A stretch of 56,905 nucleotides of DNA from Prochlorococcus sp. AG-402-N21. GTDB lineage: Bacteria; Cyanobacteriota; Cyanobacteriia; PCC-6307; Cyanobiaceae. The stretch covers positions 1 to 56,905 of the forward strand of contig QCIW01000007.1 in assembly GCA_003216435.1 (NCBI GenBank). Direction: 5' to 3'. Positions 1-56,905 of this stretch are shown here, piece after piece. The stretch's first letter is position 1. The number at the start of each line of letters is the position of its first letter. Both the position numbers and the translations under genes were made by a program. The notes under the pieces are model-generated. The model was not told where the DNA came from. It saw nothing but the letters and a program-made list of their open reading frames with translations, and did not search any database.

Positions 1-315
1 GTCTGAAGGTAATTTACGAGAACGGCGCGAGATCAATTCTTTGTCAAACGAATAGGGGGACTTAAACACAACAATATCCCCCCTTGTTGGAGACCTTTTT
101 CGAAAAGTTATTTTTTCAATTAAAAGCCTGTCATTAATCTGTAAGGTTGGGAGCATCGATCCTGAAGGAATATATCTCGCCTCTGCCAAAAAACTTCTAA
201 TCCCAGTATATAAGCCTAACGTGACCAATAATGGTGCCCAAAAATCCCAAAAAGCATGATTTTTCTCTTTTATTTCTTTTTGATTAGAATTTGTTTGTAA
301 GTTATTTTGGTTCAT
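1..315 (-). CDS. lepB: Signal peptidase I, 5' part (runs off the left edge)
   Basis: Removes signal peptides from exported proteins at the plasma or thylakoid membrane. The 105 visible residues open with a polar Asn/Lys-rich tail, then one membrane segment (about residues 25-43), then the family motif IPSGSMLPTL; the nucleophile is Ser53, just before Met. The catalytic Lys of the Ser/Lys dyad would lie beyond the edge of the window. The ATG at 315 is the only good start. The gene follows ppa on the same strand with a 106-base AT-rich spacer in which I see nothing specific. The family call is secure; the copy cannot be checked for completeness. Confidence 0.9.
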   Translation of the reverse strand, partial: MNQNNLQTNSNQKEIKEKNHAFWDFWAPLLVTLGLYTGIRSFLAEARYIPSGSMLPTLQINDRLLIEKITFRKRSPTRGDIVVFKSPYSFDKELISRRSRKLPSD

Positions 316-421
316 CCTAAAACTTCCAATTTTTTATTCCTAATAACATTAATAAATTTCCTTAATGATAAGCATTATAAAAAATCACCTAGCTGAAATT
401 TTTAAATAATTAAATAAAAGA

Positions 422-940
422 TCATTTTTTCTTCCTATTTTCTCTTATACAATTTTGCAATAGTCCCTCCACTTCATCGAAATCTCGCCAACCATCTATT
501 TCAATCACCCTCCCATCCAAACTTTTATGAGTTCTGAAAAATTCCGAAACATCTTCGAGTTGACTAGGAGCTATCTGAAGAATGCTAGTTATAGTTTTTT
601 GGCGAGGATCGTCAACAGGGACACATAGTAATTTCCCGTCATAAGCACCAGTATCATGTAGATCAAGAACACCTATCGGCCTACACTTGATTAAACATCC
701 AGCAAAAGTAGGCTCCTCCATAATTACCATTGCATCAAGAGGCGCTCCATCTTCTGCAAGAGTATTTGGAATAAATCCATAATCAAAAGGGTAGCGCACT
801 GATGAATGCAAAACCCTATCAAGAGACATCACTCCTGCTTGCTGACAGTATTCATATTTATTTCTACTACCTGCTGGTATCTCAACTATCAAATTAACCA
901 AACCTTTTGCAGGGGAAGCTGGGATTGAAGATAGATCCAT
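422..940 (-). CDS. ppa: Inorganic pyrophosphatase, family I, altered catalytic site
   Basis: Soluble family I pyrophosphatase of 172 aa, expected in the cytoplasm to hydrolyse pyrophosphate and pull biosynthesis forward. The fold signature is clear: YPFDYGFIPNT, then Asp64-Gly-Ala-Pro-Leu-Asp69, then two Asp spaced five apart before Gly-Lys. In the E. coli enzyme the matching motif is D65-G-D67-P-V-D70, and D67 is the general base; here that position is Ala66, encoded by an unambiguous GCG. The other metal-binding Asp residues are present. A second, intact family member lies at 15460-16047. This copy may be slow, use another base, or have another role; the family is certain, the activity is not. 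Confidence 0.88.
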   Translation of the reverse strand: MDLSSIPASPAKGLVNLIVEIPAGSRNKYEYCQQAGVMSLDRVLHSSVRYPFDYGFIPNTLAEDGAPLDAMVIMEEPTFAGCLIKCRPIGVLDLHDTGAYDGKLLCVPVDDPRQKTITSILQIAPSQLEDVSEFFRTHKSLDGRVIEIDGWRDFDEVEGLLQNCIRENRKKK

Positions 941-1158
941 CAGTTTCTTTTAAAGACGGGCTCGAACTTTCCTTAAAGAGAGTTCTTTACTCAAATTAAA
1001 ATTGCTAGAAATAATTAAATAATAACCGTAAGAAGAGCCATAAGGAGTGAGGGAAGTAATTAAATTTTAATTACCAAAGAGCTCAATATGATCTTTTGAT
1101 CCGCTGGAAACTATCCATAACAATATATTTATAAAAGCATCCTTGAATAAACTAAGAA

Positions 1159-1623
1159 TTAAGCCACTGAACGGTCATTGAGATTTTTATGATTGGTTAT
1201 TGGCTGTGGTGGCTCAGAGGTCTGTTCTAAATGTGTTCTAATTGCACGAAGCTCTTCCAAAATCGAATTGAGTACATTCTGAGTGACAGTAGAAGGCGAA
1301 TTTAAGACTTCTACGTTTACCTCTTTGATCCTAAGAATATCTTTAGCAAAACGTGCTACTTCATTTGGATGAAAAAGTAATGGATCTTTCTGATCAGTTC
1401 TATATTCAGGATTGAGTTTTCTAGGATTGAAAGCAGGGTTTATATTTCGTGCATCAGTATTTGTATATCTATAGACAGAAGCTCTTGAACGATTTAATGA
1501 CCTCTGAACTTCTTCTATCCCAATCAAAGTATCATCACTAGTAGATAAGGATTGAATTTCATTATTTACCTCAACGAAATTACCAGGGAAATCTTTAGAA
1601 TTTTTCAATGAGCCATTAAACAT
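1159..1623 (-). CDS. HTH-like protein of unknown function
   Basis: A 154-aa soluble protein. Residues 33-60 (IGIEEVQRSLNRSRASVYRY) look like a helix-turn-helix of the MerR or excisionase type: a short helix, a turn, then an Arg/Ser-rich recognition helix. It is followed by a segment rich in Asn, Pro and Arg, and by LLFHPNEVARFAKD, which resembles the wing and second helix of such domains. The C-terminal third has a predicted amphipathic helix (ILEELRAIRTHLE) that could dimerise. ATG at 1623. It lies alone between proS (divergent) and ppa (218-base spacer). No partner or target can be inferred; the DNA-binding idea is inference from pattern only. Confidence 0.6.
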   Translation of the reverse strand: MFNGSLKNSKDFPGNFVEVNNEIQSLSTSDDTLIGIEEVQRSLNRSRASVYRYTNTDARNINPAFNPRKLNPEYRTDQKDPLLFHPNEVARFAKDILRIKEVNVEVLNSPSTVTQNVLNSILEELRAIRTHLEQTSEPPQPITNHKNLNDRSVA

Positions 1624-1768
1624 AGATCTAAGAATTTTTAAATTCTCAAAAATTTTTCAGAACCTAGCAGATGTCCTTCAAGAGAACAAGCAGGAAATAT
1701 ACCGAAAGTTTGAAAGAAGTTTTCTCTAGCAGAAGATAGGTATCATTACTACCAAAGAAACAACCCTA

Positions 1769-3559
1769 ATGAGAGTCTCAAATCTCATGCTAACCACGCT
1801 GAGAAACGTTCCTGCAGAAGCTGAAATAACCTCTCATAAACTACTTTTAAGGGGGGGGTTCATACGAAGAGTTACATCTGGGATCTACGCGTATATGCCA
1901 ATGATGTGGAAAGTTCTAGAAAAAATAACAAAGATTGTCCAGGAGGAAATGAATGCAAAAGGCTGCCTTCAAACTCTCCTCCCACAAATTCATCCTGCTG
2001 ATCTATGGAAAGAGAGTGGAAGGTGGGAAGGGTATACCGCAGGGGAAGGAATAATGTTCAACTTAAAAGATAGACAGGAAAAAGAACTAGGACTTGCACC
2101 AACCCATGAAGAAGTGATTACAAAAATTGCCGGAGAATCTATAAATTCTTATAAACAACTACCGGTAAATCTCTATCAGATTCAAACTAAGTTTAGAGAT
2201 GAAATCCGTCCAAGATTTGGGCTAATGAGAAGTAGAGAATTTATAATGAAAGATGCATATTCCTTTCATCAAAATAAGTCTGATTTAAAATTAACCTATA
2301 AAGAAATGGATGATGCATATAGAAAAATTTTCAGAAGATGTGGATTAGAAACAGTTGCTGTAGATGCTGACAGTGGAGCAATAGGTGGCTCTGCTTCCCA
2401 GGAATTTATGGTCACCGCAGAGGCGGGGGAAGACATGATCTTAATAAGCTCTGACGGCCTTTATTCAGCGAACCAAGAAAAGGCTGTTTCAAGGTATTCA
2501 GACCCGATTATTAGTGGTTTCAACAAAGCGGAAGTAATTACCACGCCAAATCAAAATTCCATAGAAGAACTTTGCAGAACACAAAGTTTTGATCCATCTC
2601 AAATTATTAAAGTAATAGTAATGCTAGCAATATTAGAAGAAGGAATAAAGCAGCCTATATTAGTAAGTATAAGAGGTGATCAAGAGTTAAATATTGTTAA
2701 ATTAACTAATTCCATCTCTAAACATCTAGACAAGTTAGTAATAGATATCTTCCCGATCACAGAAGAACAATTATCTATTGAAGGTTTAGATCAATTACCA
2801 TTTGGCTCAATCGCCCCAGATTTGGAAAATACATTCCTAAGTAATGCTAAAAGTTGGGAAAAAGAATTTTTAAGATTTGCAGATTTAACGGTATCAGAAT
2901 TAAAGAATTTTGTTTGTGGTGCAAACAAAAAAGATCATCACAGAATAGGTATGAACTGGGATTTAATAGGTGGACTTCCAAAGGAAATTGATATTAGAAA
3001 AGCTAATCCAGGTGAGAGATGTATTCATGATGAAAAGCAGATTCTCAATGAGTGTAGAGGTATAGAAGTTGGTCATATTTTCCAACTTGGATGCAAATAT
3101 TCAAAATCATTAAATGCAACTTTTACTAACCAAGAAGGCAACCAAGAGCCATTTTGGATGGGTTGCTATGGGATCGGGGTTTCCAGGCTCGCTCAAGCTG
3201 CTGTAGAACAAAATAATGATGAGAATGGGATTATTTGGCCTTTAACAATTGCTCCTTATGAGGTAATTATTACGGTGGCTAATATTGAAGATATAAACCA
3301 AAAGGCATTAGGTGAGAAATTATATAAACAACTGAAAAAAGAAAAAGTAGATGTTCTTTTTGATGATAGAAAAGAAAGGGCAGGCGTAAAGTTTAAAGAT
3401 GCTGATCTAATTGGTATCCCATGGCGAATTGTGGTTGGGAGAGATTCAGTTTCTGAAGAAGTAGAGTTATTTGAAAGATGTACAAACTCAATAAAATCAC
3501 TAAAAGCTGAAAAAGCCCTCCAAGAACTAATCAAAGAAATAAATCTAAAAAAAAGCTAA
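1769..3559 (+). CDS. proS: Prolyl-tRNA synthetase
   Basis: Charges tRNA-Pro; class II synthetase of the bacterial type, 596 aa. Motif 1 lies in the first 70 residues, the ATP-site PTHEE is at 111-115, motif 2 (RFRDEIRPRFGLMRSREF) at about 142-160, and motif 3 (GCYGIGVSRL) near 467-476. Between motifs 2 and 3, roughly residues 230-400, sits the INS editing domain that hydrolyses Ala-tRNA-Pro; its sequence is poorly conserved, as usual. The C-terminal anticodon-binding domain includes DVLFDDRKERAGVKFKDAD. Full length, ATG at 1769, preceded by 145 bases of spacer. Psb27 follows after 24 bases and may be cotranscribed. Confidence 0.97.
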   Translation: MRVSNLMLTTLRNVPAEAEITSHKLLLRGGFIRRVTSGIYAYMPMMWKVLEKITKIVQEEMNAKGCLQTLLPQIHPADLWKESGRWEGYTAGEGIMFNLKDRQEKELGLAPTHEEVITKIAGESINSYKQLPVNLYQIQTKFRDEIRPRFGLMRSREFIMKDAYSFHQNKSDLKLTYKEMDDAYRKIFRRCGLETVAVDADSGAIGGSASQEFMVTAEAGEDMILISSDGLYSANQEKAVSRYSDPIISGFNKAEVITTPNQNSIEELCRTQSFDPSQIIKVIVMLAILEEGIKQPILVSIRGDQELNIVKLTNSISKHLDKLVIDIFPITEEQLSIEGLDQLPFGSIAPDLENTFLSNAKSWEKEFLRFADLTVSELKNFVCGANKKDHHRIGMNWDLIGGLPKEIDIRKANPGERCIHDEKQILNECRGIEVGHIFQLGCKYSKSLNATFTNQEGNQEPFWMGCYGIGVSRLAQAAVEQNNDENGIIWPLTIAPYEVIITVANIEDINQKALGEKLYKQLKKEKVDVLFDDRKERAGVKFKDADLIGIPWRIVVGRDSVSEEVELFERCTNSIKSLKAEKALQELIKEINLKKS

Positions 3560-3583
3560 GTAGCCTCCTCGCATATAAAGTTA

Positions 3584-4042
3584 ATGCAAATCAAGACTCG
3601 CCCAATGATCTCTGCTTTTCATTGCCAGCTAAACAAAATCTTCAAATTTGCACTTGCCCTTATTTTAAGTATTTGCGTGGTTGTAATGCCCTTTGCGGAA
3701 CAAGCACAAGCAGGAAGAACGTCCATGACTGGAGACTATGTTAAAGACACTCTCAACGTTGCCAAAGCTCTAAAAGAAGAAGTCGTTTCAGAGGAATCTG
3801 ACGAGTCTCAATTTTCAATGTCCGATGAAGAAACAGTTTTCCTTATTACTGATTACATATCTCGATACAGAAATCGTTCTCAAATAAATAAAACTGTTTC
3901 TTTTACAACTATGCAAACCGCTCTTAATGCACTTGCAGGCCATTACAAAACATTCCCAAACAGGGCAGTACCTGAAAATCTCAAAAATCGTCTAAGCCAA
4001 GAACTTTCCAAAGCAGAAGATCTTGTTTTAGAAAAAGAATAA
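3584..4042 (+). CDS. psb27: Photosystem II assembly factor Psb27
   Basis: Lumenal factor that binds CP43 and keeps the manganese cluster from assembling too early during PSII assembly and repair. The 152-aa precursor has a positively charged start, a hydrophobic stretch (about 18-36) and a probable signal peptidase I site AQA-G at 43/44. The mature four-helix domain starts with the family-typical TGDYVKDT. There is no Cys at the cleavage region, so the lipid anchor of Synechocystis Psb27 is absent. ATG at 3584; a second ATG eight codons in could also serve. It lies 24 bases after proS. Confidence 0.88.
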   Translation: MQIKTRPMISAFHCQLNKIFKFALALILSICVVVMPFAEQAQAGRTSMTGDYVKDTLNVAKALKEEVVSEESDESQFSMSDEETVFLITDYISRYRNRSQINKTVSFTTMQTALNALAGHYKTFPNRAVPENLKNRLSQELSKAEDLVLEKE

Positions 4043-4079
4043 ATTACTAACGATTAATTCATTCTTTTGACGCAAGTAG

Positions 4080-5450
<1,371 letters not shown>

Positions 5451-5497
5451 TTAGCTCTTTTATTAACTCATACTTCTAAATTTCGACTGCAATCCAT

Positions 5498-6505
5498 ATG
5501 AAAAATCAAACAAATAATGGAGTCACTTCCTTAGATGTAATAGGTATTGGGAATGCCATTGTTGATGTTCTTGTCTATGCCAAAGATTCTTTACTTGAAT
5601 CAAAAGCATTGAATAAGGGCAATATGACCCTAATTAATGAAGCTCAGGCTGAAGAAATTTACAGCTCAATTGGACCTGGACTGGAAACATCAGGTGGTTC
5701 TGCAGCTAATACTCTTGCGGGCATTTCATTATTAGGAGGCAAAGCAGGATTCATTGGAAGAGTGAAAGATGACAAACTTGGTAGAATTTTTTCAGATGAA
5801 ATAACTTCTACTGGAACTTTTTATCAAACTCCAGCAATAACCAACGGTCCTTCTACTGCAAGATGTTTAATTTTAGTCACTCCAGATACAGAAAGAACTA
5901 TGTGCACCTACTTAGGAGCATCAGTCTTTCTTGACAAAAAAGATTTAAACCTGGATGTAATACAAAACTCAAAAATCTTATACTTAGAGGGTTACTTGTT
6001 TGACACTGATGCGGCAAAAGATGCTTTCTTTGAAGCCGCTAATGTTGCCAAAAACTCTAACAATAAAGTAGCTCTTTCCCTTTCAGATTCTTTCTGTGTA
6101 AATAGACATAGAGAAAGCTTTCTAAAACTTGTCGAAAGTTACGTAGATATCTTATTTGCAAACGAAAATGAAATCTTATCTTTGTATCAAACAGAAAGTT
6201 TGGAAAAAGCCTTGGAGCAAATTAAAGGTATCAGCGAAATAGCAATAATTACAATGGGAGAAAAAGGTTCCATAATACTTACCCAAAAAGAAACAATAAG
6301 AATCAATCCATATGTCATTGGTAAAGCCATCGACACAACCGGGGCAGGTGATCTTTACGCAAGTGGTTTTCTATATGGCTATATAAATAAAAAAAGTCTA
6401 ACTACTTGTGGAAAGATGGGGTCAATCTGTGCAGGACATATAGTCACTCAACTTGGTCCTAGGACTAGCATCTCACTTGAAAATTTAATTAAAAAATATT
6501 TGTAG
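5498..6505 (+). CDS. PfkB-family carbohydrate/nucleoside kinase
   Basis: Ribokinase-fold kinase of 335 aa. The N-terminal sugar-binding lid region (IGIGNAIVDVLVY), the GGSAANTLAGISLLGG substrate motif and the C-terminal anion-hole and base motif DTTGAGDLYASGFL (Asp279-Asp285) are present, so it should be active. The nearest type is the adenosine kinase/ribokinase subgroup; cyanobacterial members are usually annotated only as sugar kinases. Its place directly after purA fits a nucleoside substrate but does not prove it. ATG at 5498. Its stop is one base from the end of the convergent cutA. Confidence 0.88.
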   Translation: MKNQTNNGVTSLDVIGIGNAIVDVLVYAKDSLLESKALNKGNMTLINEAQAEEIYSSIGPGLETSGGSAANTLAGISLLGGKAGFIGRVKDDKLGRIFSDEITSTGTFYQTPAITNGPSTARCLILVTPDTERTMCTYLGASVFLDKKDLNLDVIQNSKILYLEGYLFDTDAAKDAFFEAANVAKNSNNKVALSLSDSFCVNRHRESFLKLVESYVDILFANENEILSLYQTESLEKALEQIKGISEIAIITMGEKGSIILTQKETIRINPYVIGKAIDTTGAGDLYASGFLYGYINKKSLTTCGKMGSICAGHIVTQLGPRTSISLENLIKKYL

Positions 6506-6506
6506 T

Positions 6507-6857
6507 TCATATGGCTTCTTTCAGCCAATTTAGATAAAGCTCAGAAGCTGATGCCTCCCAAAAAACTATTTCAGGATTTTCATAACTATGAAAATCTTTT
6601 ATTGTAGATATTAAGTCTTCTAATTTATTATTTTTAGTTTTTATAAGCAATTGAATTTCTTCTGCATTTTCTATTGCACCATTCCACCAAAAGGAAGATT
6701 TAACATTATTAAATTGTACACAGGCAGCATATTTTCCATGCAATATCTTATCGGCCAGTTTCTCAGCATTCAAAAGATTAGATTCTGTTGTAATAACAAT
6801 AATCAAAGCCTCTTTTGATATGAAATTATTATCAGTTTGATTTGGGATTTGACTCAT
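6507..6857 (-). CDS. cutA: Divalent-cation tolerance protein CutA1
   Basis: Small trimeric protein of the CutA1 family, related in fold to PII; linked to copper tolerance in E. coli, though its cellular role is unsettled. Visible family marks are IIVITTESNLLNAEKLADKIL, the KYAACVQ strand, FWWNGAIENAEEIQLLIKT and the ENPEIVF...YLNWL end. I use the ATG at 6857 (116 aa), which sits four bases after the cobK stop; the longer frame from a TTG at 6881 would overlap cobK and adds eight residues outside the conserved domain. Cotranscription with cobK is likely. Confidence 0.9.
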   Translation of the reverse strand: MSQIPNQTDNNFISKEALIIVITTESNLLNAEKLADKILHGKYAACVQFNNVKSSFWWNGAIENAEEIQLLIKTKNNKLEDLISTIKDFHSYENPEIVFWEASASELYLNWLKEAI

Positions 6858-6861
6858 CGTT

Positions 6862-7671
6862 TTAAAAATGTTTAGTATCAATGCGATCTAAAATATCTTG
6901 TGTATTATGAATAATTTCAACTTCTTTGGGATAATTAGGGCGAGACATAATCCATAACTTTAACTTGTTTCTAATCGAAATTTGCCGCCATAGTTTCTCC
7001 ATCTTCCCGCCAGATTGCCTGCAAACAATTCCTGTAATAGCCCACTTCCGGCAAAGTGCTAATTCAAAATCCCCAAAATATTTACCCTCACTTGGTCGAA
7101 GTAATGCCAAATTATCTTGAGGGAGATGGCATGCCAAAGCATTTCTCAAGCTCATTGGAGTTGGCAAAACCCTAGCAAAAACATCCGCTCCAGATTCTTG
7201 GGTTACTGCTACAGCCTCACTTAAACATCTTGAACCTAGTGCTATCAAAATCCTATGGCTTCTAAGATCAATAGAAGTAAAATCTCTTAAAGATTTAATT
7301 ACCGTTGCATCGGAACAATCTTGGAAAGGTCTTTCAAAACGAATTAAAGGTTGGTCATATTGATTACATGCTCCTTTTAAATAATTACTTATTAGGACAG
7401 CAAACGGATGCGTCATATCAATAACCCATCTAAACCCTTGATGCTTTTTTTCAGATTTTAAAAGAAAATTAATTATTCCATCTACCCCTTCAATAGCCCC
7501 AACATTTAAGCTCTCCAAAGGCAAATCTTTATATGAGAGTGAGGCTTGATAGGAAACTACACTAACTGTTACCTTCCATCCATGTTCAATCAAAGCCTTT
7601 GCAAAAGGGGGTCCTTCGCCAGTTCCTGACAATAACCAAATATGCCTGTGGCAATTTCCTCTACGGTGCAT
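6862..7671 (-). CDS. cobK: Precorrin-6A reductase
   Basis: Reduces precorrin-6A (or its cobalt form, CbiJ) to the dihydro product with NAD(P)H in corrin-ring synthesis. The 269-aa protein has the N-terminal nucleotide-binding start HIWLLSGTGEGPPFAKALI, the DMTHPFAVLISNYLKGAC motif typical of CobK, and the C-terminal ITGIVCRQSGG segment for ligand binding. I chose the ATG at 7671; a TTG at 7686 would extend it by five residues. Only 29 bases separate it from the divergent ssb start, so the ssb promoter may lie inside cobK and vice versa. cobM at 45480 belongs to the same pathway. Confidence 0.88.
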   Translation of the reverse strand: MHRRGNCHRHIWLLSGTGEGPPFAKALIEHGWKVTVSVVSYQASLSYKDLPLESLNVGAIEGVDGIINFLLKSEKKHQGFRWVIDMTHPFAVLISNYLKGACNQYDQPLIRFERPFQDCSDATVIKSLRDFTSIDLRSHRILIALGSRCLSEAVAVTQESGADVFARVLPTPMSLRNALACHLPQDNLALLRPSEGKYFGDFELALCRKWAITGIVCRQSGGKMEKLWRQISIRNKLKLWIMSRPNYPKEVEIIHNTQDILDRIDTKHF

Positions 7672-7700
7672 CAAGATACGCCTCAATAACCATAGAAGAA

Positions 7701-8165
7701 ATGAATCATTGCTTGCTTGAAGTCAAGGTTAAACAGCCTCCAACAGTTCGTTATACCCAAGACAACAAAACCCCAATTGCTGAGATGGAAGTACTTTTTG
7801 ATGGTCTTAGGGCGGACGATCCACCTTCCACGATCAAAGTTGTTGGTTGGGGAAATTTGGCACAAGAACTCCAAAACACCGTAAAGGAACAGCAGAAACT
7901 TATTATCGAAGGACGCCTGCGAATGAGTACTCTTCCAAGGCAAGATGGGACTAAAGAAAAGAAAGCAGAATTCACACTCTCAAGATTACATTTGATTGGT
8001 GAAATCTCGCAAAACCCTGATAGAAATACAAGTCCTAATCAAATTCCCCCTAAGTCAAATAGTCAATCAAATTCAAAGCAATTCAATAATGAATCCTCTC
8101 CGAAGAATGATCTCAGCTGGGATACATCACCACTTGTTCCTGACACAGATGAAATACCATTTTAA
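7701..8165 (+). CDS. ssb: Single-stranded DNA-binding protein
   Basis: Coats ssDNA in replication and repair. The 154-aa protein has an OB-fold domain (about residues 1-105, with VVGWGNLAQELQNTVKEQQ and KLIIEGRLRMSTL), a disordered Asn/Gln/Pro/Ser linker, and the acidic tip DTDEIPF that recruits partner proteins such as PriA. I start at the ATG at 7701, preceded by AGAAGAA; the open frame extends 34 codons upstream, but that part is antisense to cobK and does not look like SSB. Marine picocyanobacteria usually carry an SSB of this divergent type. Confidence 0.9.
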   Translation: MNHCLLEVKVKQPPTVRYTQDNKTPIAEMEVLFDGLRADDPPSTIKVVGWGNLAQELQNTVKEQQKLIIEGRLRMSTLPRQDGTKEKKAEFTLSRLHLIGEISQNPDRNTSPNQIPPKSNSQSNSKQFNNESSPKNDLSWDTSPLVPDTDEIPF

Positions 8166-8169
8166 GAAT

Positions 8170-8355
8170 CTATTCTTCGAGCTTTTCAGAAGCCCTAATT
8201 AAAAGTAATCCCAATTCCCTCTCTAATGCCGCCAAATCTAGCCGCAATTCTTGCCATCGTCCCTGATCTATCTGCTCCAATATCCAAGCTCTATCTTTAT
8301 TTAACTGTGCCAATAACTCAGCGCATTCATTTAAATTCTTATTAGGTGAGGTCAT
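8170..8355 (-). CDS. Small conserved helical protein, unknown
   Basis: A 61-aa soluble protein, largely helical and charged (ECAELLAQLNKDRAWILEQ, then LDLAALERELGLLL), with heptad-like leucine spacing that suggests a coiled coil. I see no catalytic motif. The ATG at 8355 is preferred over the TTG at 8370. It lies convergent to ssb with four bases between stops and divergent from the DUF2854-type gene at 8409, an arrangement that argues for a real gene rather than chance. No function is inferred. Confidence 0.6.
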   Translation of the reverse strand: MTSPNKNLNECAELLAQLNKDRAWILEQIDQGRWQELRLDLAALERELGLLLIRASEKLEE

Positions 8356-8408
8356 AAGACTGTCTCCCAAAGCCCCAACTTAACCCTATTAAAGTCAAAA
8401 TTAATGGC

Positions 8409-8981
8409 ATGAACGCACTATTCTCTCCAGGCAGCATAATTACTATTTCTGGTGCATCCTTATCAGTCATTGGACTCCTTGCATACTTTACTAATGCGAC
8501 AAACCTAAGCGTACCAACTTTTTTCTATGGGGTTCCAATTTTACTAATTGGTCTCTCTCTAAAAACCGTGGAACTTCCCCCTGCAAAGCAAGTTACGAAT
8601 CAATCTTTAATTAATGAATTTAAAGGGCAAATTGCTCCGGAACTAAAAAAAGTCGTAAAAGATGTTACTGGATGGAAATATGGCCCTGCTGCTCATCTTG
8701 AATCATCATTAAAAGTTTTGAGGCTTTGGGACATAGACAATCCCCCACAGTTAAAAGAAGTAGAGGAATTAATCTCAGAAGAAGGCTATGGGATTCGACT
8801 TAGATTTGAACTTGGATCAGTTTCATTAGAAAAATGGCAAGAAAAAGAAGCTCGACTTAGTAGATTCTTTGCAAAAGATCTTCAAGCTAAGCTCATTACC
8901 CCTTCCTCTGGGGTTTTGGATCTAATACTTTCTCCAAAAACAAACTCTCAAGATACGAATTCTCCGGATGAAACAAACTGA
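8409..8981 (+). CDS. DUF2854-type membrane protein
   Basis: A 190-aa protein with two adjacent hydrophobic helices (about 10-28 and 35-53) followed by a soluble domain containing [21 protein letters not shown] and [19 protein letters not shown]. The pattern matches a family found in cyanobacteria and plastids (DUF2854 by my recollection), of unknown function. The last 14 bases overlap the start of argB, so translation of the two is likely coupled. ATG at 8409. The family assignment is from memory and should be treated as probable. Confidence 0.75.
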
Positions 8982-9882
8982 ATCTATCAATATAAATAAT
9001 CCTAAAAACTCCGTTATCAATTCAAAAGAAGATTCCTTAAGAGTTTCTGTTTTAAGCGAGGCGCTTCCATATATTCAACGTTTTTCCGGGAAAAGAATAG
9101 TAATAAAATATGGTGGTGCTGCGATGGCCGATGGAGGTCTACAAAATGCTGTATTAAGAGATATAGCTCTACTCTCTACTGTTGGTGTACAGCCTGTAGT
9201 TGTACATGGTGGAGGACCAGAAATAAACAACTGGTTACGGAAACTAGAAATCAAAAGTGAGTTTCGAGATGGATTACGAGTAACCGATTCAAGAACAATG
9301 GAAGTAGTTGAAATGGTTCTTGTAGGCAAAGTAAATAAACAAATTGTTAATGGCATAAATACGCTAGGAGCCTCCTCAATTGGCCTTTGCGGCATAGATG
9401 GGCGACTTGTAGAAGCACGAAAATTGGATAATGGAAACTATGGGCTTGTAGGAGAAGTCACCAGAGTAAATAGTGCGATTTTAGAGCCATTACTTGAACA
9501 AGGATATGTTCCCGTCATCTCAAGTGTTGCCGGCTCAAAAGAAGGGCAATCTCTTAATATCAATGCAGATATTATTGCGGGTGAAATTGCCGTAGCTTTA
9601 AATGCTGCAAAATTAATTCTCTTGACCGATACACCGGGAATACTCAAAAACAAAGACGACAACTCATCTCTTATAAGCCAATTAAACATTTCAGAAGTTC
9701 ATAAGCTTATCGAACAAGGCATAGTGGATGGTGGGATGTTGCCTAAAACAGAGTGTTGTATTAAAGCTATAACTCAAGGAGTCTCAGCTGCACATATAAT
9801 TGACGGAAGAATTCCACATGCTCTTTTACTGGAAGTGTTTACCAATGTAGGTATAGGGACTATGGTTGTAGGGAATAAATAA
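8968..9882 (+). CDS. argB: Acetylglutamate kinase
   Basis: Phosphorylates N-acetylglutamate, the controlling step of arginine synthesis. In cyanobacteria it is activated by PII when nitrogen is plentiful. The 304-aa protein has [12 protein letters not shown] (phosphate binding), [12 protein letters not shown] (acetylglutamate binding), [24 protein letters not shown] and [11 protein letters not shown], and [12 protein letters not shown] near the end, all standard for the arginine-sensitive class, which carries an N-terminal helix (here residues 20-38). It overlaps the preceding gene by 14 bases and is followed after three bases by a TPR-like protein; these likely form one transcript. Confidence 0.96.
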
Positions 9883-9885
9883 GCT

Positions 9886-10362
9886 ATGGCTCTATCAGCA
9901 GTTGTGAGTGCAGAAACTGCTTTAGGGAGAGGTGATTACGGACAATGCTTAACATTTCTAGAACCGCTTGCTAAGCAATTTCCCATAGAGAGTGAGGAAG
10001 GATCTCAAATTAGAATGCTTATGATTACTGCATGGATGGGTCAAGGGGAGGATCGTAAAGCAATTTCAATATGTAGGCTTCTTATAAAAAGTAAAGACCC
10101 TGTAATTCGCCAACAAGCAAAGCAATTAATCTCAATTCTAGAAGCTCCTGATCTCCCTCGACCTGAAAGTTGGTCTGTAAAAATGCCAACTATTAATGTC
10201 GACTCTACTAAATGGAGCAATCATTTCAATAACCACAAAAATCCATCTAAAAAAATCTCCTACTATCATCCTCCTACTGGACCAACTAAAGCTTTTGGCC
10301 TAGGGTTTTCAATTTTTATTTTAATTTCATTAATATTATTAACTATTTTCTTTAGTTTTTGA
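9886..10362 (+). CDS. TPR-like membrane-anchored protein, unknown
   Basis: A 158-aa protein. Residues 1-90 form two or three helical hairpins of TPR type (ALGRGDYGQCLTFLEPLAKQ; ARKAISICRLLI-like segments), then a Pro-rich linker, and a single C-terminal membrane helix at about 137-157 with a short Phe-rich end, so it is probably tail-anchored with the TPR part in the cytoplasm. It starts three bases after argB. Similar small proteins occur next to argB in picocyanobacteria, as far as I recall; no function is known to me. Confidence 0.68.
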   Translation: MALSAVVSAETALGRGDYGQCLTFLEPLAKQFPIESEEGSQIRMLMITAWMGQGEDRKAISICRLLIKSKDPVIRQQAKQLISILEAPDLPRPESWSVKMPTINVDSTKWSNHFNNHKNPSKKISYYHPPTGPTKAFGLGFSIFILISLILLTIFFSF

Positions 10363-10408
10363 ACCCAACCTCTACAAGAATTGAGAAATCTACTCACGTA
10401 AAAACAGA

Positions 10409-12664
10409 TTAAAGCTGAATAGGATCTGGGTCTACAGAAAGAGTAATCCCTTTAGGAATCCCATCCCAAAGTGAGGAAGGACTTGGGAGTGGTAATGGAC
10501 TTAACTCAGGACCATGGAGTAAAAGTTGCCATCTACTTCTACTTGATACTCTCGAGACAAGAGCAGGTGCTGGGCCAACAATATTCCAGCCATAATCATC
10601 ACAAATTGGCCTTAACTTTTCAACTAATTTTTTTGCTACCGAAGCAGTCTGAACATCAGAGTCTCCCGCGAGACGTAATAAGCAGGCACGACTATAGGGG
10701 ACTAAACCAGCATCACGCCGTACTTTTGATTCTTTATTTAAGAACTCCTCATAACGGCCATCTTCCAAATGTCTAACGACTGGATGATCTGGACAGTAAG
10801 TCTGAACCAAGACCTCTCCTGGAAGTGAACCTCTCCCAGCCCTTCCAGCTAATTGCATAAATAGCTGCAAAGCTTGTTCTTCGGCCGACAAGTCTGGGCG
10901 ATATAGCAACCCATCTGCAGCTAAAACTACAGCCAAAGTGACTCGATGCAGGTCCATCCCTTTGGCGAGCATTTGAGTACCTATTAAGACATCAGCTTCA
11001 CCAGCTGCAAACCTCTCGAGCAATCTTCGATGCCCATCACGGCCGGAAATGGAATCCCTATCAAATCGTAATACTCTCAAACCCTCAATTTCTCTTGTGA
11101 GATGCTCTACAACTCTCTGAGTCCCAGTCCCAAAAGGCTTGAAAGCAGTTGAACCACACTCGCCACACTTCATCTCAATCCTCGCTCGGTAATCACACCA
11201 ATGGCAACGAAGCCATTGGAGATCTTCCCTCCCTTTGTGAACAGTTAAAGCGACATCACAATTAGGGCATTGAACAACTTCTCCACAGCTTCTACAACTT
11301 ATAAAACTGCTATATCCTCTCTTAGGCACCAAAACAACAGCTTGTTCTTCGCACTGAGTTAATTTAAGTAGACGTTTTCTTAAAGAATGACTTATAAGCC
11401 CACGATTTCCATTCGCTAACTCTATTCGCATATCAACAACATGAACAGATGGGAGGGGTTTTCTCGAAATCCTGTTAGCAAGGCGAGCCATCTTAATAGG
11501 GCCCTCAGGGGATAATCTCCTCCATGTAGCTAAGGAAGGAGTGGCGCTTCCCAAAATAATCTTTGATCCTTCTCTTTTGGCACGATCCAATGCCATATCT
11601 CGCGCGTGATAACAAGGCATAGGAGATTCTTGCTTATATGAAGTGTCATGCTCTTCATCAAGGACAATTAAGCCCAATGGAGACAATGGTAAGAAAACAG
11701 CCGAACGTGTTCCTATAACTACAAATCGCTCAGGAGAATGCAAAATTTTCTGCCAAGTAGCAATTCTCTCTTTAACTGAACAATGACTATGGTATTCCAA
11801 TACTTTTTCCCCAAAACGTCTTTTAAATCGGTCAACTAATTGGGGGATTAATCCAATTTCAGGAGTTAAAACCAAACAATGCCTGCCTAGTTCCAACTCT
11901 TTATAAGCAATTTGTAAGTAAACCTCTGTCTTTCCAGATCCAGTAACTCCCCACAGTAAAAGAGCAGATCCAGGTGGAAGCGAATCAAATAAATCGATAG
12001 CAGATTCTTGTTCTTCTGTAAGAGATTGAGGAGCTTCCAGAGTGGACGAAGAATGATTATCAACTTCACGACGCACTTCCTGTTGAGAAGATCGTGTTTT
12101 CCTCTGCTTAGTAACTACGCCAATAGACATCAGCTTGTTAACAAGTCCCGTAGAAAAACCTTCTTTATTTAAATCTTGCAACCATGCTCCTCCTCCCTTT
12201 GCGATCAGAAAAGTTTTTAATTGCTTTTGGCGATTAGAAAGAGCTCTCCCATGATAGGCCTCCAGAGTGACCCAATAAAATTTCTTTGGGATAAGATTCT
12301 TTCTCTTCTGCTGTCCCAACCAACCAGGAGGTAAAGCAGTTTTTAACATTCTAAAAGAAGTTGTGCAATAAGAAGAGGCCATTGCATCTAACCATTCACG
12401 CCATCTAGAGTCGACAGCAGCATGCTGAACTAGTCCTTCGATATTGGCTAAACAAAATTTCTTTTTATAAGAATCTAATTGCGACTCATTCTGAATTTCT
12501 TTAATAATCCGCTTCTTTACAACCAGTCCATGCATTGGACGACCTTTAAGCCTTACTAGAACTAAATCCCCAAGATCAATTCCTAACTGAAGTCCATCTA
12601 AATAAGTAAAACACCTGCCCTCTCTACCAATTTCCAAGCACACATCCAATTCTGTATATTCCAT
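10409..12664 (-). CDS. priA: Primosomal protein N' (replication restart helicase)
   Basis: 3'-to-5' superfamily 2 helicase that reloads the replisome at stalled forks and interacts with the SSB tail. The 751-aa protein has the N-terminal DNA-binding half, Walker A LLWGVTGSGKTEVY, the DEEH box (LIVLDEEHDTSYKQ), and eight zinc-binding Cys in four pairs (CRSC, CPNC, CHWC, CGEC). Motifs V and VI are at VLIGTQMLAKGMD and LAGRAGRG. The N-terminal part is shorter and more divergent than in E. coli. ATG at 12664, directly downstream of a strong hairpin (12680-12720) in what would be its leader. It converges with the TPR-like gene. Confidence 0.96.
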   Translation of the reverse strand: MEYTELDVCLEIGREGRCFTYLDGLQLGIDLGDLVLVRLKGRPMHGLVVKKRIIKEIQNESQLDSYKKKFCLANIEGLVQHAAVDSRWREWLDAMASSYCTTSFRMLKTALPPGWLGQQKRKNLIPKKFYWVTLEAYHGRALSNRQKQLKTFLIAKGGGAWLQDLNKEGFSTGLVNKLMSIGVVTKQRKTRSSQQEVRREVDNHSSSTLEAPQSLTEEQESAIDLFDSLPPGSALLLWGVTGSGKTEVYLQIAYKELELGRHCLVLTPEIGLIPQLVDRFKRRFGEKVLEYHSHCSVKERIATWQKILHSPERFVVIGTRSAVFLPLSPLGLIVLDEEHDTSYKQESPMPCYHARDMALDRAKREGSKIILGSATPSLATWRRLSPEGPIKMARLANRISRKPLPSVHVVDMRIELANGNRGLISHSLRKRLLKLTQCEEQAVVLVPKRGYSSFISCRSCGEVVQCPNCDVALTVHKGREDLQWLRCHWCDYRARIEMKCGECGSTAFKPFGTGTQRVVEHLTREIEGLRVLRFDRDSISGRDGHRRLLERFAAGEADVLIGTQMLAKGMDLHRVTLAVVLAADGLLYRPDLSAEEQALQLFMQLAGRAGRGSLPGEVLVQTYCPDHPVVRHLEDGRYEEFLNKESKVRRDAGLVPYSRACLLRLAGDSDVQTASVAKKLVEKLRPICDDYGWNIVGPAPALVSRVSSRSRWQLLLHGPELSPLPLPSPSSLWDGIPKGITLSVDPDPIQL

Positions 12665-12668
12665 AAAA

Positions 12669-12880
12669 CTAAGAACACTTGCCGACTTCGAAAGTTTTTC
12701 TTAAACTTTGAGAGTCGGCATTACTAAGCTTATTGCCGAGAACGTAAAAGATTGTGTTCAGAGGGAAGGTACGCAGTTCGAACAAAACGGGCAAACTCCC
12801 TTTTAGTTCAACCGGCCTGAGAAAGCCCCAAACAATCTTGATACGATCACTCAATAGACTATTCATTTTCACTCTCAATC
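12669..12880 (-). other. Structured leader or small RNA candidate between priA and rpoD
   Basis: The 395-base stretch between priA and rpoD has no convincing gene. Its priA-proximal half is rich in inverted repeats. Hairpin A joins 12680-12687 to 12713-12720 (8 bp), continued inward by 7 bp with a 5-base loop. Hairpin B would pair 12715-12720 with 12734-12739 (6 bp), using the same bases as A, so the two exclude each other. A third stem joins 12748-12755 to 12832-12839 (8 bp) around a G/C-richer segment. Read on the reverse strand these lie just upstream of the priA ATG, as in an attenuator; strand and boundaries are inference. I could not match tmRNA, 6S, RNase P or SRP RNA. The rest (12881-13059) should hold the rpoD promoter, which I cannot place. 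Confidence 0.4.
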
Positions 12881-13059
12881 ACTAATAGTTACTTCTAATC
12901 GCATAAGTAAAATCATTTATTTCTTTTAAATATTGAATAGATGATTAGATCATATGCGGTTCACAGAAAAACTCATTATGTATTTTGGTGTAAATGACAT
13001 TCGTGTGCCCTAAATAATTTTCTCTTTACCAGACCCTTCCTTCATCTTGTTAATTAGAC

Positions 13060-14352
13060 ATGAGTACTGTTGCCGCCCAAACATCAACCGAGTCCAACAA
13101 GGCCGATGCCTTAAAAAAAACTGCGGTTGCTGCAGTTGAAAAAGCTGTAGTAAAAAATCCCAAGAAAAAGAAAGTTAGCAAGACATCAACCAATCAGAAA
13201 ACAACTCCAGAAAACGTAATTTCTCAAGTAAATGATCTAGATAAAGCTGCAGATGAATTACTTGCTCAAGCAGAAAATACAATCCCAACTTCTGATTTAG
13301 ATATAGAAGAAAAAGATAATCAAGTAATCTCAGCCTCAGACTTAGAGCTTGATGCGAGAGCAAAAGCACTGGCGAGTGTAAAGGTAGGCCCCAAAGGTGT
13401 TTATACAGAAGACTCCATAAGAGTTTATCTTCAAGAAATAGGTCGCATCAGACTACTCAGACCAGACGAAGAGATTGAACTAGCAAGAAAAATTGCTGAT
13501 TTACTTCAACTAGAAGAACTAGCCGCTCAATTCGAAAGCGAAAATGGCCATTACCCAACCACAAAAGAATGGGCAGCATTGGTTTCAATGCCATTAATGA
13601 GATTCAGGCGAAGAGTAATGCTAGGAAGACGGGCGAAGGAGAAAATGGTTCAATCAAATTTACGATTGGTTGTCTCAATTGCAAAAAAATATATGAATCG
13701 AGGGCTTTCTTTTCAAGATCTGATTCAGGAGGGAAGTCTCGGCCTTATTCGTGCTGCAGAAAAATTTGATCATGAGAAAGGATATAAATTTTCTACTTAT
13801 GCAACCTGGTGGATTAGACAAGCCATCACAAGAGCAATAGCTGACCAAAGTAGAACAATTCGATTACCAGTCCACCTTTATGAAACTATCTCAAGAATCA
13901 AAAAAACCACCAAAGTTCTAAGTCAAGAGTTTGGGCGCAAACCCACAGAAGAAGAAATTGCAGAAAGCATGGAAATGACAATCGAAAAACTACGTTTCAT
14001 TGCCAAAAGTGCTCAACTACCAATATCACTAGAGACACCTATTGGGAAAGAAGAAGATTCTCGACTCGGTGACTTCATCGAAGCTGATATTGAGAACCCT
14101 GATCAAGATGTAGCGAAAACACTCTTAAGAGAAGACTTAGAAGGTGTTCTAGCAACTCTTAGTCCGAGAGAAAGAGATGTACTTCGTCTTAGATATGGTC
14201 TAGATGATGGACGAATGAAAACTCTTGAAGAAATTGGTCAAATTTTTGATGTCACCCGCGAGCGAATCAGGCAAATAGAGGCCAAGGCGCTTAGGAAACT
14301 AAGGCACCCAAATAGGAATGGAGTCCTTAAAGAATATATAAAATTCAATTAG
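13060..14352 (+). CDS. rpoD: Primary RNA polymerase sigma factor (group 1)
   Basis: Directs RNA polymerase to housekeeping promoters. The 430-aa protein has an Ala/Lys/Thr-rich, probably disordered first 110 residues, then region 1.2 ([16 protein letters not shown]), region 2 with the -10 recognition helix ([19 protein letters not shown]), region 3 ([15 protein letters not shown]), and region 4 with the -35 reading helix ([20 protein letters not shown]). Its sequence identity through regions 2-4 and the long N-terminus fit the essential SigA-type factor rather than the group 2 factors. ATG at 13060; hemC follows after 144 bases. Confidence 0.95.
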
Positions 14353-14496
14353 AGATTTTTACCTAAAACAAAACTATTCATACTCTTAGCTTCAACTGAA
14401 AAATAAAAAAATGACTAAATCAAATAAAAGATTGTCTGGACATAGTAAAGATTGTTATCTCGTGAGTTTAATGTAAATAGGAAATAAAGAATAAAA

Positions 14497-15444
14497 ATGG
14501 GAATAGACCAACTGCGCATTGCCTCTCGCAGAAGCCAGCTCGCGATGGTCCAGACTGAATGGGTCAAGCAGGAACTGGGAAAGGCGCATCCCAACCTTGC
14601 TATCTCTATAGAAGCGATGGCTACTCAAGGGGACAAAATCCTGGATGTCGCACTTGCAAAAATTGGTGATAAAGGACTTTTCACCAAAGAACTAGAGGCT
14701 CAAATGCTAGTCGGTCGGGCTGAAATAGCTGTTCATTCATTAAAAGATCTTCCAACTAATTTACCTGAAGGCCTAATCCTGGGATGCGTAACAGAAAGAG
14801 AGGATCCTGCTGACGCTTTAGTGGTCAATAAAAAAAATGAAGCTTACAAAATCGACACCTTACCTTCCGGATCAATCGTTGGAACGAGTTCTCTAAGACG
14901 ACTAGCTCAATTACGTCATCATTACCCACATCTAATATTTAAAGATGTCAGAGGAAATGTTATAACCCGACTCCAGAAATTAGACAGTGATGAATATGAC
15001 TGTTTAATACTCGCTGCTGCGGGATTAACAAGATTAGGATTTAGCAATCGTATTCACCAAATTATCCCAAGTGAGATCTCTCTCCATGCAGTTGGCCAAG
15101 GCGCTCTTGGAATTGAATGTGTGGAGGGGCAAGAAAATGTTCTAGAAATAATAAAAAGCCTTGAGCACTTACCAACTGCTCAAAGATGCTTAGCCGAGAG
15201 ATCTTTCTTGAGAGAATTAGAAGGTGGGTGCCAAGTACCAATAGGAGTTAAAAGCATAATTGAAGGCAATAAATTAACTCTAGAAGGAATGGTTGCAAGC
15301 CTTGACGGAAAGATATTAATTCGGGATATACACAGTTCTTCACTAGAAAATCCTGAGTCTATTGGAATAGAACTGGCAAATAAATTAAAGTCCCAGGGAG
15401 CAGGAGAAATACTTCAAGAGATTTTCAAAACCCAAAGAAATTAA
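14497..15444 (+). CDS. hemC: Porphobilinogen deaminase (hydroxymethylbilane synthase)
   Basis: Polymerises four porphobilinogen units to hydroxymethylbilane for haem, chlorophyll, phycobilin and corrin synthesis. The 315-aa protein shows [37 protein letters not shown] and [10 protein letters not shown] (substrate and cofactor-binding Arg residues), and [11 protein letters not shown], in which Cys245 carries the dipyrromethane cofactor. Full length, ATG at 14497. It converges with the second pyrophosphatase, with 15 bases between stops. Confidence 0.97.
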
Positions 15445-15459
15445 TTTATTTTTAAGCAA

Positions 15460-16047
15460 TTAATTAGTTAACTTAATCTCAATATCAGTTAGATATCGAG
15501 ATTCACATGTTTTTATAATTTCAATAGCTTTTTCTATTCCAAAAAAGCCATTTACAGTGCAGCTTCCAGGCTTTTTTAAATCTTTGTAATGCTCCCAATA
15601 ATATGTCGTTTCTTTTATCCAATGATCTCCTAATTGCTCAAAACTTCTAATATGATCCATCCTCTTATCATCAGCAATAACAGCAATAACTTTGTCGTCG
15701 ACTTCTCCTCCATCATCAAAGGTCATTATTCCTATAATTCTTGCCTCTACTATTGATCCAGGTATTAAAGGCTCTGTTACTCCAACTATCTCTATATCTA
15801 ATGGGTCTCCATCCTCATCCCATGTTCTAGGAATACAACCGTAAGCAAAAGGATATGCCAAAGAAGAATACCCAACCCTATCAAGCTTTAAATGACCTGT
15901 TTCAGTTATCAATTCATATTTATTGATTGTATTTGAATTTAATTCAACAATTGTATTGACTTTGGTTTCGGCTTCATCTGCAAATGCTGGTAATACATGC
16001 AGGAGGTTGGGCATAGTCCGACTTGGAGCTTGATCAAGATTGGCCAT
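15460..16047 (-). CDS. Inorganic pyrophosphatase, family I, intact site
   Basis: Second family I pyrophosphatase of the window, 195 aa, only distantly similar to the copy at 422-940. All key residues are visible: KYELITETGHLKLDRV, YPFAYGCIPRTW, the metal and base motif Asp79-Gly-Asp81-Pro-Leu-Asp84, and the Asp pair before Lys in FDDGGEVDDK. It should be the competent housekeeping enzyme. Compared with the 172-aa copy it has an N-terminal extension of about 25 residues. ATG at 16047, 26 bases downstream of the M32 carboxypeptidase on the same strand, so the two probably share a transcript. Confidence 0.9.
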   Translation of the reverse strand: MANLDQAPSRTMPNLLHVLPAFADEAETKVNTIVELNSNTINKYELITETGHLKLDRVGYSSLAYPFAYGCIPRTWDEDGDPLDIEIVGVTEPLIPGSIVEARIIGIMTFDDGGEVDDKVIAVIADDKRMDHIRSFEQLGDHWIKETTYYWEHYKDLKKPGSCTVNGFFGIEKAIEIIKTCESRYLTDIEIKLTN

Positions 16048-16073
16048 ATTAAAGAAATCCGAGCTGCGGCATC

Positions 16074-17627
16074 CTACGAGTTACTAGTAAGAAGTTCCAA
16101 CTTCTTCTCTAAATACTTCAAGAAAAATTCACTCGACAGTTCCTTGCCAGTTACTAACTGGACCAATTCTTCAGCATTCATTTGTCTCCCATGACAATGC
16201 ACTTGCTTTCTTAGCCAAGAAAGCAAAATTGATTCATTACCATCTCTAATACAAGTCGAAATAGGATCTACCCCTTTTACGCCAGATTCTCTAAGACTAT
16301 TCGACATTGCCTCTGAAAGCTGAGCACTAATGAGATGACCAAGTAAATAGGAAGGGAAATAACCAAATGCGCCTTCACTCCAATGAACATCTTGCAAACA
16401 TCCCTCACTATCATTTAAAGGGATTACTCCAAGTAAATTTTCATACTTTTTGTTCCACTCTCCTGGCAAATCTTCCACGTCTAAATCATCTTCAAGCATT
16501 GCTATTTCCAGCTCAGTACGAATAACAATATGTAATCCATAACTAAGTTCATCTGCTTCAACACGATTTAACCCAGGAGCTAAAGGATTCATCTCATGCC
16601 ACAAATCTTTAGCACAACTTAATGGCGCCCCTTCGTGTACAAAATCTTTCCAATATCTTTCAGAAAAAGAAAAGCTTCTGGCAACTCTATTCTCCCAAAA
16701 AAGAGATTGGCTTTCGTGCACCCCCATAGAGGTAGCCTGGCCAAGAGGCCAAGCAAACCACTGATGGCTACTGGAAGGTAACCCCTGCTCATAAAGAGAG
16801 TGGCCCCATTCATGAGCAGTTGCCAAGAAACAAGAGAAAGGCTGACCAGGGACCACACGAGTGGTAATTCGAAAATCGTCAGGGCCAAGTGTTATTGAAA
16901 ATGGATGAGGAGATCTGGCTATCGAAGTATTTTTAGAGTTCCTAGACCAACTATTCAATAATTTTTGACATAACTGCTCTTGCGACTTTTCAGATAAATC
17001 CCATGATTTAGATATTGGCTTCCTCACCCTTTTAACCTTATCAATTAATTCTGGCAAACATTTTTCAAGAGGCTTAAAAAGCTCTTTCAATCTTTTAATA
17101 GTTAAATCTGGTTCATACGGCTGTGCAAGGGTTTCCCAGCAACTTCGATTTTCTGAAAGTTGATTAGCCTCCTCCTTGCGAAGAGAAACTAAATTTTTTA
17201 ATGCTGAAGAAAAATACTTGAAATCAGATTTTTCTTTAGCAGCTTGCCAGAGGTTATAACCATCAGCTTTGGCAATTGCAAGGCTTACAACCAAATCTGG
17301 ATCTAAGCTTTTTTGGCGCTTCAAATCTTTTTCTAGCAATTGAATATTTCGAGCTCGTTGAGATATAACAAGTTGATTTAATTCCTTAGAAGAACAATCC
17401 TTCTCAAATTCATCTTTGGCTGTTTTTAAAAGAAGTTCATACTCAGTACTAGTTTGTCTTGCATGCAATGATTTCGCCAAATAACTCAATTGCTCTCCTC
17501 GCCAAGTTGAGCCAGCTGGAGGCATACTGGTGTTCTGATCCCAATAAAGAGTACTTTGAATAGATCCAAGTAACTGGGTCTCTCTTAGATAATCTCCGAG
17601 TTGATTCCAAGCTTCCGTCGAGGTCAA
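16074..17627 (-). CDS. Metallocarboxypeptidase of the Taq type (M32)
   Basis: Zinc or cobalt carboxypeptidase that trims C-terminal residues from peptides, presumably cytoplasmic peptide turnover. The 517-aa protein has the M32 active-site HEWGH near residue 272 in the usual context AHEWGHSLYEQG, followed by HESQSLFWEN, a family motif whose Glu supplies a metal ligand, and GVIPLNDSEGCLQDVHWSEGAFGYF near the C-terminus. The frame opens with a TTG at 17627; the N-terminal LGDYLRETQLLGSIQSTLYWDQNT segment matches the family, so this start is about right. The second pyrophosphatase gene follows after 26 bases. Confidence 0.94.
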   Translation of the reverse strand: MTSTEAWNQLGDYLRETQLLGSIQSTLYWDQNTSMPPAGSTWRGEQLSYLAKSLHARQTSTEYELLLKTAKDEFEKDCSSKELNQLVISQRARNIQLLEKDLKRQKSLDPDLVVSLAIAKADGYNLWQAAKEKSDFKYFSSALKNLVSLRKEEANQLSENRSCWETLAQPYEPDLTIKRLKELFKPLEKCLPELIDKVKRVRKPISKSWDLSEKSQEQLCQKLLNSWSRNSKNTSIARSPHPFSITLGPDDFRITTRVVPGQPFSCFLATAHEWGHSLYEQGLPSSSHQWFAWPLGQATSMGVHESQSLFWENRVARSFSFSERYWKDFVHEGAPLSCAKDLWHEMNPLAPGLNRVEADELSYGLHIVIRTELEIAMLEDDLDVEDLPGEWNKKYENLLGVIPLNDSEGCLQDVHWSEGAFGYFPSYLLGHLISAQLSEAMSNSLRESGVKGVDPISTCIRDGNESILLSWLRKQVHCHGRQMNAEELVQLVTGKELSSEFFLKYLEKKLELLTSNS

Positions 17628-17735
17628 TTTCTAATTATGTATTCATCATTAAGCCTAATCTGAAATCAAATATAACCAATCAATGCTCTTAGAATGAGAA
17701 AATTATCTTTGAAGATCAAACTCTCCTAAAAAACC

Positions 17736-17924
17736 ATGTCTAACTTTAGAGACAAAGTCAACTCTCACCTTCCTATCGTTCTTCAATTCTTAAGTACTGC
17801 TTCTTTAGTTGTAATAGCTTTAAGTGCTATATGCGGAACTAATTCCTTAAAGAAGCTTGCTGGCAGCCATGAGAACCATATGGGAATGCCTGCAGGAGCA
17901 ATTCATAAAAGTAATTCCAACTAA
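17736..17924 (+). CDS. Small membrane protein with His/Met-rich tail
   Basis: A 62-aa protein with one hydrophobic helix (about 13-31) and a short tail containing HENHMGMPAGAIH, in which His and Met side chains could hold a soft or borderline metal. I do not recognise the family. ATG at 17736 after 108 bases of spacer, followed at 36 bases by yjbQ on the same strand. The length, single helix and lack of overlap with another gene support a real gene. A metal role is only a guess from composition. Confidence 0.55.
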   Translation: MSNFRDKVNSHLPIVLQFLSTASLVVIALSAICGTNSLKKLAGSHENHMGMPAGAIHKSNSN

Positions 17925-17960
17925 ATTAAAATTATCCAATAATAAATCTCATTTACATTA

Positions 17961-18416
17961 GTGAAACAAATACTTTCAGAACTTACTTTTAAGACTTCTT
18001 CTGAAGGCTTCACTAATATCACCTTAGATATTAATGATTGGATCTTTAAAAACAAAATAAAGCAAGGGATTCTTAATATCACAACTAAACATACAAGTTG
18101 TAGTTTAACAATTAATGAAAATGCCGACCCAAACGTTTTAAAAGATCTCTCTACTTATATGAAAGGTCTCGTGCCAGAGGAAGGATTTGTTCCAATTGAT
18201 GGATTAAGTCAAAAGAAAATGTATCTTCATTCACAAGAAGGGAAAGATGATATGCCTGCTCACATTAAGACAATGCTTACTTCTACAAACTTGAGCTTAA
18301 GTATCAACGATGGGAAGTTAATTCTCGGTACATGGCAAGGTGTTTATTTATGGGAACATCGTTATTCAGGCAATTTAAGAAAATTAAATCTTCATGCAAT
18401 TGGAGAAATACTATAA
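17961..18416 (+). CDS. YjbQ/UPF0047 family protein
   Basis: A 151-aa member of the widespread YjbQ family; some members have weak thiamine-phosphate synthase activity, but the physiological role is not settled. Family marks are TKHTSCSLTINENADPNVLKDL (with the conserved Cys/Ser and Asn-Glu), HIKTMLTSTNLSLSI, and GTWQGVYLWEHR at the C-terminus. The start is a GTG at 17961, giving MKQILSELTF, the family's usual opening. Single domain, complete. Confidence 0.88.
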   Translation: MKQILSELTFKTSSEGFTNITLDINDWIFKNKIKQGILNITTKHTSCSLTINENADPNVLKDLSTYMKGLVPEEGFVPIDGLSQKKMYLHSQEGKDDMPAHIKTMLTSTNLSLSINDGKLILGTWQGVYLWEHRYSGNLRKLNLHAIGEIL

Positions 18417-18494
18417 ATCCTCATATATAGTTCTTAACTAATTCTTCAATTTCCATTTCAGGTTAATGACCGATAATGTATTTTTATTAGTTAG

Positions 18495-18779
18495 ATGACT
18501 CTACTTAATTCCGAACAAATTCAAGCACTTGAAAATACACTCCCAAAGTGGGAAGTACAAGAAAATAAAATTATACGTCTATTTAAATTCGATAATTTTG
18601 TTGATGCTTTTGGTTTTATGACCCAAGTAGCAATACTTTCGGAAAAAATGAACCACCATCCAGAATGGTCCAATGTTTACTCAAAAGTAAAGATAGAATT
18701 AACCACCCATGACGAAGGAGGCATCTCCATACTTGACATTGAATTAGCATCTGCCATTGATAATTTGAAGAATCAATAG
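18495..18779 (+). CDS. Pterin-4a-carbinolamine dehydratase
   Basis: PhhB/PCD-like protein of 94 aa. It dehydrates 4a-hydroxy-tetrahydropterin in organisms with aromatic amino-acid hydroxylases; in bacteria without them, related proteins are thought to serve folate or molybdopterin metabolism. The active-site His pair is seen in [18 protein letters not shown], followed by [16 protein letters not shown], all typical. ATG at 18495, with a 78-base spacer after yjbQ. The family is clear, the substrate in this organism is not. Confidence 0.92.
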
Positions 18780-18856
18780 AAAATTTATATATTTATTTTT
18801 ATATTTAATATTATTCTAAGCATTAATTCAAAAAAATTTTCAATAGATAAATAGCT

Positions 18857-19972
18857 ATGCAAATGAATCAAGATATAGAAAAGCCAGGGGTAGACATCTC
18901 AATCGAAGATCAAATTTTAGGAATTCCAGTGACAATTCTAAGCGGATTCCTTGGAGCAGGTAAAACAACTCTCCTGAATCATATACTAAAGAATCAGGAG
19001 GGAGTTAAAACCGCAGTATTAGTAAATGAGTTTGGGGAAATTGGTATAGACAATGAACTCATCGTAACAACTGATGAGAATATGATTGAGCTGAGTAACG
19101 GTTGCATATGTTGTTCAATTAATGGTGAATTAGTAGAAGCAATAAATAAAATACTTAACCGCAAGGATAAAATTGATTATTTAGTAGTGGAAACAACTGG
19201 ACTGGCGGATCCATTACCAGTAGCCATGACTTTTATAGGCAGTGACTTAAGAGAGAAAACAAGACTAGACTCAATAGTTACATTGATAGATGCAGAAAAT
19301 TTCGACAATGAGCTAATACAAAGTGACATTGGAAGAGCACAGATTATTTATGGAGATATATTAGTTTTAAATAAATGTGATTTAGTCTCAGAGAATCGTA
19401 TTCATGAAATACAAGAAAAATTAAGAGAGATTAAACAAGGCGCAAGAATATTAAGAAGCATAAAAGGAGAAGTATCACTCCCGCTACTTTTAAGTGTAGG
19501 CCTTTTTAAAACAGATCTTATAGGAAAAAAATCCTCTGAAGAAAATATTGAAGACCATTCTCATTGTGATCACGAGCATGGCCACTGTGAACATGAACAT
19601 GAACATGAACATGAACACACTGGTCATGTTCATCAAATTACGAACATTACTGCAAAGCAAAAAGAAAGTTTCTTATCTATAGAAGGTTTTACTTCAATTT
19701 CATTCAAATCTGAAAGCCCTTTCTCTTTAAGAAAATTTCAAAACTTTCTTGATAATCAGCTGCCTGATGAAGTTTTTAGAGCAAAAGGTATTTTATGGTT
19801 TAATGAAAGCGAAAGAAGGCATATTTTTCATCTTTCAGGGAAAAGGTTCTCCATAGAAGATAGCAAGTGGGAAGGAAATAGGAATAATAAGATAGTCTTA
19901 ATTGGTCGAGAACTAGATCATAAAATTATCAAAGAGCAATTAGAAGATTGTATTATTAAAGAAACAGTTTAA
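18857..19972 (+). CDS. COG0523/CobW-family metal GTPase
   Basis: A 371-aa GTPase of the G3E family, which delivers metals such as Zn, Co or Mn to target proteins. It has Walker A GFLGAGKTT (residues 30-38), the metal-site CXCC motif (Cys83-Ile-Cys-Cys86) in NGCICCSI, the ETTGLADP switch region, and the guanine-specificity motif NKCD. A His-rich loop (about residues 230-262, His/Glu repeats) separates the GTPase domain from the C-terminal CobW_C domain with GILWFNESE. The iron-type permease gene follows after 26 bases. Which metal is handled cannot be read from sequence; the neighbour points to iron or to compensation during metal shortage. Confidence 0.92.
   Translation: MQMNQDIEKPGVDISIEDQILGIPVTILSGFLGAGKTTLLNHILKNQEGVKTAVLVNEFGEIGIDNELIVTTDENMIELSNGCICCSINGELVEAINKILNRKDKIDYLVVETTGLADPLPVAMTFIGSDLREKTRLDSIVTLIDAENFDNELIQSDIGRAQIIYGDILVLNKCDLVSENRIHEIQEKLREIKQGARILRSIKGEVSLPLLLSVGLFKTDLIGKKSSEENIEDHSHCDHEHGHCEHEHEHEHEHTGHVHQITNITAKQKESFLSIEGFTSISFKSESPFSLRKFQNFLDNQLPDEVFRAKGILWFNESERRHIFHLSGKRFSIEDSKWEGNRNNKIVLIGRELDHKIIKEQLEDCIIKETV
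19589..19618 (+). repeat. Hexamer tandem repeat encoding His-Glu
   Basis: Four exact GAACAT units followed by one variant lie inside the His-rich loop of the COG0523 GTPase. They encode alternating Glu and His and make the loop length prone to change by slippage without breaking frame. Confidence 0.65.
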
Positions 19973-19998
19973 GAATTTTGAGAATAAAAATATAAATT

Positions 19999-21570
19999 AT
20001 GCTATCAAGAAAAAATAAAAAGATAAATATTTTATTTATCTTTAAGCAAGAATTTTTCTATAAAAGATTTTTGCTTAATTTTATTGCTATTTTTATTGCC
20101 ATATTAGCACTTTTACCACTATTTAATCTTCTTGCAGAAGGCTTAATTGGAGTTAAAAATGGAACAGTGAATCTAGGTTTAGATGGAATAAAACAAATTA
20201 AAGGTACTTTTACTTTAATTACATTTACATCTCTTTTAGGAGGAATCCTAGGAACAATAAATGGATGGCTTTTAGCGAATTGTAGATTCCACGGGCGCAA
20301 ATTTCTTAGAATTGCTCAGCTTATTCCTCTTGCAACTCCAGCATATTTACTATCAGCAATTCTCATAGATCTAGGAAGTATTAATGCAATAAGAATTTAC
20401 GGTATGAATTGGGGAATACTCATAATGGCATTAACAACCTATCCGTATGTATTTCTTCTTAGTACAGAAAGTTTTTCTGTATGCGGAAAGAAACAATTAG
20501 AAGCCTGTAGAAGTCTAGGGGTGGGGCCTTGGAAAAGTTTCTTCAAAATTGCCTTGCCAATGGCAATACCTTCTATTGGGGCAGGTATTGCTCTTATGGC
20601 AATGGAAATTATAAATGAACTTGGAGCAGTTCAACTACTCAATATTCCAACAATATCTGCAGGGATAGTTGAAAATTGGATGGCTGAAAATAATCCCTCT
20701 GGAGCGATAGGACTTGCTTTAATTGCACTAATCATAGTAATTGGCTTAGTTGCATTTGAGAGAATACTTAGAAGAAGAAGTAGAAGATGGACTGAAGGAA
20801 TAGCAGGGGGAGAAGCTCCTGAATGGGAGCTTAAAGGGCACAAAAAAATTCTTGCTCAACTTATTTGTGGTCTTCCACCTTTATTTACTTTTGGAGTTCC
20901 AATATATTGGGTCGCAATTAATGTTGACCTAATTAAACAAGGATTTGATGTTGATATTTTAGCTCTAACAATAAGAACTCTTGGCATATCCTTTGCCGCA
21001 TCCATTCTCACTGTAGTTAGCGCCTTGTTTCTATCAATAGCCAAAAGATGGGATCAAACAAAATTTATCAAAGGTATAACTTTTTTATCTGGTGTGGGGT
21101 ATGCAATCCCAGGAGTTGTTTTAGCGATTGCTCTTCTTTCTTTTAGCTCAAACCTCTTAAGAATCTCTCCTTTCCTACTCTTAATTTGGGGATATAGTGA
21201 TCGTTTCCTTGCCGTAGCAAAAGGAGGGCTTGATGCCGCATTCGAACGCATCCCTCCCAGTATTGACGAAGCTGCAACAGGGTTAGGCTCTCTGTGGCCA
21301 AGGGTTCTCAAAAAGATTCATCTTCCTCTTTTAAAAGGGCCGTTAATAGTAGGAGGTCTTCTTGTATTTGTTGACACCTTAAAAGAACTCCCCCTTACAT
21401 TTGTATTGAGGCCATTCGACTTTGATACTCTTTCAGTAAGGATTTTCCAATATGCAGGAGATGAAAGAATGGCAGAATCTATTCTGCCTGCATTAATTAT
21501 TTTATTTCTAGGATTACTTGCATCTGCTGCTCTTATACCTAGTCTGGATAAAAGTAACAATAAAACTTAG
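19999..21570 (+). CDS. futB: Iron(III)-type ABC transporter permease (fused double domain)
   Basis: A 523-aa inner-membrane permease with about twelve hydrophobic helices arranged as two homologous halves. Each half has an EAA-loop: EACRSLGVGPWKSFFKIALPMA in the first and DEAATGLGSLWPRVLKKIHLPLL in the second. This fused layout is standard for the ferric-iron family (FutB, FbpB, AfuB). No ATPase or binding-protein gene lies in this window, which fits picocyanobacteria where the fut genes are scattered. ATG at 19999, 26 bases after the COG0523 gene. Thiamine-type permeases share the architecture, so the substrate is probable, not proven. Confidence 0.85.
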   Translation: MLSRKNKKINILFIFKQEFFYKRFLLNFIAIFIAILALLPLFNLLAEGLIGVKNGTVNLGLDGIKQIKGTFTLITFTSLLGGILGTINGWLLANCRFHGRKFLRIAQLIPLATPAYLLSAILIDLGSINAIRIYGMNWGILIMALTTYPYVFLLSTESFSVCGKKQLEACRSLGVGPWKSFFKIALPMAIPSIGAGIALMAMEIINELGAVQLLNIPTISAGIVENWMAENNPSGAIGLALIALIIVIGLVAFERILRRRSRRWTEGIAGGEAPEWELKGHKKILAQLICGLPPLFTFGVPIYWVAINVDLIKQGFDVDILALTIRTLGISFAASILTVVSALFLSIAKRWDQTKFIKGITFLSGVGYAIPGVVLAIALLSFSSNLLRISPFLLLIWGYSDRFLAVAKGGLDAAFERIPPSIDEAATGLGSLWPRVLKKIHLPLLKGPLIVGGLLVFVDTLKELPLTFVLRPFDFDTLSVRIFQYAGDERMAESILPALIILFLGLLASAALIPSLDKSNNKT

Positions 21571-21604
21571 AAATTACTTTAATAGTATAAACAATTCAAA
21601 TTAA

Positions 21605-22579
21605 TTAGCTCTTTTGGACAAGATTTTTTAGAAAGTATTTATAACGAACAAATAAATAAGTAATCAGATCAGAAAGAGTGGAGATTGCTCTATAACAGAG
21701 TATAGAAGATATAACCTTTGCTTCTATATTAAGATTGGCAGTTAATAACAGCACGACAGACTCAAACACACCAACACCTCCAGGAGCAGCAGGGATAACC
21801 AAACCAATAATCCAAGACAAACAGAAAATAGAAAGCCAATCAAAAAGATATAGATTGTTATGAATAGAGAATATTTTCAAACAAATCCAAAAACCAATGA
21901 ACCTTAGAAAGACAAAAGCAAACTCTGTAAATATTGCTTTAAAAGGAAAGATATTAAGATTAGAGACCTCTGCAATAATTGATTCTATAGAGAGATCTAT
22001 GGGGATTTTTCTATTTAATTTAGAATAAGTCAGTCTACCAAAGTAGGAGATTAATAATTTCCTAAAAGAAGGATGTAAGAGTATCAGAGGAAGTATAGAA
22101 ATAGTTTTAAAGATTAAGCTAAAATCTCCAAAAAGCATCCAAAGAGAAGCTGCTGCAATCATCATCAAAGGCTCTAAAAGAATGGCTGTTATTGAACTTG
22201 ATAATGTAATCTTAGATTTCAACAACGAGAATCTTTCAATAAAATGCCAGAAACCTCCTGGGAGATATTTAAATATATTTGTTCTTATAAATAACTCTGT
22301 CAAATTCAAATCGATTATATTAAACCCAAAGGATTGAATCAAATAAGACCAAGCTAATCCATTAACAACTATACTTAAGCAAGTAATAAGTAAAGAAATA
22401 AATAATAATAACAAAGCAATTTCATCTAAAGACTGACTAAAGATCTGAGCAGAATTATTGAATATCGAAGAAGAAATAAAGACCAAACTTAAGGAAGTAA
22501 GTAATATTTTAATTTTAGATAGAGAAAATATTTTGTTTATACTTGAGGGGAAGAATTTCAAAATAGATCTAATCATCAA
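21605..22579 (-). CDS. Flippase-like membrane protein (UPF0104/YbhN type)
   Basis: A 324-aa membrane protein with seven to eight hydrophobic helices. The conserved segment FKYLPGGFWHFIERF and the loop PAAPGGVGVFESVVLLL are diagnostic for the lysylphosphatidylglycerol synthase transmembrane/UPF0104 superfamily, members of which are thought to move lipids or lipid-linked compounds. No synthetase domain is attached. Its start ATG overlaps the stop of larC by four bases (ATGA), so translation is coupled, but a functional link with larC is not obvious. Confidence 0.8.
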   Translation of the reverse strand: MMIRSILKFFPSSINKIFSLSKIKILLTSLSLVFISSSIFNNSAQIFSQSLDEIALLLLFISLLITCLSIVVNGLAWSYLIQSFGFNIIDLNLTELFIRTNIFKYLPGGFWHFIERFSLLKSKITLSSSITAILLEPLMMIAAASLWMLFGDFSLIFKTISILPLILLHPSFRKLLISYFGRLTYSKLNRKIPIDLSIESIIAEVSNLNIFPFKAIFTEFAFVFLRFIGFWICLKIFSIHNNLYLFDWLSIFCLSWIIGLVIPAAPGGVGVFESVVLLLTANLNIEAKVISSILCYRAISTLSDLITYLFVRYKYFLKNLVQKS

Positions 22580-23817
22580 GAAGAAAATGACCAGTCTTCA
22601 TTGGGAACAAACTTGTCAGAAACAAGTATTATTTCTTTTCTAAGTTGATCCAAAGATTGTCGAGATTCTGCACTAACTCTTAACAAGTCACTGTGTTCTG
22701 GTTTTAAAGTAAAACTCCCATCTGGTCTTTTAACTTGCTTGCAGGCAATCTCTCCGTAAGAAGTCATACATGACCCCCTTCTCCTTGGTAGCAACCATCG
22801 GCCAATAACACTTTCACGCAAGCCAATTGTTGTTCCTTTTAAAAACCAAATCGATCGTAATTTTTCAGCGAGATCAGAATGAACTATTGCTTTTACATTC
22901 ATTCCTATCCTTCCCTTTTTCATCTGTACAGGATTGCACGCTACTTCTATAGCCCCAGTTAACCTTAATTGATCTATGAATTCTGCTAAATCTTCTGGAG
23001 ACGCATCATCTATCCATGCTTCTTGAATTAATAGATTCTGCCAAAAAAGATCTGGCATAGATTTGGAAGATTTGATTTCGAATTCCGAATTTTTTATTTT
23101 GCAAATTCTTAACATATTTGGACAGCCAAAATCCTTTGACCCTAGACCCACTCCAGTTTTGAGAACTTCATAAGAAGAAGGTTGTTCGAACTTATTGGCG
23201 AACAAACTCATTAAGGCAATACCGGTAGGGGTTGTAAGTTCTTCTGAAGGGAAATTTTCACCTCCCAAAAGTTTAATTTGATTTCTTTTGGCTATTTCCA
23301 AAACAGTTGGGACTGGGACAGGTAGCAAACCATGACTAGTTTTGACATAGCCAGAACCAACAGGTGGAGGCATACAAAAAATCATTTTTGGCTTAAAAAA
23401 ATCAATCCCTATACAGACTCCTAAAATATTTATAAAAGTTTCATAAGAAGCAATCTCATGGAAATGAACTTCGTTCATTTCACAACCATGAACGAACGCT
23501 TCTGCCTCTGCAAGCTCTTTATAAACATTCAGAATATTTTCTTTAATTGCATCATCTAAAGGAGTTGAGTATATGTATTTTTTGATATCTAGCCATCTAC
23601 TTTTTGGAGAAAACTCATCAGGGCCTTTAACTGAAAATCTTAATCCTCTCAACCCATAGCTTTTAGTTTCATATACTTTCAAAGAACAAGTCTTTTCTGC
23701 AAAAAAAAGTTTTAATTTAGATTCTAGCAATTCTTTTGGCAAGCCTAGATCGAAGAAAGCTGCTAGCAACATATCTCCCGAAAGACCTGTTGGGCACTCA
23801 ATAAAAAGACTTTCCAT
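22576..23817 (-). CDS. larC: LarC-type nickel-pincer cofactor insertase (DUF111)
   Basis: In lactate racemase maturation LarC inserts nickel into the pyridinium thiol pincer cofactor. The 413-aa protein has the family N-terminus FIECPTGLSGDMLLAAFFDLG, then a His/Glu-rich metal region VHGCEMNEVHFHEIAS, the PPPVGSGYVKTSHGLLPVPVPT segment and EELTTPTGIALM. The C-terminal half has LVEAWIDD-type and GRWLLPRR strands. It is one continuous frame, without the frameshift that joins the two parts in Lactobacillus plantarum. I start at the ATG at 23817; the open frame continues six codons to a TTG. No larA or larB is in the window. Confidence 0.9.
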   Translation of the reverse strand: MESLFIECPTGLSGDMLLAAFFDLGLPKELLESKLKLFFAEKTCSLKVYETKSYGLRGLRFSVKGPDEFSPKSRWLDIKKYIYSTPLDDAIKENILNVYKELAEAEAFVHGCEMNEVHFHEIASYETFINILGVCIGIDFFKPKMIFCMPPPVGSGYVKTSHGLLPVPVPTVLEIAKRNQIKLLGGENFPSEELTTPTGIALMSLFANKFEQPSSYEVLKTGVGLGSKDFGCPNMLRICKIKNSEFEIKSSKSMPDLFWQNLLIQEAWIDDASPEDLAEFIDQLRLTGAIEVACNPVQMKKGRIGMNVKAIVHSDLAEKLRSIWFLKGTTIGLRESVIGRWLLPRRRGSCMTSYGEIACKQVKRPDGSFTLKPEHSDLLRVSAESRQSLDQLRKEIILVSDKFVPNEDWSFSS

Positions 23818-23938
23818 ATAATGATAATTTAGCAAAAATTAAGTCCATATAAATCAATCCATAAAGTATTTTAGAAGAGAGAGAGACAATTTAAGTTCAG
23901 AGAATAGCAGCTTAAGAATCATTCTAAAAGGTTATTTT

Positions 23939-24595
23939 TCAAACCTTTGGCTGATTCTTTTCTATTTTATTCTGATGCTTTGAACCTTTAGTTGGAATAG
24001 AGCCAATTATTTCATAAGCCTCTAGTACAAGCTTCTGCCCATTCCTCTTAACTTTCAAGCTTGCGAAACAACGGAGATGTTCAATAGGTATCTCACCTTC
24101 TAATACCAACTTAAAAGGTAAGGCTCTCTTTAAATTCGATCTCTTCCTTTGTCGAATTTTAATTACAATCTCACTTGTTTCAGGTCTAGTAAAGATAATT
24201 TCTCCACGAATAGAAAAGTAATCGTCCCCCTCAGGTAATTGATCAACTTGATTAGTCTTTACTTGTTTCTCATCCTTATTTTCAGAAGCAAGTTCGATTT
24301 CAGTTTTATCTAATGTGCTTGGCTCCCAAATCCCTGCAATCTGCAAATGTAAGCTTCCTAAATCCCTGCATCTGGGATAAACAACCCATAAATGGGGTTT
24401 ATCAATAGCTAAATGCCGCTTCATCAGAGTAATTACTCTTCCAAGTACGACACTGTCTATTTTCCTTCCATTTTCATCAATTAATTTTCCTCTGGTGAAT
24501 TTATCTTGGCTCTCCGGTTCATAGATACCTCTAAACACACCTATGGCTCGATATTGAAAAGCTTCGGTAACTGGTGGAATCGGATGATCTTTCAT
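23939..24595 (-). CDS. Conserved cyanobacterial protein of unknown function
   Basis: A 218-aa soluble protein. Its N-terminal part (FQYRAIGVFRGIYEPESQDKFTRG, then DSVVLGRVITLMKRHL and HLWVVYPRCRD) and C-terminal part (YFSIRGEIIFTRPET, IRQRKR, LPFKLVLEG) follow the pattern of a protein found throughout cyanobacteria and usually annotated as hypothetical; between them is a variable acidic, Lys/Asn-rich linker. It may be two beta-rich domains. The tail is Lys-rich. ATG at 24595. Not recognised as any enzyme. Confidence 0.72.
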   Translation of the reverse strand: MKDHPIPPVTEAFQYRAIGVFRGIYEPESQDKFTRGKLIDENGRKIDSVVLGRVITLMKRHLAIDKPHLWVVYPRCRDLGSLHLQIAGIWEPSTLDKTEIELASENKDEKQVKTNQVDQLPEGDDYFSIRGEIIFTRPETSEIVIKIRQRKRSNLKRALPFKLVLEGEIPIEHLRCFASLKVKRNGQKLVLEAYEIIGSIPTKGSKHQNKIEKNQPKV

Positions 24596-24642
24596 CGAAA
24601 TAAAAAGGGGCTAATTTGCCCAATTAATAAATTAGCTAGCTT

Positions 24643-24936
24643 TTAAAAATTCTCATCATGATTTAAAGATTCCAAAGCTTGATCTATTGCATCTGAAGGA
24701 CTAGTTGCATCATCCATCGCAGATGATCTCTGCAAAAGATACATCAACTCCATTGGATTAGCGGGCAAGGGATTATTTTTTTTCTCTTCGTCACCTAGAG
24801 TCTCAAAAATATCTCTCTCATTACTTTGGATATACTCCTCAGCAAGTAAATTATTTTTCTTATTATTGTCAAATACCATTCCTAAAACCATGAGGGGGTA
24901 AATAATCAGCAAAAGAATAGGGCGGAAATATTTCAT
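24643..24936 (-). CDS. Small exported or anchored protein, unknown
   Basis: A 97-aa protein with an N-terminal hydrophobic helix (about 5-21, RPILLLIIYPLMVLGMVF), likely a signal anchor, followed by a polar, acidic stretch ending in two short helices (NPMELMYLLQRSS, SDAIDQALESL). The ATG at 24936 is used; a TTG at 24951 would add five residues. It follows the gene at 23939 upstream on the same strand by 47 bases. Family unknown to me. Confidence 0.6.
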   Translation of the reverse strand: MKYFRPILLLIIYPLMVLGMVFDNNKKNNLLAEEYIQSNERDIFETLGDEEKKNNPLPANPMELMYLLQRSSAMDDATSPSDAIDQALESLNHDENF

Positions 24937-25012
24937 AAATTTTATCTTCAACTTTTAATTAATTAAAAACTTACATCAATATCATCATATAAGACATCGA
25001 AAATAATCCACT

Positions 25013-25843
25013 GTGTTAATTGCCACTTGGAATGTGAATTCTATTCGAACTCGTCTTCCCCAAATAATGAATTGGCTAAAAGAAGTGAAACCTGATTTAC
25101 TTTGCTTACAAGAAACAAAAGTAGAAGATAAGCTTTTCCCAAAAGAAATCTTTGAAAAAGAGGGCTACCAAATAAGTTTTTCAGGGCAAAAAGCTTATAA
25201 CGGAGTAGCTCTCATAAGTCAGCACTTACTATCTGATGTGCGAGTCGGTTTTACTGGGGAACTCCCAGAGAATGCTGAGACCTCTTTATTCAATGAGCAA
25301 AAGAGATTAATTAGTGCTTTAGTTGACGGGATCAGAGTTATTAATGTCTATGTCCCAAATGGTTCAAATTTATCGTCGGAAAAATATAAATATAAAATTC
25401 AGTGGCTACATTTTCTAAAAAAATACCTTCAAGAGCAATCAAAAAGGGAAGAACCAACCTGCCTCCTGGGAGACTTCAATATCGCGCCAGAAGACCGAGA
25501 TCTCCATAATCCAAAAAGATCAAGTGGCGGAATAATGGCTAGTAAAAAAGAGCGTGAGAATCTTAAAGATCTTCTAGACGATAAATTAGAGGATGTCTTT
25601 AGAGTCTTCGAACAAGGAGAAGGGCATTGGAGTTGGTGGGATTACAGAACTGCTTCCTGGGAAAGAGATCAAGGCTGGAGAATCGATCAAATTTATCTGT
25701 CTGATCAACTAATCAGGAATGCAAAAAGCTGCAAAATACATAAAAAACTAAGAGGAAACATCCAACCTAGTGACCATGTTCCTGTAGTTGTCGAAATTAA
25801 ATGGCCTATTGATGACTTTGATGAAGATTTTCTAAGTTTCTGA
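25013..25843 (+). CDS. xth: Exodeoxyribonuclease III / AP endonuclease
   Basis: Cuts DNA 5' of abasic sites and acts as a 3' exonuclease in base-excision repair. The 276-aa protein has the ordered family motifs ATWNVNSIRTRL (Asn), LCLQETKVED (catalytic Glu), LLGDFNIAPEDRDL (Asp/Asn pair), RIDQIYLSDQL, and the terminal SDHVPVVVEI (Asp-His). All metal and catalytic residues are present. The start is a GTG at 25013 immediately before the conserved LIATWNVN; no upstream ATG fits. It lies divergent to the small exported protein. Confidence 0.94.
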   Translation: MLIATWNVNSIRTRLPQIMNWLKEVKPDLLCLQETKVEDKLFPKEIFEKEGYQISFSGQKAYNGVALISQHLLSDVRVGFTGELPENAETSLFNEQKRLISALVDGIRVINVYVPNGSNLSSEKYKYKIQWLHFLKKYLQEQSKREEPTCLLGDFNIAPEDRDLHNPKRSSGGIMASKKERENLKDLLDDKLEDVFRVFEQGEGHWSWWDYRTASWERDQGWRIDQIYLSDQLIRNAKSCKIHKKLRGNIQPSDHVPVVVEIKWPIDDFDEDFLSF

Positions 25844-26109
25844 TTTGAATTGTGAAGATCTATTGTCAAATCATCACAGTATTTTTGAAGGTCATAAAAC
25901 GCTCATTCACAATTATTGAGGCATGAGATTTTTCGTTCAAATCCTTCTTCCTGAAAGGAAAGTTACAATTTGAGAATTGGCTTCAAAAAGCCAGTTCTGA
26001 CAAAATTGCCTATAAAAAGTTATAGAACAAACAAATTAATTTAAGACGAATCAGACACTTATAGGCCAATATGGCCAACTGTGTTTATTAGCCTATTTGC
26101 AGAGCTGCT

Positions 26110-27408
26110 GTGACTAACACGTTGAACACTAATCGTTCCGAGGAAATCTTCAGTGATGCTCAGGCTTTAATGCCTGGCGGAGTAAGTTCTCCAGTACGAG
26201 CCTTTAAATCTGTAGGAGGCAACCCAATTGTCTTTGATCGCGTTAAAGGGCCTTACGCCTGGGATGTAGACGGAAACCGGTACATCGATTATGTAGGAAG
26301 CTGGGGTCCAGCAATATGCGGCCATGCTCATCCAGAAGTTATTGCCGCTCTTCAAGAAGCTTTGGAAAAAGGCACAAGCTTTGGCGCTCCTTGTGAGTTA
26401 GAAAATCAGCTAGCAAAGATGGTTATAGAGGCAGTTCCTAGTGTTGAAATGGTTCGTTTTGTAAATAGCGGCACTGAAGCCTGTATGGCTGTTCTTCGCC
26501 TAATGAGAGCTTTTACAGGAAGAGACAAGGTAATCAAATTTGAAGGCTGTTATCACGGCCATGCAGATATGTTCCTTGTAAAAGCTGGTTCAGGAGTCGC
26601 AACTCTAGGTTTACCCGATTCTCCAGGAGTGCCGCGCAGTACCACTTCAAACACACTTACAGCCCCTTATAACGATCTTGAAGCTGTTAAAGAATTGTTC
26701 GCTGAAAATCCTGATGCAATTTCAGGAGTAATACTTGAGCCAATTGTTGGTAACGCTGGATTTATCACCCCTGAACCTGGATTTCTAGAAGGACTTAGAG
26801 AGCTAACGAAAGAAAACGGGGCTTTACTCGTATTTGACGAGGTGATGACTGGCTTTCGTATTAGCTATGGAGGAGCACAAGAGCGTTTTGGAGTTACCCC
26901 TGATTTAACAACCTTAGGCAAAGTTATAGGAGGAGGTTTGCCAGTTGGTGCTTATGGAGGGAAAAAAGAAATCATGTCAATGGTTGCTCCTGCTGGCCCT
27001 ATGTACCAAGCAGGTACTCTTAGTGGCAACCCTTTAGCCATGACTGCAGGCATAAAAACATTAGAGCTACTTCGTCAAGAAGGGTCTTATGAACGTTTAA
27101 GTTCAATAACTCAAAGACTTCTTCAAGGAATAATTCAAACTGGGAAAGAGGCAGGCTTCCCTATAACAGGTAGCAGCATTGCAGCAATGTTCGGCTTCTA
27201 TCTTTGCGAAGGACCTGTTAGAAACTTTGAAGAAGCAAAAGCTGCCAATGCAGACCTTTTCGGGAAACTTCATAGAGCAATGCTTAATCGCGGCGTCTAT
27301 CTAGCACCTAGTGCTTTTGAAGCGGGTTTTACATCATTAGCTCACACCGAAGATGATATAACCTCAACTCTTCAAGCATTCCAAGAAAGTTTTGCAGAGA
27401 TTAAGTAA
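26110..27408 (+). CDS. hemL: Glutamate-1-semialdehyde 2,1-aminomutase
   Basis: Converts glutamate-1-semialdehyde to 5-aminolevulinate, the precursor of all tetrapyrroles. The 432-aa class III PLP enzyme shows [15 protein letters not shown] near the start, [50 protein letters not shown], and the PLP lysine at Lys271 in TLGKVIGGG. Start is a GTG at 26110. The 266-base spacer upstream holds a hairpin and the GGCC palindrome described in the findings. A strong terminator follows. Confidence 0.97.
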
Positions 27409-27447
27409 ATAAATTATTTATTAATTTATAAATTCAACTAAGAGATA

Positions 27448-27503
27448 AAAAAACAAAACATCACTTGAATAAAATTCATTATTCAAGTGATGTTTTGTTT
27501 TTT
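27448..27503. terminator. Two-way rho-independent terminator
   Basis: An A-run, a 23-bp perfect inverted repeat (27448-27470 with 27481-27503) and a T-run form a hairpin with a 10-base spacer that can close two more A-T pairs. The A-run on one side and T-run on the other allow it to stop transcription from both hemL (forward) and the prohibitin gene (reverse), which converge here. Confidence 0.85.
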
Positions 27504-27523
27504 AATTTAAGAATGCATACTTT

Positions 27524-28330
27524 CTAATTACCTCGACCTCCAACAATTACAGGGTTGCCAGCACCTTTACTTCCAGGGAGTGCAGGAACAACTTGTGTTT
27601 TACCATCCCATTTATCTAAGAAAAGCTTGAACAAAACCTGATCATCAAGACTTTTTGTCAGCGTTTCATATCTCAAAGCCTCTTGTTCGGCAATTTTTAC
27701 TTCTGTTTGTGCTTTGAGTAATTGCTGTTCTGCAATTTGCTTTAATTCAATTGCAGCTCGATACTCCTCTGCAATTTGCAAACCAGTCAAATCAAGCGCT
27801 TGAACATCAACATAGTCAAATTTATCGAGTTCTCTTGCCACAGATTCTTCAATAGTTCTAGAAATATCTCCCCAATTACTAGCAATAGCAACGAGATCAT
27901 ATTTAGAAAAAACGGACTTCAATGCTTTTAGCAAAGAAGGTTTGATGATTCGAGGATAAACATCTGCATCCGTGTATGAAATCTCACTAAATACATCTCC
28001 AGCCTTCTCTTTTTTAACTGCATATTTCACAGTTGCTGTAGCTTGAATAACCTGCAAATCCTTAGTCAATGCCTCAAAATTTTCAGGGATAACCTTCGTT
28101 CTTACATCAAAAGGGTATATAGCCTGAACAAAAGGGACTTTGAAATTAAGTCCAGGTCTCCTAGGTTTCCCACTCACCTTGCCTAATGTGGTTACCACAG
28201 CAACCTTTCCTGCGGGCACTACAAACAAAGCCTGCGTAAGGAGGAGAAAGCCGGTAAAAGAAAGAACCAACACGAGAGTTGCCGCTCCGCTTGGCCCATT
28301 TGGAGTGACGTTACGAAATGGAGTTGTCAT
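27524..28330 (-). CDS. Prohibitin/SPFH-domain membrane protein
   Basis: A 268-aa band-7 protein. It has one N-terminal membrane helix (about 18-37), then the prohibitin domain (PAGKVAVVTTLGKVSGKPRRPGLNF, KYAVKKE, VYPRIIKPSLLKALKSVFSKYD, VARELDKFDYVDVQ) and a coiled coil rich in Ala/Glu/Gln (AEQQLLKAQTEVKIAEQEA). It resembles the cyanobacterial prohibitins that form large rings at the membrane, for which roles in protein quality control have been proposed. The C-terminus is Gly-rich. ATG at 28330. The family is certain; the exact role is not. Confidence 0.9.
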   Translation of the reverse strand: MTTPFRNVTPNGPSGAATLVLVLSFTGFLLLTQALFVVPAGKVAVVTTLGKVSGKPRRPGLNFKVPFVQAIYPFDVRTKVIPENFEALTKDLQVIQATATVKYAVKKEKAGDVFSEISYTDADVYPRIIKPSLLKALKSVFSKYDLVAIASNWGDISRTIEESVARELDKFDYVDVQALDLTGLQIAEEYRAAIELKQIAEQQLLKAQTEVKIAEQEALRYETLTKSLDDQVLFKLFLDKWDGKTQVVPALPGSKGAGNPVIVGGRGN

Positions 28331-28403
28331 TGGATTATTTGTCTACCTGAATTTTATAAATAACTAGCTAATTATGTGATTATTTTTAGTTTATCTGAGT
28401 AAT

Positions 28404-28610
28404 TCAGTTCAATTCTTTAACTCTTTCCAAGAGCGCAAGATATAGATCTTCATCAATTTCTCTTATGTCATATTCAGATGGCATAAGCCCATGATGATGT
28501 TCATGAACTATCCGCCAGCATTCCTCTTCAAACTGTTTTCCTGATTTCCTATAACTTTCTTTAACCTTATAGGCTAATTTCTCAATAAGCTCTTTTCTAT
28601 TTAGTTCCAT
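28404..28610 (-). CDS. Small charged protein, unknown
   Basis: A 68-aa soluble helical protein with a His cluster (IVHEHHHGLMPSEYD) flanked by acidic and basic helices. ATG at 28610. It lies between the prohibitin and yajQ genes on the same strand, with 66 bases upstream. I know no function; the His trio could bind metal, but this is only composition. Confidence 0.55.
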   Translation of the reverse strand: MELNRKELIEKLAYKVKESYRKSGKQFEEECWRIVHEHHHGLMPSEYDIREIDEDLYLALLERVKELN

Positions 28611-28676
28611 GAAATTACATTCTATTTAAATAATATTCAAAAAGGGTAAAGACTCTTGCCAAAAGAAAGCATTAAA

Positions 28677-29174
28677 TCATCTGTAATTTTCATATTGCAA
28701 TGGAAAATCCAATTCACTCTCTTCAGCTTTCAATATTAAAATCGCTTCCTGCAAATCATCCTTACTTTTACCTGTAATCCTTAAAGAGTCACCTTGAATA
28801 GAAACAGTAACTTTCTTCAAATTATCTCTAATTAATTTACTTAACTTTTTAGCTATTTCCTGAGAAATGCCTTTTTTTAAAATAACCTCTTGTTTAACTC
28901 GGTTTCCACCTGAGATTTCTGGAGTTTGAAAATCAAATATCTTCAATGATAGATTTCTTTTGGTGGCTTTTTGCCTCAAAACCCCTTCTATTGCTTGCAA
29001 AGTCATATCACTAGCAGTTGTTATTATTAACTCATTGTCTTTTAATTCTATCTCTGTATTGGAATCCTTAAGGTCATAGCGCTGGTCAACCTCTCTTTTT
29101 AACTGATCAATAGCATTGACCAATTCTTGGCGATCAAAGTCAGAGACTACATCAAAAGAATAGGTAGAGGCCAT
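28677..29174 (-). CDS. YajQ-family nucleotide-binding protein (UPF0234)
   Basis: A 165-aa two-domain protein of the YajQ family. Xanthomonas members bind cyclic-di-GMP and control transcription, while the E. coli protein binds nucleic acids or nucleotides; the cyanobacterial role is unknown. Seen here are [20 protein letters not shown] at the start, [13 protein letters not shown], the middle [18 protein letters not shown], and the C-terminal [24 protein letters not shown], all family marks. ATG at 29174, full length. Confidence 0.9.
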
Positions 29175-29314
29175 TTGAGATTAATCTAGAATAAAAATAA
29201 TTAAATTAATATTATTAATAAATACACTTCTATGCATCTATAAACTTGAAATTAAATAAATCTGAACAAACAAAATTCTAATAAATACTGAACCTAAAAA
29301 GGTCTTAGATTTAA

Positions 29315-29833
29315 TCAATCAAAAAACAATAAGCTAACTATCTTGCCCATTTCCTCAGCATTATGACAACTGCTTATTAGAGTCTCACTATCATGAAAAG
29401 CAAAACAAATTAATTGGTCACAGCGATTAATAATTTCCTGATTGCAAAGACTGCTCGCCATTGGCAAAGGTAAATCATCATTATCCGGCCTTTCTATCAA
29501 ATGAAGAACCTGATCTAATTGCTCACGAATCTCTTTGGTTTGACGATCCAAGCTTTGTGGAAGCAAAACAGTCAAAAGAGAAGGATCAATTTCTAATACA
29601 GCTCTTATTACAGCTGCATTAACTCCTTGAGAACCAGAAGTGATCAAAGAATGGCCTTCTTGTGCCAAGGATCTTGCTATCAACTCAACAAGATGAATAG
29701 CTACGACAGGAACATGCCTACTACCTAAAAAAGCAATTCTTCTTTTGCCCTTGTCTTGCAACAAAGCTAATTCCTGAGCCAATGTGTCTACACGGCCTAA
29801 AGCAGGAAGATCTAATGAGCGGCTCAAGGACAT
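29315..29833 (-). CDS. SLOG-like Rossmann protein (DprA-related annotation)
   Basis: A 172-aa protein with one Rossmann-like core: RRIAFLGSRHVP, then a helix, then SLITSGSQGVNAAVIRAVLE, and VLLPQSL. This pattern matches the SLOG superfamily that includes DprA and the Lonely-guy proteins, but it lacks the DprA SAM-like and winged-helix domains; databases often label it DNA recombination-mediator protein A. A perfect AGGAGG abuts the ATG at 29833, and a TTG at codon 3 sits six bases from that AGGAGG, so the TTG may be the true start. The P-loop/DRTGG gene lies 21 bases upstream. Confidence 0.75.
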   Translation of the reverse strand: MSLSRSLDLPALGRVDTLAQELALLQDKGKRRIAFLGSRHVPVVAIHLVELIARSLAQEGHSLITSGSQGVNAAVIRAVLEIDPSLLTVLLPQSLDRQTKEIREQLDQVLHLIERPDNDDLPLPMASSLCNQEIINRCDQLICFAFHDSETLISSCHNAEEMGKIVSLLFFD

Positions 29834-29854
29834 CCTCCTATATATAAATTGTAG

Positions 29855-30964
29855 CTAAGAATTTTCATGAAATTTTGGATTTAATTCCAGGGCCTCAAAT
29901 AATCGATTTAAATCACAATGATCTTCCACAAGTCGGAATGCATAGCTAGCTTTTACTGATTCATGCAAACGAACATGTCCAAAAGCATTCTCTATCACTT
30001 CTACTGTTGAAAGTGTATCTCGGTCAACCTTCAACAAAGGTACTTCTAACTCTTCTGCCCTATTAACCAATTGAGGTAAAGGTTCTCCAGCTCCTGTGAG
30101 TATTAGACATTGAGTAGAGGCCTCTAAAGCCGCTAATTGCAAATCTGTCCTATCTGCCCCAGTAACAACTGCCATATTTCTTCGCCTTCGAAAAAATTCC
30201 ATTGCAGAGTTAACGCTCATCGCACCAATACTTAGTGTCTCAACCATCAATTCAAGACTTTCGGAACAACAAATAACTCGTGCATCCAACCTTCTGGAAA
30301 GTTCTTCAACAGTAACGCTCCTAAGAAGAGGTGATCTTGGCATCACTCCAAAAACATCTATCCCAAGATCCCTTAAAGAAGTGGTGACTTTACTCTCAAT
30401 ATTATTAATTTCATTTGGAGTTACAGCATTTAGAACCACTCCTACAAGATGGTCTCTTAATTGTTGTTTGGCAGCTAATAACTCCTCTACACTCCTGGAG
30501 TCCTTCCAGGGGTGAACTAATAAAACAGGTAAATCTAATTTTTTTGCAACTTCTACAAGGCTTAAACCATAAAGAAGCCCTTCATTTAAGCTTCCTGCCC
30601 CTTCAAGAATATTAATTCCCTCAAGAGGCTCTAATACAGTTTTTTTCAATCTTTCGAAATCATTCCCAGGTTCAAGGTTGGAAGCAAAAAGGCGTTTCTC
30701 CGAAATATATGATGACAAATAATCCACCGATGGTATTAATTGCTCTTCAGATAAACCAAGAGTTTTTCCTATAAAGCGCACATCATCATCAATTATTTTC
30801 GAAGTAATCTCCCCAGAATTAGGAGCCACCTCCAATGTGGTGGCAAGAGGTTTACCAAATCTAACTAATTTTTTAGATTGGATAAACTTACGAGCAATTC
30901 CCAAAACCAGAGCAGATTTACCACTAAATGGCTCACAAGATCCGATCAGTAAAGTCTTTCCCAT
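29855..30964 (-). CDS. P-loop protein with DRTGG-type domain
   Basis: A 369-aa protein. The N-terminal half is a BioD-like P-loop ATPase fold: GSCEPFSGKSALVLGIARK (Walker A variant), LEGAGSLNEG (Walker B region) and VLLVHPWKDSRSVEEL. The C-terminal half is a DRTGG-type domain (MAVVTGADRTDLQLAALE), as in the N-terminal part of long phosphate acetyltransferases, yet the acetyltransferase catalytic domain is absent. I start at the ATG at 30964, preceded by GAGG at six bases; the frame extends four codons to a TTG. It is the upstream partner of the SLOG gene. Ligand binding or sensing is plausible, not shown. Confidence 0.82.
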   Translation of the reverse strand: MGKTLLIGSCEPFSGKSALVLGIARKFIQSKKLVRFGKPLATTLEVAPNSGEITSKIIDDDVRFIGKTLGLSEEQLIPSVDYLSSYISEKRLFASNLEPGNDFERLKKTVLEPLEGINILEGAGSLNEGLLYGLSLVEVAKKLDLPVLLVHPWKDSRSVEELLAAKQQLRDHLVGVVLNAVTPNEINNIESKVTTSLRDLGIDVFGVMPRSPLLRSVTVEELSRRLDARVICCSESLELMVETLSIGAMSVNSAMEFFRRRRNMAVVTGADRTDLQLAALEASTQCLILTGAGEPLPQLVNRAEELEVPLLKVDRDTLSTVEVIENAFGHVRLHESVKASYAFRLVEDHCDLNRLFEALELNPKFHENS

Positions 30965-31160
30965 GACCGGCCTCAAAATACTTCTTTCTAAATAATTTTA
31001 TAATTTTAAAAAATTTCCTCAACAGCATTAAAAATAAATAATTGGAGATCAACAACATTTGAAATTTGATTTCTATAGAAAAAACCATTTATGATCAAAT
31101 CAAAATTCTTCTGCACACTTAAGTTTAATTTCTTTTACTTCTATAAATTAAATATAAATA

Positions 31161-31904
31161 ATGAGCAAAATTACTAAACATTTTAGCAATTGGGATCAAC
31201 TACGCGTAGGTATAACTGGGGCTTCAGGAGCTCTAGGAAGAGCTCTAACTAAAGAATTAAAAGACAAGGGTGCTTTTGTAATTGGATTTACTACAAAAGA
31301 TATTTCAAAGCAAAAGCCCTCTGAATATTCTCCACACAAATGGGTTAACTGGGAATGCGGACAAGAATCATTATTAGACAGCACCTTAATAACGCTAGAT
31401 ATAATAATATTAAATCATGGTATAAACAAACAAGGAGTTAGCGGAAATAAAGATATAAATATGGCCTTAGAAGTCAATGCTATCAGCTCTTGGAGAATAA
31501 TAGAACGCTTTGAATATCTATCCGAAAAAGATATAAATAATTCCAAATACAAAGAAATATGGGTAAACACATCAGAGGCTGAAATACAACCAGCCTTAAG
31601 CCCTTTATATGAAATAAGCAAAAGACTTTTAGGTCAAATAGTTTCTATTAAGATGGCAAGTATAAATAAAAGTCCACAAAAATCACTGAAGATTCGTAAA
31701 CTTATCTTAGGGCCATTCAAGTCAGATCTCAACCCGATAGGAATAATGGATGCTGAAATAGTTGCGAAGCAGATCTTAAATTTGGCTAAATTAAGAATAG
31801 ATCTTATTATTATAAGTCCTAATCCTATTACATATATTACTATGCCTATAACTGAACTATTAAGGTATATTTACTTAAAATTTACCCTTAGAATCAAACA
31901 TTAG
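31161..31904 (+). CDS. Short-chain dehydrogenase/reductase family protein
   Basis: A 247-aa Rossmann protein. GITGASGALGRALTKEL is the dinucleotide-binding Gly motif, LDIIILNHGIN replaces the usual NNAG motif, and YEISKRLLG supplies the catalytic Tyr and Lys. The C-terminal third is Lys/Ile-rich and ends with hydrophobic helices that could touch the membrane. The substrate cannot be told. ATG at 31161 after 184 AT-rich bases in which I find nothing clear. It converges with map, nine bases apart. Confidence 0.78.
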   Translation: MSKITKHFSNWDQLRVGITGASGALGRALTKELKDKGAFVIGFTTKDISKQKPSEYSPHKWVNWECGQESLLDSTLITLDIIILNHGINKQGVSGNKDINMALEVNAISSWRIIERFEYLSEKDINNSKYKEIWVNTSEAEIQPALSPLYEISKRLLGQIVSIKMASINKSPQKSLKIRKLILGPFKSDLNPIGIMDAEIVAKQILNLAKLRIDLIIISPNPITYITMPITELLRYIYLKFTLRIKH

Positions 31905-31913
31905 ACTTACAGG

Positions 31914-32753
31914 TTATATCTGGCGATCAGTAAGGATATCGCAACCTTTACTTGTAACTAAAACAGTATGTTCCCATTGAGCTGAAAGACTTCCATCTTT
32001 TGTTACAACCGTCCATCCATCTCTTAAAGTTCGACAATTTTTTTCTCCTAAATTAACTATTGGTTCTATAGCTAAAGTCATACCTTCGCGCAAAGTGACA
32101 TTAGGAAGGTCATTAGTTCTAAAATTAAAAACAGAGGGTTCTTCATGAAGGTTCCTCCCCACTCCATGGCCTGTGTAATCCTCAACAACACTAAAACCAT
32201 TAGCTGTTACTAGATCTTCAATCGCTCCAGCAATATCCAAAAGACTATTTTTAGGCCTAATTTGAGCAATCCCAGCTTTAAGGGCCTCCTGGGCAACCCT
32301 ACTTAAATCTTTAGCTTTACTTGAAACTTCTCCAACGCAAATAGTGATACAACTATCTCCGTGATAACCCTGGAAAAATGCCCCTGTATCTACCTTCAAC
32401 AAGTCTCCATTTTTTATGATCTTTTTAGGTGAAGGTATCCCATGAACAACTTCATTATTAATACTTGAACAAATGCTTGCGGGGAATCCATGGTAGCCCT
32501 TAAAACTTGGGGTAGCCCCCATTTCTCTAATACGACCTTCTGCAAATTTATCAAGATCAGCTGTTGACATTCCTGGCGCCGCAATTGAGTTAATTTCCTT
32601 GAGAACTGTTGCCACTATTCGACTAGCTTTCCTCATTATTTCTATCTCTCTTGCTGATTTAATCTCAATACCTCTCCTTTGCTGAATAACAGGTCCATTA
32701 GAATTACTCTGATGAGGACGAGAGGAGGAGAGAAGATCAGAAAAAAGTTTCAT
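31914..32753 (-). CDS. map: Methionine aminopeptidase, type I
   Basis: Removes the initiator Met from new proteins. The 279-aa protein has the pita-bread fold with the five metal ligands: Asp ([15 protein letters not shown], two Asp), His ([15 protein letters not shown]), Glu ([10 protein letters not shown]) and the last Glu ([11 protein letters not shown]). An N-terminal extension of about 35 polar residues precedes the conserved [22 protein letters not shown] at 32753. Bacteria often carry more than one map; this is a full-length type I copy. Confidence 0.95.
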
Positions 32754-32959
32754 AATTTCTGCAAAATTAAAATTTTTCTTTTAAGGCCATTCCATTCATT
32801 TTGATAGATGAAATCCCTCTGTATATCAACTATATCGATTTCTTTGCAGGTTATTTCCTGATATAAAAAATCTACTCCTAAAAGAAAAGAAAAGAAATTA
32901 GCCAAGACGGATTACCCAGAAGCTACAATGTTTATCTTGAGGAACCTAAAGATCCGAGG

Positions 32960-33457
32960 ATGTCAGAAGATTCACAACCTACCTCACAAATGAAGGAGGA
33001 GGAAACAAGTACTGGAGCAGATCCAAGCTCCTTAAATACTGAAAGTTCGGAACTGGAAGCAAAGAATTCCACATCCGAATCAAATAATCCTTCTCCTAAA
33101 ATGAGTGCAAATGCACTTATTGATGAATTCCAAAAATCCCAACAAAAAAAGAGTCTCCCTGAAATTTATGTTGGCGATACGGTAAAAGTTGGAGTTCGTA
33201 TAAGTGAAGGAAATAAAGAAAGAGTTCAGCCATATGAAGGCGTAATCATTGCAAAGCGCCATGGAGGCTTAAATCAAACAATTACAGTTAGACGAATTTT
33301 TCAAGGTATAGGTGTTGAAAGAGTATTTATGGTTCACAGCCCGCAAGTAGCTTCTATAAAAGTCGAGCGCCGCGGTAAAGTTAGAAGAGCGAAGCTTTTC
33401 TATCTGCGAGAACGTGTAGGCAAAGCCACACGCGTCAAGCAGCGCTTCGACCGCTGA
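32960..33457 (+). CDS. rplS: Ribosomal protein L19 with acidic N-terminal extension
   Basis: Large-subunit protein at the 30S/50S contact. The L19 core covers about residues 50-165 ([65 protein letters not shown]). Residues 1-47 form a Ser/Glu/Asn-rich extension outside the family core. The ATG at 32960 is preceded by GAGG; a shorter start at Met48 (33101) exists but lacks a ribosome-binding site. The 206-base upstream spacer should carry its promoter; I cannot pinpoint it. tRNA-Trp follows. Confidence 0.94.
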
Positions 33458-33474
33458 GGTTTCGGCCTCATTTT
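33455..33474 (+). terminator. Weak terminator hairpin at the rplS stop
   Basis: The stop codon lies in a hairpin of TGAGGT paired with GCCTCA around a TTCG loop (33455-33470), followed by four T. The stem is short, so read-through into tRNA-Trp is likely. A second perfect hairpin lies at 33483-33502. Confidence 0.35.
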
Positions 33475-33519
33475 ATCCACCTGTCATTATTGTGATAATG
33501 ACCAAAGGGTATTTACAAT

Positions 33520-33592
33520 GCGCCGTTAGTTCAGTTGGTAGAACGCAGGTCTCCAAAACCTGATGTCGGGGGTTCGAGTCCTCCACGGCGCG
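33520..33592 (+). tRNA. tRNA-Trp (CCA)
   Basis: A 73-base cloverleaf: acceptor GCGCCGT pairs with ACGGCGC, discriminator G; D-arm GTTCAGTTGGTAGAAC; anticodon stem GCAGG/CCTGA-type with loop CTCCAAA, anticodon CCA; T-arm GGGGGTTCGAGTCCTCC. No CCA end is encoded. It is the next gene after rplS. Confidence 0.96.
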
Positions 33593-33628
33593 TTCGATCA
33601 CCCTCAATGCAGTTACTTTGTTTAAAGA

Positions 33629-33817
33629 ATGGAGTTAGATCTTCAACCTGGTGATGTCGTTAAAGTTCTTGAATCAGCCGCCTTAGGCTGGGTTCGAGCA
33701 AGAGTCATTCGAGTTAAATCTGGCGGAAGAGTTGTAGTACAAAGCGATCAAGGGAGAGAGTTTACGGCCAGAGGTAATCAAGTTCGTCTCATAGAACCTG
33801 CGGGATTTCGTCCTTGA
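33629..33817 (+). CDS. Small conserved SH3/KOW-like protein
   Basis: A 62-aa basic beta-rich protein. LQPGDVVKVLESAALGWVRARVIRVKSGGRVVVQSDQG reads like a small SH3 or KOW barrel, a fold that often contacts RNA or ribosomal parts. It is strongly constrained in length and has no other motif. ATG at 33629, 36 bases after tRNA-Trp. It may be a picocyanobacterial conserved protein of unknown role. A weak hairpin follows at 33851-33869, which may end the transcript. Confidence 0.7.
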   Translation: MELDLQPGDVVKVLESAALGWVRARVIRVKSGGRVVVQSDQGREFTARGNQVRLIEPAGFRP

Positions 33818-33928
33818 ATATTTCAATTCTCTAAATTTTCCCGCAGCTATTAGCAAATAAAACTTGCTATTTTCAATTTCCCTAAAAGTCTTGACTCTAA
33901 AATTTATTAAAAAAACAAATTTTCTGAG

Positions 33929-33958
33929 TTGACGATTAGCTGGTATTAGATTGATACT
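33929..33958 (+). promoter_or_regulatory. Candidate sigma-70 promoter for tRNA-Asp
   Basis: TTGACG (33929-33934), an 18-base spacer and GATACT (33953-33958; four of six matches to TATAAT) sit about 60 bases before tRNA-Asp. No mapped start is available; the match to the consensus is moderate. Confidence 0.4.
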
Positions 33959-34018
33959 TCTCTGAGGGTTTAAAAGCCAACCATATCTCTAAAGTCCTTA
34001 CCTGGACATTAGAACTAT

Positions 34019-34092
34019 GGGACCGTAGTTCAACTGGTTAGAGCACCGCCCTGTCACGGCGGAAGTTGCGGGTTCGAATCCCGTCGGTCCCG
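34019..34092 (+). tRNA. tRNA-Asp (GTC)
   Basis: A 74-base cloverleaf: acceptor GGGACCG pairs with CGGTCCC, discriminator G; D-arm GTTCAACTGGTTAGAGC; anticodon loop CTGTCAC, anticodon GTC; T-arm GCGGGTTCGAATCCCGT. No encoded CCA. It ends 20 bases before the gltX start, so the two may be cotranscribed and processed apart. Confidence 0.97.
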
Positions 34093-34112
34093 TTCCAACA
34101 TAAAAACAAAGT

Positions 34113-35546
34113 GTGACGGTTAGAGTAAGACTTGCCCCCAGCCCAACAGGAACACTCCATATAGGAACAGCCAGGACAGCTTTGTTTAATTGGCTTTTTG
34201 CTAAAAAAAACGCCGGGAAATTTCTACTTCGAATAGAAGATACCGACAAAGAAAGATCAAGTCCAAAATTTTTAGAAAACATTCTTGAAGGATTGAAATG
34301 GTTAAACCTTGATTGGGATGAACAATTAACTATTCAGAGCTCGCGTATAGAAGAACATAAAAAAGCCATCAAGACTCTTTTAAAAAGAGGTCTCGCTTAT
34401 CGCTGTTATGCCACTGACAATGAACTTGAAGAAATGAGGAAGTCTCAAAAGCTTCAAGGGAAACCACCTCGCTATGACAACAGATGCAGAGACTTAAATG
34501 AAGCCGAAGAAAAGAAATATATATCCGAAGGAAGATCTTCAGTAATTCGTTTTCGAATAGATGAATCTCAATCCATCGAATGGGATGACCTAATCAGAGG
34601 AGCAATGACATGGAGCGGTCAAGATCTTGGAGGAGATATGGTTATTTCCCGGAGAACAAACAATTCTGAAATTGGAGAACCTTTATATAACTTAGCTGTC
34701 GTTATAGATGATGCAGCAATGGAAATAAGTCATGTAATCCGAGGTGAGGACCATATTGCCAACACTGCAAAACAAATACTTCTTTACGAAGCTCTTGGAC
34801 TCAAAACACCTAAATTTGCCCATACTCCCCTAATACTAAATTCTGAAGGTAAAAAGCTTTCCAAAAGAGATGGGGTTACATCCATAAGTGACTTTAAAGA
34901 AATGGGCTACACCTCAGAGTCCTTAACTAACTACATGGCTTTATTAGGCTGGTCAATTCCTGAAGGAATGAATGAAAGATTTACTCTTCAAGAAGCAAGT
35001 AAATTATTTAGTTTTAATAAAGTAAATAAATCAGGTGCGAAATTTGATTGGGACAAACTCAACTGGCTAAATTCCCAAGTAATTCATGAATTACCACCAG
35101 AAAAGTTATTTAAATCCGTTGAACCATTATTAATAAAAAATGGATGGAAAATTCCAAGTCAAAAATGGGGAAATGATCTAAGCACCCTTATAGGACCTTC
35201 ATTAGTCACTTTTAATGATTTCTTAAAAGAAGCAAAACCATTCTTTGAAGAGCCTTCCTTGCAAGAAGACGGAGCTAATCAGTTACAAGCAACAGGAGCA
35301 AAAGAAGCCATTAGTGCTCTAATTAATGAATTAGAAGAAAACCCATGGAATGGCGAAGATTTAAACAAAGCAAAAGATTTGATTCAAAACACCTTTTCCA
35401 AAACAAAAATAAAAAAAGGTGTCATTATGAAAAGCCTTAGAGCAGCTTTACTTGGGAACTTAAAAGGACCAGATCTAATTAGTACCTGGGGACTCTTAGC
35501 TCAAATGAGTAAAGATATAAATCGTTTAAAAAAATGCCTTGATTAA
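34113..35546 (+). CDS. gltX: Glutamyl-tRNA synthetase
   Basis: Charges tRNA-Glu, whose product feeds both translation and, via glutamyl-tRNA reductase, tetrapyrrole synthesis; in most cyanobacteria the enzyme also serves tRNA-Gln before amidation. The 477-aa class I enzyme has [16 protein letters not shown] (HIGH-like, near residue 16), the catalytic-domain segment [24 protein letters not shown] (KMSKS-like) and the C-terminal helical domain. The start is a GTG at 34113, just before [11 protein letters not shown], the conserved opening. Its stop TAA abuts the stop of the convergent antiporter with no base between. Confidence 0.96.
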
Positions 35547-36746
35547 TTATTCTTCTTTTTTTAACAAGCCCAATGCTCTTGCGAAAGGTTGAGCAGTAAG
35601 GCCTTGAATTCCTACTGTCATAAGAATTGTCAAAAAAACCAACCCTTGTAATGGTCCTGCTCCCAAAACACCTGCTTGTTCCAAACGAATAGAAAATAAA
35701 GAAGCTACTGCAGCCGTAACAATTCCTCTTGGAGCTAGCCATCCTAAAAATAATTTCTGCTTGAAATCAAGAGGCAATCCAATAGTGGCAAGGCTAACTG
35801 CTACAGGACGAACAACCAACATCAAAACAAGAACGCAAGTAATCCCTCCCCAACCAAGTGGACTTAATTCTCGCCAAGAAACATCTGCAGCCAAAAGTGG
35901 GAACAACATTGTTATTGCGAGTTGAGCTAATTGGCGGATTAACTCATCTAACTGATTTGCATTCGTAGATGGCCTTCTGCCAACTATGAATCCAGCAGCA
36001 ACTGAGGCCGGCAAGCCAGATTCCGGCAAAATCCATTCTGAGATCCCATAAAGAAGAAATAGGAACCCAAGAGTTAATTGCAATCTAATTCCGGATGTTG
36101 GATCTGATGGCACCCGCTTTAAGCATTCTGAAAGGAGCCAACCAACCAACAAACCCATTAAGACTCCTCCTCCCAATCGCGCGAATAACCCCAGAGCCAA
36201 TTCCTTCCAACCATGGAGATCACCAACCAAGAGCTCTAATAAAAGCAATGCAAGCACTGCTCCAATAGGCTCCAAAACCAACCCTTCTGCTTCCAAAACA
36301 TCGCTCAGAGGAGAATCTAGACGAATTTGTTTAACTAATGGACTTATTACTGTTGGTCCAGTAGCTAAAACTATCGCGCTATAAACAGCCGCAACATTCC
36401 AACCCAAACCAGCTAAAAAATGTGCAGCCAGGAGACCTGCTGCCAAGGAAATTGATAATCTTAAAAATGAAATCCTAATTACAATTGCCTTGATTGTTTC
36501 TCCAGGAAGTCGAAGGTTTAAACCACCATCAAACAAAACAAGACTGACTAATAAGCCAACAATTATTTCCAATCCCTGCCCCAAGTCAAGCGGTTCAACT
36601 AAGCCCAAACCTGAACGACCAATTAACAATCCAGACAGCAGAAGCAACACAACGCCTGGAAGACCAGTTAATAAAGACAAAAATCTCGCCCCCGCTCCAG
36701 CAAAAACGGTTACCCCCCAGAGAAGGCCGAGACGCTCAGGCGTCAT
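35547..36746 (-). CDS. Cation:proton antiporter (CPA1/NhaP type)
   Basis: A 399-aa membrane protein with about twelve helices. Features of the CPA superfamily are ALFDGGLNLRL-like acidic motif (LVLFDGGLNLRL), ATGPTVISPLVKQIRLDSPLSD, and EGLVLEPIGAVLALLLLELL in the ion-path region; the C-terminal cytoplasmic regulatory domain is missing, so it is a short form. It should exchange Na+ or K+ for H+. ATG at 36746. Abuts gltX tail to tail. Confidence 0.88.
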   Translation of the reverse strand: MTPERLGLLWGVTVFAGAGARFLSLLTGLPGVVLLLLSGLLIGRSGLGLVEPLDLGQGLEIIVGLLVSLVLFDGGLNLRLPGETIKAIVIRISFLRLSISLAAGLLAAHFLAGLGWNVAAVYSAIVLATGPTVISPLVKQIRLDSPLSDVLEAEGLVLEPIGAVLALLLLELLVGDLHGWKELALGLFARLGGGVLMGLLVGWLLSECLKRVPSDPTSGIRLQLTLGFLFLLYGISEWILPESGLPASVAAGFIVGRRPSTNANQLDELIRQLAQLAITMLFPLLAADVSWRELSPLGWGGITCVLVLMLVVRPVAVSLATIGLPLDFKQKLFLGWLAPRGIVTAAVASLFSIRLEQAGVLGAGPLQGLVFLTILMTVGIQGLTAQPFARALGLLKKEE

Positions 36747-36959
36747 AAATAACTTCTAATAAAGTCATCAAACTCAGGTCTTTAAAAATTTAGATGGTTC
36801 TAGGAATGGAAAGCTAATCTCACCAAATAACATTACGTGCATTATCAATTGGTAGAAAATTAAAGACTCCCTTCTTGTATAACTCTATAAGCATCAAAAT
36901 GGTAGCGATCTATAAATGTTTTATTTATAAAATGTCCTATATCCAAATCTCGATCTGAG

Positions 36960-37142
36960 TTAGTTCCCAAAAAATAAATTTGAGCCAATAAAGGTTAACG
37001 CTAACAACAAAAGTCCAGCTATCGCCATACGCCCATTCCATATTTCAGCTTGGTAAGTAAATCCTCTTCTCCAGGAATTAAGCTCCTTTTTACTAACAGG
37101 TGAAGATGATTTTATTGGATTATTTTTGGATTCAGAATACAT
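36960..37142 (-). CDS. hli: High-light-inducible protein (HLIP)
   Basis: A 60-aa single-helix chlorophyll-binding protein of the LHC superfamily, placed in the thylakoid membrane, where such proteins quench energy and help chlorophyll recycling or PSII assembly. A polar N-terminus is followed by the signature AEIWNGRMAIAGLL (Glu, Asn, Arg as pigment ligands) in one helix at about residues 32-54. ATG at 37142, 32 bases downstream of tsaD on the same strand. Its last third is overlapped by another small open frame (see findings). Confidence 0.92.
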   Translation of the reverse strand: MYSESKNNPIKSSSPVSKKELNSWRRGFTYQAEIWNGRMAIAGLLLLALTFIGSNLFFGN

Positions 37143-37174
37143 AGAGAGTCAAAGAAAACCAAAAACTTGAAGTT

Positions 37175-38245
37175 TTAAAAAGGTTGGATCTGCTTATAAA
37201 GCAAATCAGATTGTTCTAATGGAAGGCGACCTTTAACACCTAATTGCAAAGAACTAGACTTTACTCCAGATTCTAAGCGCAATAAAGCTGCTGCACCAAT
37301 CATGGCTGCATTATCTGTGCAAAAAGCTTTAGGAGCAAGGTGAACCCCAATAGAATTTTCCAAAGCTTTTTTAGACATCATTGTTCTTAGCCTTGTATTT
37401 GCAGCAACACCCCCGACCATAACTATATTCTGCATTCCTTGATCAGTAGCACAGCGCACACTTCTACTAACTAAAACTTCAGCAACTGCTTGCTCAAAAC
37501 TTGCAGCAAGATCATCAATTGGCAACCTTTCATTTTCCTCTTTGAGTTGATTAATTTTGCGAAGCATGGCTGTTTTTAGACCACTAAAAGAAAAATCATA
37601 TGGATAAAAACCTCCTTCAGGCTTGGAGACTCTTCCTTGGGGTAACACAAACCTTTTTGGATCTCCTCTTTCACCATATTTTTCAATCTCTGGACCACCC
37701 GGATAAGAAAGGCCCAGCAAACGAGCAACCTTATCGAAAGCTTCTCCCGCAGCATCGTCATGACTACGTCCTAGACGATGAAATTTAAGATGGGGATCTA
37801 CTCTTATTAATTCAGTATGTCCTCCACTGACCAATAAAACCAAGTATGGAGGCCTTGGTGGTAAATCTGATAACAAAATTGAAGCAAGGTGTCCTTCTAA
37901 ATGGTGCACACCTAAGAACGGGACTTTATTTAACATCGAAAGGGTTCTAGCCGAAACAGATCCAATTAACAACGAACCAGCCAAACCTGGTGCCACTGTT
38001 GAAGCAATGGCATCTATTTCTGCGATTGATTTACCTGATTTACATAATGCGTCGCCTATTAAAAAAGGAAGAACTTCTAGGTGCATTCTCGATGCAATTT
38101 CAGGAACAACCCCTCCCCATTTGGCATGTTCAGCAATCTGAGAAGAAATACAATTAGATAAAACGTGTATTTTGCCTGACCGTAAACCCATCACTGCAAC
38201 AGCAGACTCGTCACAACTTGTTTCGAGGGCTAGTACTGTTTGCAT
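37175..38245 (-). CDS. tsaD: tRNA N6-adenosine threonylcarbamoyltransferase TsaD
   Basis: Transfers threonylcarbamoyl to A37 of ANN-decoding tRNAs with TsaB and TsaE. ASKHA fold: [14 protein letters not shown] at the start, [11 protein letters not shown] (metal-binding His pair), [11 protein letters not shown], and [10 protein letters not shown] near the C-terminus. I use the ATG at 38245 (356 aa), which directly precedes the conserved [11 protein letters not shown]; an ATG at 38263 would add six residues. The start lies 58 bases from the divergent psaF. Confidence 0.95.
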
Positions 38246-38303
38246 TTTGGAGCTAAATGTCATCTAAGTTGTAGTAGTGAAGGCTTTAAAAAAAGCTAAT
38301 TAA

Positions 38304-38879
38304 ATGAAAAAAGAATTAAATCTAATTGGGCGACTATTAGGGATTTTCCTATCAGCCTTGATTCTTCTAGGATTCACTCCTACTGCAAATGCTGCCAAAG
38401 GAGCTGTCTTAAATAAAGATAGACCTCCAACTGACATTGCGGCCTCTGCTTTAACACCTTGTTCAGAGAATGCTCGCTTTCAAGCAAGAGCTAGCGAAGC
38501 CACTACTCCTAAAGACATTGCAAGATTTCAACGTTATAGCAAAGCATCCTGTGGAGATGATGGACTACCCCATCTTTTAATAGGTCCACCAATTGAACCA
38601 TTTGGAGCTCTCCTAAATAGAGGTCATGAAGGGGATTTGTTAATTCCTGGAGTCATGTTTATATACATTGCAGGAATTATTGGATGGTCAGGCAGGGAAT
38701 ATCTAAGATTTGCCAGAACACAGAAAAATCCCGCCGAGTATGAAATTATTATTGATACAAAAGTTGCATGGGAATGTTTAAAGAAAGGAGCCGCATGGCC
38801 ATTACATGCAAATAGAGAAGGTAAAAATGGTGACCTTAGGGAGAGCGACAAAAATGTATCCCTAAATGGTCCTAGGTGA
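38304..38879 (+). CDS. psaF: Photosystem I subunit III (PsaF)
   Basis: Lumenal and membrane subunit of PSI near the plastocyanin/cytochrome c6 docking side. The 191-aa precursor has a signal peptide (hydrophobic 11-24, cleavage ANA-A near 30/31), a lumenal domain with two Cys (TPCSEN, KASCGDDG) and the PHLLIGPP motif, a transmembrane helix (LIPGVMFIYIAGIIGWSGREYL) and the C-terminal cytoplasmic part. A Lys/Arg-rich tail is added. psaJ follows after 62 bases, as in most cyanobacteria. Confidence 0.96.
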   Translation: MKKELNLIGRLLGIFLSALILLGFTPTANAAKGAVLNKDRPPTDIAASALTPCSENARFQARASEATTPKDIARFQRYSKASCGDDGLPHLLIGPPIEPFGALLNRGHEGDLLIPGVMFIYIAGIIGWSGREYLRFARTQKNPAEYEIIIDTKVAWECLKKGAAWPLHANREGKNGDLRESDKNVSLNGPR

Positions 38880-38941
38880 GCTTTGTTAATTAATAAACGA
38901 GCCGCCTTTGTAAATTTACTTCCAATTAATTAACAAAACTA

Positions 38942-39073
38942 ATGCTAAAAATCTTTTACACAAAATGGTTCAGATCCGCTCCTGTAATGGCAGCTATATG
39001 GATTTTCATAACAGCAAGCATCATTGTTGAGTTCAATAGATTTGTCCCAGATTTACTTTTCCACCCAATCTAA
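38942..39073 (+). CDS. psaJ: Photosystem I subunit IX (PsaJ)
   Basis: A 43-aa single-helix PSI protein, partner of PsaF. It reads [18 protein letters not shown], then a hydrophobic helix ([13 protein letters not shown]) and the end [12 protein letters not shown]. The opening [11 protein letters not shown], the Glu before NRF and the PDLLFHP end are PsaJ marks. ATG at 38942, 62 bases after psaF. Confidence 0.93.
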
Positions 39074-39095
39074 ATAAATTAATCCTAAATATTAT

Positions 39096-39659
39096 TTATA
39101 TATCGCCTATAAGTTCTTCCAAAGCTAATAAGGCCTGAGATAAGTCATCATTTATTACTACTGCATCAAATTCATTTTTTGCCTGCAGCTCTTTTTTGGC
39201 TCTACTTAACCTATTTCTAATAGATTCTTCTGTCTCAGTTCCTCTTTCACGAATACGTTTCTCAAGTTCTTCAAAATTTGGAGGGGCTATAAAAATTTGG
39301 AAAGCCTCCGGACAACTTTTACGGACCTGCCTGGCCCCTTCAAGTTCAATTTCAAGCAGTACTTTTTTCCCTAAATCTAATTTCTGCTTAACTTGAAAAC
39401 CAGGAGTCCCATATAAATTCCCAGCAAACTCTGCCCACTCAAGAAAACCATTTTCATTGATTAACTCCTCAAACCTTTTACGCTCTAAGAAATAGTAATG
39501 CTTAGAATCTTCTTCTCCTTCTCGAGGCATACGGGTGGTAGCAGAGATAGATAGCCATATATTTTTATTACGTTCAAGAAGTTTTTTCACCAACGTACCC
39601 TTACCTACTCCACTGGGGCCTGTAATTAAAATGAGCTTGGAAGAAAAAGCCATTTTCAT
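39096..39659 (-). CDS. gmk: Guanylate kinase
   Basis: Phosphorylates GMP to GDP. The 187-aa protein has the P-loop [17 protein letters not shown], the GMP-binding part [22 protein letters not shown] and [15 protein letters not shown], and the lid [23 protein letters not shown] start at the ATG at 39659 (MKMAFSS); ATG at 39653 is also possible, and a TTG at 39674 gives an unneeded extension. It is divergent from rqcH, with 53 bases between starts. Confidence 0.95.
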
Positions 39660-39712
39660 CTTCAGAGTTTCCAACAGGATAGGTAACTGTAATGACAGCC
39701 AACTAAAAACAA

Positions 39713-41452
39713 ATGGCTAATTCCAAATTACAATTAATGGATGTAACTAGCCTAAAGGCTGTAATCAAAGATATAGAAGGAAAAATACTGCCAAGTCGAT
39801 TTGAAAAAGCACAACAATCAGAAACAAATACTCTGCAATTGGGACTTAGGACATTAACAGGTCTCACTTGGTTAGAAATTTGCTGGACGGGAGAGGCTCC
39901 AAGGCTAGTAGAAATAAATGCCCCTCCTAAGATAGGAACTAACAGCACTCTTGCGAAGCAAATTCAACATGGATTAAAGAATCTTGCATTAGTCGATTTA
40001 AAACAAAAAGGATTTGACAGAGTCGTTCATTTTGCTATGGCAAAACGTCCAGGAGATGCAATCCAAAAAACTTTAATTCTTGAACTAATGGGAAGACATA
40101 GCAACTTATTTCTATTAGACCAAAACCAAAAAATAATTACGCTTGGCCGCCAAATTCGAAATCATCAGTCTCGGTTAAGACCAATTAGCACAGGTGATAT
40201 TTATGTTTCTCCCCCTATTTTGAAGGGAATTCCACCCAACAAAGAAGAAACTTTTGAGAAATGGAAACAAAGGTTATGCTTATTACCAATAACTCTAAAA
40301 GAGTCCCTACAAAGTACATATCAGGGTATCAGTCCATCTTTAGCTATTCAATTAGTAGACCATGATAGAGATTTAGCGAGAAGTATTCTCGATCTTAATG
40401 TAGAAGATCTAACCTTAGAAAGGTGGGAAATGATATTCACTAATTGGCGTACTTGGCTTCATGATATTGACAACAAAGAAGCCCATATCTTCTTTAATGG
40501 TCCAACGGATTTCCAAGTTTGGGCAACAGAAAAATCCTCATCTTCACAGAAAGGTGTCGGTCTGGAATTAGGAAATTACTATCGAAAGAATCTAACTATG
40601 AAGAAGATCAATCAAACTCAATGTGGATTGGAAAATGCTCTTAAGAAACTAAAAGAAGAAGAAGAAAAAGAGTTAATAAGACAAAAAAGTCTTCTTGAAA
40701 ATACTTTTGAGGACAAAATTATACAAGACAAAGCCGATAGTATTCTTTGCCAAAATTCACTAAAAAAAGAAAATATTGAAGAAGCACAGAGACTATATAA
40801 GAAAGCAAAAAAGCTTCGCAGGTCTGTTGATGTAATAAAAGAAAGAATAAATCTTCACAAGCAGAAATTATTTAGCATAGAAGAAAGCCTCACCTTCCTA
40901 GAAAGTTTAATCTCAATAAAATGGGAAAATGAAAACGATCAATTGAATCGTCTTATAGAACTACAAGAAGAATTACAACTCTGCTTGATTAAATCAAATA
41001 AAAAAAGAATTAACAAATCCAATATGAATAAGAAACCCTTATCTAATCACATCGAGATATTAACACCAGGAGGAGTTGTACTCCAAATAGGAAGAAATCA
41101 TCGCCAAAATGAATTCATAAGTATAAAGAAAGCAAAGAAAGGTGATCTTTGGTTTCACGCACAAGAATGTCCAGGTAGTCATGTGGTCCTGAAATCATCA
41201 AGCAATTTATGCAACGAATCAGATATCCAAATTGCAGCAGATTTTGCCGCATTATTTAGTCGGGCAAAAGGTAGCAAAACTGTCTCCGTGGTAATGGCCC
41301 CAGTAGAATCTCTAAATAGAGTGCAAGGCGCCCTCCCTGGAACAGTTAGCCATCGTGGTGGCACAGTAATATGGGGAGAATCTCAAAGAGCTCTCAAGCA
41401 TCTTCAAGTAAAATCAAGTCTCAATGACTTATCATCTACCAAAAGTTCTTAG
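39713..41452 (+). CDS. rqcH: RqcH/NFACT-family ribosome quality control factor
   Basis: Bacterial homologue of Rqc2: binds stalled 50S-peptidyl-tRNA and recruits tRNA-Ala to add C-terminal Ala tails for degradation. The 579-aa protein has NFACT-N (residues 1-190, with the Asp102-Arg103 pair in [10 protein letters not shown] and [16 protein letters not shown]), a long coiled-coil middle (about 290-430, Lys/Glu-rich) and the NFACT-R domain ([18 protein letters not shown]). The family was long annotated as fibronectin-binding protein. ATG at 39713. A small membrane protein follows after four bases. Confidence 0.92.
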
Positions 41453-41456
41453 TTAA

Positions 41457-41708
41457 ATGATTGATTTCCTTCTAGGTACACATGAGTTTCTTGGGAACCA
41501 TTCGATTCCGGAGTTTTTAGTTGGCTATATATTTGGCGCAGCACTAATAATCGGAGCACCTTCTGTATTCCTTCTCCTAGCTTTCATGAGTGCTCTTATG
41601 AAAACCAATGGAAAAATGGGAGGTTATAAAGAATATGCTAATTACGGCAAATCCTCACTAAATGACTGTCCACCTTTTATCCTGCCAGACCCCACCAAAT
41701 CAAATTAA
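41457..41708 (+). CDS. Small membrane protein coupled to rqcH, unknown
   Basis: An 83-aa protein with one long or two short hydrophobic helices (about residues 17-50, FLVGYIFGAALIIGAPSVFL then LAFMSALM), and the conserved-looking KTNGKMGGYKEYANYGK and a short Pro-rich tail. It starts four bases after the rqcH stop. I do not recognise it; it is not PsaK, PsaL or a known photosystem subunit. It may belong to a picocyanobacterial family of thylakoid or plasma-membrane proteins. Confidence 0.62.
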   Translation: MIDFLLGTHEFLGNHSIPEFLVGYIFGAALIIGAPSVFLLLAFMSALMKTNGKMGGYKEYANYGKSSLNDCPPFILPDPTKSN

Positions 41709-41874
41709 ATAGAGCTAGCTTTATTATTGCTATTAAATTAAATTCATTTAAATAGATTTTACATAGAATATAATTGTGTTTAATTATTCGTTTAATTACA
41801 CACAAAAAATAACTTAATCCATGGCAATATAAGGTCAACTCATCTTGCCCATTTTATCAAAATAAGTTTGGAGA

Positions 41875-42642
41875 ATGGATAACCAGCCAGATAATAATGA
41901 TTTAAGAATGCCTTTAACAGGTCATTTAGAGGAATTAAGGCAAAGGGTTATAACTAGTCTTTTTGCAATCATATTAGGTTCGGCTATCAGTCTTATATTC
42001 GTTAAAAACATAATAAAAATCCTAGAGGCACCTGCTAAATCAATCCATTTTTTACAGTTATCCCCTGGAGAATTTTTGTTTGCCTCTATAAAGGTTGCTG
42101 GATATTCAGGACTAACAGCAGCATTACCTCTAATTCTTTATCAAGTCCTTAGATTTATTTTGCCAGGTCTTACAAAAAGAGAAAAACAACTAATTGCTCC
42201 TGCTGTAATTGGCTCAGCAGTTTTATTTATCATAGGAATTTCTTTTGGATTATGGATACTAAGCCCAGCTGCTCTTAAATTCTTAGTGGCATATGGTGCT
42301 GATGTAGTTGAACCTCTGTGGTCTATCGAACGATATCTAGATTTTGTATTTCTCCTTATGCTCAGTTGTGGATTGGCATTCCAACTGCCAGTTCTTCAAT
42401 TAATTCTTGGAAGCCTGGGATTAATACACTCAAAGAAGATGCTTTCCAGCTGGCGCTTAGTAGTAATGAGTTCAGCACTAGCAGGAGCAATATTAACTCC
42501 CTCAACTGATCCAATTACAATGCTTCTTTTAGCTACTGCTATAAGTGGACTTTTTTTAATAGGTGTAGGCATGGTTGCTGTTATAGAAAAATTCAAACAA
42601 GAAACTCCCCCAATCGTTCATCCGCCTTCAGCCGCAAAGTAA
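41875..42642 (+). CDS. tatC: Sec-independent translocase subunit TatC
   Basis: Receptor for twin-arginine signals; a six-helix membrane protein of 255 aa. LTGHLEELRQRVITSLFAI (N-terminal conserved loop with Glu), PLILYQVLRFILPGLTKREK and the helix pairs near 110-130, 150-170 and 200-225 are family marks. tatA/E is not in the window. It lies 0.4 kb from petC, whose product is a Tat substrate. The last 50 bases overlap the convergent DUF3067 gene. Upstream, 41774-41805, a 13-bp hairpin with one mismatch. Confidence 0.93.
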   Translation: MDNQPDNNDLRMPLTGHLEELRQRVITSLFAIILGSAISLIFVKNIIKILEAPAKSIHFLQLSPGEFLFASIKVAGYSGLTAALPLILYQVLRFILPGLTKREKQLIAPAVIGSAVLFIIGISFGLWILSPAALKFLVAYGADVVEPLWSIERYLDFVFLLMLSCGLAFQLPVLQLILGSLGLIHSKKMLSSWRLVVMSSALAGAILTPSTDPITMLLLATAISGLFLIGVGMVAVIEKFKQETPPIVHPPSAAK

Positions 42643-42937
42643 GGGGTCTTCCTATTCTTGGCCTAGGTTCTACATTTTCCATCCACGTCCTTGTGATATC
42701 TGCTTGGCCTAAACGATTAATAATTTCCAAAACTTCATTGATATGAACTCTAAAAGCCTTTTCGCTCATAGGAAAAGATTGCTGTTCTAAATAACCCCAC
42801 ATAATTTGCAAATAAAGAGAACCTTCTCTCACTATTAGGTTCAAATCATAAGCAAAACCCCAACGCCTTCTAAAGCAACTGATCACTTCATCAACGGTTA
42901 ATGGAGAAGGCAATAAAGAGATTTGATTATCTGACAA
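42593..42937 (-). CDS. DUF3067-type cyanobacterial protein
   Basis: A 114-aa soluble protein: PSPLTVDEVISCFRRRWGFAYDLNLIV, then SLYLQIMWGYLEQQSFPMSE and the C-terminal RPRIGRPLTLRLK. This pattern matches a small cyanobacterial family, DUF3067 by my recollection. I place the start at a TTG at 42937 because a perfect AGGAGG sits seven bases upstream of it; the longer open frame to 43087 would run into petC and its extra part is not conserved-looking. The 3' end overlaps tatC by 50 bases in opposite direction. Function unknown. Confidence 0.8.
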   Translation of the reverse strand: MSDNQISLLPSPLTVDEVISCFRRRWGFAYDLNLIVREGSLYLQIMWGYLEQQSFPMSEKAFRVHINEVLEIINRLGQADITRTWMENVEPRPRIGRPLTLRLKADERLGEFLV

Positions 42938-43034
42938 TTTAATTCCTCCTAATAAGAAACCAGTAATTGAATAAAACAAAAATGGCCCGATGAAGCCGCG
43001 TTGGTTTATATTCTGACTCAGGTGTACATAAGTA

Positions 43035-43571
43035 ATGACACAAATGACCGCCTCAGATGTGCCCTCAATGGGCAGGAGGCAGTTCATGAACCTACTTACC
43101 TTCGGAACAGTGACTGGTGTCGCACTAGGTGCTTTATATCCAGTTGCTAATTACTTCACACCAGCAAGGGCTGGGGGAGGCGGAGGAGGAAGTTCAGCAA
43201 AAGATGAACTAGGTAATCCTGTAACTGCATCTGGCTGGCTATCCAATCATGCTGTTGGGGACAGAAGTCTTGTTCAGGGGCTTAAAGGAGACCCTACCTA
43301 TTTAATTGTTGAAGGGCCTGAAGCAATTACTGACTATGGCATTAATGCTATTTGCACCCACTTAGGTTGTGTAGTGCCATGGAATAGTGGAGAAAATAAA
43401 TTCAAGTGTCCTTGTCATGGGAGTCAATATGATTCCACAGGTAAAGTAGTAAGAGGACCTGCGCCACTATCACTAGCTTTAGCACATGTGTCTATAGACG
43501 ATGACAATGTTTTAGTTAGTCAATGGACCGAAACCGACTTTCGGACTAACACTCCTCCTTGGTGGGGTTGA
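43035..43571 (+). CDS. petC: Cytochrome b6f Rieske iron-sulfur protein
   Basis: Carries electrons from plastoquinol to cytochrome f. The 178-aa protein has a twin-arginine motif (SMGRRQFM, Arg14-Arg15), a membrane helix ([19 protein letters not shown], about 22-40), a Gly-rich hinge (GGGGGGSSA) and the two cluster-binding boxes CTHLGC and CPCHGSQY. Start ATG at 43035, with a second ATG three codons in. petA follows after 12 bases, as a petCA operon. The 97 bases up to the DUF3067 start should hold its promoter. Confidence 0.97.
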
Positions 43572-43583
43572 TTTTAGAAATAG

Positions 43584-44543
43584 ATGATCATCACCAACAA
43601 ACTTAAAAACATGCGTCGCTTAATAACATTCTTTCTAAGCTCTTCTCTTTTAGCGCTCTCTATATTCATCCTTCCATCAGCAAGTTGGGCTTATCCATTT
43701 TGGGCTCAACAAAATTATGAGAATCCTCGAGAAGCAACTGGAAAAATCGTATGTGCTAATTGCCATTTAGCCAATATGAAAACGCAAGCAGAGGTGCCGC
43801 AATCTGTGGCGGCAGATAGTGTTTTCAAGGCAGTTGTAAAAATACCCTACAAAAACGGAACAGAGGAAATAGGAGCGGATGGCAGCAAAGTCCCTCTTCA
43901 AGTTGGTGCTTTAGTAATGCTTCCTGATGGGTTTAAACTAGCGCCACAAGATAGATGGACGGAAGATATAAAAGAAGAAACAAAAGGTGTTTATTTCAGT
44001 CAATACAGCGAGGAGAAAGAAAATATAATTATTGTTGGTCCGCTACCTGGAGATCAAAACAAAGAAATTGTGTTCCCATTACTTTCGCCCAACCCACGAG
44101 TAGATAAGCAATATCATTTTGGGAAATACTCAATTCATGTAGGCGGAAATAGAGGCAGAGGTCAGGTTTATCCCACAGGAGAAAAAAGTAATAATAATTT
44201 CTATACTGCAGAAAATGCTGGACAAGTTACAGCAATAGAACCTACAGAAGATGGATCTACATTAATAACTTTACTCACTGAAGAAGGAGAACTTTTAAAT
44301 GAAACTATTCCCGTAGGACCAACTATTCTAGTTAATATTGGAGACAAGTTAGAGAAAGGGGCCCTACTTACAGAAAATCCAAATGTTGGGGGTTTTGGTC
44401 AATTAGATACTGAAATAGTTTTACAAAGTTATGCAAGAGTAATTGGACTTGTAGTTTTTCTGGGTGGTGTCGCGCTTTCTCAGATAATGCTTGTCTTGAA
44501 GAAAAAGCAAGTGGAGAAAGTACAGGCTGCAGAAGGAATTTAA
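43584..44543 (+). CDS. petA: Cytochrome f
   Basis: c-type cytochrome of the b6f complex that reduces plastocyanin or cytochrome c6. The 319-aa precursor has a signal peptide (cleavage ASWA-Y at 36/37, mature Tyr37 serving as the sixth haem ligand), CANCH haem motif at 57-61, the large and small lumenal domains, and a C-terminal anchor helix ([21 protein letters not shown]) with a Lys-rich stromal end. Starts: ATG 43584 or ATG at codon 10. Confidence 0.97.
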
Positions 44544-44586
44544 AGCTAAAATTAAATCTTAAGATCAATTAACTAATATTTTTGCC

Positions 44587-45480
44587 TTGTTCATTTCACC
44601 TGGACCAATAATATTTCAACTTGGCCCTTTTGCATTGAAATGGTATGGAGTACTTATCGCAATATCTGTATTAATTGGCCTAAATATCTCAAGTAATTTA
44701 GCAAAAAAACGTGGTATTCAATCGGGATTTATCAATGATCTTACTCCTATTCTCATACTATCTTCAATATTTGGAGCAAGAATTTATTATGTGATTTTTG
44801 AATGGCGAAATTTTTCAGGTTCATATTTCTGGAGTGACTTAAATTTTTTCAGATTAAAAATACCGATCCCTTCTGCTTTCGAAATATGGGGGGGAGGTAT
44901 TGCTATACATGGAGCATTAATAGCGGGGACAATATCAGTGATAATTTTCTGCAAACTGAAAAAACAGAATTTTTGGAATGTCTTAGATGTTTTAGTCCCA
45001 TCAGTAGCTCTAGGACAAAGTATAGGAAGATGGGGTAATTTTTTTAATAATGAAGCTTTTGGGCTTCCTACTTCTCTACCATGGAAATTATTTATTCCTG
45101 TAATTAATAGGCCTACATTATTTTTGGGACAAAACTATTTTCATCCAACATTCTTATATGAATCATTGTGGAATATATTAACCTTTGCCCTACTAATTTA
45201 TTTATTTCAACTTGGTTTAAAAGGTAACCTAAAATTACCACCAGGGAGCTTATCCTTTGTATATATGTTGTCTTATGGTTTTGTAAGATTCTGGATTGAA
45301 GGAATAAGAATAGATCCTCTTTGCATCAATTCCGTTCCTCCATTTTGCGAAGGAGGATTAAAAGTAGCACAATTAATTAGTTTCCTATTATTCTTCGCAG
45401 GTATGATAGGTCTCTGGTGGATATACAAAAGGCAAAAAATGCTAACCATAAAAAAATTCCAATCTAATAAAAGAATTTAG
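44587..45480 (+). CDS. lgt: Prolipoprotein diacylglyceryl transferase
   Basis: Adds diacylglyceryl to the lipobox Cys of lipoprotein precursors in the cytoplasmic membrane. The 297-aa multi-pass protein has [28 protein letters not shown], and [17 protein letters not shown], the family signature, plus [10 protein letters not shown] near the end. The start is a TTG at 44587; no ATG fits the conserved N-terminus. The stop overlaps the cobM GTG by one base, so translation is coupled. Confidence 0.94.
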
Positions 45481-46232
45481 TGTCAAAAATTTCAATAATT
45501 GGAGCAGGTCCAGGTGCTTTAGACCTTATGACCCAAAGAGCAATTAAACGTTTAAGAGAGGCGGAAGTCCTGGTGTGGACAGATTCATTAATCCCTCAGA
45601 ATATTCTTACTCTTTGCAAGGAAAATTGTGAATGCATAGCAACAAGTTCATTAACTCTTGAGCAAATCCTACCTATTTTAATTAATGCTGCGGAGCAAGG
45701 GAAAAAAGTAGTTCGTCTACATGATGGAGATCCCTGTCTTTTTGGAGCTCTTAGCGAACAAATTCAACTTCTAGAAAAAGCCAAAATCCAAGTTGAAGTA
45801 ATCCCAGGGATAAGTGCGTACCAAGCAACAGCAGCTGCACTAAATTCAGAACTGACTATTCCAGGAATAACGCAAACAATTATTTTAAGCAGGGCGAGTG
45901 GCCGTACAGGAACTCCGGAAAGGGAAGGCTTAGAGAAACTTGCATCTACAAATGCATCTCTATGTCTATATTTAAGTGCTCGTCATGTTAGCAGTGTCGA
46001 AAAAACTCTTCTGAATTTTTATCCGGAAGATACCCCCGTAGCAATTGGCTATAGGGTTAGCTGGGAAGATGAATGGATCAAGATAGTGCCTCTAAAAAAA
46101 ATGGCATCCACTTCGCAAGAAAAAGGATTAATCCGAACAACTATCTATATAATTAGCCCAGGGTTGGATGTAAAAAACAAACGTTCAAATCTCTACAATT
46201 CAAATCACAAACATCTATTTAGATCGCAGTAA
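45480..46232 (+). CDS. cobM: Precorrin-4 C11-methyltransferase
   Basis: SAM-dependent methylation of C-11 in corrin-ring synthesis. The 250-aa protein has the CobA/CbiF-type opening SIIGAGPGALDLMTQRAIKRL, the VVRLHDGDPCLFGAL substrate loop, VIPGISAYQATAAALN and the ILSRASGRTGTPE loop. The start is a GTG at 45480 overlapping the lgt stop. It is one pathway with cobK. The tail of about 20 residues is Asn/Lys-rich. The 237-base spacer after it holds no clear feature. Confidence 0.94.
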   Translation: MSKISIIGAGPGALDLMTQRAIKRLREAEVLVWTDSLIPQNILTLCKENCECIATSSLTLEQILPILINAAEQGKKVVRLHDGDPCLFGALSEQIQLLEKAKIQVEVIPGISAYQATAAALNSELTIPGITQTIILSRASGRTGTPEREGLEKLASTNASLCLYLSARHVSSVEKTLLNFYPEDTPVAIGYRVSWEDEWIKIVPLKKMASTSQEKGLIRTTIYIISPGLDVKNKRSNLYNSNHKHLFRSQ

Positions 46233-46469
46233 TTAAACTCTTAGTCTACTTATAAAGAATATATAATAAGATAATCAGAGAAAGATAATAATAGCAAATA
46301 GATGAACTCTTAGGAAATAAATAAGCTCTATTAAATTAGATCTGAAGCCAAGACAAATTAAGCAGTTTGAATATATTTAAAAGTAGGCAAGAAAAGAAAT
46401 ACAAGGTTTAAAACATATCTGCCTGATTTGCGATAGAACTATTAGAATACAAAAACTCGTCGGGTCTTA

Positions 46470-46949
46470 GTGGAAAATATAAAAATTAAAACCCCAATTA
46501 ATCGTGAGGAGAGCAAATCCCCTCTTCAGAAAGCGGGAGCCTTTATCAGAGAAGCAAGGCAAGGGAGAAGCATTTCAATAAAAGACCTCTCCTCAAGTCT
46601 TCGGATTGGCGAAGAGCAACTAGAGGCTTTAGAGAATGGCCAAGAAGACCTTCTTCCAGAAAGGGTTTTTGTTAAGGCTATGATTCGAAGAATTTCTGAG
46701 AAACTAAATTTAGATACTAATTTTATTCTAGAAGAACTACAAGGACGAGAGATATCTATACAGAAGATCTATGAAAACTCACCAAAAGAGAAGAAAAAGA
46801 TAGATCTAAATCGATTTGCACCATTAATGATTCTCATCTCAGGAATTCTTGGCTTAGGCACCTCAATACTTGCAATAAGCTACATTCAAAATTTTGATCC
46901 TAATATCAAAACCGAACAAAACTTACCTAAAACTTTTGATCCCCAATAA
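46470..46949 (+). CDS. RodZ-like HTH membrane protein
   Basis: A 159-aa protein with an N-terminal HTH_25-type domain (AGAFIREARQGRSISIKDLSSSLRIGEEQLEALENG, about 20-90), a basic linker and one membrane helix at about 113-138, then a short tail. This layout is that of RodZ/YfgA, an MreB-linked shape protein, but without the large periplasmic part. GTG start at 46470. Prochlorococcus does carry shape genes, so a role in wall assembly is plausible but unproven. Confidence 0.75.
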   Translation: MENIKIKTPINREESKSPLQKAGAFIREARQGRSISIKDLSSSLRIGEEQLEALENGQEDLLPERVFVKAMIRRISEKLNLDTNFILEELQGREISIQKIYENSPKEKKKIDLNRFAPLMILISGILGLGTSILAISYIQNFDPNIKTEQNLPKTFDPQ

Positions 46950-46986
46950 AACAAGAAAGAATCAAATCTTCACTTAGAAAGTTTAG

Positions 46987-48624
46987 CTAAATTTCTACTT
47001 TAACTTTCACATTTATATGTTCTTTACTCATTAATAATGCTTTTTTCAAGCTCCACTTTTCTAATTCCAGATTCTGGGCGGGATTTTCAGAAGTAAGCTT
47101 TATGATCAAATCTCTACTATCTCTCCTAACATCTATTGATCTAACAAGAGGGTCAGGTCTTTGATCTAAAGCAGCTGCAAATCGTAAAAGTATCGACATG
47201 TGCATAACAAGTTGGCGATGCTCCTTTTCAGTTAGACATTGCCATGAGTCATGACGTTTTTTAGGAAAACTTTTTCTATGATATCGCGCAATTGCTGCAA
47301 CCATCAAATGCTCAGATTGAGAATATCCCAACAACTCACCATGACGTATTAAATACCAAGAGTGTTTGTGATATGAGCCTAGATTAATATGTTGGCCGCA
47401 TGTGTGTAGCATTGAAGCAGCCCATAGCAACTGCCTACCTTGACCATTATCACGATGTAAAACCCCAAATGTATTGTCATATAAAATCAGCGCATTTTGC
47501 GCAACTCTTTCAGATCGTAAAAAATTAACTCTAAAGCGCTTGGCTTGATGCAAAACAGTACGGTCCCTAATGCTCCCTTGCAAGCTAAACCGATTCTGCA
47601 AAAACTTATTTCGGAACATCCAATCAACCACTAAACCTTCTCTAAGAGCTCGCTCACTAAGTACAACTTCATGCACATCAAGCATCTCCATAGTGGTTTG
47701 CAAAATTAAAATTCCAGGAACAATTATTTCTGAACGTCTATCACTTAAAGCCGTTAAACCGCGCAACTCCTCAAGAGTCATTGTCAATAACTTTTTAGCT
47801 AAATCATCAATTTGCGATTTAGAAACTTTATATCCCTGTAATTTAGATTTCAGACTTGTATTCTCACTTAAAATCAGAGAACCGATAGCCATTGCGGTCC
47901 CACTAGTTGCAACCATTACTGGATTTTCTCCTGGTCTTAGACGGCGTAAGATCTTATCCACAGATGGTTCCAAAGAACCTTGAATAAATGTTCTTAAGAA
48001 CTTACTTTTCCCAGCAGATATTGGCTCTCGAGTAATAAATTCGTTCTTCAATCTTACTGCTCCAATCTTTGTACTAGTAAGAGCTTTTGAATCATGGGCA
48101 TCCGCAAGAATTAATTCTGTAGAGCCACCCCCTATATCAATCAAAACATGAGACTTCTCTCCAAACTCCATTCCAGACAAGACTCCCAAATAAATCAATC
48201 TTGCTTCTTCTGATCCACTGATCACCTCAACTTCCAACCCAATATGATCTTTAATGAGGCTTAAAAATTTTTCACTATTTCTAGCTTCTCGGACAGCACT
48301 AGTAGCAGCTGTTAGAAGACTCTCTACTTTATAACTATCAGCTAAATCTTTAAACCTTTTTAGTGTCTCTAAGGTTCGCTGAATAGAAACATTTGTCAGT
48401 TCACCTGTTAAGGGATCTTTTTCACCTAACCTAGTTGTTGATTTCTCCGCAAGTTCAATGCTGAATGTTTTCAAAACAGTGTCTACTGCGGCAATCAACA
48501 AATGTGTTGAATTAGTCCCTATATCGATTGCGCCCACATAGCTTATATTTTCAGCCTGATTCAACTGAGAATTCTCCCTGGAAAGGTCTTTCTCGATATA
48601 AGTGTCTAATTTGACACCTGACAT
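46987..48624 (-). CDS. ppx: Ppx/GppA exopolyphosphatase
   Basis: Removes terminal phosphates from polyphosphate or hydrolyses pppGpp. The 545-aa ASKHA enzyme has the phosphate loop GAIDIGTNSTHLLIAAVD near the start, ATSAVREARN, ISGSEEARLIYLGV, the LIDIGGGSTELIL motif, and a C-terminal HD-like helical domain (MLHTCGQHINLGSYHKHSWYLI). I start at the ATG at 48624; the frame extends three codons to a TTG. It is divergent from ubiA. Confidence 0.93.
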   Translation of the reverse strand: MSGVKLDTYIEKDLSRENSQLNQAENISYVGAIDIGTNSTHLLIAAVDTVLKTFSIELAEKSTTRLGEKDPLTGELTNVSIQRTLETLKRFKDLADSYKVESLLTAATSAVREARNSEKFLSLIKDHIGLEVEVISGSEEARLIYLGVLSGMEFGEKSHVLIDIGGGSTELILADAHDSKALTSTKIGAVRLKNEFITREPISAGKSKFLRTFIQGSLEPSVDKILRRLRPGENPVMVATSGTAMAIGSLILSENTSLKSKLQGYKVSKSQIDDLAKKLLTMTLEELRGLTALSDRRSEIIVPGILILQTTMEMLDVHEVVLSERALREGLVVDWMFRNKFLQNRFSLQGSIRDRTVLHQAKRFRVNFLRSERVAQNALILYDNTFGVLHRDNGQGRQLLWAASMLHTCGQHINLGSYHKHSWYLIRHGELLGYSQSEHLMVAAIARYHRKSFPKKRHDSWQCLTEKEHRQLVMHMSILLRFAAALDQRPDPLVRSIDVRRDSRDLIIKLTSENPAQNLELEKWSLKKALLMSKEHINVKVKVEI

Positions 48625-48707
48625 TTGAATCAAATTCCCAACAAGAACACTCTGCCATCAGAAAGACTATCTGTGCAGGAATCTCAAATTCTTTCAAATA
48701 AAAAACC

Positions 48708-49598
48708 TTGAAATCAACAACTTTAAAAAGCCACATAGAACCTTTTATAAAACTATTACGATGGAACAAACCCAGTGGCAGACTTATCCTTCTAATACCT
48801 GCAGGGTGGTCATTATGGTTAACCCCTTCAGCACCTCCTGAAATAAGCCTTGTAACATTGATATTGGCTGGGTCGTTATTTATTAGTGGAGCAGGATGTA
48901 TAGCAAATGACTTATGGGATAAAAATTTTGACAAGAAAGTTAGTCGAACAAAATCAAGACCTTTAGCGCTCGGAACCATAAAAATATCTACAGCATGGCT
49001 ATTACTATTCTTAATGCTATTGCTCAGCTTAGTAATCGTTTTATTGCTACCAATCGAAAGCAGAGCTGTCTCCCTCAAACTTTCACTACTTGCATTACCC
49101 CTAATAATTGTTTATCCCTCTGCAAAGCGATGGTTTAAATTCCCCCAAGCAATTCTTTCTCTTTGTTGGGGTTTTTCAGTACTTATCCCTTGGGGAGCAA
49201 GTCAATCAATTATTGAAATCAGCGTACCTTTAATATCATGTTGGCTAGCCACCATGATATGGACATTCGGGTTTGATACTGTTTATGCAATGGCTGATAA
49301 AAATGATGACGCCAACCTAAAACTGAATAGTAGTGCTTTAACTTTTGGAGGCAAAATCATTAAGCCTGTATCCATTAGCTATGGAGTTTCTTCTCTGCTA
49401 TTAGGTTGTGCAGCTTTCTTCTCGGGAGTAAGTTTACTTTTCTGGCCCTTTTGGGCAATCGCAAGTATTGGCATGCAAAAAGAAATTTGGCTTCTAAAAA
49501 ACTCAAAAAAGCTAACTATCCATCTTGCAAGTCATTTTAGTAATCAAGTCCGACTTGGAGGTTTGATCTTATTGGGATTAATAGTTGGGAAAATATAA
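48708..49598 (+). CDS. ubiA: UbiA-type 4-hydroxybenzoate polyprenyltransferase
   Basis: Prenylates 4-hydroxybenzoate; in cyanobacteria the homologue makes the plastoquinone precursor. The 296-aa membrane protein, with about nine helices, has the two Asp-rich motifs that hold Mg and diphosphate: NDLWDKNFDKKVSRT (near residue 66) and the second in DTVYAMADKNDD. TTG start at 48708, as no earlier ATG is in frame. It slightly overlaps or abuts the S66 gene downstream. Confidence 0.92.
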   Translation: MKSTTLKSHIEPFIKLLRWNKPSGRLILLIPAGWSLWLTPSAPPEISLVTLILAGSLFISGAGCIANDLWDKNFDKKVSRTKSRPLALGTIKISTAWLLLFLMLLLSLVIVLLLPIESRAVSLKLSLLALPLIIVYPSAKRWFKFPQAILSLCWGFSVLIPWGASQSIIEISVPLISCWLATMIWTFGFDTVYAMADKNDDANLKLNSSALTFGGKIIKPVSISYGVSSLLLGCAAFFSGVSLLFWPFWAIASIGMQKEIWLLKNSKKLTIHLASHFSNQVRLGGLILLGLIVGKI

Positions 49599-49605
49599 CG
49601 ATTTC

Positions 49606-50514
49606 ATGCTTGAAATTCAACCAAAAACTACTGCTACTCCTCTCCAAAAAGGTGACCAATATATTGCGGCCGCAATAAGCTCAGTAGTTCAGGATAAAAA
49701 ATGTCTATCAGAAGGTTTAAAGATATTTGAGGAATGGGGATTAGTTTGCAAACCACAAAATCTCATTGATCGTTCTTGGGGTTATTTTGCTGGCACTGAT
49801 GAGGTTAGATTTGCAGATCTCCACCCTATGCCCCCCTCACCATTAATTGCCTTTGCTCGTGGAGGCTGGGGAGCAGCACGTTTATTAGAAAGAAAACAAC
49901 CATGGGAACCAGGATGGCTACTAGGATTCTCAGATATAACATCAATACTTTTATCAAGAGTTTCAGCGGGATTTGATGGGGCTATTCATGGGCCTTTAAT
50001 AACGTCACTTAGCAAAGAGCCAGATTGGAGTAAAGAAAGGCTCAAGGCGTTGTTATTTGGAGTTGAGCTACCTGTCTTATATGGAGAAACTTGGACCAAA
50101 GGAGTTGCAAGAGGCCCTTTGATAGTGGGAAATCTAACCGTAGCAACACATCTCCTAGGAAGTAGACATATGCCAGATTTAAAGGGTGCAATTTTAATTT
50201 TGGAAGATACAAATGAAGCCCCATATCGAATTGACCGAATGCTTACACATTGGCGTTTGACTGGAGATCTAAAAAAAATATCCGGGTTAGGTTTTGGTGA
50301 TTTTCATGAATGTAAAAATAATATTGAGGATCCTGAAGAATCAGCAAGAAGTTTCAGTATTCAAGAGATTCTTATGGAGCGATGCTGTGACCTTGGTATT
50401 CCCATTCTCGGAAATTTACCTATAGGTCATTGTTGCGGCAATGCTGCCATGCCGCTTGGTAGATCTGCGGTCTTAAATGGGGACAAAGGAACCCTTACTG
50501 TTCTGCCTTCTTAG
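49606..50514 (+). CDS. LD-carboxypeptidase family protein (S66)
   Basis: A 302-aa protein of the S66 family, which cleaves the L,D bond of muropeptides in wall recycling (LdcA) or microcin C (MccF). The usual N-terminal part is visible (YIAAAISS...), [11 protein letters not shown], the nucleophile region [10 protein letters not shown], the Glu region [16 protein letters not shown], and the His in [18 protein letters not shown] start at the ATG at 49606, eight bases after ubiA; a TTG at 49585 would overlap ubiA. The 3' end overlaps ispD by 20 bases in opposite direction. Confidence 0.88.
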
Positions 50515-51175
50515 CAAGTAAAGCTTCGGCTATTAATAAATCAAACTTATTAGTAACTTTGATATTTGAAGATTCAGATTCCAAAATTTGCACAGACCAT
50601 CCCAGTCGCTCATAAAGTGAGGCATCATCTGTAACCTCCCATTTGTTTTCGAGTGCTTGTTGATGAGCTTGTCTGAGTGCATTCACCAAAAAACCTTGAG
50701 GAGTCTGGGCGGACCAAAGACAAGACCTATCAGGAGTTTCAAGAATTATTCCATTAGAATCAACTTTTTTTATCGTATCTGTGACTGGAGTCGCAGCTAT
50801 CACCGCTTTACCAAGAACTACCATCTCAGAACACTTATTAAAAAGTTCTGGATCAATCAAGCATCTGGCTCCGTCATGTATAAGAACATGCTTTACATCT
50901 CTAGGAAGGGCAGCAAGACCTAACTGCACAGATTCTTGTCTTGTTCTTCCACCATTAATCCAACTGATTGGTTTTGAATAATCTTTCGCAAAACCCATAA
51001 TTGAGTCTTTATCAATAGGTTGTCCAACAATTCCAATCCATTTAATTGAATTGGCAGCTATAGCTGCATCTAAAGTCCATTGAATAATTGGACGGCCAGC
51101 TACTGGTAAAAGGAGCTTATTAATTCCAGCTCCCATTCGTTTTCCACTTCCTGCTGCTGCAATTAACAAATGCAC
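50495..51175 (-). CDS. ispD: 2-C-methyl-D-erythritol 4-phosphate cytidylyltransferase
   Basis: Third step of the MEP isoprenoid route. The 226-aa protein has the CTP-binding [22 protein letters not shown] start, [16 protein letters not shown], the HDGARC motif, [12 protein letters not shown], and [13 protein letters not shown] and [10 protein letters not shown], all typical. The start is a GTG at 51175 just before [10 protein letters not shown]. It lies divergent to fabG with 204 bases between, in which two small signals are noted in the findings. Confidence 0.95.
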
Positions 51176-51379
51176 AATTCATCCTCTCTGCAAAAAAACT
51201 TAAACACCCTCCAAATTTAATTCCTATTGTTTAGGTAATCTTAATTGCACTTCAGCAGCAAAATGCTTAGGCCCCTCTGAGCTTGATTTATGGAAATAAA
51301 CTTTCATAGATTACTTTGAATACAAAAGATTAAGTTCTTAATCAATGAATCTTTAAACTCCTATCAAGATATCCGATCA

Positions 51380-52132
51380 ATGACTAAAACAACACAACTA
51401 GAAGGTCAAACTGCTTTAGTAACTGGAGCAAGCAGAGGCATTGGACGAGCAATTGCCTTATCACTCGGGAAAGCAGGGGCAGAGGTCGTGGTGAATTATT
51501 CACAATCACCTCAAAAAGCGGAAGAAGTAGTTTCAGAAATAAATTCTTTTGGGGGGAAATCATATGCTCTTCAAGCAAATATTGCAGAAGAAGAATCAAT
51601 TAATTCATTGATAAGTGAAGTTTTAAATCGCAGTAAAAGAATTGATATTTTAGTCAATAACGCTGGGATAACAAAGGATGGCCTTTTAATGAGAATGAAA
51701 ACCGAAGATTGGCAAGCAGTTATTAATCTGAACCTAACTGGAGCTTTTTTGTGTACCAGAGCTGTTGCAAGACCAATGCTCAAGCAAAAAAAAGGAAGGA
51801 TAATCAATATCACATCAGTTGTTGGAGTAATGGGTAACGCAGGGCAAGCAAACTATGCTGCTTCAAAGGCAGGATTAATAGGCCTTACGAAAAGTACTGC
51901 AAAAGAATTTGCAAGTAGAGGTATAACTGTTAATGCCGTTGCACCAGGATTTATAGCCACAGATATGACAAAAGATCTTGATAACTCTTCAATTCTTTCT
52001 GCAATTCCACTAGGAACTTTTGGAAATCCAGAACATATAGCAGGAGCAGTCAAATTTTTAGCATCTGATCCGGCTGCTTCTTATATAACCGGACAGGTAT
52101 TAAATGTTGATGGCGGAATGGTGATGAATTAA
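51380..52132 (+). CDS. fabG: 3-oxoacyl-[acyl-carrier-protein] reductase
   Basis: NADPH-dependent reduction step of fatty acid elongation. The 250-aa SDR protein has TGASRGIGRAIAL, LVNNAGITKDGLLMRM, the catalytic Ser in IINITSVVGVMGNAGQ, YAASKAGLIGLTKS (Tyr and Lys), and GFIATDMTKDL. Length and motifs are exactly FabG type. ATG at 51380 after the ispD-fabG spacer with a 16-base palindrome at 51328-51343. Confidence 0.94.
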   Translation: MTKTTQLEGQTALVTGASRGIGRAIALSLGKAGAEVVVNYSQSPQKAEEVVSEINSFGGKSYALQANIAEEESINSLISEVLNRSKRIDILVNNAGITKDGLLMRMKTEDWQAVINLNLTGAFLCTRAVARPMLKQKKGRIINITSVVGVMGNAGQANYAASKAGLIGLTKSTAKEFASRGITVNAVAPGFIATDMTKDLDNSSILSAIPLGTFGNPEHIAGAVKFLASDPAASYITGQVLNVDGGMVMN

Positions 52133-52149
52133 AAGATTTTTATTAGGGA

Positions 52150-52329
52150 CTACTCATTTTCCAAAGACTGTCCTAATTCGTCGCGCAATCTTCTAATCCT
52201 TTGTAAAAGTTTTAATCTTCTACTTCGCTCTGTAGCAGTAAGAAAAAAACGCAAGGGAAAATAAACCAAAGTCATAGTCCCAGCCAGGCCGGCCATAAGA
52301 ACAAAAAACAGAACTCCTGGATCATTCAT
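52150..52329 (-). CDS. Small membrane protein, unknown
   Basis: A 59-aa protein with one N-terminal hydrophobic helix (PGVLFFVLMAGLAGTMTLVYF, about 4-24) and a highly basic helical tail (TERSRRLKLLQRIRRLRDELG), so likely anchored with a cytoplasmic basic helix. I use the ATG at 52329 rather than a TTG at 52368. It lies between fabG (convergent, 17 bases) and the groEL leader (divergent). Not recognised. Confidence 0.58.
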   Translation of the reverse strand: MNDPGVLFFVLMAGLAGTMTLVYFPLRFFLTATERSRRLKLLQRIRRLRDELGQSLENE

Positions 52330-52381
52330 GTTTAGACCATAACTTCCTTCTGAAAAACTTGGTAGCAAAAGTTCTCAAAGG

Positions 52382-52397
52382 ATTCGGCTTTCCCCAC
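52382..52397 (+). promoter_or_regulatory. K-box-like element upstream of groEL
   Basis: ATTCGGCTTTCCCCAC lies 61 bases before the groEL ATG. It matches nine of the eleven defined positions of the cyanobacterial groE K-box as I recall it (GTTCGG-NNAN-CCNNAC). Its right half also pairs with GTGGGAAA at 52438-52445. No CIRCE repeat is present. Confidence 0.35.
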
Positions 52398-52451
52398 TTA
52401 GTCTCTTTACCATTTAGGAACTCTACTGTGGGAAATTAAGTGCACCCTTAA

Positions 52452-54152
<1,701 letters not shown>

Positions 54153-54201
54153 TTGTAATTAAATCCGCAACAAATTGTTTCTTTAAACTATACTTAAGAC
54201 T

Positions 54202-54897
54202 TTAGTTTAACCATCTTCTAAGATCATTTATAGAAGGTGGTGGTGGTGGTGGTGCAACATTTTTGTTTTCAGAAAGTTCATCATTTTCTTTGTGTTGTTT
54301 CGCCTGCTCTTTATCGTTAGTTTCCTCCTCGAATGAGGGTGACTTGTTTTCATTAATATAAGTATTCTCTTCTAATTTATCTTCAATAGTATTAATATTA
54401 TCACGCATAATTTTATAGTTCTGATTATTTTCATTTCCACTATCTTCTACTTCCTCTTCTAACTCCTCTTCTAACTCCTCTTCTAACTCGTCTTCTACTT
54501 CCTCTTCTAACTCTTCTTCTACTTCCTCTTCTAACTCTTCTTCTACTTCCTCTTCTAGTTCAGATAATTTATCTTCAAATAAACTTACGTTTCTTTCTTC
54601 AATAAAAATAGAGTCGGCTTCAAGCTGATCATCCCATTTCAGCTTTTCTTCATCCTCTAGGCTTTCATTGTTTGTATCTATGCTCTGACTTGAGACTGCT
54701 TCGTCTGGATATATCTCAGAAAGAACTTTTTCATCTGGGAGATTATCCAAACCAAATCTATGTACCCATAAGGATTTCAAATAAGAGACTCTATCAAAAT
54801 CTTTATGATTAATTGCTTCAAAAATTTTACGCAAAAGTTCTCTTTGGCGTGAAGGAAATTGATTTGTAAAAGTTGAAAAATTCACTGATTTAAGCAA
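54202..54897 (-). CDS. Acidic Glu-repeat protein coupled to ABC exporter, unknown
   Basis: A 231-aa protein. Residues 10-65 look folded (FPSRQRELLRKIFEAINHKD, then YLKSLWVHRFGLDN). Residues 113-152 are almost only Glu with Leu and Val in an eight-residue period (EEEVEEEL), which may form a charged helix. Then comes an Asn/Glu/Lys-rich stretch, a run of Pro (216-221) and a conserved-looking end SINDLRRWLN. No signal peptide, so cytoplasmic. The start TTG overlaps the permease stop by eight bases, hence coupled translation. The nature of its partner is unknown. Confidence 0.65.
   Translation of the reverse strand: MLKSVNFSTFTNQFPSRQRELLRKIFEAINHKDFDRVSYLKSLWVHRFGLDNLPDEKVLSEIYPDEAVSSQSIDTNNESLEDEEKLKWDDQLEADSIFIEERNVSLFEDKLSELEEEVEEELEEEVEEELEEEVEDELEEELEEELEEEVEDSGNENNQNYKIMRDNINTIEDKLEENTYINENKSPSFEEETNDKEQAKQHKENDELSENKNVAPPPPPPSINDLRRWLN
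54442..54561. repeat. In-frame 12/24-bp tandem repeat
   Basis: About ten 12-base units of TCTTCTAACTCC type (on the forward strand), some alternating in 24-base pairs with TCTTCTACTTCC. All lie in frame and code the Glu-rich segment of the gene at 54202. Unit number is likely to vary between strains by slippage. Confidence 0.85.
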
Positions 54898-55744
54898 GTT
54901 TTCTATTTAAAAGAGGTCTAATCATTAGAAATAACAGAATGGTTAGGAAGGTTAAGATAGCCAAGCATCCATAACCAGTTATCTCACCATAAGGGGCAAA
55001 GATAATTATTTGGTTGAGATCAAGAGATCCTTGATAAGCAGAACGTATTGGCTCAATAGCAAAAGTCAATGGATTAAGAGAAGCAATCCATCCAAGCCAC
55101 TTAGGCATAAATGAGATCGGAGCCAAAGCTGTGCTTGCAAACAAAAGAGGTAAATTAAAAACAAAAATCACAGCTATTAATTCAATATGTCCAGGCAATG
55201 AAAAAGCCAGTCCAAGGCTTAAAGCAGTTACAGAAAAAACAAGCAGCAAAAGGGTTATAGCAACAAGAAATACACCTCCAAGCCCTGGCCCACCATAACC
55301 AAGTAGGAATGCTGTACCCATAATGGCAAAACTCTGCAAAAAGCTTATGAAAGTAATGTAAATAACTGAAGCAAAAATAATTGAATTTCTACTAACCAGT
55401 GGAGCAACTAGCAATCTATTTAAAAAGCCAAACTCTCTATCAAACATAATTGGCAATCCAGCATTCAGTGCACCACTAAAAGCCGTGAAAACAATAACTC
55501 CAGCACCTAGAAATCTTCCATAGCTAATACCACCTGGCAAGAACTCATTAGGAGCATTTGAGAATAAGGCTCCAAACAACATAAGCCAGATCAAAGGCTG
55601 AAGAAGACTTGCAATTAAAGTAGATGGACGCCTAATTAATTGTATAAACAATCTTTTTGTTAAGGCTAATATCTCTTGTATCTGATCTAATAATAGATCT
55701 CGTTCCTCAGAATTTTTTTGAACTTGCTCTACTGAAGCAGACAT
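54890..55744 (-). CDS. ABC-2 type exporter permease
   Basis: A 284-aa inner-membrane protein with six helices (about 48-70, 82-100, 125-150, 160-180, 188-210, 255-275). The ABC-2 signature region is FDREFGFLNRLLVAPLVSRNSIIFAS, followed by the conserved PLLFASTALAPISFMPKWLGWIASLNPLTF. With the ATPase upstream on the same strand it forms an exporter of the daunorubicin-resistance type; the substrate is not predictable. ATG at 55744. Confidence 0.9.
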   Translation of the reverse strand: MSASVEQVQKNSEERDLLLDQIQEILALTKRLFIQLIRRPSTLIASLLQPLIWLMLFGALFSNAPNEFLPGGISYGRFLGAGVIVFTAFSGALNAGLPIMFDREFGFLNRLLVAPLVSRNSIIFASVIYITFISFLQSFAIMGTAFLLGYGGPGLGGVFLVAITLLLLVFSVTALSLGLAFSLPGHIELIAVIFVFNLPLLFASTALAPISFMPKWLGWIASLNPLTFAIEPIRSAYQGSLDLNQIIIFAPYGEITGYGCLAILTFLTILLFLMIRPLLNRKLA

Positions 55745-55780
55745 AGATTCAGTTAATTGTGAAAAAAGGAAAGGGATTGA

Positions 55781-56797
55781 TCACCTCATGGCTGTTTTAC
55801 TTTCTAGCTTGAGATCTCTCTGACCAGCAGCGGAAAGTTCTGCATCCATAAGGGTTCTACCGGTGGCTTGTAAATAAACATCATCCAAGCTTGGTCGACT
55901 TTGAGAAAGCGCAAAAACATCAAACTTCTCACTTTCTAGCTGCTCTCGCAAACATGACAAGACAGCTTCATCATCTACAACAAGATTTAAAGAAAATCCT
56001 TGCGCACGATTAACCACAACTCTTCTTACGCCAGAAATACTTTCTAATAATTTCTTTACTTTCTTCGACTCTTCTTCATTACTAAACTCCCTAACGCGAA
56101 GAGTTATACGATCTCCACCAAGTTTTTGCTTCAATTCATCAGGCGAACCTTCTGCTATTACATGGCCATCGTCAATAATTGCCATTCTATCTGCAAGTGA
56201 TTCTATTTCTTCTAAATAATGACTACTAAGAAGAATAGTGGTTCCTTGAGATCTAAGTTGTCTTAATAACTCCCAAATCACTGTTCGACTTTCAATATCC
56301 AAACCAACAGTTGGTTCATCTAAAACTAATAGCTCAGGTCTATGCAACAAACCAGAAGCTAAATCCAATCTTCTTCTCATCCCACCTGAATAGGAACCAC
56401 ACCTACGATTTATCCAATCGCTCATATCTAAACGAATTATCAATTCATCTATTCGAGAATCCCTATCTTTAGAAGACAAGTGATATAAATCTCCCTGGAG
56501 CTGGAGAAGCTCTCTGCCAGTGAGTATTTTGTCAATAGCAACTTCTTGTGCAACATATCCCAATTGCCTCCTTACAGCCCGAGAATTATTGAGAGCATCT
56601 AAACCTGCTATTGAAATTTGGCCAGAATCTGGAGCCAACAAAGTGCATAGAATTCTCAAAGTGGTACTTTTCCCAGAACCATTAGGACCTAACAAACCAA
56701 AAAGAGTCCCTTTCGAAATATTTAAACTCAAGCCCTTCAAGGCTCGGACAGAACCATAAGATTTAAATAAACTTTTAATCTGAACTAATGGCTCCAA
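55781..56797 (-). CDS. ABC-2 exporter ATPase (DrrA-like)
   Basis: A 338-aa ATP-binding protein: Walker A LLGPNGSGKSTTLR, Q-loop VAQE, signature YSGGMRRRLDLASGL, Walker B LLVLDEPTVGLD and H-loop SSHY, followed by a C-terminal extension of about 100 residues with a DUF4162-like part, as in DrrA. The start is a TTG at 56797; the conserved KSLFKSYGSVRALKGL begins eight codons later. The permease follows after 36 bases. The final 108 bases of the window carry no gene I can see. Confidence 0.92.
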   Translation of the reverse strand: MEPLVQIKSLFKSYGSVRALKGLSLNISKGTLFGLLGPNGSGKSTTLRILCTLLAPDSGQISIAGLDALNNSRAVRRQLGYVAQEVAIDKILTGRELLQLQGDLYHLSSKDRDSRIDELIIRLDMSDWINRRCGSYSGGMRRRLDLASGLLHRPELLVLDEPTVGLDIESRTVIWELLRQLRSQGTTILLSSHYLEEIESLADRMAIIDDGHVIAEGSPDELKQKLGGDRITLRVREFSNEEESKKVKKLLESISGVRRVVVNRAQGFSLNLVVDDEAVLSCLREQLESEKFDVFALSQSRPSLDDVYLQATGRTLMDAELSAAGQRDLKLESKTAMR

Positions 56798-56905
56798 AAG
56801 AGTTTATCCTGGGAATGTTATTTTGAATCTAATAAACAATTCCCCAAAAAGTAACGGGAATCTTAAAAATTTTCTAAACACTTAAAACAAAGTGAAGAAC
56901 ATCGC

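Follow-up and report, generated by a model that had tools for sequence, protein, structure and literature searches.

The described RNAs that come closest to the element reported here are 6S RNA (RF00013; Yfr7/SsaA), the Prochlorococcus RNAs Yfr1–Yfr21, and the glnA/Downstream-peptide and other leader motifs of marine cyanobacteria. Within the lineage, stand-alone RNAs that keep a fixed neighbour have precedents in Yfr7, whose neighbour gene is purK, and in Yfr1 at trxA-guaB (PMC1242208). With 6S RNA the element shares the size of a stable RNA, a long-range closing helix, a single copy throughout the lineage and a fixed neighbour, but it differs in its locus, its conserved sequence and its likely pseudoknot, and it has no Rfam match. 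It resembles the Yfr RNAs as a lineage-specific, structured and intergenic ncRNA, whereas none of these is placed beside priA or rpoD in the tables of PMC1242208 or in Table 1 of PMC2518516. The glnA/Downstream-peptide and related motifs have in common with it a conserved RNA structure that possibly acts as a leader, the element being set apart by the lack of an Rfam match, and rpoD is not mentioned in the main text of the 2010 motif paper (PMC2864571). When the window and 14 of the 70 homologs described below were compared with Rfam 15, no family scored above its gathering threshold, and weak snoRNA-type matches in the window as well as sub-threshold matches in the homologs were taken as chance. 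A description of the element was not found in the literature searched, which included parts of PMC1242208, PMC2518516, PMC7368042, PMC5069720, PMC6778093, PMC2758279, PMC5607370, PMC2864571 and PMC2662882; RNA-seq or start-site maps of the group may list it. Our best reading is that it represents a new family of structured ncRNA.

The element is located between two divergent genes of the window, by which we mean the whole stretch of 56,905 nucleotides from Prochlorococcus sp. AG-402-N21 that was analysed. On the minus strand priA (10409–12664) was identified by its match to TIGR00595 (526.3 bits, cut-off 230), and on the plus strand rpoD (13060–14352), encoding the primary sigma factor, matches NF005643 (724.7 bits, cut-off 500); rpoD is downstream of the element and runs in the same direction. 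We compiled 70 priA-upstream stretches from relatives (30 loci and 40 further stretches), and the element could be aligned in all 70 of the orthologous priA-rpoD spacers. rpoD was divergently adjacent to priA in every relative whose compared stretch reached that far, and wherever a stretch included rpoD the element was found upstream of it on the same strand, so that its existence and its place are established by comparison. In all 70 homologs the conserved unit on the plus strand consists of TTGC, TAnnnT some 17 nt further on, the spacer often ending in a T-run, and then about 145 nt.

The same spacer had attracted attention in a preliminary description of this DNA because of three copies of a GCCGA-type element, and these are indeed present as TGCCGACT at 12680–12687, AGTCGGCA at 12713–12720 and TGCCGA at 12734–12739. 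They allow two competing stems in this genome: copies 1 and 2 form an inverted repeat of 18 nt with 83% complementarity (12680–12697/12703–12720), copies 2 and 3 a 9-nt stem with 89% complementarity (12715–12723/12731–12739), and as 12713–12720 is common to both, the two stems are mutually exclusive. The 55 nt from 12674 to 12728 have a fold energy of −21.4 kcal/mol (z −5.6) when read as plus strand and of −18.7 kcal/mol (z −4.9) as minus strand, and none of 200 shuffles was as low on either strand. The stems were correctly observed, and for this genome they exceed what chance would give.

What is conserved in the family is a structured RNA element at 12708–12852 of the plus strand, where the RNA model matches with 84.5 bits, the window being among the sequences from which the model was built. 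Its GC content (46% for 12712–12852) stands out from the 32% of the sequence just before it and the 29% of that after it. The conserved blocks of the approximately 145-nt element include CAGAGGGAAGAC…GAAG and GGTCTGAGAAAGCCCCTGAC, and its core reads GGGAAG…CTGAGAAAG. Covariation was analysed in alignment A1, which holds 59 of the 70 homologs and excludes six near-duplicates (L028, L030, L046, L056, L072, L083) and five divergent homologs (L071, L073, L074, L075, L085) that were later recovered by the model. The consensus structure contains hairpins 1 and 2, two inner helices, and a long-range helix GCAG/CTGC that connects the loop of hairpin 2 with the 3' end. In this pseudoknotted structure, which was derived in part from the same alignment used for the pair counts, 93.2% of 1692 cells are paired and both sides change at 20 of 29 pairs. 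Double changes were found in 92 cells compared to 23.8 in shuffles, and by any measure none of 500 shuffles reached as high. Sliding the partners by 1–3 columns as a control reduced pairing to 29–46%, and a fully nested alternative reached 86.8%, below the pseudoknotted structure. All four pairs of the long-range helix show double changes, and at columns 44/142 an A-U pair replaces G-C in L016, L017, L027, L041, L051, L053, L062, L076, L079, L080 and L084. Hairpin 2 is kept with at least 5 of its 6 pairs in 41 of the 59 sequences, and only 37 of the 59 have the full long-range helix in addition. These comparisons establish the pairing of the element and make a pseudoknot likely.

The window itself deviates from the consensus register, with 3/6 pairs of hairpin 1, 4/6 pairs of hairpin 2 and 2/4 pairs of the long-range helix, and has shifted helices instead. 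Hairpin 1, a consensus hairpin in the alignment, is present as an inverted repeat in a shifted register (12715–12720/12734–12739, together 12715–12739), and the second stem of the preliminary description is this genome's version of it. In place of the long-range helix there is a longer nested stem, in which AAGATTGT at 12748–12755 pairs with ACAATCTT at 12832–12839 over 8 nt with 100% complementarity, the consensus equivalent being columns 41–44/142–145. Alignment and covariation place the 5' arms of the two inner helices, flanking the conserved motif GAGGGAAGG, at 12757–12773, and their 3' arms, together with a conserved asymmetric loop (GGCCTGAGAAAGCCCC), at 12813–12832, position 12832 being able to pair in just one of two helices. 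As the long-range helix has turned into a nested stem in the window, pseudoknotted and nested forms may be alternatives, and such an alternation may echo the earlier idea of competing hairpins, with different stems.

Directly in front of the element a promoter is suggested by conservation alone, with a −35-like TTGCCG at 12679–12684 and, after 17 nt, a putative −10-like TAAACT at 12702–12707. TTGC is present in all 14 diverse sequences aligned, one of which (L121) could not be placed beyond this motif, and TAnnnT occupies the −10 position in most homologs. A generic consensus promoter scan of the window did not call this promoter; for a stand-alone sRNA, the TTGC-17-TAnnnT signal is what comparison shows to be conserved. 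In many homologs the −35 region (12675–12696 in the window) shows by eye a palindrome, ACTTG-N9-CAAGT, which could be a transcription-factor site. This promoter-like signal together with an excess of G-U pairs favours the plus strand, which is very likely the transcribed one: read as plus strand, the alignment contains 97 G-U cells and 29 A-C cells. Helix 4 (columns 57–65/130–136) shows the opposite with 11 A-C and 4 G-U cells, and single-sequence folding energies do not separate the strands (mean z −1.67 for plus, −1.74 for minus). From promoter conservation, the model match and the zone of a 3' hairpin we infer transcription of about 234 nt on the plus strand (12713–12946), both ends being predicted, and the functions considered below are likewise inferences.

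Model R1 matched 129 of 151 genomes of the family (Cyanobiaceae), with a single match in each and many of them outside the model-building set; priA was detected in 140 of the 151. Over the class, R1 matched 36 of 291 genomes, all within the family, and model R2 matched 65 of 388 genomes at E ≤0.1, of which 64 belong to the family, the weakest at 1.6e-8. The remaining match (G276, E 0.09) is regarded as chance, being antisense within a 210-aa ORF away from priA and rpoD, an ORF that we take from its motif to be of the LOG/lysine-decarboxylase type. Outside the family, neither R1 in the 291 class genomes nor R2 in the 388 genomes gave a reliable match. The element is present as a single copy, and the genome to which the window belongs gave a single match better than E 2. 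Named carriers are, among others, Synechococcus WH7803 (locus L146) and single-cell genomes of Prochlorococcus, a 23-base pattern being present in 21 DNA stretches. Copies on phages or plasmids were rejected, as the element was absent from the phage and plasmid records searched and 14 viral contigs gave no match to the model. The model search also gave no match in the genomes of genus g8 and in G050; in the spacers read from these (L121, L123 and L125 in g8, L126 in G050) rpoD is still upstream of priA. A TTGC-promoter-like stretch is visible by eye in L121 and L126, and in these spacers the element looks diverged, rebuilt or lost.

The preliminary description had linked the hairpins to priA and to the arrangement of attenuators and riboswitches, which here would mean a minus-strand leader with the two stems as alternative states. 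Both stems are present and mutually exclusive here, and the end of the stem is 15 bases from the priA ATG, as had been described (12665–12679 intervene), but the first stem (12680–12720) overlies the promoter-like region and is specific to this genome. In the 70 homologs this region folds with a median of −4.35 kcal/mol compared to −21.4 kcal/mol in the window, the lowest of all. Among 21 aligned sequences (alignment A2 holds 21 of the 70 homologs) 69.3% of the cells are paired, and four pairs show changes on both sides, a number reached by 148 of 500 shuffles. Cells with double changes number 9 compared to 4.4 in shuffles (3 of 500 as high; 21 sequences), so a weak covariation signal may be present, and the residual pairing is partly due to a conserved AAGTTT/AAACTT-like sequence near the −10. 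The covariation across relatives that had been proposed as a check was found in the element, as compensatory changes, while the pairing of the first stem is not kept. Because that stem lies largely over the −35/−10 region and its pairing is lost in relatives, and because the plus strand is indicated by the promoter-like signal and by the G-U pairs for the most part, gene, strand and main stem of the original proposal are not supported. Nor are the two alternative stems both conserved on the priA strand. The conserved RNA most likely runs on the plus strand towards rpoD and is not a priA leader, and an attenuator of priA is to be considered highly improbable. The argument for structure rather than protein held up better. 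An ORF on the minus strand (12669–12878) is open in the window, with 69 aa instead of the 65 residues first given, and its third-position GC (47.1%) is above that of priA (30.3%) and rpoD (27.1%), as noted before. Many compensatory changes are seen in the element and the peptide shows no conservation: just 12 of 70 homologs have any minus frame without stops, each plus frame is open in at most 13 of 70, the length differences fall into all three residue classes modulo 3 (22, 27, 21), and the ORF has no NCBIfam match. Frame, length and NCBIfam results refute the peptide, so that a small protein gene on either strand has practically no chance of being the explanation. A second RNA of the 6S type, binding RNA polymerase, would agree with the comparable size, the rod-like core and the position adjoining rpoD, but with E limits of 5 and 1 the RF00013 covariance model found nothing in the window and 14 of the 70 homologs. 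The true 6S RNA, detected in 35 of 40 genomes, lies at another locus of the same genome (G000:C2:133714–133892), and on these grounds a 6S identity was rejected. 6S RNA has an open central bubble, and the element instead shows an asymmetric 7-versus-1 internal loop; we regard a second 6S-like RNA as very unlikely.

The closest contest is between a stand-alone RNA and a cis-acting 5' leader of rpoD, in which the element would be part of an untranslated leader of about 345 nt and would control production of the primary sigma factor. In favour of a leader are the shared strand and the position upstream of rpoD wherever rpoD was within the compared stretch, as well as the aptamer-like fold with its highly conserved loop, a conserved covarying structure as expected of a riboswitch or cis-regulatory leader. 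That the element is linked to rpoD says little by itself, as it is no less strictly syntenic with priA. Between the end of the element and the rpoD ATG there is a long gap of variable length (141–261 nt, median 208.5, in the 64 of 70 homologs with a start codon found), a Shine-Dalgarno-like sequence precedes rpoD in 4 of the 64, and pairing of the element with rpoD start regions was no better with its own than with others' (mean rank 0.45 in 64 of 70 homologs), which led us to reject such pairing. A motif like GTTCGCGTG or TTCGCGTG was seen right before the rpoD ATG, without Shine-Dalgarno sequence, in the Prochlorococcus-type L020, L023, L024, L032 and L044. Downstream of the element a hairpin (12911–12946 in the window, without T-run) is variable in sequence and conserved in position, being enriched from +45 to +105 after the element with a mean z of −1.45 and 22 of 70 homologs below −2, compared to −0.26 and +0.07 for the zones adjoining it. 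Between the element and rpoD neither intrinsic terminators (6 of 70 homologs, 10% in shuffles) nor the T-runs typical of them show enrichment, and in view of this and the missing T-run an intrinsic terminator was rejected. The lack of enrichment weakens the stand-alone RNA and fits a leader, whose expression platform is in turn not apparent, given neither terminator enrichment nor preference for its own start. In 10 high-light Prochlorococcus sequences (L114, L089, L043 and L046 were dropped, as the motif used did not place them), conservation is seen both in the element and in a block immediately in front of rpoD, and the hairpin separating them varies. Such a second block would be expected of a proximal promoter and speaks against a leader; we read the arrangement as a putative sRNA, its 3' hairpin and then an rpoD promoter. 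In L103–L113, which are high-light Prochlorococcus, about 75 nt before rpoD are nearly invariant and AAGGAG/AGGAG precedes the ATG, unlike the rest of the family. Taken together we see about an even chance for a stable stand-alone sRNA of about 235 nt, the rpoD leader follows as a serious possibility at somewhat less than that, and all other modes jointly are improbable.

The explanation we prefer, with fair though not high confidence, is a conserved structured ncRNA encoded by the plus strand in the spacer that separates the divergent priA and rpoD, with its own promoter, a core of about 145 nt and a 3' hairpin. A promoter at about 12679–12707 would drive the RNA towards rpoD, the core would fold into hairpins and the long-range helix, with a pseudoknot involving the loop of hairpin 2 possible in most members, and the 3' hairpin, about 55–100 nt beyond the core, would end an RNA of about 235 nt. 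The conserved purine-rich internal loop would then bind a protein or another partner. As this loop, and not a single-stranded seed, is most conserved, binding of a protein or small molecule is favoured over a plain antisense action.

Prochlorococcus and marine Synechococcus, the ocean's most abundant photosynthetic cells, have few regulatory proteins. An RNA that most of the family has retained at a fixed site next to the gene for the main sigma factor is a strong candidate core regulator. More tentatively, and rather unlikely on present evidence, it could be a pseudoknotted RNA that senses a ligand or protein and serves specifically the gene for the primary sigma factor of these ocean picocyanobacteria. 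If true, this would mean control of the housekeeping sigma factor at the RNA level in organisms with very few regulatory proteins.
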